The notes beneath the pieces were generated by a model, which was not told the DNA's origin, ran no database searches, and was given only the letters and a program-made list of their open reading frames with translations. The translations under genes were made by a program, and so were the position numbers. From positions 1-39,491 of the forward strand of contig DASXLG010000174.1 of assembly GCA_036496425.1 (NCBI GenBank): a stretch of 39,491 bases of DNA, given 5' to 3'. Of the stretch, positions 1-39,491 are shown one piece after another; within the stretch, counting starts at the first letter, position 1; the number at the start of each line of letters is the position of its first letter. This DNA comes from Terriglobia bacterium (GTDB taxonomy: Bacteria; Acidobacteriota; Terriglobia; 20CM-2-55-15).

Positions 1-163
1 ACTCCCCTCCTGGAAAGGAGGGGAGGCTGTGCCGAAGGCGCAGTCGGGGTGGTCGCTCAAGCCGGCATGCCGTGTGAGCGACCACCCCGACCGCGACATC
101 TCTTGATGCTTCGCCCTATCGGGCTCGCGCTTCGCGGCCACCCCTCCTTTCCAGGAGGGGAGT
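1..163. repeat. Palindromic intergenic repeat, copy 1 (nested inverted repeats, possibly cut by window edge)
   Basis: The first 23 bases (ACTCCCCTCCTGGAAAGGAG plus GGG) recur as a perfect inverted copy at 141-163. Inside is a second perfect 16-bp inverted repeat, TCGGGGTGGTCGCTCA at 44-59 against 75-90, which carries the GTGAGCGACC core seen at the ends of the other three copies. Bases 104-136 (GATGCTTCGCCCTATCGGGC onward) are almost identical to 6598-6628 in copy 2. The parts are thus shared, but the GTGAGCGACC core lies inside here rather than at the ends. The left boundary may lie outside the window. It contains no gene and lies 40 bases downstream of the lipoprotein stop. Confidence 0.8.
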
Positions 164-203
164 TGCTGGCCTGCAACGGACTCCGTGCGGCCAACCACCG
201 CCC

Positions 204-1202
204 CTACAGAGGGCCACGGAAACCCGGGCTGCGCGCGCTCTCATTTCCAAACTCGTCGAGAGCCGAAACGGAATAGTACATGCCAGGCTTGGAATCCGGA
301 TCAGCGAAGTAATTATTCTTGATAACGCCATTCGAGACGAGCGTAAACGGGCCGTCAGCCCCGGTACTCCGGAAAACACGGTAACCGGCGAGATCGGTTT
401 CCGAATTCGCCTCCCACGTCAGATGTATCGTATTGTCCGACTCCACGATTTCAAAACCCGCCGGAACCTGGGGCGGGGTCTTGTCTTCGATCAGAACAGG
501 CATGCTTTCGGCGCCTATACCGGGGATGCTTCTGTCCCCGATACGCCGCAGAGGGGTTATCTGATACGTAACCATTTTCCCCTGTTGGTAGATGGGATCT
601 TCATACCGGGTGTCGGTCACTGATGCAGGTTCGGCCGGTCTGTCCGTACGCGTAACAATGTAGGCGTCGGCCAGGTCGGGATGCTCGTCTGGTTTGCTCC
701 ATGTGAGCACGGTGTGCCGCTGATCGACGACAGCGCGAATATTGGAGACTTTGCCTGGCACGTCGACCGGAGTAATCGAAACCGTATTGGAGATCTTCGA
801 CGTTTTGCCTTTCTTCGTTTCAGCGATCACCTCGAAGTTCCGGACGGAATTGGAACCCGCCGAAAATGGAATCGGGTAGGACTGAGTTTTCCCCGCACCC
901 AGAGCATCCACTGTAGCCACAGAGACGCCGCCGCTTCGAATCTGAAAACGCCCGAGGTCCGTTGCAGGCGAAAGATCGATATTTCGAGCCGGGTCCGTCC
1001 ACGTCAGAACGATGTTATATCCGCTCTGGCTGGCGCTCAGATCTTTGACTTCTTCGGGAATTCGAATGAAGGGCGGCTGCGGCACGCCGACCTTGGCACA
1101 CGCTGCGAGCAGCGGCAGAAGAAAAGCCACAAGAGCAACAAAAAACCCAAAACCTATAAATCCGTTTTGTGTTTTTTGTGCCTTTAGCGGCTTCCCCCTC
1201 AC
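204..1202 (-). CDS. Lipoprotein with three fibronectin type III domains
   Basis: This 332-residue protein begins with a hydrophobic segment (about 15-34) and a lipobox LAAC with Cys35, so it should be lipidated and anchored to a membrane facing the periplasm or outside. Three FN3-like repeats follow at about 47-145, 148-240 and 245-332. Each has the Leu-Thr-Trp strand (VLTWTDP, VLTWSKP, HLTWEAN) and the last two have a Leu-Ala-x-Ala/Gly-Tyr turn. FN3 domains generally mediate binding or act as spacers; no catalytic motif is seen. The start is GTG at 1200-1202 and overlaps the hslU stop as GTGA, so the gene is probably translationally coupled to hslU. Residues 7-13 (KAQKTQN) come from a recurring micro-repeat. 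The partner or substrate is unknown. Confidence 0.85.
1165..1191 (-). repeat. Micro-repeat (GGCACAAAA type) within lipoprotein signal peptide
   Basis: Read on the minus strand this is GCCGCTAAAGGCACAAAAAA followed by CACAAAA, a variant of the micro-repeat also seen at 3869, 27652 and 35105. Here it encodes the start of the lipoprotein signal peptide. Confidence 0.4.
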
Positions 1203-2584
1203 AGAATATATCGGCTGAGATCCTGGTCCTTCACAATGTCCGCAAGCATCTTCTGAACGTATGCCGCGTCGATTCGGACGGTTTTCTTCTTGAGGTCCGG
1301 CCCCTCGAAGGAGATGTCGTCGAGCAGCTTTTCCATGATGGTGTGCAGGCGCCGCGCCCCGATATTTTCCGTGCTCTCGTTCACCGTAGCGGCAAAACGC
1401 GCCACTTCCTGCACGGCATCGTCAAGAAACGTGAGCTTGATGCCATCGGTTTCGAGCAAAGCGACATATTGCTTGATCAAGGCGTTTTGAGGCTCGGTTA
1501 GAATCCGGACAAAGTCCTCGACAGTCAGCGAATCCAGTTCGACGCGGATAGGGAACCGGCCCTGAAGTTCGGGGATAAGATCGGCCGGCTTGGCGACGTG
1601 AAAGGCTCCGGCGGCGACAAAAAGGATGTGGTCGGTGCGCACGAAGCCGTAGCGCGTATTGACCGTCGTGCCTTCTACGATGGGCAGAATATCGCGCTGG
1701 ACGCCCTCACGGCTGACATCCGGGCCATGGCCGGACTCGCGGCCCGCAATCTTGTCGATTTCATCGAGAAAAATGATGCCGCTGTTCTCCACGCGCTCGA
1801 CAGCGAGCCGGGTGACCTGATCCATATCGACGAGCTTCTGTTCCTCTTCCTGAATCAGATAATCGATCGCCTCGGCGACTTTCATCTTGCGCTTCTTGGT
1901 GCGCTGGCCGAGAAAGCCGGGAAGGATATCCTTGATGTTGATATCCATCTCCTCGATTCCCTGATTGCTGATGATTTCGAAGGCCGGGAAGTTGCGTTCC
2001 TTCACTTCGATCTCGACGGTACGATCGTCGAGCTTGCCTTCACGAAGCTGCGCACGCAATTTCTCTCGTGTCCGGTTCCACTGTTCGGTGGCAGCCCGGG
2101 AACTCTCATCGGTGGGAACAGGCGCCGGAGTCGGGGGCAGCAGCAGGTCGAGAATGCGCTCCTCGGCATTCGCATCGGCTTTGTCTGCAACTTCTTCGAG
2201 CTTCTCGTTGCGGACCATATCAATCGAGATCTCGAGAAGATCACGAATCATGGATTCCACATCGCGCCCCACATAGCCCACTTCGGTAAACTTCGAAGCC
2301 TCGACTTTAAGAAACGGAGAATTCGCCAGTTTGGCGAGCCGCCGCGCAATCTCGGTCTTGCCGACACCCGTGGGCCCGATCATGATGATGTTCTTCGGCA
2401 TCACCTCCTCCGCCATTTCCGGCGGAAGCTTCTGGCGGCGGATGCGGTTTCGAAGCGCGATCGCAACGGCGCGCTTGGCGCCCGCCTGGCCGATTACATA
2501 TTTGTCGAGTTCACGAACGATCTCGCGGGGAGTCAGCTCATCGAGATGCGGTGTCTCATCAATCGTTTCCGGTACATAGGACAT
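1199..2584 (-). CDS. hslU: ATP-dependent protease ATPase subunit HslU (ClpY)
   Basis: HslU is the AAA+ unfoldase ring that feeds proteins into the HslV peptidase in the cytoplasm. The 461-residue product has Walker [10 protein letters not shown] (about 69-77), Walker [10 protein letters not shown], the family-specific GYVGRDVES segment after Walker A, and the C-terminal LSRYIL tail that inserts between HslV subunits to activate them. In between is an intermediate domain rich in charged residues (about 120-250). Length is slightly above the E. coli protein (443). The start is ATG, 30 bases after the hslV stop, and its stop overlaps the next gene as GTGA. It lies immediately downstream of hslV, as in most bacteria. 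Assignment is essentially certain. Confidence 0.98.
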
Positions 2585-2614
2585 ATCAAGTTTGATTCTA
2601 GCACCCGGCGGGAC

Positions 2615-3151
2615 CTACAGTTCTTCAATCGAGATATTTTCATTGGTATAGATGCAGATTTTGCCCGCAATCTGCATCGCTTCCAGCGCAATATCGCGCG
2701 CGCTCAAATCCGAGTATTTGTTCAGAGCGCGCGCAGCCGCGAGGGCATAAGGCCCGCCGGAGCCGATGCCGACAATTCCGTCGTCGGGCTCGATCAGGTC
2801 TCCGTTGCCTGAGATCAGAAAGGTGGTCTTCTCGTCCGCAACGATCATCACAGCCTCCAGATGGCGCAGCGCGCGGTCCGTCCGCCAATCCTTCGCCAGT
2901 TCGACGGCGGCACGGCTGAGGTTTCCGTGATACTGCTCGAGCTTCGCCTCAAACCGGGCAAACAGCGCAAACGAATCCGCCGACGATCCGGCAAAACCGG
3001 CCAGTATTTTTTCGTTATAGAGCCGGCGGATCTTTTTGGCGCCGTGCTTGATGACGGTGTCGCCGAGCGTAACCTGACCGTCGCTGGCAATGGCAACTTT
3101 GCCTTTTTTCCGGACACAAATGATCGTTGTCGCGTGGATGGATAAGTTCAT
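2615..3151 (-). CDS. hslV: ATP-dependent protease peptidase subunit HslV (ClpQ)
   Basis: HslV is the proteasome-like N-terminal-threonine peptidase that works with HslU. The 178-residue product has the family core: [20 protein letters not shown], then [18 protein letters not shown] and [15 protein letters not shown] place the start at the ATG at 3149-3151, which gives MNLSIHA before the Thr-Thr pair. A longer in-frame reading upstream only runs through the previous gene. The catalytic Thr would be residue 8, exposed by removing a seven-residue propeptide, unlike E. coli, where only Met precedes Thr. CodW of Bacillus also carries a short extension ending His-Ala before the Thr pair. The gene starts 8 bases after the preceding stop and is followed 30 bases later by hslU. 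Confidence 0.97.
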
Positions 3152-3158
3152 GATGAGT

Positions 3159-3938
3159 TTACTTCGATGACGGATTGAGCTGAGTGAACAGATTGTCGGC
3201 CAGATGGGAATTGTAAACCACGGTTTCGGCCCGGATTTCCATGGTCTTAACGCCGTCCGTATAACGCGTGACAAAGAGAGGCATACTCACTCCCTGCGAC
3301 TTGTGCCAGTTTGAATATTGTTCTTCATGAAGTTTTGGATCGTCGCTCCGGCGCACCTGCATTTTTACCGGCAGGTGCGATTCCCTATCGATATAGAACC
3401 GGATACGGTTCTTTGCAGGATCGCGCAGCTCGATGATGTCGGTCCGTTTAAAACCCACCATTTCCGTGCCCAGATTCTGGATCGTCGTCTGTTTGTCCTG
3501 CACCACAAATCTCAGGACGTAGTCCATGCCCGTCTTGAAGCCTTTTTGAAACTCTTCGACTTCGCCTGGCGTCTGGTCGACCGGATCTTTCTTGCCTTCC
3601 ACTTTTTTGCCCTGTTTACCGCTATTGATCGTAATGGTCTTGAACTTCGGGCCGCCGAATTCGGTGCGTTCCATATCCGGAAATTTAATGAAGTCCGCAA
3701 ACAGGTCGGAAGCGCTGAGTTGGCCGTGCGCAAAAGCATAGAACCGGCCGGTGGTGTGGATGTCGTCGACATCCAGATAAGCCTGGCCCCCCAGCGCATC
3801 GATCATCTGGTCCAGAGGCTGGATGCCGCGTCCCTGACGCGCGAGCGCGAAGCCTGAAAAAAGCAGCAGCCACAAAAGGCACAGAAGGAAGCTTTCTGTA
3901 CGGCCTTCTCGTTTTTTCGAAATAAGCATCAGCGTCAA
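3159..3938 (-). CDS. Secreted LolA/LolB-fold-like protein, function unknown
   Basis: A 259-residue protein with a basic N terminus (SKKREGR) and a hydrophobic segment, [16 protein letters not shown], ending in a likely signal-peptidase site near residue 34, so it is probably periplasmic. The mature part has the feel of outer-membrane lipoprotein-sorting (LolA-like) beta-sheet proteins: an early [10 protein letters not shown] helix, then alternating strands such as [20 protein letters not shown] and [13 protein letters not shown]. The start is uncertain. TTG at 3938 would overlap the previous stop as TTGA; ATG at 3929 is the alternative, and a TATAAT hexamer lies just upstream at 3938-3943. 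Part of the signal peptide is encoded by a micro-repeat. It sits between the C26 hydrolase gene and hslV. It may help handle lipoprotein or envelope stress, but that is inference. Confidence 0.75.
3869..3888 (+). repeat. Micro-repeat GCCACAAAAGGCACAGAAGG
   Basis: This is a near-consensus copy of the short boundary repeat. It overlaps the reading frame of the LolA-like gene, whose minus strand reads it as the hydrophobic core of the signal peptide (LLCLLW). Confidence 0.45.
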
Positions 3939-4657
3939 TTATAGCGAAGCCGGGCCTGCTCGATAAATTTCGAGAACAGCGCCTTCGAGAGCGGGTCGTT
4001 CTGCCATCCACGTTCGGGATGCCACTGCACCCCGACGATAAAACGGCCGGTGGTATCTTCGACGGCCTCGATAACCCCATCGTTAGCGACGGCCACGGTT
4101 TTCAAATGACTCCCAGCCCGTTCGATCGCCTGATGATGGTAACTGTTTACTTCGATTTCCGCGCGGCCGGCCAGGCGGCCCACGATGCTGTCTTCGACGA
4201 CGCGAACAGCATGATGTGCCGGAGGCTTGCCGTCATCATTATCGTGAGTCAGGGCCGGTCCGACAAGCGCTGGAATATCTTGAACCAGCGAGCCGCCGCG
4301 ATAGACGTTCAAGCTTTGAACCCCGAAGCAGATGCCCAGAACCGGCATGTCTTTCTGTTGTTCGGCGAAATCGAGAATCGCAAAATCCGTCGAGTCACGC
4401 TCAGGATGGAGTTGGCCAAGCATCGCATGGGCCGCCGCGCCGTAAAGCTTTGGATCGATGTCCGTCGGACTGCCGGGCAGCAGGACGCCCTGCACGCGCT
4501 GCATGTACTCGCGAACGATGCCCGAATCGCTCACCGTTGGAATCATCAACGGCAAACCGCCGGCCCACAAGACCGCATCGAGATAGTGCCGGATCTGGCC
4601 GATGTACTCAGATTTTTCGTGGTAGCGAGTAGGAATTCCGATCCAGGGTTTTTCCAT
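3935..4657 (-). CDS. Class I glutamine-amidotransferase-like hydrolase (peptidase C26, PuuD-like)
   Basis: The 240-residue product belongs to the gamma-glutamyl-gamma-aminobutyrate hydrolase/C26 family, cytoplasmic enzymes that hydrolyse gamma-glutamyl amides. The family triad is visible: nucleophile Cys110 in LGICFGVQ, then His213 and Glu215 in QWHPERG. An IGIPTRY start and LPGSPTDIDP (about 60-69) also match the family. I chose ATG at 4657 because the next upstream Met adds 29 residues that do not fit the family; even so it overlaps the end of plsC by 50 bases. The substrate cannot be deduced: no polyamine genes are nearby. It overlaps the following gene by four bases (TTGA). Confidence 0.88.
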   Translation of the reverse strand: MEKPWIGIPTRYHEKSEYIGQIRHYLDAVLWAGGLPLMIPTVSDSGIVREYMQRVQGVLLPGSPTDIDPKLYGAAAHAMLGQLHPERDSTDFAILDFAEQQKDMPVLGICFGVQSLNVYRGGSLVQDIPALVGPALTHDNDDGKPPAHHAVRVVEDSIVGRLAGRAEIEVNSYHHQAIERAGSHLKTVAVANDGVIEAVEDTTGRFIVGVQWHPERGWQNDPLSKALFSKFIEQARLRYN

Positions 4658-5372
4658 GATTGAATGTTGCCATGATTTCCCCGCGAACCCGGTCTGAAAG
4701 CTCAGCGACCGTGGTCCCTTGCGAGGGAATGGGCTCACCGACAATGACTTCGACGACTCCGCTGCGTACGTAATAAGTCTTCGGAACCAGGACGGCGCGC
4801 GATCCCCGCATTGTCACAGGCACAACCGGAGCTTCCGATTTCGTCGCCAGCATGAAGCCCCCGCCTTTGAACGGCTTGATGCTTCCATCCACACTCGTCC
4901 CGCCTTCCGGGAAGATCACCACCGAGGTGCCGTGACGGATCGCATCGGCTGCTTCACGGATGGATTTAACGGCGGCGCGCGGGTTCTCTCTGTCTATCGG
5001 CACATGCCCCGAGCGTCGCAAATGCCAGCCGAGAAATGGATAGCGGAATAATTGTTTCTTCGGAGTAAACCGGAATTGAAAAGGAAGCGCTGCCAGGATG
5101 ATCGGGATATCCATGTGACTCTGATGGTTGCAGCACAGAACGTAGGGCGTACCCTGAATCAGGTTTTCCGCACCCGAAACCCGCAGCTGAACCCGGCAGG
5201 TCCAGAGAATCATCCGCGCCCAGATATTGGCGCAGGCATGCTGGATGCGGCCCTGCGCGTCGAAAAGGGAACTCACAAGCGATATCGTTCCCATGATGGC
5301 CGTGTACAGGAAAACCAGCGGTGCCGTGATCAGCAGCGACCGCGCGTAACCGACCTTCTCCCGAAAACGCAT
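4608..5372 (-). CDS. plsC: 1-acyl-sn-glycerol-3-phosphate acyltransferase (PlsC family)
   Basis: PlsC-family enzymes acylate lysophosphatidic acid to phosphatidic acid in phospholipid synthesis, at the inner membrane. The 254-residue product has the catalytic HX4D motif NHQSHMD (His83, Asp88), the glycerol-phosphate-binding FPEGGTS (154-160), and a hydrophobic N-terminal segment (about 13-35) consistent with membrane association. ATG at 5372 is 6 bases after the folC stop, so the two are probably cotranscribed. Related acyltransferases act on other lysolipids, so substrate specificity is inferred from family membership. Confidence 0.93.
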   Translation of the reverse strand: MRFREKVGYARSLLITAPLVFLYTAIMGTISLVSSLFDAQGRIQHACANIWARMILWTCRVQLRVSGAENLIQGTPYVLCCNHQSHMDIPIILAALPFQFRFTPKKQLFRYPFLGWHLRRSGHVPIDRENPRAAVKSIREAADAIRHGTSVVIFPEGGTSVDGSIKPFKGGGFMLATKSEAPVVPVTMRGSRAVLVPKTYYVRSGVVEVIVGEPIPSQGTTVAELSDRVRGEIMATFNHGKTLDRNSYSLPRKI

Positions 5373-5378
5373 TGCAAA

Positions 5379-6539
5379 TTAATGTAGCATGCTGCGCGCC
5401 TCGCCAATCAGGTACAGCGAACCGCAGATCAGGATCGTCGAGCCTTCGGGAGCGTGGCTTTTCGCGTAAGAAATCGCATCGCCTGGATCCGATCTGGCTT
5501 GAGAGCCCGGAACGAGCGCCTGCAGATCCACCGGATCTTTGGAGCGGCTGTTGTGAGGCTGCGTGAAAACGAACTGCCGCGCATGAGGCTTGAGGGCGGC
5601 GATCATCTCCTGATACTGCTTATCGGCCATAACTCCGAAAATGATCCACACACCCTCAGGATGGAACTCCCCGAGGAAGCGGGCGAGGGCGCGTGCGCCA
5701 TCCGCGTTATGCGCGCCGTCCAGGAGGAAACGGCCGATGCGTTCGAGCCGGCCCGGCCAGGTTGCGCTGTTCACGCCGTGGACAATGTCCGCGCGCGCAA
5801 TGCCCAGGCACTCTGCCGCACAAATGGCAACCGCAACATTCTCCATCTGATGACGGCCCAGCAGCCGCGGACGCAGATCCGGATATCGGCCGAAATCCAG
5901 ATCCCCCGCCCGGATCAACCGCGCACCGGCCTTCTCGCGAACAGGTGGTAAATCCGCGGACGGCCCGGCGACAACGGGCTCCCGGACTTTAATGATTCCC
6001 GCCTTTTCGGCAGCGATCGCTTCGATGGTGTTGCCGAGGAATTCCTGGTGGTCCATTCCGATACTGGTAATGACCGACACCTCTTGCTCGACGATATTCG
6101 TCGCGTCCAGACGGCCGCCGAGTCCAACCTCCAGGACGGCAAAATCGACCCGGCCCTGAAAATAGAGAAATGCCATGGCGGTAACGATTTCAAAATATGT
6201 CGGTGGATAGAGCAAATTCCTTGCGGTTGCTGAAGCCGCCTTTACCTTCTCAAAAACGTCCTTCAAGTCATCGTCGGATATTTCGCGATCCCCGATACAA
6301 ATACGCTCATTCAGCCGTACGAGGTGCGGTGACGTGTAAAATCCGGCCGTGGGCATCATCGAAGAGAGCAGCTTCGCGACGGAGCCCTTGCCGTTTGTAC
6401 CCGCGATCAGAACGGAACGGAAAGACCTTTGCGGGTTGCCCAGAGCCGCGGCGAGGACGCGCATGTTGCCGAGGTCATAGCGAATCGAACGGTATTCGTT
6501 CGTTAGGGAATAGAGATAAGCGATGTCGGAGGATGTCAC
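5379..6539 (-). CDS. folC: Bifunctional folylpolyglutamate synthase/dihydrofolate synthase
   Basis: FolC joins glutamate to dihydropteroate or folate in the cytoplasm using ATP. The 386-residue product has the Mur-ligase-type P-loop AGTNGKGSVAK (Gly47-Ser53), the family segment TSPHLVRLNERI, a Glu-rich central motif VLEVGLGGRLDATN with the metal-ligand Glu, SIGMDHQEFLG, and the C-domain motif LDGAHN (about 272-277). It is somewhat shorter than E. coli FolC (422). The start is GTG at 6537-6539; the protein begins directly with the usual YLYSL helix. It lies between palindromic repeat copy 2 and plsC, heading a tight gene chain. Confidence 0.95.
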   Translation of the reverse strand: MTSSDIAYLYSLTNEYRSIRYDLGNMRVLAAALGNPQRSFRSVLIAGTNGKGSVAKLLSSMMPTAGFYTSPHLVRLNERICIGDREISDDDLKDVFEKVKAASATARNLLYPPTYFEIVTAMAFLYFQGRVDFAVLEVGLGGRLDATNIVEQEVSVITSIGMDHQEFLGNTIEAIAAEKAGIIKVREPVVAGPSADLPPVREKAGARLIRAGDLDFGRYPDLRPRLLGRHQMENVAVAICAAECLGIARADIVHGVNSATWPGRLERIGRFLLDGAHNADGARALARFLGEFHPEGVWIIFGVMADKQYQEMIAALKPHARQFVFTQPHNSRSKDPVDLQALVPGSQARSDPGDAISYAKSHAPEGSTILICGSLYLIGEARSMLH

Positions 6540-6562
6540 TGGTCTGAGCTCTGAGAGGTCAA

Positions 6563-6733
6563 CATGGTGTGTGAGCGACCCCCTGCCGGCTTTTATTGAT
6601 GCTTCACCCTATCGGGCTCGCGCTTCGCACGGCACGGCTGTCCCCCTGTATCAGGGGGACAGTAAACTCTCCCCCTGATAATACAGGGGGAGAGCCCGCG
6701 CAAGCGCGGGCAGGGGGTCGCTCACACACCATG
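6563..6733. repeat. Palindromic intergenic repeat, copy 2 (perfect 25-bp terminal inverted repeats)
   Basis: The ends are perfect 25-bp inverted repeats: CATGGTGTGTGAGCGACC plus CCCTGCC at 6563-6587, and its reverse complement at 6709-6733. Inside are three further hairpins: CTGTCCCCCTGTATCAGGGG plus GACAG (6638-6662), one from 6667 to 6694 built on CTCTCCCCCT and AGGGGGAGAG, and GCCCGCGC-AA-GCGCGGGC (6694-6711). Bases 6598-6628 match copy 1 at 104-134 except at one position. It encodes no plausible protein and fills the gap between the topA stop (10 bases away) and folC. No clear target-site duplication is seen. Confidence 0.88.
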
Positions 6734-6742
6734 CTACCGATA

Positions 6743-9184
6743 TCACGACACCTTTTCTGCTTCGACAGGGACCTTGTACTTGCACGCTTCTTCGTTGCAG
6801 TAATGGACGACCCCTTCACGCTTTGTCGCCTTTTCGAGCAGGAAGGGCGCGCCGCACTCCGGACAAGGCTCGGGAACCGGCTTGTTCCACACGACGAAGT
6901 CGCAAGCGGGATATTTCAAGCAGCCGTAAAAAACCTTGCCGCGTTTCGACCGGCGCTCAATCAATTCGCCGCCGCACCCGGGTTTCGGACACGCGACGCC
7001 GACGGTCTTCGGCTTGATGTATTTGCACTTCGGATAGTTGCCGCACGAGATGAATTCGCCGAAACGGCCTTCCCGGAGCATCAGTTTCGCCTGGCCGCAC
7101 TGCGGGCAGGTTTCATCCAGCGGGACGTCGGGCTTCTTCGCCCCCTTTCCGCCGCTCGCGATCTTCCGCGTGGTCTTGCATTCGGGATAGCCCGTGCACG
7201 CGAGGAATTGTCCGAACCGTCCGCGTTTCAGCGCCATTGGTTTGCCGCAGTTTTCACACGGCTCGGGCTCCGACGACTCCGTTGAACCCCCGCCTTCCTT
7301 TGGCGGTTCCTCGCTGGCAATCTCTTTCGTGTTTTTACACTCGGGATATCCCGAGCAGGCCATGAAGCGGCCGAACTGGCCCCACTTGATGACCATCGGA
7401 CTTCCGCACTTCTCGCAGACCTCGTCGGTCGGGATCTCCTGTGTCTTGAGGTTCTCCATGTTCTTGGAAGCCTTTTTCAGATCCTTCTCGAACTTCTTGT
7501 AGAACTCGCCGAGGGCCTGAACCCAGGTCATCTTGCCTTCTTCGACTTCGTCGAGTTCCTCTTCCATCTTCGCCGTGTACTGGACGTCAAAGATGTCTTC
7601 GAAGTGTTTCACCAGCATGTCGGTGACGACAGTGCCGAGTTCCGTAGGCCTGAACTTGCCTTGATCTTTGGTGACGTATTCCCGGTCTTGAATCGTCGAC
7701 AGGATCGTCGCATAGGTTGAGGGCCGGCCGATGCCCTTCTCTTCAAGGATTTTCACCAGCGAAGCTTCCGTATAGCGCGGCGGCGGCTCCGTAAAGTGCT
7801 GGCGCGGCATCAGGTCGAGGAGGCGAACTTTTTCACCCTGCTTTAACGGCGGCAGCGTGATGTTCTGTTCTTCGTCGCTGTCCAGCGGGTTCACGTTGGC
7901 ATCTTCGTCGCGTGATTCTTCGTAAACGGCGAGGAATCCGTCGAACTTCATCACGCGGCCCGAAGCGCGGAACGTATAGTCCTTCGCGGAAATGTCGACG
8001 GCCGTCTGATCGTACACGGCCGGATTCATCTGCGACGCGACGAATCGCGTCCAGATCAACCGGTACAACTTCATCTCGTCTTCGGAAAGGTACTGTTTCA
8101 GATCATCCGGCTTGCGCCCGACGAAGGTCGGACGTATCGCTTCGTGTGCGTCCTGGGCGTCTTTCTTGCTCTTGTAGATGACGGGCTTCTCAGGAAGATA
8201 TGGGCCGCCGTAAATGTCCGAAACGTAGGAACGCACCATCTGCATCGCGTCGTCGGAGATGCGCGTGGAATCGGTACGCATGTACGTGATCAAGCCGATG
8301 CGCCCTTCTTCTCCCTGTTCGATGCCTTCATACAGCCGCTGGGCCAGCATCATGGTCTTTTTCACGGTAAAGCGGAGGCGCCGGGCCGCGTCCTGTTGGA
8401 GCTTGCTGGTCGTAAAGGGCGGGACAGGATTGCGTTTCTTCTCCTTCGTAACGACGGATTCGACCAGAAAATCCGAATTCCGGACGATTTCCAGAACGTG
8501 ATCGGCCTCCGCCTGATTCTTCACGTCAGCGGCCTTGCCCTTGAACTTTGCAAGTCTCGCTTCAAACTGGGGCGGTTCGTGGCCTTCGAGTTTGGCGATG
8601 ATGGACCAGTATTCTTCGGGCGTGAACGCCTGAATTTCGCGCTCGCGCTCGACAATCAGCCGGAGCGCAACAGTCTGCACGCGGCCGGCGGAAATTCCGC
8701 GGCGGACTTTGTCCCACAGGAGCGGGCTGATTTGATAGCCCACGAGCCGGTCGAGGATGCGGCGCGCCTGTTGCGCATCGACGATGTGCTGATTGATGCG
8801 GCCTGGATTGTCCACGGCAGCACGGATCGCCTTCGGCGTAATCTCGTTAAACATCACGCGGAAGACTTCGGCCTTGCTGCCGTCGAGAATCTCTTTCAAA
8901 TGCTGGCAGATCGCTTCACCCTCGCGGTCCGGGTCAGCCGCGAGCAGAATGCGGTCTGCAGATTTCGCCGCCGCGCGCAGGTCCTTGACTACTTTTTCCT
9001 TCCCGGGAATGACGTCATAGACGGGTTCGAAGTCATGTTCAAGGTCCACACCCAGCTTGCTCTTGGGCAGATCCTTGACGTGGCCCAGCGAGGCTTTCAC
9101 CACGTAGTCCTTGCCGAGATATTTATTGATCGTGTTCGCTTTTGCGGGTGACTCCACGATAACCAGTGATTTTTTCGAAGGCAT
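6743..9184 (-). CDS. topA: DNA topoisomerase I (type IA) with five C-terminal zinc-ribbon motifs
   Basis: TopA relaxes negatively supercoiled DNA by cutting one strand through a tyrosine. The 813-residue product has the Toprim domain at its start (Glu11 in IVESPAKA, DPDREGE at 84-90), then the type IA core with the active-site Tyr301 in GLITYMRTDSTRIS. After about residue 590 come five Cys4-type zinc motifs, three with the FGxF(L/I/M)xCxxYPxC pattern and two more divergent at the end. E. coli TopA has three such motifs. I place the start at ATG 9182-9184, where the family sequence (KKSLVIVESPAKA) begins; a 49-residue upstream extension would run back into dprA. It follows dprA by 64 bases and ends 10 bases before palindromic repeat copy 2. 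Confidence 0.97.
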   Translation of the reverse strand: MPSKKSLVIVESPAKANTINKYLGKDYVVKASLGHVKDLPKSKLGVDLEHDFEPVYDVIPGKEKVVKDLRAAAKSADRILLAADPDREGEAICQHLKEILDGSKAEVFRVMFNEITPKAIRAAVDNPGRINQHIVDAQQARRILDRLVGYQISPLLWDKVRRGISAGRVQTVALRLIVEREREIQAFTPEEYWSIIAKLEGHEPPQFEARLAKFKGKAADVKNQAEADHVLEIVRNSDFLVESVVTKEKKRNPVPPFTTSKLQQDAARRLRFTVKKTMMLAQRLYEGIEQGEEGRIGLITYMRTDSTRISDDAMQMVRSYVSDIYGGPYLPEKPVIYKSKKDAQDAHEAIRPTFVGRKPDDLKQYLSEDEMKLYRLIWTRFVASQMNPAVYDQTAVDISAKDYTFRASGRVMKFDGFLAVYEESRDEDANVNPLDSDEEQNITLPPLKQGEKVRLLDLMPRQHFTEPPPRYTEASLVKILEEKGIGRPSTYATILSTIQDREYVTKDQGKFRPTELGTVVTDMLVKHFEDIFDVQYTAKMEEELDEVEEGKMTWVQALGEFYKKFEKDLKKASKNMENLKTQEIPTDEVCEKCGSPMVIKWGQFGRFMACSGYPECKNTKEIASEEPPKEGGGSTESSEPEPCENCGKPMALKRGRFGQFLACTGYPECKTTRKIASGGKGAKKPDVPLDETCPQCGQAKLMLREGRFGEFISCGNYPKCKYIKPKTVGVACPKPGCGGELIERRSKRGKVFYGCLKYPACDFVVWNKPVPEPCPECGAPFLLEKATKREGVVHYCNEEACKYKVPVEAEKVS

Positions 9185-9248
9185 TTTGTTCAGTCGCTTT
9201 CGTCTATCTAATAAGTCGTGTGCGCAGAAAAAGCAACATGAGGTTTTT

Positions 9249-10361
9249 TTACAATCGCCGAATGTATTTCTTTCCAGGCAGTTGCCGGATGTGACCAGCC
9301 ACCTCCAAGGCAAGCAGCGCACTATAAACATCGGACGTGGATAAAGGCAACTTTGAGAGCAGGCTGTCGATCGAAACAGCCTCCTGGGCCGACAGCGCCT
9401 TCCACACTTTTGCCTCGCTGCCTGCGAGCTGCGGCTCAGGCACAGCCTGCATCTGAGCGATCAGCGGCGCGAAAATTCTTTCCCGGATGGCGTGCGGCAA
9501 CTCCTCGACAATATCCTGCCAGCTCGCGACCAGCTTGGCGCCCTGCCGGATCAGGGCGTGGGGCCCGAAACTCTGCGGCGACATGATGTTGCCCGGCACC
9601 GCGAAGATTTCCCGGCCCGCCTCGAGACCAAGCCGGACGGTGATGAGTGAGCCCGAATATTCGGCCGCTTCGACCACCGCGACTCCCAGCGACATCCCGG
9701 CAATAATCCGGTTCCGGATCGGAAAATTCTGAGGCGCGGGCGGCGTTCCCAACGGAAACTCCGAAATAAGCGCGCCATTTTTTTCCGCTAAATCGGCGAG
9801 TCCGCGATTTTCTTTCGGATAAACGAAGTCGAGACCGCTGCCAAAGACCGCATAGGTGACCCCCGCCCGCAATGCCCCTCGATGAGCCGCCGCATCGAGG
9901 CCGCGAGCCAGCCCCGACGTGACCGCAAGTCCTTTTGCCGCAAGATCTTCGGCTAGCCGTTCCGCGCAATTCAAGCCGTAGCCGGTCGGCCGCCGCGTAC
10001 CCACAATCGCAACCTGCGGAAGCTCCGGATCCCATCTCTGACCGCGTATATAAAGGATGATCGGCGGATCGAAAATCTCCCGCAGCAGAGGCGGATAATC
10101 CGGATGCAGAATGTCGACGATCCGTACGCCCAGTTCTTCGGCGCGGCGCCATTCCTGCTCCGCCCGTTCTGCGGATTTCGTTGAAAATAAATCCTCGACA
10201 ACCTCCCGGGGAATCCCCAATGCGTCCACTTCGCTCAAGGTGGCCGCAAAGATGCGCTCAGGTTCTCGAAAGTGTTTGATGAGCGCATTCGCGGAACGAA
10301 GGCCCAGGCCGCGGACAAGGAATATTCTTAGCGCTGCTTTTGTGCGATCGACATTATCCAC
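9249..10361 (-). CDS. dprA: DNA-processing protein DprA (Smf)
   Basis: DprA binds incoming single-stranded DNA during natural transformation and loads RecA. The 370-residue product has an N-terminal helix-hairpin-helix/SAM-like region (1-70), the Rossmann-like DprA core (about 75-285) with VAIVGTRRPTGYG, TSGLARGLDAAAHRGAL, VFGSGLDFVYPKEN, SEFPLGTPP and FPIRNRIIAG, and a C-terminal winged-helix-like region (about 305-370). All hallmark motifs are present, so the protein should be functional. The start is GTG at 10359-10361. It is divergent from the thioredoxin-like gene at 10437, leaving a 75-bp gap that should hold promoters for both sides. The dprA-topA pair is conserved in several phyla. 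Confidence 0.96.
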   Translation of the reverse strand: MDNVDRTKAALRIFLVRGLGLRSANALIKHFREPERIFAATLSEVDALGIPREVVEDLFSTKSAERAEQEWRRAEELGVRIVDILHPDYPPLLREIFDPPIILYIRGQRWDPELPQVAIVGTRRPTGYGLNCAERLAEDLAAKGLAVTSGLARGLDAAAHRGALRAGVTYAVFGSGLDFVYPKENRGLADLAEKNGALISEFPLGTPPAPQNFPIRNRIIAGMSLGVAVVEAAEYSGSLITVRLGLEAGREIFAVPGNIMSPQSFGPHALIRQGAKLVASWQDIVEELPHAIRERIFAPLIAQMQAVPEPQLAGSEAKVWKALSAQEAVSIDSLLSKLPLSTSDVYSALLALEVAGHIRQLPGKKYIRRL

Positions 10362-10436
10362 GCCGCTGCTGGAGCAAGAGTTCGACCAAACCGGAATGTT
10401 ATGACAGAATACGGCTTATTCTGATAAGGAGAAAGA

Positions 10437-10973
10437 ATGTCGCGCAAATTACTATTCGCACTTTTACTGATTTCGACATTACTGGTTTCAACCGCATGGG
10501 CGCAGCATCCGGACGATGCGTTCGTCGGACAAAAAGCTCCGGAGCTCAAGGCCGGAGATGCCTGGATCAACTCGGCGCCTCTCAAGCTCGAACAACTTCG
10601 CGGCAAAGTTGTTCTGATCGAGTTCTGGGCGTTTGACTGCCCGTACTGCGCGGAGGCCACGCCGCACGTCAAAGAGTGGTACGACAAATACGGGAAAGAC
10701 GGGCTGGTTGTCATCGGAGTGCACGTTCCCCGCATCGATTACGAGAAGGAGATTCCGAAGATCAAAGAGGCCGTGGCGAAGAAAGGAATCCGATATCCGG
10801 TCGTCGTCGACAACAACTATCAGATCTGGAGTGATTATCTCTGTAATTCGTGGCCCAGCCACTTCGTCGTCGACCAGGATGGAGTCATCCAGCTCAGCCA
10901 TTCGGGCACGGAGCGGTATGATGAGACCGAGCAAATCATTCAAAAGCTGCTTGCGAAGAAGAATGCACAATAG
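10437..10973 (+). CDS. Secreted TlpA/ResA-family thioredoxin-like protein
   Basis: A 178-residue protein with a signal peptide (LLFALLLISTLLVSTAWAQ, cleavage after about residue 22) and a thioredoxin fold carrying the redox motif CPYC (Cys68-Cys71) in FWAFDCPYCAEATP. The cis-Pro segment SWPSHFVVDQDG is present. It is thus probably a periplasmic thiol-disulfide or peroxidatic protein of the TlpA/AhpC-TSA group; the redox partner is unknown. ATG at 10437 has a good ribosome-binding site (AAGGAG, 6-7 bases upstream). Its last 11 bases overlap the start of the next gene, implying coupled translation. Confidence 0.88.
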   Translation: MSRKLLFALLLISTLLVSTAWAQHPDDAFVGQKAPELKAGDAWINSAPLKLEQLRGKVVLIEFWAFDCPYCAEATPHVKEWYDKYGKDGLVVIGVHVPRIDYEKEIPKIKEAVAKKGIRYPVVVDNNYQIWSDYLCNSWPSHFVVDQDGVIQLSHSGTERYDETEQIIQKLLAKKNAQ

Positions 10974-12012
10974 CTGGTTCCGGACCCTGATTTTGTCTCT
11001 GTCTGTCTTCGGATTGCTGGTCTCGGTTGCACATGGCCAGGCATTTCCCCGGCCCCGCGCCGACGCTGGCCCGAAGCCGAAAAATGTTCGTGGTCTGGTC
11101 ACCGATTCGGCGGGCAAGCCGATAACCGGCGCGCGTGTGTTCATCCGGGACGTGAAAACAAAAGTCGTACGCACGCTCGAAACCGACACGGCGGGTGAAT
11201 ACAGAGTTATGGCCCTGACGCCGACCGTCGATTACGAAGTCTATGCGGAATATCAGGGCAAGCAATCGGAGAAAAAATTCGTCAGCTCGTTTCTCAATCG
11301 CGAAGACAACGTACTGAACTTTCAGCTTCCTGTCAGCGCCGCGGACAGCGGTAAAGTGTCCACGGAGAACGCACCCATAATCAAAGCCTACGATCTCGTC
11401 GAACTGCACGGGTCGTTCGAAATGCCCGTCGGCGTGCCGGCGCCGATTCCAGCCGTCCTGCTCCTGCATGGTTATGGTGAGGATCGATCGGTCTGGAAGG
11501 ACTTCTCCAGGCAATTGATCGAGCGGGGCTGGGCCGTGATGACGCTCGACCTCCGAGGTCACGGCGAAAGCCGCATGAAAAACGGGATCGCGGTCCAGTT
11601 GTCCCCGGAATGGCGTACCAATTCCCGGGAATTTCCGCTGGATCTGGATCCCGCACTGGATTGGCTGAAATCCCGCCCACGCGTCGACGGGCGGAAAATT
11701 GTCGTCATCGGATCGGATATCGGCGCGGATCTCGCCCTCATTGCCAGCGGCCGCTTCCCGGAAGTTCGAACCGTGGTCGCCATCAATCCGAAGCTCGACG
11801 AAAGCCTCTCGCTCGCCGGCAGCGCTCACGACTTTCAACCGCAATCGAGTCTGATCGTCACTCCGAACCAGGCCGAAGGCGACCGCATCAAAGCGCTCGT
11901 CAAACCGCCTTCACGGGTGCTGGTCATTTCACGTTCCGGGGGAACCGCCCAATGGGCAGCGGACAAGCAGGTCGACGACGCGATCTTTCAGTGGCTTAAA
12001 GAGACGTACTGA
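10963..12012 (+). CDS. Secreted carboxypeptidase-regulatory-like plus alpha/beta-hydrolase-fold protein, catalytic residues apparently lost
   Basis: The 349-residue product has a signal peptide (about 1-26), a carboxypeptidase-regulatory-like beta domain (about 40-125: VRGLVTDSAGKPITGARVFI, then TDTAGEYRV) and an alpha/beta-hydrolase fold (about 140-349) with the oxyanion segment LLLHGYGE and LDLRGHGES. In this family the nucleophile elbow usually reads GxSxG, as in GASIGA. Here it reads IGSDIGADL, which puts Asp252 in the Ser position, and no histidine occurs after residue 289. It may therefore be a non-catalytic, binding version. I start at ATG 10963, which follows a purine-rich stretch (GCGAAGAAG) and overlaps the previous gene by 11 bases. 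A longer in-frame reading upstream only shadows the thioredoxin gene. Its end overlaps the rlmN end by 17 bases. Confidence 0.82.
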   Translation: MHNSWFRTLILSLSVFGLLVSVAHGQAFPRPRADAGPKPKNVRGLVTDSAGKPITGARVFIRDVKTKVVRTLETDTAGEYRVMALTPTVDYEVYAEYQGKQSEKKFVSSFLNREDNVLNFQLPVSAADSGKVSTENAPIIKAYDLVELHGSFEMPVGVPAPIPAVLLLHGYGEDRSVWKDFSRQLIERGWAVMTLDLRGHGESRMKNGIAVQLSPEWRTNSREFPLDLDPALDWLKSRPRVDGRKIVVIGSDIGADLALIASGRFPEVRTVVAINPKLDESLSLAGSAHDFQPQSSLIVTPNQAEGDRIKALVKPPSRVLVISRSGGTAQWAADKQVDDAIFQWLKETY

Positions 12013-13051
12013 GCGCGGCTTGATCCGGCTCGTCTGCCCACTTCTTCTTGAGCTGGCCGCAGGCGGCAGAGATGTCGTTGCCACGGTTCTTGCGGACGAA
12101 CGCGGAAATCTGATGGTCGTCGAGAATGTGCTGAAACTGTGCGATTGAGGCGTCGGACGGCCGTTTGTAAGGGACTTCTTCGGCTTCGTTAAACGGAATC
12201 AGATTCACCTTCGCACGCATACCCTTAAGCAACTTCACCAGGTGAAGCGCGTCTTCAGGAGAGTCCGTCAGTCCGCGCAGTAGGACGTATTCAAAGGTCA
12301 CGCGCTGCCGGTGTTTCAGGGGAAAGTGCCGGACCGCATCGAGCAATTGTTCGATGGGATACCGGCGGTTGATCGGCATCAACTGATTCCTCTTTTCATT
12401 CGTAGCGCCGGTCAGCGAAATCGCAAGATTCGGGATCATCGGCTCGCTTCCAAGGCGTTCGATGGCGGGCAAAAGCCCGGCCGTCGAAAGCGTGATGCGC
12501 GACATCGACATGTTCAGTCCCTGCTCGTCGTGGAGAATGCGAATCGCCTTCATCACGTTGTCATAGTTGTGCAGCGGCTCGCCCATCCCCATCAGCACGA
12601 TATTGAAGCTGTCGCGCGCCTCCCAGGAGAGATTGTCCCGCTGGGCGACCAGCGCCTGTGTGACCATTTCGCCGGCCGTAAGGTGACGCGTCAAGCCAAG
12701 CTGTCCCGTTAGGCAGAAGGTACAGGCAAGGGCGCAACCGATCTGGGAAGAAATGCAGACCGTGTTGCGATGCTCTTCGGGAATGAAAACCGTCTCGGCA
12801 AGCTCGCCATCAGCGAGGCGAACCAGATAACGGCGCGTTCCATCGGATGAATCGAAGCGGCGGTGCGTCGCCGGAAGCCGGATATCCCACTCACCCGCCA
12901 GCTCCGCGCGCAACGGCTTCGGCAGATCGCTCATCGACTCGAAATCGGTGAACCAGCGCTGATAGACCGATTTATAGAGTTGAGTCGCGCGGAACGAAGG
13001 CTGGAACGCTTCGGCCAGCTCGGGCCGTTCGAAATCGAAGAAGAAATTCAT
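11996..13051 (-). CDS. rlmN: 23S rRNA (adenine(2503)-C(2))-methyltransferase RlmN
   Basis: RlmN is a radical SAM enzyme that methylates C2 of A2503 in 23S rRNA and A37 of some tRNAs. The 351-residue product has the cluster motif CALACTFC (Cys106, Cys110, Cys113), the GMGEPLHNYDNV segment that binds SAM, an STAGLLPAI stretch, and the C-terminal catalytic Cys in DISAACGQL. Length matches the family (about 350-390). The ATG at 13051 lies 9 bases after the stop of the upstream TlpA-like gene, suggesting cotranscription. The 3' end overlaps the convergent hydrolase-fold gene by 17 bases. Confidence 0.96.
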   Translation of the reverse strand: MNFFFDFERPELAEAFQPSFRATQLYKSVYQRWFTDFESMSDLPKPLRAELAGEWDIRLPATHRRFDSSDGTRRYLVRLADGELAETVFIPEEHRNTVCISSQIGCALACTFCLTGQLGLTRHLTAGEMVTQALVAQRDNLSWEARDSFNIVLMGMGEPLHNYDNVMKAIRILHDEQGLNMSMSRITLSTAGLLPAIERLGSEPMIPNLAISLTGATNEKRNQLMPINRRYPIEQLLDAVRHFPLKHRQRVTFEYVLLRGLTDSPEDALHLVKLLKGMRAKVNLIPFNEAEEVPYKRPSDASIAQFQHILDDHQISAFVRKNRGNDISAACGQLKKKWADEPDQAALSTSL

Positions 13052-13060
13052 GGGACCGAA

Positions 13061-13618
13061 TCAGTCGGAGGCGTCCTGCTGCTTCGGCTCTAATTGCTTG
13101 ACGAGCGTCTCCACTTTGGCGACCACGCGCGGATCGGCCCAATGCTCGAACCAGGTATGCTTGACGACATTGCCGTTGCCATCGATGAGAAACGTCTCCG
13201 GAAACTTGGCCACCTTGTACAGATTGGCAACCTGATGTCCTGGATCCAGATAGGTCGGAAGGGCGAAATTATGCTCTTTGTAGAACTGGTGAATTTCCGG
13301 CCAATCGTTATCGACACTGACTTCCAGCATCTCGAACGGACGGCCTTTGAAGCGCTGATAAAGCTCTTGAATTTCAGGCATCTCCTTGACACAACTGTCG
13401 CACCAGGTGCCCCACAGATTCAGGAACACAACCTTGCCGCGGAAATCGCTCAGCTTAATGTGCCGGCCACTCTCATCCTTGACCGTAAAATCAGGAGCTT
13501 TCTGTCCAATATTGATGACGCCAGGATCGCCCGTGTTGGTCGCCTGTCTATACACGAAGATACCGGCCACGAGACCGACTGCCACGAAGAATACAATGGC
13601 TTTTACGCGCTCAAGCAT
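13061..13618 (-). CDS. Membrane-anchored TlpA/ResA-family thiol-disulfide protein
   Basis: The 185-residue product starts with a single membrane segment (about 7-23, IVFFVAVGLVAGIFV) and then a thioredoxin fold of the TlpA/ResA type: IGQKAPDFTVKDESGRHIKL, then LWGTWCDSCVKEMPE with the redox pair Cys73/Cys76, and the cis-Pro segment KFPETFLIDGNG. It should face the periplasm as a thiol reductant, for example for cytochrome c or cofactor maturation; no cytochrome genes are nearby, so the partner is unknown. I chose ATG 13618, where the membrane anchor begins. An ATG at 13735 with a G-rich leader is rejected because the added 39 residues overlap a gene relic in another frame. It is followed by rlmN. 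Confidence 0.87.
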   Translation of the reverse strand: MLERVKAIVFFVAVGLVAGIFVYRQATNTGDPGVINIGQKAPDFTVKDESGRHIKLSDFRGKVVFLNLWGTWCDSCVKEMPEIQELYQRFKGRPFEMLEVSVDNDWPEIHQFYKEHNFALPTYLDPGHQVANLYKVAKFPETFLIDGNGNVVKHTWFEHWADPRVVAKVETLVKQLEPKQQDASD

Positions 13619-13623
13619 ACCGG

Positions 13624-13731
13624 CTATTGTACCACTTTCGAGCCGGCATTTGCCTCCCAGGAACGGACCTGCCGGTCTAGCACATCGAGTGGCACCGCGC
13701 CCTGGCTGAGAACGACGTCGTGAAACAAAAT
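13624..13731 (-). pseudogene. 35-codon relic of a DUF885-type protein C terminus
   Basis: On the minus strand, after an in-frame TGA at 13732-13734, a frame reads ILFHDVVLSQGAVPLDVLDR and then QVRSWEANAGSKVVQ before TAG. The pattern FHDxVLxxGxxPLxVLxxxV resembles the C-terminal tail of DUF885-family secreted hydrolases or carboxypeptidases as I recall them. Nothing upstream continues the domain, so only the tail remains. It lies just before the TlpA-like gene in the same direction, which suggests the rest was deleted. The match rests on memory of the family only. Confidence 0.5.
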
Positions 13732-13737
13732 TCATAT

Positions 13738-13794
13738 CCCCCTTTTGTGCCCGCGAAGCGCAAGCGCGATAGCGCGCAGCCTCAATTTGTGGCT
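13738..13794 (-). repeat. Degenerate micro-repeat pair flanking GC-rich core
   Basis: On the minus strand this reads AGCCACAAATTGAGGC, a GC-rich self-complementary stretch, then GGGCACAAAAGGGGG. It looks like a split copy of the GCCACAAAAGGCACAAAAGG micro-repeat with an insert. Confidence 0.3.
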
Positions 13795-13815
13795 AACTTC
13801 CCATTCCCCTATCCT

Positions 13816-13827
13816 GACCGCGCGGTC
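13816..13827. promoter_or_regulatory. 12-bp palindrome upstream of walJ-like gene
   Basis: GACCGCGCGGTC is a perfect palindrome ending 16 bases before the ATG of the metallo-beta-lactamase-fold gene. It could be an operator or simply GC-rich background; no regulator is assigned. Confidence 0.3.
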
Positions 13828-13843
13828 GCGCATAGTCGAATCG

Positions 13844-14629
13844 ATGACGATAACAGTATCGGTCCTGGGAAGCGGAAGCCGCGGCAACGCGACTTTTGTT
13901 AAAACCGATCGTGTGCGGCTCCTCATCGACGCGGGGATGAGCCGCAAGGAAATTGCCCGCCGCCTCGAATCCATCGGCGAAGATCCCGATGGGATCGACG
14001 CGGTCTTTATTACGCACGAACACAGCGATCATTCCGGCGGTCTGCGGATGCTGCTGAAAGATCTGCCGCTGCAGGCATTTCTAACGGCCGGAACCATTCG
14101 CGCGCTCGCGGCGGACGAATATGAGATGAACGGATCGAAACTGGTGCCCATACCGGCGGGCGTTCCGTTCATGGTCGGCGATATCGAAGTTTTCCCATTC
14201 AGTGTTCCCCACGACGCAACAGAGCCCGTCGCCTTCACCATCAATTGCGGCGGCGTCCGAGTAACGCAACTGACGGACATCGGATACATGCCGGATGGCG
14301 TCGCCGAACGGCTGCGCGAATCGGCCGTGCTGATTCTCGAATCCAACCACGACCTGGAAATGCTGCGGGTGGGCCCGTATCCCTGGGTGCTGAAACAACG
14401 CTTAATGGGCAGGTTTGGACATCTTTCGAACACCGCTGTCGGCCGCTTCATTCGTGAACAATATGACGGCAAAGCACAGCATATGGTGCTGGCGCATCTC
14501 AGCTCGAAGAACAATCACCCGGCAATCGCAAAGCATGAAGCAGCACGGGCTCTGCGCGATCGCGGGCTGGCAAATACACAATTGACGGTGACTTCGCAAG
14601 ACGAACCCACGGTGCCGATTCGTTTATAG
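13844..14629 (+). CDS. Metallo-beta-lactamase-fold hydrolase (YycJ/WalJ-like)
   Basis: The 261-residue cytoplasmic protein has the start SVLGSGSRGNATFV typical of the YycJ/WalJ group, and the metal site FITHEHSDHSGG (HxHxDH). Later ligand motifs are visible in PFSVPHDATEP, a LTDIGY turn and LESNHD. In Firmicutes, WalJ is linked to the WalRK two-component system and may act as an exonuclease; no such system lies here. The start is ATG 13844, because the conserved beta strand begins at residue 2; in-frame codons upstream add only unrelated sequence. It precedes purB by 21 bases. The biochemical activity is not established from the sequence. Confidence 0.9.
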   Translation: MTITVSVLGSGSRGNATFVKTDRVRLLIDAGMSRKEIARRLESIGEDPDGIDAVFITHEHSDHSGGLRMLLKDLPLQAFLTAGTIRALAADEYEMNGSKLVPIPAGVPFMVGDIEVFPFSVPHDATEPVAFTINCGGVRVTQLTDIGYMPDGVAERLRESAVLILESNHDLEMLRVGPYPWVLKQRLMGRFGHLSNTAVGRFIREQYDGKAQHMVLAHLSSKNNHPAIAKHEAARALRDRGLANTQLTVTSQDEPTVPIRL

Positions 14630-14644
14630 TTATTCGTTTATAGT
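14618..14644 (+). repeat. 13-bp direct repeat over a stop codon
   Basis: ATTCGTTTATAGT occurs twice in a row (14618-14630 and 14632-14644) with one spacer base. The TAG in the first copy is the stop codon of the walJ-like gene, so the duplication adds a second terminal copy just before purB. Confidence 0.85.
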
Positions 14645-14650
14645 AAGAAA

Positions 14651-15961
14651 ATGATTGAGAGATACACGCGCCCGCGAATGGGCCGCATCTGGGAAGATCA
14701 GAACAAATACCAGCGCTGGCTGGACGTGGAACTGGCTGTCACTGAGACCTTAGCGGAGCGAAACGTCATTCCTGAAAAGGATGCGGAAGAGATTCGCAGC
14801 CGCGCCAGTTTTTCGGTCGACCGGATCAACGAAATCGAAGCCGAAGTGAAGCACGACGTCATCGCGTTCACCACCTCGGTCTCCGAATTTGTTGGACCTG
14901 CCTCCCGCTTCTTTCATTTCGGTCTCACCTCCTCGGACGTACTCGATACGGCGATGGCGCTGCAGGTCCGGGACGCGTCCATCGTCATCACCGAAGACCT
15001 GCAGCGATTGCTCGATGTCATCAAAAAACGCGCGCACGAATTCAAAACAACGGTCGTGGTCGGGCGGACGCACGGCATCCATGCGGAGCCGACAACCTTC
15101 GGGCTGAAACTTGCGCTGTTCTACGACGAAGTCGCGCGCCAGCAGGCACGATTCAAGGAAGCGGCCGAAACGATGCGCGTCGGCAAATTATCCGGCGCGG
15201 TGGGAACGTTTGCGCATCTCTCGCCGGATGTCGAAGAAGCGGTGATGGCGAAATTGAAGCTGAAAGCCGCTCCCGCTTCGTCTCAGGTCATCCAGCGCGA
15301 CCGCCATGCGCACTACATCACAACGCTCGCGCTGATCGGATCGACGCTCGAAAAGATCGCGGTCGAAATCCGGCATCTGCAACGGACGGAAGTCCGGGAA
15401 GCGGAAGAATATTTTTCGGAGAAGCAAAAGGGATCGTCGGCAATGCCGCACAAGCGGAATCCGATCACTTCGGAACAGATTGCCGGGCTGGCGCGCATCC
15501 TCCGAAGCAATGCCGTCGCGGCAATGGAGAACGTGGCGCTATGGCATGAGCGGGATATTTCGCATTCGTCGGTCGAACGCATCATTTTCCCGGATTCGAC
15601 GATCCTGGCGGATTACCTCCTGGAAAAAACTGCAAATCTCATCGAAAAACTCGTCGTGTATCCCGACCGGATGAAGCAGAATCTGGAGTTGACCCACGGC
15701 CTCATCTATTCCGGCGAATTGTTGCTGGCCCTCGTCGCCCACAACGTCACACGCGAGGATGCATATCGATGGGTCCAACGTAACGCCATGCGCGTGTGGG
15801 ACGAAGGCGGCACGTTCAAAGAAAAAGTCCTCACGGACGCCGACATCGAAAAAGCGCTCACGGCGTCCGACGTCGATCACGTTTTCGATTCGAGCCGGAT
15901 TTTCGAAAATGTCGACCGGATTTTTGCGCGGGTGTTCAATTCAATGGATGTGAGATCATGA
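14651..15961 (+). CDS. purB: Adenylosuccinate lyase
   Basis: PurB cleaves fumarate from SAICAR and from adenylosuccinate, steps of IMP and AMP synthesis, in the cytoplasm. The 436-residue product carries the fumarase-superfamily signature GSSAMPHKRNP with the flexible catalytic loop, TSSDVLDTA, and the GRTHGIHAEPTTFG region with catalytic His. Length matches the bacterial 430-residue type found in Bacillus and Thermotoga. ATG 14651 begins directly with MIERYTRPRM, the usual start. Its stop overlaps the purS start by four bases (ATGA), placing it first in a purB-purS-purQ-purL-purF-purM-purN cluster. Confidence 0.97.
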   Translation: MIERYTRPRMGRIWEDQNKYQRWLDVELAVTETLAERNVIPEKDAEEIRSRASFSVDRINEIEAEVKHDVIAFTTSVSEFVGPASRFFHFGLTSSDVLDTAMALQVRDASIVITEDLQRLLDVIKKRAHEFKTTVVVGRTHGIHAEPTTFGLKLALFYDEVARQQARFKEAAETMRVGKLSGAVGTFAHLSPDVEEAVMAKLKLKAAPASSQVIQRDRHAHYITTLALIGSTLEKIAVEIRHLQRTEVREAEEYFSEKQKGSSAMPHKRNPITSEQIAGLARILRSNAVAAMENVALWHERDISHSSVERIIFPDSTILADYLLEKTANLIEKLVVYPDRMKQNLELTHGLIYSGELLLALVAHNVTREDAYRWVQRNAMRVWDEGGTFKEKVLTDADIEKALTASDVDHVFDSSRIFENVDRIFARVFNSMDVRS

Positions 15962-16185
15962 AAGCAACCGTTATCGTTACGCTGAAACCGACAGTGCTCG
16001 ATCCGCAGGGCATGACGATCCATCGCAGTCTCGCCTCTCTGGGCCTCACCGATGTTACCGACGTGCGGCAGGGCAAGATCTTTCATGTTCAGCTCAAGGA
16101 AGGCAACCGAGAGCAGGTCGAGCGGCTGGCGAAGGAAGTCCTGACCAATCCGGTGATCGAGGAATATCGAATTACCTGGGAGTGA
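15958..16185 (+). CDS. purS: Phosphoribosylformylglycinamidine synthase subunit PurS
   Basis: PurS is the small subunit that bridges PurL and PurQ in the three-part FGAM synthase. The 75-residue product has the short alpha/beta fold with VTLKPTVLDPQGMTIHRSLA near the start, the VRQGKIF strand and an LLTNPVIEEY-like end (VLTNPVIEEYRITWE). The start at 15958 overlaps the purB stop as ATGA; in-frame codons upstream of it only shadow purB. It is followed 10 bases later by purQ. Presence of purS fits the small-type PurL next to it. Confidence 0.95.
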   Translation: MKATVIVTLKPTVLDPQGMTIHRSLASLGLTDVTDVRQGKIFHVQLKEGNREQVERLAKEVLTNPVIEEYRITWE

Positions 16186-16195
16186 TTACAACCAT

Positions 16196-16891
16196 ATGAA
16201 GTTTGGCGTCGTCATATTCCCCGGTTCAAACTGCGAGCAGGACTGCCACTACGTCATCCAATCCGTCCTCGGCAAACCCGTCGAATACATCTGGCACCAG
16301 GACACCTCCGTCAAAGGGTTCGACGCGGTCATTCTGCCCGGCGGATTCGCTTACGGCGACTACCTGCGCACCGGCGCGCTCGCCCGGTTTTCTCCGGTGA
16401 TGAATGCCGTCGCGGACTTCGCCAAAAAAGGCGGGCTGGTTTTCGGCATCTGCAACGGCTTCCAGATTCTCACCGAAGCAGGACTGCTGCCCGGGGCATT
16501 ACTGCGGAATGTTGGCTTGAAGTACGTCTGCAAATTCGAATATCTGAAAACGGAAACGGCGGACACTCCGTTCACGAATCTACTGTCCAAAGGCCAGCTG
16601 CTTCGGATTCCCATCGGGCACGGCGAAGGGAATTTCTTCGCCGACGCGGAAATTCTGAGAAGGATCGAAGGCAACGGCCAGGTCGCATTCCGTTATGCGG
16701 ACGGTGCAGGAGAGATCACGCGCGAAGCCAATCCCAACGGATCGCTGAACAACATCGCGGGCATCGTGAACGAACAGCGCAACGTCCTCGGCATGATGCC
16801 GCATCCAGACCGCTCCAGCGAGGCCATCCTCGGAAGCGCGGACGGCAAGCTGATATTCGAATCGATGGTCACGGCTCTCGTAACGAAATGA
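16196..16891 (+). CDS. purQ: Phosphoribosylformylglycinamidine synthase subunit PurQ (glutaminase)
   Basis: PurQ hydrolyses glutamine and passes ammonia to PurL. The 231-residue class I amidotransferase has [10 protein letters not shown] near the start, [12 protein letters not shown], the nucleophile Cys in [10 protein letters not shown] (about residue 86), and the His/Glu region [10 protein letters not shown] near the end. Length matches the small PurQ subunit (about 227 in Bacillus). It ends 4 bases before the purL start, consistent with coupled translation and stoichiometric production. Confidence 0.97.
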
Positions 16892-16895
16892 AGAA

Positions 16896-19088
16896 ATGAT
16901 CACAGACGAAATCCTCACCCAGCACGGCATCACCGAAGGCGAATACAAAAAGATCGTCGAGATCCTGAAGCGCGAACCTAACCTCACGGAGCTCGGCATC
17001 TTCAGCGTGATGTGGAGCGAGCATTGCAGCTACAAGAGCTCGCGTGTGCACTTGCGCCGCCTGCCGACGAAGGGTCCCGCCGTCCTCCAGGGTCCCGGCG
17101 AGAACGCCGGCATTATCGATATCGGCGACGGCCTCGCTGTCGCGTACAAGATCGAATCCCACAATCACCCGTCCTTTATCGAACCGTTTCAAGGAGCGGC
17201 CACCGGCATCGGCGGCATTCTCCGCGACATCTTCACCATGGGCGCGCGCCCCATCGCCGCGATGAACAGCCTGCGATTCGGTCCGCTGCACAAGGCGCAG
17301 AACAAACGCATCCTCGAAGGCGTGGTGGGCGGTATTGCATTCTACGGAAACTGCTTCGGAGTTCCGACCGTCGGGGGCGAGGTTTACTTCGCCGACAATT
17401 ACTCCCAGAACCCGCTGGTCAATGCCTTCGCGCTTGGAATCTTCGAGAAAGACAAAATTTTCTACGGCCGCGCCACCGGTGTCGGCAATCCCGTGATCTA
17501 CGTCGGCGCCAAAACGGGGCGCGACGGCATCCACGGCGCAACGATGGCTTCGGCCGGCTTCGGCGAAGACGCCGGAGCCAAGCGGCCCAACGTCCAGATC
17601 GGCGATCCGTTCATGGAAAAGCTTCTCCTCGAAGCCTGCCTCGAAGCCATGCAGAAAGGCCTGATCGTCGGCATTCAGGACATGGGCGCCGCCGGCCTGA
17701 CCTGTTCAAGCTGCGAGATGGGAGCGCGGGCCGGCACGGGCGTCGATCTCGATCTCGACGCTGTTCCCCAGCGCGAGACCAACATGACCGCATACGAGAT
17801 CATGCTCAGCGAATCGCAGGAACGCATGCTGCTCGTCGCCGATCGAAGCAAGGAACGGGAGGTGTTCGAGGTCTTCCATAAGTGGGGCCTCGACGCCGTC
17901 ACCGTCGGCCGCGTCACGAACAACGGCATCCTCCGGGTCCACCAGCAAAGCAAAGTTGTCGCTGAAATTCCGAATGCACCGCTCGCCGACGACGCTCCGG
18001 TCTACCAGCGCCCCTTGATGCCGCCGAAATCCACGCTTTCATCCAGGCTCGACGACTACACGTTCCTCGACGGCTGCGAGCCCGCATTCATCGAAACATT
18101 CCTTTCCGAAACCGGCGACTGGAACAAGCTGCTGATACTCGCCGCCTCCTCGCCCAATCTCTCAAGCAGACAATGGATCTGGCAGCAATACGACCACATG
18201 GTCCAGTCCAACACGATGGTGGGACCTGGTTCGGACGCTGCCGTTGTTAGAGTCAAAGGCACGAAGAAAGCACTGGCAATGACGCTCGATGGCCCCGGCT
18301 ATCGGGTGGCGAGAAATCCGCGCGAAGGCGCCAGGCTCGCGGTTGCCGAAGCGTGCCGCAACATCGTTTGCTCGGGAGGGCGGCCGCTGGCGGCAACCAA
18401 TTGCCTCAATTTTGGAAACCCGGAGCATCCGGAAGTGATGTGGCAATTCAGTGAAGTGATCGACGGAATGACGGAAGCGTGCAGTTTCTTCAACACGCCG
18501 ATCACCGGCGGCAACGTCAGCTTTTATAACGAGACATTCGGCGGAGATATCTATCCGACACCCGTCCTCGGCATGGTCGGCCTTATCGAAGACCTTGCTT
18601 TAGTGACGCGATCCTCGTTCCAGAGCGAAGGCGACTCGATCGTTCTCGTCGAGCCTTTCCAGCGCCTCACCGGCAAAGTCGACCTGGAAGAAGAGCGCGC
18701 GGTTCAGACTTTTATCGCGTCGGCAATTCGCGACGGGCTCGTGAAATCTGCGCACGATATCACCGAAGGCGGCCTGTCGATTGCGATCGCCGAATGTTGC
18801 TATTCGAATCCGCAGCGCGGCGCCGTCGGCGCTGAAATCCAGGTTCCGTCCCACCTCGAGGTGCGGAAAGATCTGTTCGGCGAGTCCTCGTCGCGCGTCA
18901 TTCTGAGCACATCCCGGCCGGATGAGCTGAGCCGGCGCGCCGGAGAGGCAGGACTGAATTTCCATGACCTGGGAAAGGTTGGCGGTAAGCGGTTGATCCT
19001 GAAGTATGAAGGGGTAAATGCCATCGACATCGGCATCGCGGAACTGGAATCGGCGTGGCGACAGGCTCTGCCGAAGCTGGTATCATAG
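16896..19088 (+). CDS. purL: Phosphoribosylformylglycinamidine synthase subunit PurL (small type)
   Basis: PurL uses ATP and ammonia to convert FGAR to FGAM, in complex with PurS and PurQ. The 730-residue product is the small-type enzyme, with two AIRS-like halves: [11 protein letters not shown] and ESHNHPS near the start, [16 protein letters not shown], then the second half beginning near [15 protein letters not shown] with [12 protein letters not shown]. Length matches the Bacillus-type enzyme (about 740), not the 1300-residue fused enzyme. ATG 16896 is preceded by GAAGAA. It lies 31 bases upstream of purF; a purine-rich GGAG near 19110 serves purF. Confidence 0.97.
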
Positions 19089-19119
19089 ATAGTTTCCTGT
19101 AGAGAGAATGGAGTAATCA

Positions 19120-20526
19120 ATGTGCGGAATCTTTGGGATCGCGAATCATGCCGACGCCTCGCAGATGACGTACCTGGGACTCTACGCGCTGCAACATCGC
19201 GGACAGGAAAGCACCGGCATCTCATGTTCCGACGGTGAACAGGTTCATACGCATAAGGCGATGGGCTATGTCGCCGATGTCTTCTCGGAAGATGCGCTGG
19301 CGAAGCTCAAAGGTGTCAACGCCATCGGCCACACTCGATACTCCACGGCAGGTGACAGCAACGAAGGCAACGCCCAGCCGATCGTCGTCAGCTGCAGATA
19401 CGGCACGGTCGGCCTCGTTCACAACGGAAATCTGATCAATGCGCTTTCGCTCCGCGAAAAACTCGAACAGGACGGCGCAATTTTCCAATCGACCAGTGAC
19501 AGCGAAGTCATCCTGCACCTGCTCACCAAATCCGAAGCCGGCGATCTGTTCGGCGCCCTTGGCGAAACACTCAAACAGGTCCAGGGGGCCTTCTCCCTGC
19601 TGCTGCTGACGGAAGACTCGCTGATCGGCGTCCGCGATCCTAATGGATTCCGGCCACTGAATATCGGAAAGCTGAACGGCTCATATGTGCTCGCATCCGA
19701 AACCTGCGCTTTCGATCTGATCGGCGCGAGCTATGTCCGGGAGGTCGAACCCGGAGAGATCGTTTTGATTCGAGGCGGCGAGTTGAAGTCCGTGCGGGCG
19801 TTACACGCGCCGCGCCTCGCGAAATGTATTTTCGAGCATGTGTACTTTTCGCGCCCGGACAGCATGGTCTTTGGACGCTCGGTTCAGGCCAGCCGCGATC
19901 AGATGGGACGCATCCTGGCACAGGAAAGCGGAATCGATGCAGATTTCGTGGTGCCGATTCCGGACTCGGGCGTTTCCGCCGCGATCGGGTTCTCGCAGGA
20001 GTCCGGCATTCCCTTCGCGTTCGGCCTGATTCGAAATCACTATGTCGGTAGAACCTTCATCGAACCGAAAACGAAGATCCGCAACTTCGGTGTGAAAGTG
20101 AAGCTCAACCCGGTTCGGGAGCTTCTGGCCGGCAAGCGCGTCATCCTCATCGACGATTCGATCGTGCGCGGCACAACCAGCCGGAAGATCGTGAAGATGG
20201 TTCGCGCGGCCGGGGCGAAAGAAGTTCATATGCGAATCAGCTGCCCGCCGACGCTGTCACCGTGCTTTTACGGCATCGACACGCCGACCAAGAAAGAATT
20301 GATCGCGTCGAGCCATACCGTCGAGGAGATCGGAAAATATATTGAGGCGGATTCCCTGGCATACCTGAGCCTGCAGGGCCTGATCCGCGCTGTAAATGGC
20401 AAGGGAAACGAGTTCTGTACGGCGTGCTACACCGGCCAGTATCCGATCGATTTTGCGGACATGACTCTGGAGGCCAAAGCTGAAGATCGCCAGCTCGATC
20501 TCTGGGAAGTGAGCATGAAAGAGTAA
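19120..20526 (+). CDS. purF: Amidophosphoribosyltransferase (iron-sulphur type)
   Basis: PurF makes phosphoribosylamine from PRPP and glutamine, the first committed purine step. The 468-residue product starts MCGIFGIANH, so Cys2 is the Ntn glutaminase nucleophile and only Met must be removed, unlike Bacillus PurF, which has a propeptide. The PRPP loop VILIDDSIVRGTTS is present. Cysteines at the positions that bind a 4Fe-4S cluster in Bacillus appear conserved: KCIFEHVYFSRPDS, SPCFYGID and FCTACYTGQYP. It starts with a good GGAG leader and overlaps purM by one base (TAATG). Confidence 0.97.
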   Translation: MCGIFGIANHADASQMTYLGLYALQHRGQESTGISCSDGEQVHTHKAMGYVADVFSEDALAKLKGVNAIGHTRYSTAGDSNEGNAQPIVVSCRYGTVGLVHNGNLINALSLREKLEQDGAIFQSTSDSEVILHLLTKSEAGDLFGALGETLKQVQGAFSLLLLTEDSLIGVRDPNGFRPLNIGKLNGSYVLASETCAFDLIGASYVREVEPGEIVLIRGGELKSVRALHAPRLAKCIFEHVYFSRPDSMVFGRSVQASRDQMGRILAQESGIDADFVVPIPDSGVSAAIGFSQESGIPFAFGLIRNHYVGRTFIEPKTKIRNFGVKVKLNPVRELLAGKRVILIDDSIVRGTTSRKIVKMVRAAGAKEVHMRISCPPTLSPCFYGIDTPTKKELIASSHTVEEIGKYIEADSLAYLSLQGLIRAVNGKGNEFCTACYTGQYPIDFADMTLEAKAEDRQLDLWEVSMKE

Positions 20527-21548
20527 TGGGCATCACCTACAAAGACGCCGGCGTCGATATCGACAAATCGAACTCCGCAAAAAAACGGATACGCGAGCTC
20601 GCACGGCAGACCTTCACGCCGGGAGTGCTTTCCGACATCGGCTCCTTTGGCGGCATGTTCGCCTGCAACTTTACCGGGATGGCTGAACCGGTTCTGGTTT
20701 CGAGCACGGACGGCGTGGGCACAAAACTCAAAATTGCCGTCGCCATGAACCGTCACAATACGGTGGGCGCCGATCTCGTCAATCATTGTATCGACGACAT
20801 CCTGGTTCAGGGCGCGAGGCCGCTATTTTTCATGGATTACGTCGCCACCGGCCGCCTGAATCCCGATGTCATGGTTTCGGTTGTCGAGGGGGTCGCGCGG
20901 GCCTGCAAAGAGGCCGGCTGCGCGTTGATCGGCGGAGAGACCGCAGAGATGCCGGGCTTCTATGCAGACGGAGAGTATGACGTGGCGGGATTCATCGTCG
21001 GCATCGTCGACCGAAAGCGCATTCTTGACGGCAAATCCATCCGCCATGACGATCTGTTGATCGGCTTACCGTCGGTCGGCCTGCACACCAATGGATATTC
21101 GCTCGCTCGAAAACTGTTCTTCGAAGTTGCCGGACTGACTGCGGATTCGAAGGTTAACGGCCTCGAAGGCACGGTCGGCGAGGAGTTGCTCAAGCCCCAC
21201 ATCAATTACGAGCCGGCCCTGCGCGAGGCCCTCGCGAACAATCTGGTCGAAGGACTGGCGCATATCACCGGCGGCGGGATCACGGAGAATCTGAATCGCA
21301 TCCTTCCTGAAAATTGCCAGGCGGAAGTGCAGCTCGGCTCGTGGCCGGTGATTCCGTTATGCCGCGTCATGGCGGAGATCGGCAAGATCGAGCGGGACGA
21401 AATGTTGCGCGCGACGAATATGGGAATCGGTATGGTCATCGTCGTACGGCCGTCGAACCTGGATGCGCTCACCGCAACTTTGAAGACGCCCTATTACCAG
21501 ATCGGACGAATCATCCCGGGCGAACCTCGCGTCAGTTACCGCACATGA
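20526..21548 (+). CDS. purM: Phosphoribosylformylglycinamidine cyclo-ligase (AIR synthetase)
   Basis: PurM closes the imidazole ring of FGAM to AIR using ATP. The 340-residue product has the family start TYKDAGVDIDK, the nucleotide-binding STDGVGTKLKIA, NHCIDDILVQGARPLFFMDY, GGETAEMPGFY, and the GLPSVGLHTNGYSLAR and HITGGGITENLNRILP stretches. Length agrees with E. coli PurM (345). The ATG begins at the last base of the purF stop. A long hairpin follows it before purN. Confidence 0.97.
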   Translation: MGITYKDAGVDIDKSNSAKKRIRELARQTFTPGVLSDIGSFGGMFACNFTGMAEPVLVSSTDGVGTKLKIAVAMNRHNTVGADLVNHCIDDILVQGARPLFFMDYVATGRLNPDVMVSVVEGVARACKEAGCALIGGETAEMPGFYADGEYDVAGFIVGIVDRKRILDGKSIRHDDLLIGLPSVGLHTNGYSLARKLFFEVAGLTADSKVNGLEGTVGEELLKPHINYEPALREALANNLVEGLAHITGGGITENLNRILPENCQAEVQLGSWPVIPLCRVMAEIGKIERDEMLRATNMGIGMVIVVRPSNLDALTATLKTPYYQIGRIIPGEPRVSYRT

Positions 21549-21560
21549 TTCTGAAGAACG

Positions 21561-21620
21561 GGGAAGGAACAGAAGAGGCACAAAACTCTTTTGCCTCTTC
21601 TGCTTCATGTGTTCCTTCCC
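21561..21620. promoter_or_regulatory. Long imperfect hairpin between purM and purN
   Basis: GGGAAGGAAC (21561-21570) pairs with GTTCCTTCCC (21611-21620), and AGAAGAGGCA (21571-21580) pairs with TGCCTCTTCT (21592-21601), leaving 21602-21610 unpaired on the right. The arms look like two inverted copies of the boundary micro-repeat. In RNA this could act as an attenuator, a processing site or a translation-control element: the right arm ends 4 bases before the purN ATG and covers the region where its ribosome-binding site would lie. No U-tract follows, so it is not a standard terminator. Confidence 0.6.
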
Positions 21621-21624
21621 TTTC

Positions 21625-22242
21625 ATGAAAATCCAACCTGCCAACCGCAGGCTCGGCATTCTGCTCTCCGGCCGGGGTTCGAATTTCGAAGCGATCGCTG
21701 ACTGCATCTTGTCCGGAAAGCTCAACGCGGAGATCGCTGTAGTCATCAGCAACGTTGAAGCTGCGCCAGGTTTCGGCCGCGCGAAGCAGCGAGGACTTCA
21801 CACCGCATTCATCCCTTCTCAACAACGCCCTCGAGAGGACTTCGACCGGGACGCCGTCCAAATCCTGAAACAGAACAACGTTTCGCTCGTTGTCCTCGCC
21901 GGCTTTATGCGCATTCTGAGCCCGGTCTTCCTGGAAGCCTATCCCTACGGTATCCTGAACATTCATCCGGCGCTGCTGCCGGCGTTTCCGGGGACCGCCG
22001 TTCAACAGAAGGCGCTCGACTACGGCGTCAAATTCAGCGGTTGCACGGTGCATTTCGTCGACGACGCGCTGGACGGCGGCCCGATCGTGCTTCAGGCCGT
22101 TGTCCCGGTATTGGAAACGGATACGGCCGGCGCCCTTGCGGGCCGCATTCTGGAACAGGAACAGCGGATTTATTCGGAGGCGATCGAGCTGGTTCTGTCC
22201 GGCCGCTGTTCCATCGAAGGCCGCCGCGTGGTGCAGAAATAG
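21625..22242 (+). CDS. purN: Phosphoribosylglycinamide formyltransferase PurN
   Basis: PurN transfers formyl from 10-formyltetrahydrofolate to GAR. The 205-residue product has [16 protein letters not shown] near its start, [10 protein letters not shown], the catalytic region [13 protein letters not shown] (Asn-x-His), and the C-terminal [18 protein letters not shown] with the catalytic Asp. Two ATGs are possible, 21607 and 21625. I prefer 21625, six codons closer to the conserved strand, as the six extra residues (MCSFPF) come from the hairpin arm. Neither has a clear ribosome-binding site; the hairpin lies just upstream, so expression may depend on it. tyrS follows 10 bases after. Confidence 0.95.
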
Positions 22243-22252
22243 TGCGAACAAG

Positions 22253-23488
22253 ATGAGCGATTTCAGAACAATTCCCATCGAGCAGCAGCTCGAACGTATC
22301 CGGCGCGGGTCGGTCGACATCATCCGCGAGGAAGAGCTGGTGGAAAAACTCAAACGGGCGCAGAAAACCGGCAAGCCGCTCCGCGTCAAGGCCGGATTCG
22401 ATCCTACCGCGCCGGACATCCACCTCGGCCACACGGTCCTGATCCGGAAGATGAAACACTTTCAGGAACTCGGCCACGCGGTGATTTTCATGATCGGCGA
22501 TTTCACGGGGTTGATCGGCGACCCATCCGGACGGTCCGCCACCAGGAAGCAGTTGACCGCGGAAGAAGTCAAACAGAACGCGGAGACTTACAAGCAGCAG
22601 ATCTTCAAGATTCTGGATCCGCAGAAGACCATCGTCGACTTTAACAGCCGCTGGTGCATGGCCCTTGGAGCCGATGGCTTTATCCGTCTTGCCGGCAAGT
22701 ACACCGTTGCGCGCATCCTCGAACGCGAGGACTTCTCAAAACGCTATACAAGCCAGCAGCCGATCGCGATGCACGAATTGCTGTACCCCATTGTTCAGGG
22801 CTACGACTCGGTGGCGCTTGAAGCCGACGTGGAGCTCGGCGGGACGGATCAAAGGTTCAACCTTCTGGTAGGCCGGGACCTGCAGCGGGAATATGGACAG
22901 GAGTCCCAGATCGTTTTGACAATGCCGTTGCTTGAAGGGTTAGACGGCGTTCAAAAAATGAGCAAATCGCTCGGCAATTATATCGGGATCAGCGAGCCGC
23001 CGAACGAGCAATTCGGAAAAGTCATGTCGATCTCGGATGACCTGATGTTCCGGTACTACGAACTGCTCACCGATATCCCGCTGGCGGAAATCCGGCAGAT
23101 GAAGCAGGAGATCGCTGCGGGCCGGCGCCATCCGATGGACACGAAGGCCGATCTGGCGGTCCGGATTATTTCCGGCTACCACGGAGCGGACGCCGCGGAG
23201 ACCGCGCGCGAGGAGTTCAATCGGGTATTCCGCAAAAAGGAAATTCCGGAAGATATCGAAACGAAGGAAATCTCGCTGGCCTCTGGCCCCATCCGCCTGA
23301 CGAAGCTGCTGGCCAATCTCCATCTCGCGGCTTCCAATGCGGAAGCCCAGCGGCTGATCGAATCGGGCGCCGTTCACGTCAATGAACAGCGGGTTACAGA
23401 TCCCAAATTCGAGATATCCCAACCCGATAAATACCTTATAAAGGTCGGTAAACGCCGATTCCTCCGTCTGATAGCGCTAAGTGATTGA
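22253..23488 (+). CDS. tyrS: Tyrosyl-tRNA synthetase
   Basis: TyrS charges tRNA-Tyr with tyrosine. The 411-residue class I synthetase has the HIGH motif as HLGH (57-60) in [13 protein letters not shown], the KMSKS motif at 235-239, [16 protein letters not shown], and a C-terminal S4 RNA-binding domain (about 345-405: [13 protein letters not shown], then [15 protein letters not shown]). The sequence resembles the TyrZ-like long subgroup. ATG 22253 is preceded by purine-rich AGTGCGAACAAG; in-frame codons further upstream are shadows of purN. No T-box leader fits in the 10-base gap after purN, so tyrS probably relies on read-through from the purine cluster. Confidence 0.96.
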
Positions 23489-23512
23489 TTTTTCGCAGAA
23501 TTGAGCTATCAT
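23485..23512 (+). promoter_or_regulatory. Candidate sigma-70 promoter at the tyrS end
   Basis: TTGATT (23485-23490), 16 bases, then TATCAT (23507-23512). It would drive the secreted calcium-loop protein at 23544. The -35 overlaps the tyrS stop. It is a motif match only. Confidence 0.35.
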
Positions 23513-23543
23513 ATCGCGGACTCAAGACGCTGATACGGAGCTC

Positions 23544-24200
23544 ATGTTGTTGTTCTTTCTCAGGTGGTACCGTAACACAAAATTTATATTTCGCGTGGCG
23601 GCGCTGTCGGCATTCTTGCTCGGATCAGCGTCAGGCTTTGCTTCGCCAACCTACATAGCTCCGGGCGGCGTTTCATATAAGACAACGCTGGGGATCGATC
23701 TCGACGGCGATCACATTCCGGAAACCGCTACGATTCGCCAGCAGGGTTCGTTCTACCAGGTCAGCATTCATTTCTCTACCGGACGTCCAAAGCTCAAGCT
23801 CCGGACATTCGTCGGTGACGATGTCGCGGGTTTGACGATTGAAATCACGGATATCAACAGCGATTCCGAAGCCGATCTTGTCATATCGAGTGCGACTTCG
23901 ACCCGGCCGATCGCGGTCTGGCTGAATCGCGGCAGTGCCAATTTTCAGCGCGTCAATGTTCGGGCTTACGGATTTTATGGCCGGTTCACCGGTCCCCGAT
24001 GGCGGGAAAAGCCCGGCAATCATCGGGCTCCAGCAGGCAGCCTTTCGAACGACCGGCTACTCCAGGCCGAACTTGGCGATTCCTTTAGTTTCAGCCCAGA
24101 CTTGCAGGATCTCGTTTCGTCCCAGACTCATCCGTCAGCGTATCAGTTCTGGCTGGTGGAGGTCGCTCCCCGGGGCCCGCCTTCTGCTCCGCACGTCTAG
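23544..24200 (+). CDS. Secreted protein with FG-GAP/calcium-loop-like motifs, function unknown
   Basis: The 218-residue product has a signal peptide (about 17-34, VAALSAFLLGSASGFAS). It has two acidic loops of the EF-hand or FG-GAP kind, GIDLDGDHIPETATI (about 49-63) and ITDINSDSEADLVI (about 97-110), which usually bind calcium within beta-propeller or integrin-like repeats. A beta-rich middle and a low-complexity Pro/Ser/Gly-rich C-terminal part follow. It has no recognised catalytic motif, and I know no family name. It is followed after 45 bases by the radical SAM gene in the same direction, though no functional tie is obvious. Confidence 0.65.
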   Translation: MLLFFLRWYRNTKFIFRVAALSAFLLGSASGFASPTYIAPGGVSYKTTLGIDLDGDHIPETATIRQQGSFYQVSIHFSTGRPKLKLRTFVGDDVAGLTIEITDINSDSEADLVISSATSTRPIAVWLNRGSANFQRVNVRAYGFYGRFTGPRWREKPGNHRAPAGSLSNDRLLQAELGDSFSFSPDLQDLVSSQTHPSAYQFWLVEVAPRGPPSAPHV

Positions 24201-24245
24201 TCTGCCGGCTGTTTCACTTCTTGCTAACACTTATCTGGAGGCTGC

Positions 24246-25634
24246 ATGCGCGTGGTTATCGCGGACCTTAAAGGCCGTGGAGGATTTGTAAACAAGGATA
24301 CGGTGGTTGGTGGGTACGGCTCGAGATTTCGAGGTTTTTCCTGGACAACGAATTGGATCGAACGCGCTCGAAAGCTCTTCCAGAACGTACCCAGCATTCA
24401 TTGCGGCTATCTCGCCGCAATTTTTGAGAAAGCGGGCCACGAAGTCCGCATTACTAACGAAGAATTCGTTGACGGCGATATCGCGCTGATCCTCAGCTCG
24501 CTCGTCGATTATAAGCACGAGATCGAATGGGCGCGCGAAGCCAAGAAGCGCTTCGGCCTGCGGGTCGGCTTCTTCGGCGCGGTTGCGACCCACATGCCTG
24601 AGCTGATTCAGGATGATGCGGACTTCGTCATCAAAGGAGAGCCGGAAGCCGCGGCCATGCGTATCGCTGCCGGCGAAGTACCTGAAGGACTCATGGCCAG
24701 TCCCGCCATCGACGACCTGGACACTCTGCCTTTCCCGGCGTGGCAGCTCTTTAATCCGGGCCGGCACGCGGTCGGCAGATCGATTCGCGCATCGCGGCAT
24801 TCGTTCCCGATCCTGTCGAGCCGGAGTTGTCCGGAACACTGCACATATTGCCCGCACCGGATCACGGCCCCCTATCGCGCGCGAACGGCCGAAAACGTCG
24901 TGGAAGAGATCGAACATATCTGCAAAAAATACGGCCAGGCATACCTCATCTTCCGTGACCCGCTATTTACAGAGGAGCGCGAGCGCGCCGTGGGAATTGC
25001 CGAGGGTATCCTCCGGAAGAAGCTGGATGTCAAATTCGAGTGCGAGACGCGACTCGACGACCTCGATAAGCCGCTGCTCGACCTGCTGCACCGCGCCGGG
25101 CTGAACACAATCACGTTCGGCGTCGAGTCGATGGACCCGGCAACGCTGAAACGAGTGGGACGCCGGCCGATTCCGCCGGAGCACCAGAAGGACATCATTG
25201 GTTATTGCCGCGACAAACGCATCACGACTGAAGGTTTCTATGTCATCGGCTTTCTCACCGACACGATGGAAAGCATCCGGGCCACCATCGACTATTCGAT
25301 CGATCTTGGAAGCACGGCGGCGCTCTTCAAAGTGCTGACCCCGTTTCCAGGCACTCCGTTATTCAAGCAAATGAAGCCGCTGGTCAGCGAGACCGATTGG
25401 GAAAAATTCGACGGTTACACGCCGACATTCAAACATCCCAATATGACCAATGACGAACTACGCCATCTGCTGGGTCTGGCTTATGTGCGGTTCTACGTTC
25501 GCCCGTCGTTCGGGTTGAATTACCTCGGCATCAAAACACCGAGCGAGGCGTTCGAACGGCTGGAGGCGTACGCCAAGAAGCGGCAACTCGAAGAACATTT
25601 CGCATTTTTTGAGGCCAGAGCCGGCGATCAGTAA
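24246..25634 (+). CDS. Radical SAM protein with B12-binding-like N-terminal domain, substrate unknown
   Basis: The 462-residue product has an N-terminal Rossmann-like domain (about 1-150) like the cobalamin-binding domain of class B radical SAM enzymes, with GYLAAIFEKAGHEVRI and GFFGAVATHMPEL; the usual DxHxxG cobalamin ligand motif is not obvious. The radical SAM core carries CPEHCTYC (Cys195, Cys199, Cys202), binding a 4Fe-4S cluster, and later GVESMDPATLKRVGRR typical of the oxidoreductase/methyltransferase group. The start has a good GGAGG leader 4-8 bases upstream. Relatives include hopanoid, bacteriochlorophyll and methylthiotransferase enzymes, and the substrate cannot be read from sequence. 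It ends 26 bases before a strong hairpin. Confidence 0.85.
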   Translation: MRVVIADLKGRGGFVNKDTVVGGYGSRFRGFSWTTNWIERARKLFQNVPSIHCGYLAAIFEKAGHEVRITNEEFVDGDIALILSSLVDYKHEIEWAREAKKRFGLRVGFFGAVATHMPELIQDDADFVIKGEPEAAAMRIAAGEVPEGLMASPAIDDLDTLPFPAWQLFNPGRHAVGRSIRASRHSFPILSSRSCPEHCTYCPHRITAPYRARTAENVVEEIEHICKKYGQAYLIFRDPLFTEERERAVGIAEGILRKKLDVKFECETRLDDLDKPLLDLLHRAGLNTITFGVESMDPATLKRVGRRPIPPEHQKDIIGYCRDKRITTEGFYVIGFLTDTMESIRATIDYSIDLGSTAALFKVLTPFPGTPLFKQMKPLVSETDWEKFDGYTPTFKHPNMTNDELRHLLGLAYVRFYVRPSFGLNYLGIKTPSEAFERLEAYAKKRQLEEHFAFFEARAGDQ

Positions 25635-25660
25635 TCCACATGGCTTGGGCGACACCGCCG

Positions 25661-25707
25661 GAACTTATTGCACCATTGCATCTGATGCAATGGTGCAATA
25701 AGAAGTT
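25661..25707. terminator. Bidirectional hairpin between convergent genes
   Basis: CTTATTGCACCATTGCAT (25665-25682) and its perfect 18-bp complement (25686-25703) flank a 3-base loop, CTG. GGAA before it and TTTCC after it extend the pairing slightly. It separates the radical SAM gene (ends 25634) from the histidine kinase (ends 25723), so it probably stops transcription from both sides, though no U-run follows. Confidence 0.75.
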
Positions 25708-25722
25708 TCCGGTCCTCCCGAA

Positions 25723-27555
25723 TCAGGCCGGAACTTTCTTCCGCAGATCCAACGCAGGCAGCGTGAAATAGAACGTCGTCCCCCGCCCAACCGTGCTATC
25801 CACCCACATCCTTCCTCCGTGCGCCTCAACCAGCGTCCTTGCGATGAACAATCCCAGGCCCATCCCGCTGCGGGTCTTCTGCATCTGCCAGTACGGCTCG
25901 AAAATCCTGCCCAGCGCCTCGCCCGGAATCCCGGGCCCGGTGTCCGCGACCGAAACCTGGATGTCGCCCTGAAGCCGCGCCGCCGTAACCGTTATCTTTC
26001 CGCCCTTGGGAGTAAACTTGAGCGCATTCCCGAGCAGGTTATCGAGCACCTGCGTGATTCTACCCATGTCCCCCGCGATCCTCGGCAAACCCGGCACGAC
26101 GGTCGTAAAAAACTCAATCTCTTTCTCCCGGGCAAGCAATCGAACTCTTTCCAGCGCGGGTTCGACGGCATCCTCAACCGTGCACTCCTGAAGATCCACA
26201 TCCAGATGTCCCGCCTGAATTCTCGCCACATCCGTTAGATCGCCGATCAGCTGATTCATGTGCCGCGCGGTGCGTTGCAGCATGTGGAGGTTGTTTTTGA
26301 TCGGATCGATCTCTCCTGGGCGAGTTTCGAGCATCTGGATCAGAACGTGCGATCTCAACAATATCGTGTTGATCGGATTCTTCAGGTCATGGGACACGAT
26401 CGCCATCATGTCGTCCCGGGCCTGCACCGCATGCTGGAACGTCGTGTTCGATGCGATCAGCCGTTCGCGATGCCGGATGATCAGAAAAAGGGCAAAACTG
26501 ACGGCTGCCGTCAAAAAGAGCAGAGCGATGACGAGTTCACGCACTCGGTGATATGGCGTGAACGCTTCCGCGACCTCCATCTCCGTCGCGAGACCCATTC
26601 CGAGTTGGTTGTCCCAGAGCCACGCTCCGATAACCGGTACACCGCGGTAGTCGCGATACCCCTGGAGGTCCATTCCGGAGCGGCCCTCGATAGCGCTCTG
26701 CGCCGCACGCGTCAGCGGCTGCTGATCCCTCGGAACTCTGGGCTTATACCCCTCAATGGTATTGCCGCCGGGATCTCGAATTTCGAGATTCAGTATGCTG
26801 TCGGCATCGCGCGGGATGAGTCCGGCTTTGCGCAATTGGTCTTCAAAGCGGCTCTCCGTGACGAGCCTCCCGCTGCGATCGAACGCATACGTTTCGCCGG
26901 TGCTCTCCAGACGTCCGAGGCGGGCGGCCCGCGTGAAATCTCTTCGAGGATCGAGACGCAACGCCAATGCCGCGATCACGTTTCCCTTCTCATCATGGAT
27001 CGGAGCGCCCGCCGTCATGACCGGATACTGCCGTCGGGTGTTTTCATCGAGTAACAGCGAGGACCGGAAAGGCAGCCCCAGGGTAGTCTTACCGGCCATG
27101 GCCCGGACCAGCACGTCGTGGTTGTGGGCGCCGCTGTCCTTGATCCCGACGGTTTCATCGAGTTCCGCCGCGATCTGCACGTCGTCCGGCGCGATCACGG
27201 CGAAGCTTGGAAACTGGGTTAAGTCCAGCGCCGGCGCAACCGCCTGCCGGATCTCTTTCAGTGCAGGGCTGCTCGTCAGGGCCTTTGAATTCCGTGGAAC
27301 TTGAAGCTGACGTTCGACGCCTTCACGGAGTTTGCTGCTGTTCGCGAGTACCGCAACGTCGACCTCCGTCTGCTCGGCCCAGTTATCCAACGCCTTGTCT
27401 GTCGTGGACAGGACCGCCTGAAGCGAACTGGCAAGCCGGTCGTTCACATGCAACTGAATGCGGTCCAGAATCCAGAAAACCGCAACCGCCAGGAGCACGA
27501 TCAGCGCAATTGGAACGACGATCACCCGATGAAATTGGTGTTTTCCCTTCGGCAT
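25723..27555 (-). CDS. Orphan sensor histidine kinase with periplasmic Cache-like domain
   Basis: The 610-residue membrane kinase has TM1 (about 11-31), a large periplasmic sensor region (about 32-340) that looks like a dCache domain, with ETYAFDRSGRLVTESRF and YRDYRGVPVIGAWLW, then TM2 (341-361). The cytoplasmic part has HisKA with the phospho-acceptor His389 in IVSHDLKNPI, the N box LDNLLGNALKFTP (about 504-515), G1 VADTGPGIP, F box FEPYWQM and G2 SGMGLGLFIA. All catalytic motifs are intact. No response regulator lies next to it, so the partner is elsewhere. Input ligand unknown; the dCache form suggests small molecules such as amino or carboxylic acids. Confidence 0.93.
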   Translation of the reverse strand: MPKGKHQFHRVIVVPIALIVLLAVAVFWILDRIQLHVNDRLASSLQAVLSTTDKALDNWAEQTEVDVAVLANSSKLREGVERQLQVPRNSKALTSSPALKEIRQAVAPALDLTQFPSFAVIAPDDVQIAAELDETVGIKDSGAHNHDVLVRAMAGKTTLGLPFRSSLLLDENTRRQYPVMTAGAPIHDEKGNVIAALALRLDPRRDFTRAARLGRLESTGETYAFDRSGRLVTESRFEDQLRKAGLIPRDADSILNLEIRDPGGNTIEGYKPRVPRDQQPLTRAAQSAIEGRSGMDLQGYRDYRGVPVIGAWLWDNQLGMGLATEMEVAEAFTPYHRVRELVIALLFLTAAVSFALFLIIRHRERLIASNTTFQHAVQARDDMMAIVSHDLKNPINTILLRSHVLIQMLETRPGEIDPIKNNLHMLQRTARHMNQLIGDLTDVARIQAGHLDVDLQECTVEDAVEPALERVRLLAREKEIEFFTTVVPGLPRIAGDMGRITQVLDNLLGNALKFTPKGGKITVTAARLQGDIQVSVADTGPGIPGEALGRIFEPYWQMQKTRSGMGLGLFIARTLVEAHGGRMWVDSTVGRGTTFYFTLPALDLRKKVPA

Positions 27556-27651
27556 ACCGAGGACTGCAGAAATGAACTTCCTTTTTCAAAATACTCCATT
27601 GCGGGAAAAGGAAGCAAAGGGTGTGCCCCATAATAAAGAAGGGATAAGAAT

Positions 27652-27666
27652 AGCCACAAAAGGCAA
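27652..27666 (+). repeat. Micro-repeat fragment AGCCACAAAAGGCAA
   Basis: A short copy of the boundary micro-repeat in the 181-base gap between the histidine kinase and the AbrB gene. The rest of this gap (27556-27736) holds only the toxin relic described next. Confidence 0.4.
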
Positions 27667-27679
27667 CGCGTACAGATAC

Positions 27680-27734
27680 TCAAGGGATCTCAGGTAGTGG
27701 AGCGATCAGCTCGATCCACGAGAGTTGGTTTCAC
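27680..27734 (-). pseudogene. Possible relic of a PIN-domain (VapC-like) toxin start
   Basis: Two bases after the AbrB stop, a GTG begins VKPTLVDRADRSTT followed by a stop (27690-27734). The adjacent frame (27680-27730) reads NQLSWIELIAPLPEIP, stop. PIN toxins often begin MKPTLVDSSxWIE. Joining the two frames after VKPTLVD gives VKPTLVD-SWIEL, which looks like a toxin N terminus broken by frameshift and deleted after about 20 codons. The placement directly behind the antitoxin is where a toxin gene is expected. This is an inference from a short stretch. Confidence 0.4.
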
Positions 27735-27736
27735 GC

Positions 27737-27967
27737 TTACTTGCGCGTCAGGGCGAGGATCTCGTCCGTACTCATTTTAACGTTCCCGGTTCCTCTTAGC
27801 TTCGCAACGATATCGGCGCCTCTGCCTCGGGCACTCTTCGCCGGAACCTTGATCAGCCGCACCGTATTTCCACGGACCTCGAAATCGACTTCCGTATTGG
27901 GGAAGATGCCGAGCTTCTCGCGAACCTCGATCGGGATCGTCACCTGACCTTTCGATGTGACGCGCAT
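27737..27967 (-). CDS. AbrB/MazE/SpoVT-family DNA-binding protein (antitoxin-like)
   Basis: The 76-residue product starts MRVTSKGQVTIPIEVREKLG, the swapped-hairpin DNA-binding motif of AbrB/VapB-type antitoxins (about 1-45), followed by a basic, variable tail (AKSARGRGADIVAKL and a C-terminal STDEILALTRK) that normally binds the toxin. The start is ATG 27967, with GTAGGAG 8 bases upstream. A near-perfect inverted repeat overlaps this leader, fitting autoregulation. The following toxin gene is apparently a broken PIN relic, so this antitoxin may be an orphan kept for DNA binding or as protection against related toxins. Confidence 0.9.
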   Translation of the reverse strand: MRVTSKGQVTIPIEVREKLGIFPNTEVDFEVRGNTVRLIKVPAKSARGRGADIVAKLRGTGNVKMSTDEILALTRK

Positions 27968-27968
27968 G

Positions 27969-27990
27969 GTATTACTCCTACAAGTAATAC
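27969..27990. promoter_or_regulatory. Operator palindrome at the AbrB ribosome-binding site
   Basis: GTATTACT (27969-27976) and AGTAATAC (27983-27990) form a perfect 8-bp inverted repeat with a 6-base spacer. On the minus strand it overlaps the GTAGGAG ribosome-binding site and begins one base upstream of the AbrB ATG. AbrB/VapB antitoxins typically bind palindromes of this size upstream of their own gene, so autorepression is likely. Confidence 0.7.
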
Positions 27991-28091
27991 TAAGCATTCT
28001 TCGCCATTGCTGCCAGCTCAACACTTAGGCCGAACAGCCGGGACTGCTGTACCGGCAGCGCGAGGCATTCACAATCCGGTATCCTATCAAA

Positions 28092-28625
28092 ATGGTATCA
28101 AGCCCAATGTACGTGCAAATCGGCCCGCCAAAAGAACCTTCCGACGTCGTGGACCTGCTCCTGGAATGTCACGACCGCATCCGGACGTTCATCGGTCTCG
28201 CGGCGCGGCTCGCAAAAACCGAACAGGCCTCTCCGGATGAAATTCGCGATGCAGCGTCCCGCGTGGCGCGTTATTTTTCCGATGCGCTCCCATTGCATGT
28301 GGCGGATGAAGAACAAAGCATTTTGCCCCGGCTTGCCGGCCGCAGCCCGGAGCTGGACAGCGCGCTCGAAACGATGAACCGGGAACATAGGGAACACGAG
28401 CGTCCCTTGCACGTGCTCCTGGAAACCTGCAATGTGCTGAGGAATTCGCCGAAGATGCTCGATCATGTGCGCGAAACACTCACGGGCGCGGTGTCCGAAC
28501 TCGAACGAGGTTATGCCGCGCATCTACAGGAAGAAGAGCGGATCATTCTTCCCGCCATCCGGACTCTTCTGTCGCCGGCAGAGAAAGCCGAAGTCGAATT
28601 GGAACTGAGGGCGCGCCGCCGATGA
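28092..28625 (+). CDS. Hemerythrin-like (HHE) protein
   Basis: A 177-residue, mostly alpha-helical cytoplasmic protein with the di-iron ligand pattern of the hemerythrin HHE family: His27 in LECHDRIR, His69 with Glu73 (HVADEE), His99 and His102 in NREHREHER, and His144 with Glu148 (HLQEEERIILP). Such proteins bind oxygen, nitric oxide or iron. ATG 28092 or 28107 may be the start. The stop overlaps the next gene as ATGA, implying coupling. The 124-base gap to the divergent AbrB gene holds the AbrB operator and presumably the promoters for both directions. Confidence 0.9.
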   Translation: MVSSPMYVQIGPPKEPSDVVDLLLECHDRIRTFIGLAARLAKTEQASPDEIRDAASRVARYFSDALPLHVADEEQSILPRLAGRSPELDSALETMNREHREHERPLHVLLETCNVLRNSPKMLDHVRETLTGAVSELERGYAAHLQEEERIILPAIRTLLSPAEKAEVELELRARRR

Positions 28626-29252
28626 TGTCCAGGGCGGTAACGCGGGTCCGCGAGCGCGGAGCGCTTCTGGTTTTTCCTATCAACAATCGGGAGGATCCAA
28701 AGTCGCTGTGGTCGGAGTTCTTTCCGAAGACCGAGATGGTCTGGGACTGGAATGAAGACGGCGACGCGCGGGTGGCCGGCATGTGGCAATTGATGAAACG
28801 TCTTTCGGGCAGCGGGGATGTCGTTTACTCCAAGTGGTACCAAGGCCGCGACATTCTTTTCGCAGGAGCTGTTTACCGCCATGCTGGCCTTGCGGCGCCG
28901 GAGTTCCGATCCACGCCGTGGGATCTCACGCGCCGCAAAAACCTTGATCGAGATTCTCGAGAATAATTCGCCGCTCTCGACCAAGGAATTGAAACGCGCG
29001 GCGGACCTGCAAGGGCGAGCGAACGAAGCCGAGTATGGACGGGCAATGAAAGATTTGTTTTCGAGATTGCTGATTGTGGGCTTCGGGGAAGTGGAGGACG
29101 GAGCCTTCCCCTCCCTGGCCGTCGGCGCGACCGAGTTGCTATTCTCCGATATATGGACGCAGGCCAAAGAAATGCGGCAGAGCGAAGCCGAAACACTTGT
29201 CAATCGCTTCATGCCCCCGGGATCGAAGTTCCGCCGTTTCTTCGACAAATGA
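28622..29252 (+). pseudogene. Frameshifted AlkZ/YcaQ-related winged-helix protein
   Basis: Two overlapping frames, 28622-28966 and 28818-29252, encode successive parts of one protein. The first reads RERGALLVFPINNREDPKSL, then VWDWNEDGDARVAGMW and VVYSKWYQGR. The second continues with ATFFSQELFTAMLALRR, SPLSTKELKRAADLQGRA, RLLIVGFGEVEDGAFPSLAV and a C-terminal FRRFF. The switch lies at about 28846-28851 (GGCCGCGACATTC), where adding CG restores one frame of about 210 residues. This resembles AlkZ-related glycosylase-like proteins as I recall them. It is either a true 2-base deletion in a GC repeat or a sequencing error. The intact second half has no start of its own. It is coupled to the hemerythrin by ATGA. 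Confidence 0.75.
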
Positions 29253-29326
29253 TCGCAGGCGCGTTCATCTTTACTTCAGAGTCACACTGAGCGACACTCA
29301 GATTCTGATCGCGAAGGGAGAACGCC

Positions 29327-30406
29327 ATGTTCCACCTCAGAGCATTTTCTTCGAGGATTCTTCTCGTCCTGATTGCCATTCCTGCACTCCCTCTGCTGGC
29401 GCAGGTTTCGAGCGTCACCATTCCAACCGCTCCGACGCCGGCCGACCCCTATGAACTCGTCACCGGCGCGATTTCCGCTCTGACGGAACCGGCCGACCGC
29501 GTCGCGGCGATGAATCTCATCCGAACCGCAGCAAAAAACGGTATCAGCCACAATGCGGAAATGAATCCGTTCGATTACCAGGTCAAGTTCAATGCAACTG
29601 GAAATGTGGCGGATACCGGATCGGGTGAGCTTACGGAAACCTGGCTGTCCGGGCAGAATTGGCGCGTCACGATCAGCCTCGGAAATTATTCGATGATCCG
29701 CTACGGCTATTCCGGAAAGGTCGGGGATCAGATTCCCGTCTCGAGACTTCCCATGCGTGCACAGATGCTGCGCAACGAAGTACTGTGGGCGATCGGCAAT
29801 GTGAACGGAGGAGTGCCGGCGGGCGTTCGCGTATCGAATGCGGCATTGAACGGCGAGCCGGTGACGTGCGTCCTGCTTTCCGGCGTCAACGGAGCGATGG
29901 CCCAAACGCAATCCCGGCTCTGGCTTGAAAACGAATACTGCGTTTCAACTTCGACGGGATTGCTGCAGGTTCATTCTCCGGTCCCCGGCACATATACGGT
30001 ATTCGGCTATTCGCGAAAGCTGCAATTCCACGGCAAGTTCATGCCCGACCACTTTACAACCTACGTTGCCGGGGTACAGGTCATCACGGCGGATATGGTG
30101 GTCAAGGATCCCGCTTTAAGTTCCGCACAGCTACGGCCGCCGGAGGCCATCCCTGTCGGACGTGGCGGAGTCGTCCTTTCCGAACCCGCGCGCATGCAGC
30201 TGAACCTGCCAGGATCGTCGAACGTGATGGGTACGGTTGTGATCCGAACGGCGTTCAATAACCAGGGACAAGCGACGGATGCGGAAGTTTCTTCTGCATC
30301 GGATCGAAGCCTGATCGATGCCGCAATGTCTAAAGCAAAGCACTTCGAGTTTCATGGTTCAAACGAAGCGTATCTGACCGTCCGATTCAGTCCCCAAGCG
30401 GAATAG
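29327..30406 (+). CDS. Secreted protein with TonB-C-like C-terminal domain, function unknown
   Basis: The 359-residue product has a signal peptide (about 8-26, SSRILLVLIAIPALPLLAQ). The central region (about 60-250) is rich in beta strands and has no recognised motif. The C-terminal part (about 280-359, GTVVIRTAFNNQGQATDAEV then YLTVRFSP) resembles the TonB C-terminal/energy-transducer domain that contacts outer-membrane or periplasmic partners. A good GGGAG leader precedes ATG 29327. Its stop is at the start of a GC-rich terminator hairpin, and it converges with the serine hydrolase gene. I do not recognise a family for the central part. Confidence 0.75.
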   Translation: MFHLRAFSSRILLVLIAIPALPLLAQVSSVTIPTAPTPADPYELVTGAISALTEPADRVAAMNLIRTAAKNGISHNAEMNPFDYQVKFNATGNVADTGSGELTETWLSGQNWRVTISLGNYSMIRYGYSGKVGDQIPVSRLPMRAQMLRNEVLWAIGNVNGGVPAGVRVSNAALNGEPVTCVLLSGVNGAMAQTQSRLWLENEYCVSTSTGLLQVHSPVPGTYTVFGYSRKLQFHGKFMPDHFTTYVAGVQVITADMVVKDPALSSAQLRPPEAIPVGRGGVVLSEPARMQLNLPGSSNVMGTVVIRTAFNNQGQATDAEVSSASDRSLIDAAMSKAKHFEFHGSNEAYLTVRFSPQAE

Positions 30407-30430
30407 GGCGCGATGGCGCCCCATTATTTT
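30406..30430. terminator. Candidate intrinsic terminator between convergent genes
   Basis: GGGCGC (30406-30411), GATG loop, GCGCCC (30416-30421), then CATTATTTT. The stem is 6 bp and the run after it is T-rich, so it fits an intrinsic terminator for the secreted-protein gene. It also lies just past the end of the convergent serine hydrolase gene. Confidence 0.5.
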
Positions 30431-30431
30431 C

Positions 30432-31667
30432 CTACTCGACCACCGATTGCAGTACCGCGTTTTCGAAATCCCGGATCATTTCCTGATTGGACGTCTGAAC
30501 CAGCAGGAGGCCCACGAGTTTTTCCTTTGGATCAACCCAGAAGTGGGTGCCAAAGGCACCTTGCCAGCCGAAGGAACCGTTCGAAAGATACGTGCCCCGC
30601 GCGACGGCGTCAGTAATCACGCGAACGCTTAATCCCCAGGCTTCGCCTCGAGCGCGGCCGGGCAGCGTGTCGGGCGCAAAAGGAGAGCCCATCAATTCAA
30701 CCGAACGGGGACTCAGAAGCCGCTTGCCGTTGAGTTGGCCGCCGTTCACCAGCATCTGGGCGAATTTGACATAGTCGTCGGCCGTACTCGAGAGGCCGCC
30801 GCTACCGGAAAAGTAAGTGGTCGGCGGAGCGGGCTGATTCGCAGACTTCTCGAGGCCTTTCGCCGTCTTCTGATACATCGTAACGACGCGGGATTTCTGC
30901 GGCTCGCTGATATTAAAGAAGGTGTCCTTCATTCCCAGCGGATCGAAGATCCGCTGCTTCAGGAACTGATCCAGGCTCTGTCCGGAAACGATTTCGACGA
31001 TTCTTCCCAACGTGTCGAAGCCGGCGCCCGGACTATAGCTCCAGCGGCTGCCAGGTTGAAATTCGAGCGGGACCTGGCCCAGGCGCGGGATATAGTCGGC
31101 GAGTGTCTCTCCAGGCTTTCTCTGGATCTTCCCGGCTTCAGCCGTGCTGATGCTGCCGCTCACCAGGCCGGACGTATGGGTTAACAGGTCTTTGATCGTG
31201 ATCTCACGCTCCGCAGGCACCGCATAAAAACGCGGCGCGGCGCCTCGCGCTCCCGCCTGCCCTGGAGCCGGCTGCGCGACTGCAACTTTCAATTCTTTGA
31301 ACTCCGGAATGAATCTCGAGACGGGGTCCGTGAGCCGCACCTTTCCTTCTTCCATCATCATTAATATCGCTGTACCGACGATCGGCTTTGTCATGGATGC
31401 GATCCGGAAAATGGCATCCTTCGTCATCGGCTTATTCGTTTCGATGTCCATCACGCCCTGGGCATCCAGGTACGCAATTTGTCCATTCCGCGCAACGAGC
31501 GTTACGGCGCCGGAGATGTCCCGCGCCGCGATTCTGCGCTCCATGAGGTCGTGTACACGCTTCAAACGTTCCGAGGAGAGGCCAACCTGCTCCGGTTTGG
31601 CAGTCTGTGCCAGTACGCTGGTGTACGCGCAGATGACAAACACGATCGACAAGACGATGCGTTTCAT
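30432..31667 (-). CDS. Secreted serine hydrolase, beta-lactamase class C / penicillin-binding protein 4* family
   Basis: The 411-residue product has a signal peptide (about 1-20) and the class C beta-lactamase-type fold. Active-site Ser lies in ASMTK (SxxK), with SYSPGAG (the Tyr motif, usually YxN, here YSP) and GFDTLGRIVEIVSG following. The C-terminal strand SFGWQGAFGTHFWVDP replaces the usual Lys/His-Thr-Gly motif. Such enzymes are esterases, amidases or peptidases acting on cell-wall peptides or esters; real beta-lactamase activity is not implied. ATG 31667 has a good AGGAG leader. Palindromic repeat copy 3 lies 93 bases upstream. Confidence 0.9.
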   Translation of the reverse strand: MKRIVLSIVFVICAYTSVLAQTAKPEQVGLSSERLKRVHDLMERRIAARDISGAVTLVARNGQIAYLDAQGVMDIETNKPMTKDAIFRIASMTKPIVGTAILMMMEEGKVRLTDPVSRFIPEFKELKVAVAQPAPGQAGARGAAPRFYAVPAEREITIKDLLTHTSGLVSGSISTAEAGKIQRKPGETLADYIPRLGQVPLEFQPGSRWSYSPGAGFDTLGRIVEIVSGQSLDQFLKQRIFDPLGMKDTFFNISEPQKSRVVTMYQKTAKGLEKSANQPAPPTTYFSGSGGLSSTADDYVKFAQMLVNGGQLNGKRLLSPRSVELMGSPFAPDTLPGRARGEAWGLSVRVITDAVARGTYLSNGSFGWQGAFGTHFWVDPKEKLVGLLLVQTSNQEMIRDFENAVLQSVVE

Positions 31668-31759
31668 AAGGTCTCCTGTTGTTGGGGATCAACGGTCAGG
31701 AACATATACAAAACGCGGGATCAATGCGAGAAATTCGTGAGCAACACACTCGAATTCAA

Positions 31760-31898
31760 CATGGTGTGTGAGCGACCCCCTGCCGCCGCTTCGCGGCGGC
31801 TGTCCCCCTTTCCAAGGGGGACAGTACCCCTCCGCCAACTCTCCCCCTGATACAGGGGGGAGAGCCGCGAAGCGGCAGGGGGCCGCTCACACACCATG
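31760..31898. repeat. Palindromic intergenic repeat, copy 3
   Basis: The left end CATGGTGTGTGAGCGACC plus CCCTGCC (31760-31784) recurs inverted at 31874-31898 with one mismatch. Inside are CTGTCCCCCTTTCCAAGGGG plus GACAG (31800-31824), a CTCTCCCCCT hairpin with AGGGGGGAGAG (31839-31864), and small CCGCCGCTTCGCGGCGG (31783-31799) and CCGCGAAGCGG (31865-31875) hairpins. It occupies part of the 336-base gap between two divergent genes, leaving room on either side for promoters. It encodes no protein. The flanks do not show an obvious target duplication. Confidence 0.88.
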
Positions 31899-31937
31899 TC
31901 GAAATCGAGTCCGGTGCAAACGAGCAATATATTGCAA

Positions 31938-31966
31938 TTGCGCCTCATAACGCCCGGTACTATAGT
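31938..31966 (+). promoter_or_regulatory. Candidate sigma-70 promoter of the tannase gene
   Basis: TTGCGC (31938-31943), 17 bases, then TATAGT (31961-31966). It predicts a start about 30 bases before ATG 32004 and lies between repeat copy 3 and the gene. The downstream leader contains GAGGAGA as ribosome-binding site. Confidence 0.5.
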
Positions 31967-32003
31967 GCGGCCGTTCCGTAATCGACAGTTCGCGAGGAGA
32001 TCC

Positions 32004-33557
32004 ATGAAGGCGCAAGCTTTGCTTATCGTGACCATTTCCGCCCTGATCTTTTCCGCCGGCAGTCTTATGGCTGCGCCGGCTGTCAGCTGTGAGCAACTTG
32101 GATCATTCCAGCTGAAGAATGTGAGCTCCATCACCGCAAAATCGGTCCCGGCGGGAACGTTCGCGCCGCCCGCCGGCGCGCCGCTTCAGGATCTGCCGGC
32201 ATTCTGCCGCGTCTCGATCATGATCAAGCCCCGGATTAATATTGAGGTCTGGCTTCCGCTCATGTGGAACGAACGATTCCAGGCAGTTGGCGGAGGCGGC
32301 TATGCCGGATCGATCTCGTGGCCTGCACTGGCCACTGCCTTGCGCAGTGGATACGCGACTGCTTCGACGGACACCGGTCACGATGGCGCAACCCAACAAG
32401 GCGGAAGTTTCGCGCTGAATAAAGACGGGACGCCGAACCCGCAACTGGTCGAAGATTTCGCCTTCCGCTCGCTTCAGGAACTGACGATGCAATCGAAGGA
32501 GCTGATCAAAGCCTTCTACGCGGCGAAGCCGAAATATTCCTACTGGAACGGCTGTTCGACCGGCGGCCGCCAGGGCTTGATACAGGCGCAGCGTCTGCCC
32601 GGCGGCTATGACGGCATACTCGCCGGCGCACCGGCGATCAATTGGGATCGCTTCATTCCGGCGGAACTCTGGCCGCAGGTCGTCATGAAGCAGGAGGCCG
32701 GCGGACCCATCGCAGCGTGCAAACTGAACACGGTGACGAGTGCCGCGATTCGCGCCTGCGACAGCTTTGATGGCGTTATGGACGGCGTACTGGAGGATCC
32801 GCGGCGCTGCAAGTTCGACCCCGTGGCCTTGCAGTGCGCAGCCGGAGCGACGCCCGACTGCAATTGCCTTACAGCCGGCGAAGTCGCGGCAGTGCGCAAA
32901 ATCTGGGACGGTCCACGTTCGAAGGATGGTGACCGGCTGTCGTATGGGCTCACGCGTGGAGCACCCCTGGCGGCGCTGTCCGGTAACGCCGCTTTTTCCA
33001 TTTCCGCGGATCATTTCAAATATTGGGTGGAACGCAACCCGTCGTTCGACTGGCATACACTGGACTACCCCGGCTTCGAGTCGGAATTCCAGAAGTCGCG
33101 GGCGCAGTTGAATCGCGTAATCGGATCCGACGATGCAGATCTTCACCAGTTTCACCGGGATGGCGGCAAGGTTCTCCTATGGCACGGCCTGGCGGATCAG
33201 CTCATCTTTCCGGAAGGTACGATCGATTATTACGAGCGCGTTGTAGACAAGTCTGGAGGCCTCAAGGAGACTCAAACCTTCGCCCGGCTCTTCCTCGCGC
33301 CCGGAGTGGGCCATTGCGGCGGCGGCAGCGGTCCGAACTCGTTCGACCTGTTCGGAGAGCTTGTAAAGTGGGTCGAGTCCGGGCAGGCTCCCGAACGCAT
33401 CATCGCTTCGCGTACTCAAAACGATCAGGTCGTACGCACGCGCCCGCTTTGCGCGTATCCAAAGGTTGCGACGTATTCGGGAAGCGGCAGCACAGATGAC
33501 GCGAAAAATTTCGTCTGCGAAACGCCGTTCGATTACACCAACCGATGGATCAAGTGA
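32004..33557 (+). CDS. Secreted tannase/feruloyl-esterase family hydrolase
   Basis: The 517-residue enzyme has a signal peptide (about 1-24) and the alpha/beta-hydrolase fold of the tannase family. The family CS-D-HC motif is complete: Cys184-Ser185 in NGCSTGGRQG, Asp398 in HGLADQLI, His437-Cys438 in VGHCGGG, where the cysteines form a disulphide next to the active site. A lid/calcium-binding region lies at about 240-330 (Cys-rich). It should hydrolyse esters of gallic, ferulic or similar aromatic acids, or related synthetic esters. ATG 32004 has a GAGGAG leader. It overlaps the following CoA-ligase gene by 13 bases, which suggests the released acid is activated by that enzyme. Confidence 0.9.
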   Translation: MKAQALLIVTISALIFSAGSLMAAPAVSCEQLGSFQLKNVSSITAKSVPAGTFAPPAGAPLQDLPAFCRVSIMIKPRINIEVWLPLMWNERFQAVGGGGYAGSISWPALATALRSGYATASTDTGHDGATQQGGSFALNKDGTPNPQLVEDFAFRSLQELTMQSKELIKAFYAAKPKYSYWNGCSTGGRQGLIQAQRLPGGYDGILAGAPAINWDRFIPAELWPQVVMKQEAGGPIAACKLNTVTSAAIRACDSFDGVMDGVLEDPRRCKFDPVALQCAAGATPDCNCLTAGEVAAVRKIWDGPRSKDGDRLSYGLTRGAPLAALSGNAAFSISADHFKYWVERNPSFDWHTLDYPGFESEFQKSRAQLNRVIGSDDADLHQFHRDGGKVLLWHGLADQLIFPEGTIDYYERVVDKSGGLKETQTFARLFLAPGVGHCGGGSGPNSFDLFGELVKWVESGQAPERIIASRTQNDQVVRTRPLCAYPKVATYSGSGSTDDAKNFVCETPFDYTNRWIK

Positions 33558-35104
33558 CGAGCGGCCTTCCAGATCGGTACAACCTGGCCGACGACTTTGT
33601 TGACCGGCACGTCCGGGAGGGCCGCGGCGCAAAAGTCGCCATCGCGTGTGAATCAAGGACGCTCACCTACTCTCAACTTGCGGAGCAGGTGAACCAGGCC
33701 GGCAACGCGCTCATCGCCCTGGGAATTCAGGAAGAACAGCGCGTCATGGTCCTGCTTCCCGATATTCCCGAGTTTGCCGTGGCATATTTCGCGGCGATGA
33801 AGATCGGCGCTGTCGCCGTTCCGACAAGCACGGCGTTGCGCGCCGCCGATTACGCATACTTCCTCGATGAAAGCCGGGCCCGCGCATTGATTATCCACTC
33901 GTCGATTTATGAGCAGGCCTCACCGGCTCTGGCGAACCGCAAGTACCTTCGGCATGTGATCGGGTGCGGCGATCGGGTTGAAGGACTTTGCTCCTGGGAG
34001 GACTGGCTTTGGGCCTCGTCCCCTGTACTGCAGGCGGCCGAAACCGCCGGAGACGATGCGGCCTTCTGGCTGTGGACTTCCGGCAGCACCGGCCATCCCA
34101 AGGCCGCAGTCCACCTGCACAAGGACTGGGCGCATTGCTGCACCAATTACGCGCGCGGAATTCTGGGGATTCGAGCGGATGACATCACATTTTCCGCCTC
34201 GAAGCTGTTTCATGCTTATGGCCTCGGCAACGGCCTGATGTTTCCGTTTCATGCCGGCGCGAGCACGGTGATGTATTCCGGCAAACCGCACGCAACAGCC
34301 GTCTTGAAAACCGTGCAAGACATGAAGCCGACGCTGTTCTTTTCCGTTCCGACGCTCTACGCGGCAATGCTTCAGGAATCGGATCAGAGGCACTATGACA
34401 TCTCGAGCGTGCGTCTCGCCGTTTCGGCGGCAGAGCCTTTGCCCGCCGAAATCTTTCGCCGCTGGAAGCAACGCTTCGGCATCGAGATCCTTGACGGGAT
34501 CGGCTCCACGGAAGTGCTCCACATCTACATCTCCGCATCGCCGGGATGCGTCAAGCCCGGCAGCTCCGGACAGCCTGTACCGGGCTACGATGTTCGCATC
34601 CTCGATTCGGACGGGCTCGAAGCTCCCGCAGGCTGCATCGGAGACCTGTGGGTTCGGGGACCAAGCACTTCACCGGGATATTGGAAGCGCCCCGCGCTGA
34701 CACGGGCCCGGATGCGCGGTGACTGGTTTGTCACCGGCGACAAGTACTATGTCGACGAAGACGGTTACTACTGGTACGCGGGACGCAGCGACGATATATT
34801 TCGCGTCTCCGGCCAATGGGTCTCTCCGAATGAAGTGGAAAGCACGCTGATGGAACATGGCGTCGTGGTTGAAGCCGCGGTCGTCGCGTTCGAGGAAGAG
34901 ACGCGACTGCTCACTCCAAAAGCATTCGTCGTTTTGAAAAAAGGTGTACCGGGCACGGCCGAACTCGTCCGTGAGCTTCAGGAGTTCGTCAAACAGCGGA
35001 TCACGCCCTACAAGTATCCCCGCCGCATCGAATTTCTCCCCGAACTGCCCAAGAGCGCAGCGGGAAAAGTCCTTCGCTATAAATTACGGAACAAGCAGTC
35101 TTGA
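33545..35104 (+). CDS. Benzoate/4-hydroxybenzoate-CoA ligase family enzyme
   Basis: The 519-residue ANL-family adenylating enzyme would join an aromatic acid to CoA using ATP. It has the P-loop WTSGSTGHPKAAVH, the IGSTEVLHIY motif, GDWFVTGDKYYVDEDGYYWY and GRSDDIFRVSGQWVSP, and the catalytic C-terminal Lys in PKSAAGKVLRYK. These fit the benzoate-CoA ligase group better than long-chain acyl-CoA synthetases. It starts 13 bases inside the tannase gene and so is coupled to it. Which aromatic acid is used cannot be read from sequence; gallate, ferulate or hydroxybenzoate are candidates. Confidence 0.88.
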   Translation: MDQVTSGLPDRYNLADDFVDRHVREGRGAKVAIACESRTLTYSQLAEQVNQAGNALIALGIQEEQRVMVLLPDIPEFAVAYFAAMKIGAVAVPTSTALRAADYAYFLDESRARALIIHSSIYEQASPALANRKYLRHVIGCGDRVEGLCSWEDWLWASSPVLQAAETAGDDAAFWLWTSGSTGHPKAAVHLHKDWAHCCTNYARGILGIRADDITFSASKLFHAYGLGNGLMFPFHAGASTVMYSGKPHATAVLKTVQDMKPTLFFSVPTLYAAMLQESDQRHYDISSVRLAVSAAEPLPAEIFRRWKQRFGIEILDGIGSTEVLHIYISASPGCVKPGSSGQPVPGYDVRILDSDGLEAPAGCIGDLWVRGPSTSPGYWKRPALTRARMRGDWFVTGDKYYVDEDGYYWYAGRSDDIFRVSGQWVSPNEVESTLMEHGVVVEAAVVAFEEETRLLTPKAFVVLKKGVPGTAELVRELQEFVKQRITPYKYPRRIEFLPELPKSAAGKVLRYKLRNKQS

Positions 35105-35124
35105 GCCTCTTGTGCTTCTTGTGG
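35105..35124 (-). repeat. Micro-repeat CCACAAGAAGCACAAGAGGC
   Basis: A copy of the boundary micro-repeat on the minus strand in the 30-base gap between the CoA-ligase stop and the convergent CPBP protease stop. It lacks a strong hairpin. Confidence 0.4.
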
Positions 35125-35134
35125 TTTCTTCCCC

Positions 35135-36469
35135 CTAGCTGCCGCTCCCGCGCAACAACGCCAGGGCGAGTGTGATCACCAGAAAATTGTTGAATGCGTG
35201 AGCCGCCATCGGCGCGATGATGGATCCGCGCCATTCGCGCAACGCGGCAAGGGACATCGCAATGGAACCGAGCGCGGGAATGGCGGCCCAACCCTGCGGA
35301 TGGATGACGGCAAAAAGGCAGGACACCACGGCCGCGCTGAACGCCCATCCCCAGCGGCCGCGCAGATGGTGAAAGAGCGCACCGCGAAACATCGTTTCTT
35401 CAAGCACGGGAGCCCACACGCATGCGATTCCGTAGAGCACGAGAATGTTGCCCTGCAGCAGCGGCGTGATCGCATCGCGCGGCACAGTTCCGGTAATTCG
35501 AATAAGAATCACAGTAACCAGAATGCCGGCTCCGACAATCGGGAGACACGCCAGATAGCCTGCAATGCCGGATGCAAATTCCCACCACCAGCCCCGCCCG
35601 GAATACCAGCCCAGCGCGGTTCGCCAATCCTCCGCCGGGCCGGCAGTTCTTACGATTATCAGAATGACCGCAGGAATGATCAGCCATGCCACCCAATTCC
35701 AACTCGGACTCGAAAGGCCCACCCAACGAATCGCCAGACCCAGGAGAACGAAGAGAACGAGGTACAGCGCGAAACCCTTCAGATATGCCGCGGAGCCATC
35801 GGGCTGCGAAACATAACCGGGCCGGATCTTGCCTTTGCGCCAGCAGACGATCGCGGTAACCGACAGGCCGAGCGACACGCCAACCAGCCCCAACATCCCG
35901 GCGGCTAATACACCCAGAAGAAAAAAAGTACGCCGGGCCGCTCGATCGATCGATTTCCTCGCTTCGTCAACCTGCCGTCTATCCGACGCCAACGCCATCC
36001 GCCCAAAATATTCGTACCGTCGAATCAAACGGCCGGCTTCTCCCGGACGCAGCGCCCTCGTTCCGTCCATATATATCGTGTGAAGCGCCGCGAGATCCCG
36101 CGTAACTTCCGGTGCACTCTGCGCCCCCGGCGATATGTCGAGTTTCGACAGCGCGGCAGCCTTACCTTGCAGGTAACCGGAAAGAATCGCTACTCGCACT
36201 TTATCTTCCGGCGACCGCGCCTCGCTTTCCATTTCCTTCATCACACGCAGCCCCTGGTCCGCGGATAACGATCTGGACGCGATCGCCTCCTGCGCCATTA
36301 TCTTCATCCTCAGGTCCGTGACCGCCCCCTCGTTGCTGGAGGTTCCCGCGCGGACGGCATTCGCGGCAATCAGAAGAGCAACCATCACCAGGATGATCAG
36401 CCATGCCAGAATCTGACCCCGCCGGGGCTGTGGTGCTGGTTTCAATTCCGAAACGGCATCAGTGCGCAT
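35135..36469 (-). CDS. CPBP-family intramembrane metalloprotease
   Basis: A 444-residue integral membrane protein with a basic N terminus, TM at about 21-40, a periplasmic, helix-rich domain (about 45-175), and multiple C-terminal TM segments from residue 182 on. The CPBP/Abi protease motifs are present: EETMFRG (Glu357, Glu358, Arg362), FAVIH (His390) and HAFNN (His424, Asn427). Members include the bacteriocin self-immunity protein Abi group and Rce1-like CAAX proteases; substrates are unknown. The unusually long N-terminal domain is not typical of the short CPBP proteins. It converges with the CoA-ligase gene. Confidence 0.87.
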   Translation of the reverse strand: MRTDAVSELKPAPQPRRGQILAWLIILVMVALLIAANAVRAGTSSNEGAVTDLRMKIMAQEAIASRSLSADQGLRVMKEMESEARSPEDKVRVAILSGYLQGKAAALSKLDISPGAQSAPEVTRDLAALHTIYMDGTRALRPGEAGRLIRRYEYFGRMALASDRRQVDEARKSIDRAARRTFFLLGVLAAGMLGLVGVSLGLSVTAIVCWRKGKIRPGYVSQPDGSAAYLKGFALYLVLFVLLGLAIRWVGLSSPSWNWVAWLIIPAVILIIVRTAGPAEDWRTALGWYSGRGWWWEFASGIAGYLACLPIVGAGILVTVILIRITGTVPRDAITPLLQGNILVLYGIACVWAPVLEETMFRGALFHHLRGRWGWAFSAAVVSCLFAVIHPQGWAAIPALGSIAMSLAALREWRGSIIAPMAAHAFNNFLVITLALALLRGSGS

Positions 36470-36472
36470 AAA

Positions 36473-36562
36473 TTACTTTCGTGGCCTGTAGTGTCCGAAG
36501 GCGTTGAGTTGAACACCATCCGCAAGCATGTAATGATATGTGGTCCAATAGGGCGACAGTGA
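36473..36562 (-). pseudogene. Possible 29-codon relic of an upstream gene
   Basis: On the minus strand, after an in-frame TGA (36563-36565), a frame reads SLSPYWTTYHYMLADGVQL then NAFGHYRPRK and ends with TAA, three bases before the CPBP start. The length and the position directly upstream of CPBP suggest the tail of a former neighbour, cut off where the divergent MetF-like gene was placed. It may also be chance. I know no family match. Confidence 0.25.
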
Positions 36563-36580
36563 TCAATTCTGAGGTGAAGG

Positions 36581-37453
36581 ATGTCCGAACCGACCAACAA
36601 ATCGCAAAGCATCGCGCCGATGCTGCGGGGTTATTCCGTTGAAATCAGCCCGACTAATGAAAAAGTAGTTGCATCCGCGCTGGAGCGGCTCGAGCCGGGG
36701 ACCGAGGTGTATCTCACCTGGATACCGGGCGAGGACGTTTTCCGGGCTATCGCGCCCGCCGGAGCGCTGCGTAAAAAAGGGCTGTTTCCGGTGCCGCATA
36801 TCGGAGCGCGCCATCTCGAGAGTGTGGCACAACTCGATGATCTGCTTGGCCGTTTCGCCGCTGAAGGCGTCGATCGAGTTCTGCTTATCGGCGGCGAGCG
36901 CGATAAGCCCCTCGGCCCTTTCGACGCCACCATTCAGGTCATGCAAACGGGCCTGCTCCAGAGACACAAGATCATGCGCATCGGAATCAGTGGATTTCCC
37001 GAAGGCCATCCCAAGCTTTCAGAGCAGGTGCTGGGTGAATCGACGGTCGCGAAAATGAAGTACGCCCGGGAGATCGGCCTTGAGGTCTCGGTCGTCACGC
37101 AGTTTGCTTTCGAAGGCGGGCCGATTGCCGAGTGGCTCAAAAAACTCCGCGGGATGGGCGTCGATATACCGGTACGCATCGGGCTTGCGGGACCGGCGGG
37201 CATCGCAACCCTGACGCGCTATGCAATCGCGTGCGGCGTCGGCAACTCCATCCGCGCGCTTACCAAATCCGTTTCGTTCGGACGCCTGCTGACCGAACGT
37301 GATCCGGAGCCTGTCATACGTGAACTCATGTCCGCAGCTCCGAATGGAGATCCTTCCGCGCCGCCATTGGGAGTTTCCGCGCTGCACTTTTATACATTTG
37401 GCGGCATCAAGAAAACCGTCGATTGGATCAGCGGGGAGCGCACTAAGACCTAA
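36581..37453 (+). CDS. Methylenetetrahydrofolate reductase family protein (MetF-like)
   Basis: The 290-residue protein has the TIM-barrel of MetF-type flavoproteins: GYSVEISPTNEKV (matching the FE-x-x-P motif near the start), VYLTWIPGED, GVDRVLLIGGERDKP (FAD-binding Gly-rich strand), MRIGISGFPEGHP and GLEVSVVTQFAFEGG. True MetF reduces 5,10-methylenetetrahydrofolate to 5-methyl-THF for methionine synthesis. Length fits MetF (about 290-300). The usual FE(F/V)FPP start is altered to VEISP, so this may be a homologue of another type, for example from C1 catabolism. ATG 36581 has a GAAGG leader. Confidence 0.82.
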   Translation: MSEPTNKSQSIAPMLRGYSVEISPTNEKVVASALERLEPGTEVYLTWIPGEDVFRAIAPAGALRKKGLFPVPHIGARHLESVAQLDDLLGRFAAEGVDRVLLIGGERDKPLGPFDATIQVMQTGLLQRHKIMRIGISGFPEGHPKLSEQVLGESTVAKMKYAREIGLEVSVVTQFAFEGGPIAEWLKKLRGMGVDIPVRIGLAGPAGIATLTRYAIACGVGNSIRALTKSVSFGRLLTERDPEPVIRELMSAAPNGDPSAPPLGVSALHFYTFGGIKKTVDWISGERTKT

Positions 37454-37492
37454 CGTAAAGGGCATCAAAAACGGCCGCCACCAACTGGCCTC

Positions 37493-37549
37493 GTGAGCGA
37501 CCCCCTGCCGGCCGCTTCGCGGCCGGCAGGGGGTCGCTCACACACCATG
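37493..37549. repeat. Palindromic intergenic repeat, copy 4 (minimal hairpin form)
   Basis: GTGAGCGACCCCCTGCC plus GGCCGC (37493-37515), a 3-base loop TTC, and the perfect 23-bp complement (37519-37541) form one hairpin. The right flank ACACCATG (37542-37549) is the intact outer end of the other copies, while the left flank is changed to ACTGGCCTC. It lies between convergent metF-like and dedA genes, where it could serve as a bidirectional terminator. Confidence 0.85.
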
Positions 37550-37565
37550 TTGAATCGAAGCGGAT

Positions 37566-38111
37566 CTACTCGACCGGCGGTTCTCCCTGAGCTCCGGATC
37601 GTGAGAGCCAGCGGAAGAACAGGATGACAATCGCTGCGGGAATGACCGGCGCCCACCAGGCTTTGATTCCGAGCGCGGACATCGAGGTCGGGCCGAGTTG
37701 AAGCACGATGAGCATAATCGCCGCTGCCCAGGCGATGGCGCTAATGAGACTCAGCCCGGAAAAGGTAATGGCGGCGACGCCGGAGTAGGCGCAGGCGACA
37801 GGAATCGCAATTCGCAATCCGGGCAGGAAGCGCACCGCCAGGATGAGTTTTGTCGCATGGCGGTGCATCCGCTCCTGCATGGCCCTGCGCCGGCGCGCAA
37901 TATTCTCGAACTTGTTCAGCCACGAACTTAGAGGGCCGCGCGCGGCGTAGTACCAGAACTGGTCGCCTGCCCAGCCTCCGAACGAACCGGAAACGAGAAC
38001 ACCAAACGGATTCAAGCGGCCGAGCGATGCTGCCACGACGGCAGCTACATAAACGACTTCGCCCTCGAGCGCCGCCGCAGCGAGAATGCCGAGATAAGGC
38101 CAGAAGCTCAT
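37566..38111 (-). CDS. DedA-family membrane protein (SNARE-associated/VTT domain)
   Basis: The 181-residue integral membrane protein has the VTT/DedA layout: an early hydrophobic LGILAAAALEGEVVYVAAVVAA region with an acidic Glu, GGWAGDQFWYYAARG, a basic HRHATKLILAVRFLPGLRIAIP reentrant segment with the conserved Arg/Pro residues, and TM helices to the end. DedA proteins act in undecaprenyl-phosphate or phospholipid recycling. The ATG overlaps the pdxJ stop (ATGA). It is rather short compared with the 200-220 residues usual for the family. Confidence 0.88.
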   Translation of the reverse strand: MSFWPYLGILAAAALEGEVVYVAAVVAASLGRLNPFGVLVSGSFGGWAGDQFWYYAARGPLSSWLNKFENIARRRRAMQERMHRHATKLILAVRFLPGLRIAIPVACAYSGVAAITFSGLSLISAIAWAAAIMLIVLQLGPTSMSALGIKAWWAPVIPAAIVILFFRWLSRSGAQGEPPVE

Positions 38112-38839
38112 GATGCCGACAAAAGCTCCAGCATGGCGCGAACGGACTGCTCCAACCCCACCAGCGCAGCGCGGGCAATGATGTTGTGTCCGATATTCAA
38201 CTCTACAATCTGGGAAATCTGAGCGATGGCGCGAACGTTGCGGTATGTCAGCCCGTGGCCCGCCAGCACCTGCATGTTTTTCGAATGGGCAAATTCCGCG
38301 GCCGTTGTCACGGCCTGAAGCGCGTCCATGCCTTCCTTCGCCGGACGATTGGTCAACGTGGCATCCGAGTAGCGCGCGGTATTGATCTCGATCATGCGCG
38401 CGCCAAACCCGAGCGCCGCGCGAATCTGCTGCTCGGACGGATCAATAAAGAGGCTGACACTTATATTGTTGGATTGAAGACGCTTGATGGCATTCGTGAT
38501 TGCCTGCTGGTTGCGCGTGCAATCGAGCCCGCCGGTGGTCGTGATCTCGCCGGGAAGTTCCGGCACGAGCGTCACCTGGTCCGGAATCACATCGAGAGCG
38601 ATTCCGAGCATCTCTTCGGTCGCAGCCATTTCGATGTTCAGTTTCGTTTTGATTGTTTCACGCAGGATTTTCACGTCCCGGTGCTGGATGTGCCGCCGGT
38701 CGCCGCGCAAATGAACGGTGATGCCGTGCGCGCCGGCCAGTTCGCAGATCGCGGCGGCGGCCACAGGATCGGGTTCGTTGGTGCGGCGGGCTTCGCGAAT
38801 CGTCGCGATGTGATCGATGTTGACCGACAGGAGCGTCAT
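38108..38839 (-). CDS. pdxJ: Pyridoxine 5'-phosphate synthase
   Basis: PdxJ condenses 1-deoxyxylulose 5-phosphate with 3-amino-2-oxopropyl phosphate to make pyridoxine phosphate. The 243-residue TIM barrel has LSVNIDHIATIREARR, ITVHLRGDRRHIQ, NIEMAATEEML, VTLVPE, FIDPS and LNIGHNIIARA, all family hallmarks. I place the start at ATG 38839, at the start of the core; nine in-frame codons upstream lie within the preceding gene. It overlaps both neighbours by four bases (ATGA each), so it is tightly coupled. The other vitamin B6 genes are not in the window. Confidence 0.97.
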   Translation of the reverse strand: MTLLSVNIDHIATIREARRTNEPDPVAAAAICELAGAHGITVHLRGDRRHIQHRDVKILRETIKTKLNIEMAATEEMLGIALDVIPDQVTLVPELPGEITTTGGLDCTRNQQAITNAIKRLQSNNISVSLFIDPSEQQIRAALGFGARMIEINTARYSDATLTNRPAKEGMDALQAVTTAAEFAHSKNMQVLAGHGLTYRNVRAIAQISQIVELNIGHNIIARAALVGLEQSVRAMLELLSAS

Positions 38840-39491
38840 GAGTACCTTCCGATTGCTGCGTTCCAACGGATTCTCGCGAGATCGAAGAACATGCGCACGC
38901 CGTCCCGGAAAAAGCTGACCTTGCTGCCTTCGGCATGGCTCCAGCGAACCGGCGTTTCGCAGATCTTGAGTCCGCGTCTTTTTGCCAGGAATAAAAGCTC
39001 GGCGTCAAAACCGAAACCCGGCGTCGTCTGCATTTCAAAAACCCGCCGGCATTTCTGCCGCTCGAACAGTTTGAAGCCGCACTGCGTGTCGTGCAGGGGC
39101 AGGCCGAGCAACAGGCGAACCATCAGGTTAAAGACGATTCCGCCCGTTTCCCGCAGTGGGGATTGATGTTTCTGGATGTAGCTTCGATCTACCGCTCGCG
39201 AGCCGATAACCACATCGGCGGCCTGCTTCACGGCGACGTCGAAAAGTTTCGCGGCTTCTTCGATCGGCGCGGACAAGTCGGCATCGGTAAACAGAACATA
39301 GTCGCCGGTTGCCGCAAGCACGCCCTGCCTGACCGCGTATCCCTTGCCGTGATTCTCGTTGTTCTTGACGAGGCGCAATCCTTCGATGCCGGCGCCATTC
39401 ACGATCTCACTGGTATTGTCGCGGGAACCGTCGTCCACCACGATAAGTTCACAGGAAATCGGCGACTGGCGCATGAATGCGTCAATTTGTT
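38836..39491 (-). CDS. Family 2 glycosyltransferase (polyprenyl-phosphate sugar transferase type), N terminus cut off
   Basis: The gene runs off the right end of the window; 218 codons are visible. It has the GT2 signature ELIVVDDGSRDNT, then YVLFTDADLSAPIEEA with the metal-binding DAD, ADVVIGSRAV, and TQCGFKLFER. These match the dolichyl-phosphate-type (DPM1/ALG5) group that moves a sugar onto polyprenyl phosphate at the membrane. A Met at 39474 is not the true start, because the frame continues upstream (QIDAF) without a stop and the usual N-terminal strand is still missing. It overlaps pdxJ by ATGA. Sugar and acceptor are unknown. Confidence 0.9.
   Translation of the reverse strand, partial: QIDAFMRQSPISCELIVVDDGSRDNTSEIVNGAGIEGLRLVKNNENHGKGYAVRQGVLAATGDYVLFTDADLSAPIEEAAKLFDVAVKQAADVVIGSRAVDRSYIQKHQSPLRETGGIVFNLMVRLLLGLPLHDTQCGFKLFERQKCRRVFEMQTTPGFGFDAELLFLAKRRGLKICETPVRWSHAEGSKVSFFRDGVRMFFDLARIRWNAAIGRYS

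Follow-up and report, generated by a model that had tools for sequence, protein, structure and literature searches.

The dispersed palindromic repeats of this acidobacterial genome are best explained by an IS5-like DDE transposon lineage, of which they would be old, non-autonomous copies (MITEs); we assign this reading a probability of about three in four. Judged from the sequences, a cut-and-paste transposase of the IS5-like kind, and not a REP enzyme, probably spread the family. A mover of this type is suggested by the terminal sequence, by 9-10-bp target duplications in related genomes and by a linked transposase. In this species, the middle parts of the hairpins have survived longer than the ends on which movement depended.

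Repeat copies in the window and in the genome

The window, i.e. the whole stretch of 39,491 nucleotides that was analysed, corresponds to contig C174 from base 1 of a 6.16-Mb draft in 407 contigs. The nearest named matches of its TopA come from metagenome assemblies of soil Acidobacteria, four of them labelled 'gp5' (83-86% identity). Four elements sharing inverted repeats had been reported in the first-pass annotation, and all of them were confirmed in the window sequence at the positions claimed (Table 1). The motif GTGAGCGACC, allowing one mismatch, is found 11 times in the window compared to 3.8 expected, a number reached by none of 100 shuffles. Copy 2 folds much better than its shuffled versions (z = -13). 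Inverted-repeat ends of 25 bp had been described for copies 2 and 3; both are present, but the arms of copy 3 are longer than claimed. Copy 4 consists of one hairpin with perfect 23-bp arms and a 3-nt loop, its left end being truncated and of type B and its right end of type A (both types are defined below). Copy 1 is a diverged relative. Two GTGAGCGACC-type ends stand back to back (51-83) in a mosaic palindrome that the start of the contig truncates, so its architecture differs from that of copies 2-4.

Table 1. Positions of the repeat copies, their parts and their neighbouring genes in the window
Feature	Position	Strand	Details
Copy 1, diverged mosaic palindrome, cut at contig start	1..163	.	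core ends 51-60 (-) and 72-83 (+); gap empty in L097
Copy 2, putative eroded MITE, outer TIR lost on both sides	6559..6733	.	28-nt arms, 96% complementary, 6563-6590 / 6706-6733; orthologous gap empty in L096-L099
Copy 2, left core arm GTGAGCGACCCCCTGCCG	6571..6588	+	
Copy 2, nested module TTGATGCTTCACCCTATCGGGCTCGCGCTTCGC	6592..6628	+	inside the first of the small hairpins; shared with copy 1 and with further palindromes in the genus
Copy 2, inner hairpin CTGTCCCCCTGTATCAGGGGGACAG	6638..6662	+	sequence and fold; recurrent in many copies
Copy 2, inner hairpin CTCTCCCCCTGATAATACAGGGGGAGAG	6667..6694	+	sequence and fold; recurrence
Copy 2, right core arm GTGAGCGACCCCCTGCCC	6708..6725	-	
Mur-ligase/FolC-like gene	5379..6539	-	neighbour of copy 2
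topA	6743..9331	-	neighbour of copy 2
Copy 3, real extent, outer ends partly kept	31735..31923	.	52-nt arms, 85% complementary, 31735-31786 / 31872-31923; right side keeps GTGCAAA of the TIR; divergent gap
Beta-lactamase-fold gene	30432..31667	-	flanks gap of copy 3
Tannase-like gene	from 31896 or later start	+	flanks gap of copy 3
Copy 4, single-hairpin form	37493..37549	.	49-bp core 37493-37541; convergent gap

Different palindromes (window 103-135 and 6592-6628; loci L269, L272, L273 and L276) contain a recurrent module of about 36 bp, TTGATGCTTCGCCCTATCGGGCTCGCGCTTCGC, which in one case forms a tandem pair and looks like a third level of nesting. Variants of it (GGCTGCGCGCTATCGCGCTTGCGCTTCGC) are found near other genes.

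Counts for the whole genome rest on pattern searches and fetched loci. The end motif CATGGTGTGTGAGCGACC (up to three mismatches) gave 82 sites, far more than four copies, compared to none for the reversed control; the inner core GTGAGCGACCNCCTGCCG gave 151 sites compared to 42 for its control. In the fetched loci, 102 distinct ends belonging to at least 67 elements were identified. Core lengths are bimodal, with single hairpins of 37-49 bp and nested hairpins of 85-190 bp (e.g. CTGTCCCCCTGTATCAGGGGGACAG, CTCTCCCCCTGATACAGGGGGAGAG). The earlier view of a dispersed, non-coding and mostly intergenic palindromic family that has no gene of its own is thus supported, and a short, non-coding element dispersed in many copies (cores of 37-190 bp, 82 end sites) is what is expected of a MITE. 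Contigs C209, C212, C246, C394, C407 and C202 end inside family palindromes, and base 1 of the window lies within one as well. The repeats have thus probably interrupted the assembly, so that the copy numbers given are too low.

Comparison of orthologous gaps showed insertion polymorphism, another property of MITEs. Window positions 234-6529 and 6745-10957 are collinear with the related locus L097, and the region is broadly collinear with L096, L098 and L100; like the source genome, most of the relatives' genomes are drafts. Between the aligned coding parts of topA and folC, L096-L099 have gaps of 42, 21, 37 and 18 bp, respectively, and no palindrome lies there; the element at 6563-6733 is therefore an insertion. 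In L097, the gap corresponding to the window start is likewise short and lacks the element, so that the orthologous gaps are empty in relatives and not identically occupied at all sites. In L100, the topA/folC gap carries a different insert (12579-13045), in which CCAGAAGCCAGAAG and CTTCTGGCTTCTGG repeats enclose an ORF resembling a four-helix bundle; this insert seems to be a mobile unit of its own.

The transposon end and the retained core

The first-pass annotation had proposed that the end of the repeat extends a few bases further (TTCAACATGG). The direction was right, but the extension was too short: the full end (TIR) runs about 34 bp outward from the end first noted, to GGCTTTGCACAAA, and reaches GGCTTTGCACAAAAAGTC. 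Outward alignment of 98 ends revealed conservation past CATGG in two forms. Type A ends show GGCTTTGCACAAAAACTCGATTTCAACATGGTGT before GTGAGCG, type B ends GGCTTTGCACAAAAAGTC plus three bases before GTGAGCG. The sequence GGCTTTGCACAAAAA, with at most 4 mismatches in 15, lies outside 16 of the 102 ends, compared to 0.6% of control windows, and its offsets from the core are only 21 or 34-35 bp. The TIRs expected of a MITE are hence seen as GGCTTTGCACAAA at fixed offsets in this genome, and both sides are complete in a copy from the congener G005 (L225), whose flanks CGTTTACAC/CGTTTACCC match at 8 of 9 bp.

Most family copies in this genome carry no recognisable TIR. The match in the outer flank ends at scattered distances (2-34 bp), which differ between the two ends of one copy. 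At these breakpoints, a near-perfect match inside is often followed by random sequence outside, and the outer flank is wholly absent in only 3 of the 102 ends. Since a fixed core boundary would peak at zero, the scatter indicates that copies began with the outer flank and were trimmed later. The core as an independently mobile unit was rejected on the same grounds, as the breakpoints do not fall at its edge. Target duplications were not significant among the family copies of this genome (3 of 36 at 7/9 or better, permutation p ~0.1).

The core, in turn, is nearly intact overall (2-3% mismatch; perfect in 72 of 102). At the 19 ends with a recognisable TIR, mismatch reaches 22% in the TIR and 3.4% in the adjoining core, a comparison that is biased because the copies were found via the core. 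In a small sample of five ends that were found by the TIR alone, three retain the core and two have lost it. A perfect inner hairpin is present in 77 of 102 arms, these hairpins having 43 different sequences.

The position of the elements was analysed with genes called by a simple codon model. Convergent, tandem and divergent gaps hold 25, 22 and 5 elements, respectively, compared to 7, 25 and 7 gene pairs in the window. The enrichment in convergent gaps is significant (25/52 vs 7/39, p = 0.004), the difference in divergent gaps is not. The median distance of the elements is 15 bp to the 3' end of a gene and 66 bp to a 5' end. A test for intrinsic terminators found no T-run, the sequence outside the arms being CACACCATGTTGAAATC-like; thus, these hairpins are not classic terminators. 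Rfam yielded no match at the gathering score.

These observations lend some weight to the reading that the core is a host element under selection, i.e. a transcript-end or mRNA-stabilising hairpin with a MITE origin in the past, that no longer moves. The lower mismatch of the core compared to the TIR, the many perfect cores and inner hairpins, the enrichment in convergent gaps and the short distance to gene 3' ends would all be expected of it. However, the retrieval of copies through the core, its loss from two of the five TIR-found ends and the missing T-run weaken the case, and gene conversion together with palindrome repair could produce the same pattern. We consider this reading possible, though the less probable one; it is compatible with the MITE explanation and does not exclude it. 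Three processes would fit the position and retention of the core: hairpins may be selected at gene ends, copies may undergo gene conversion, or insertions may be tolerated nowhere else.

Shared ends in the genus and a linked transposase

Sites of GGCTTTGCACAAA (up to one mismatch) number 389 in the congener G004, 62 in G001, 48 in this genome, 24 in G005, 18 in G002 and 12 in G003, with 1-16 sites per genome in the reversed controls. The end GGCTTTGCACAAAAAGTC is common to miniature elements of the genus, the interiors of which are unrelated, species-specific and palindromic. In the case of G004, almost all fetched elements have a uniform length of 108 bp; in the case of G001, most measure about 197 bp. 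In this genome, a second family of about 245 bp has the same TIR. Target duplications of 9-10 bp accompany 25 of the 31 fetched TIR pairs: the duplication measures 9 bp in 20 pairs (8-9 of 9 matching) and 10 bp in five (at least 8 of 10), while lengths of 5-8, 11 and 12 bp do not match in this set. A sister MITE of this genome (L270) shows a perfect 9-bp duplication, CTTGCAGTG. A preference of the MITEs for hairpin loops as targets was not shown, with 7 of 29 sites compared to 21% of control windows.

The cargo of these elements varies. The 108-bp MITE of G004 (L235-L254) carries a pair of GTAG-REP hairpins, identical at 26 of 31 positions, including the CGATGT tail, to the REP beside a RAYT gene of the same genome. 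One MITE of G005 carries GGGGTCAGACCCC; a TIRYT-type gene in G004 has similar ends (GGGGTCAGAC). This genome (L268-L272) and two relatives (L101:2542-2718 and L247) share a sister MITE of 177-309 bp that has the same TIR as the other elements and carries the cargo GACATTCCCCGCCTTTCCAAGGCGGGG.

A scan of viral contigs with the 18-bp end led to a 3.9-kb element (L292, 740-4629) with the ends GGCTTTGCACCAAAAGTC and GGCTTTGCACAAAAAGTC, subterminal TGCACCAAAAGTC repeats and a perfect 9-bp duplication, AGCCTATGC. The gene adjoining one of its ends (L292:758-2194) encodes 478 amino acids with a SWIM zinc finger and a DDE_Tnp_1 domain; its best NCBIfam model is IS5_2 (9e-35), at 120.5 bits below the cut-off of 140. 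Two homologues from the same class are 51% and 50% identical and keep the SWIM cysteines as well as D278, D353 and E414, which we take as the catalytic triad. Another element, in L305 (transposase at 3305-4519), is bracketed by GGCTTTGCACAAGAAGCC and GGCTTTGCACACAAACGG and has a perfect 9-bp duplication, AGATTTGCC; in L304 and L307, the ends match on one side or both. In the congener G001, a transposase homologue full of stops lies about 100 bp inside GTCTTTGCACATAAAGCC, together with the TCTGCACAAAAAGTC repeat. A candidate autonomous element with the shared ends thus exists in intact form in the same class and also on a viral contig, and in decayed form in G001; no match to the SWIM-DDE transposase was found in the assembly of this genome. 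What ties this transposase, about 50% identical across genomes, to the MITEs is the shared ends and the duplication length alone.

Two of the SWIM-DDE transposons (L292:740-4629 and L304:2962-7160) carry DNA-methyltransferase genes as passengers, of the N6_N4_Mtase type with an Mrr-like C-terminus and of the N6_Mtase/Eco57I type. No solved structure matched the transposase in sequence, and a search of open-licence papers found no report linking SWIM-bearing IS5-like transposases to MITEs. Regarding other transposases in the genus, a search for PF00872 (IS256-type) gave one match, without the family ends; PF13737 gave none, also not in controls, and is hence uninformative. Two other candidates for an autonomous element were rejected. 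Firstly, a 1.55-kb TIR pair in G005 encloses an ankyrin-like ORF and no transposase. Secondly, two family ends that lie 2.7 kb apart on contig C57 (L176, ~2455-5095) enclose an IS1595-type transposon with two further ORFs, which sits in the hairpin loop of a family copy and has the duplication TGTGTTAG.

According to the MITE explanation, a SWIM-DDE-type transposase, now lost or unassembled in this genome, would have acted on the ends and inserted the elements. Each copy would then have lost its outer ends separately, with the hairpin core persisting, in most cases shortly after a gene stop. The retained core may act as a transcript-end hairpin or may simply be tolerated.

The nearest described kind is the IS5-type pair ISAba12/MITEAba12 of Acinetobacter, with GGCTTTGTTGCACAAA and 9-bp duplications (PMC6382973). 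MITEAba12 is non-coding, measures about 110 bp and is identical to its autonomous IS only at the ends (PMC6382973). Ends of the form GGCTTTG..CACAAA with 9-bp duplications (Table 2 in PMC6382973) are also found in the elements described here. In contrast, the present TIR lacks TTG (GGCTTTGCACAAA), the interiors are GC-rich nested palindromes that differ by species, and the ends are mostly eroded in this genome. Compared to ISAba12, the linked transposase has an N-terminal SWIM finger and the element is longer, 3.9-4.3 kb with subterminal repeats.

Y1-moved repeats and a second route for spreading hairpins

It had been suggested that the family is moved by a REP-associated (Y1) transposase. This was not borne out, as the sole Y1/RAYT gene detected in this genome stands between copies of another repeat, AGGGGGTCGCACACCTGAATTC. 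This gene (L182, ~5000-5840, contig C15) lies within AGGGGGCGCACACCTGAATTC arms, which form a dispersed family of their own with 36 sites and solo copies that are palindromes of about 60 bp. The ends of the present repeats are missing from all 11 other Y1 loci that were found in the genus and family. The AGGGGGCGCACACCTGAATTC-armed Y1 family fits the TIRYT/TIRtron type, for which Di Nocera et al. name Acidobacteria as one of the host groups (PMC3733652). From the first description as REP/MITE-type, the MITE-like part holds, whereas the repeats are probably not a RAYT-moved REP.

The alternative would be a REP/REPIN-like family moved by a lost or unassembled Y1 RAYT or TIRYT, with GGCTTTGCACAAA belonging to an unrelated MITE into which some of the hairpins were inserted. 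Hairpin architecture, location at gene 3' ends and stems that vary yet remain complementary are typical of REPs (PMC3733652; our own data), the core resembles the RAYT-bearing family of this genome (GGGGGTCGC(T)CACAC), and some type B ends show CGTC or CCTC next to the stem. REP/REPIN systems with RAYTs (GTAG and CGTC superfamilies; PMC3733652, PMC3116915) are alike also in being dispersed intergenic hairpins that prefer convergent and tandem gaps. However, no GTAG tag was found here, the stems measure at least 17 bp instead of 5-13 bp, no RAYT gene flanked by the family repeat was found, and the unit that spread has DDE-transposon ends. CGTC-REPs are defined by a CGTC tag, an AT-starting stem of 8-9 bp, a loop of 4-5 nt and a CCA-like tail (PMC3733652); here, CGTC/CCTC occurs only in some type B ends, as the last bases next to the TIR, and the stem, of at least 17 bp, starts with GTGAGCG. 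TIRYTs/TIRtrons (PMC3733652; subclass 2.1 in PMC6006769) are similar as a moderately abundant inverted-repeat family, yet a repeat that brackets a Y1 gene is seen in this genome only in the AGGGGGTCGCACACCTGAATTC family. As the scattered breakpoints and the rarity of ends without outer flank are also not expected of an independently moving core, we regard a Y1-moved family as clearly unlikely. An assembly artefact, or chance resemblance among ordinary intrinsic terminators, can practically be dismissed: the draft is fragmented and several contigs end in these palindromes, but the control had no site, the flanking genes differ at each of the 82 sites and related copies occur in an independent genome (L225).

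Small palindromes nested in larger ones are also known from REP dimers (Anabaena GTAG-15, Halothiobacillus CGTC-1; PMC3733652). The outer palindrome is unexplained in those cases, whereas in the present elements a transposon end, accompanied by target duplications, accounts for it, and the cargo in G004 is itself a GTAG-REP pair.

A broader reading, which we put forward tentatively and hold to be rather unlikely in its full form, is that of a modular MITE superfamily: one set of DDE-transposon ends would repeatedly pick up and amplify unrelated palindromes as species-specific cargo, and in this species the hairpin would have been selected at gene 3' ends, outliving the transposon ends. Dispersed palindromes of bacteria are usually credited to Y1/RAYT enzymes, and for CGTC repeats as well as for REP dimers in larger palindromes no mover is known. 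Within one genus, shared DDE-transposon ends enclose palindromic cargoes of different kinds, including a GTAG-REP pair; this offers a concrete and testable second route, together with a group of SWIM-bearing IS5-like transposases tied to its MITEs. If this reading is true, DDE transposases would be a second general route for spreading REP-like hairpins.
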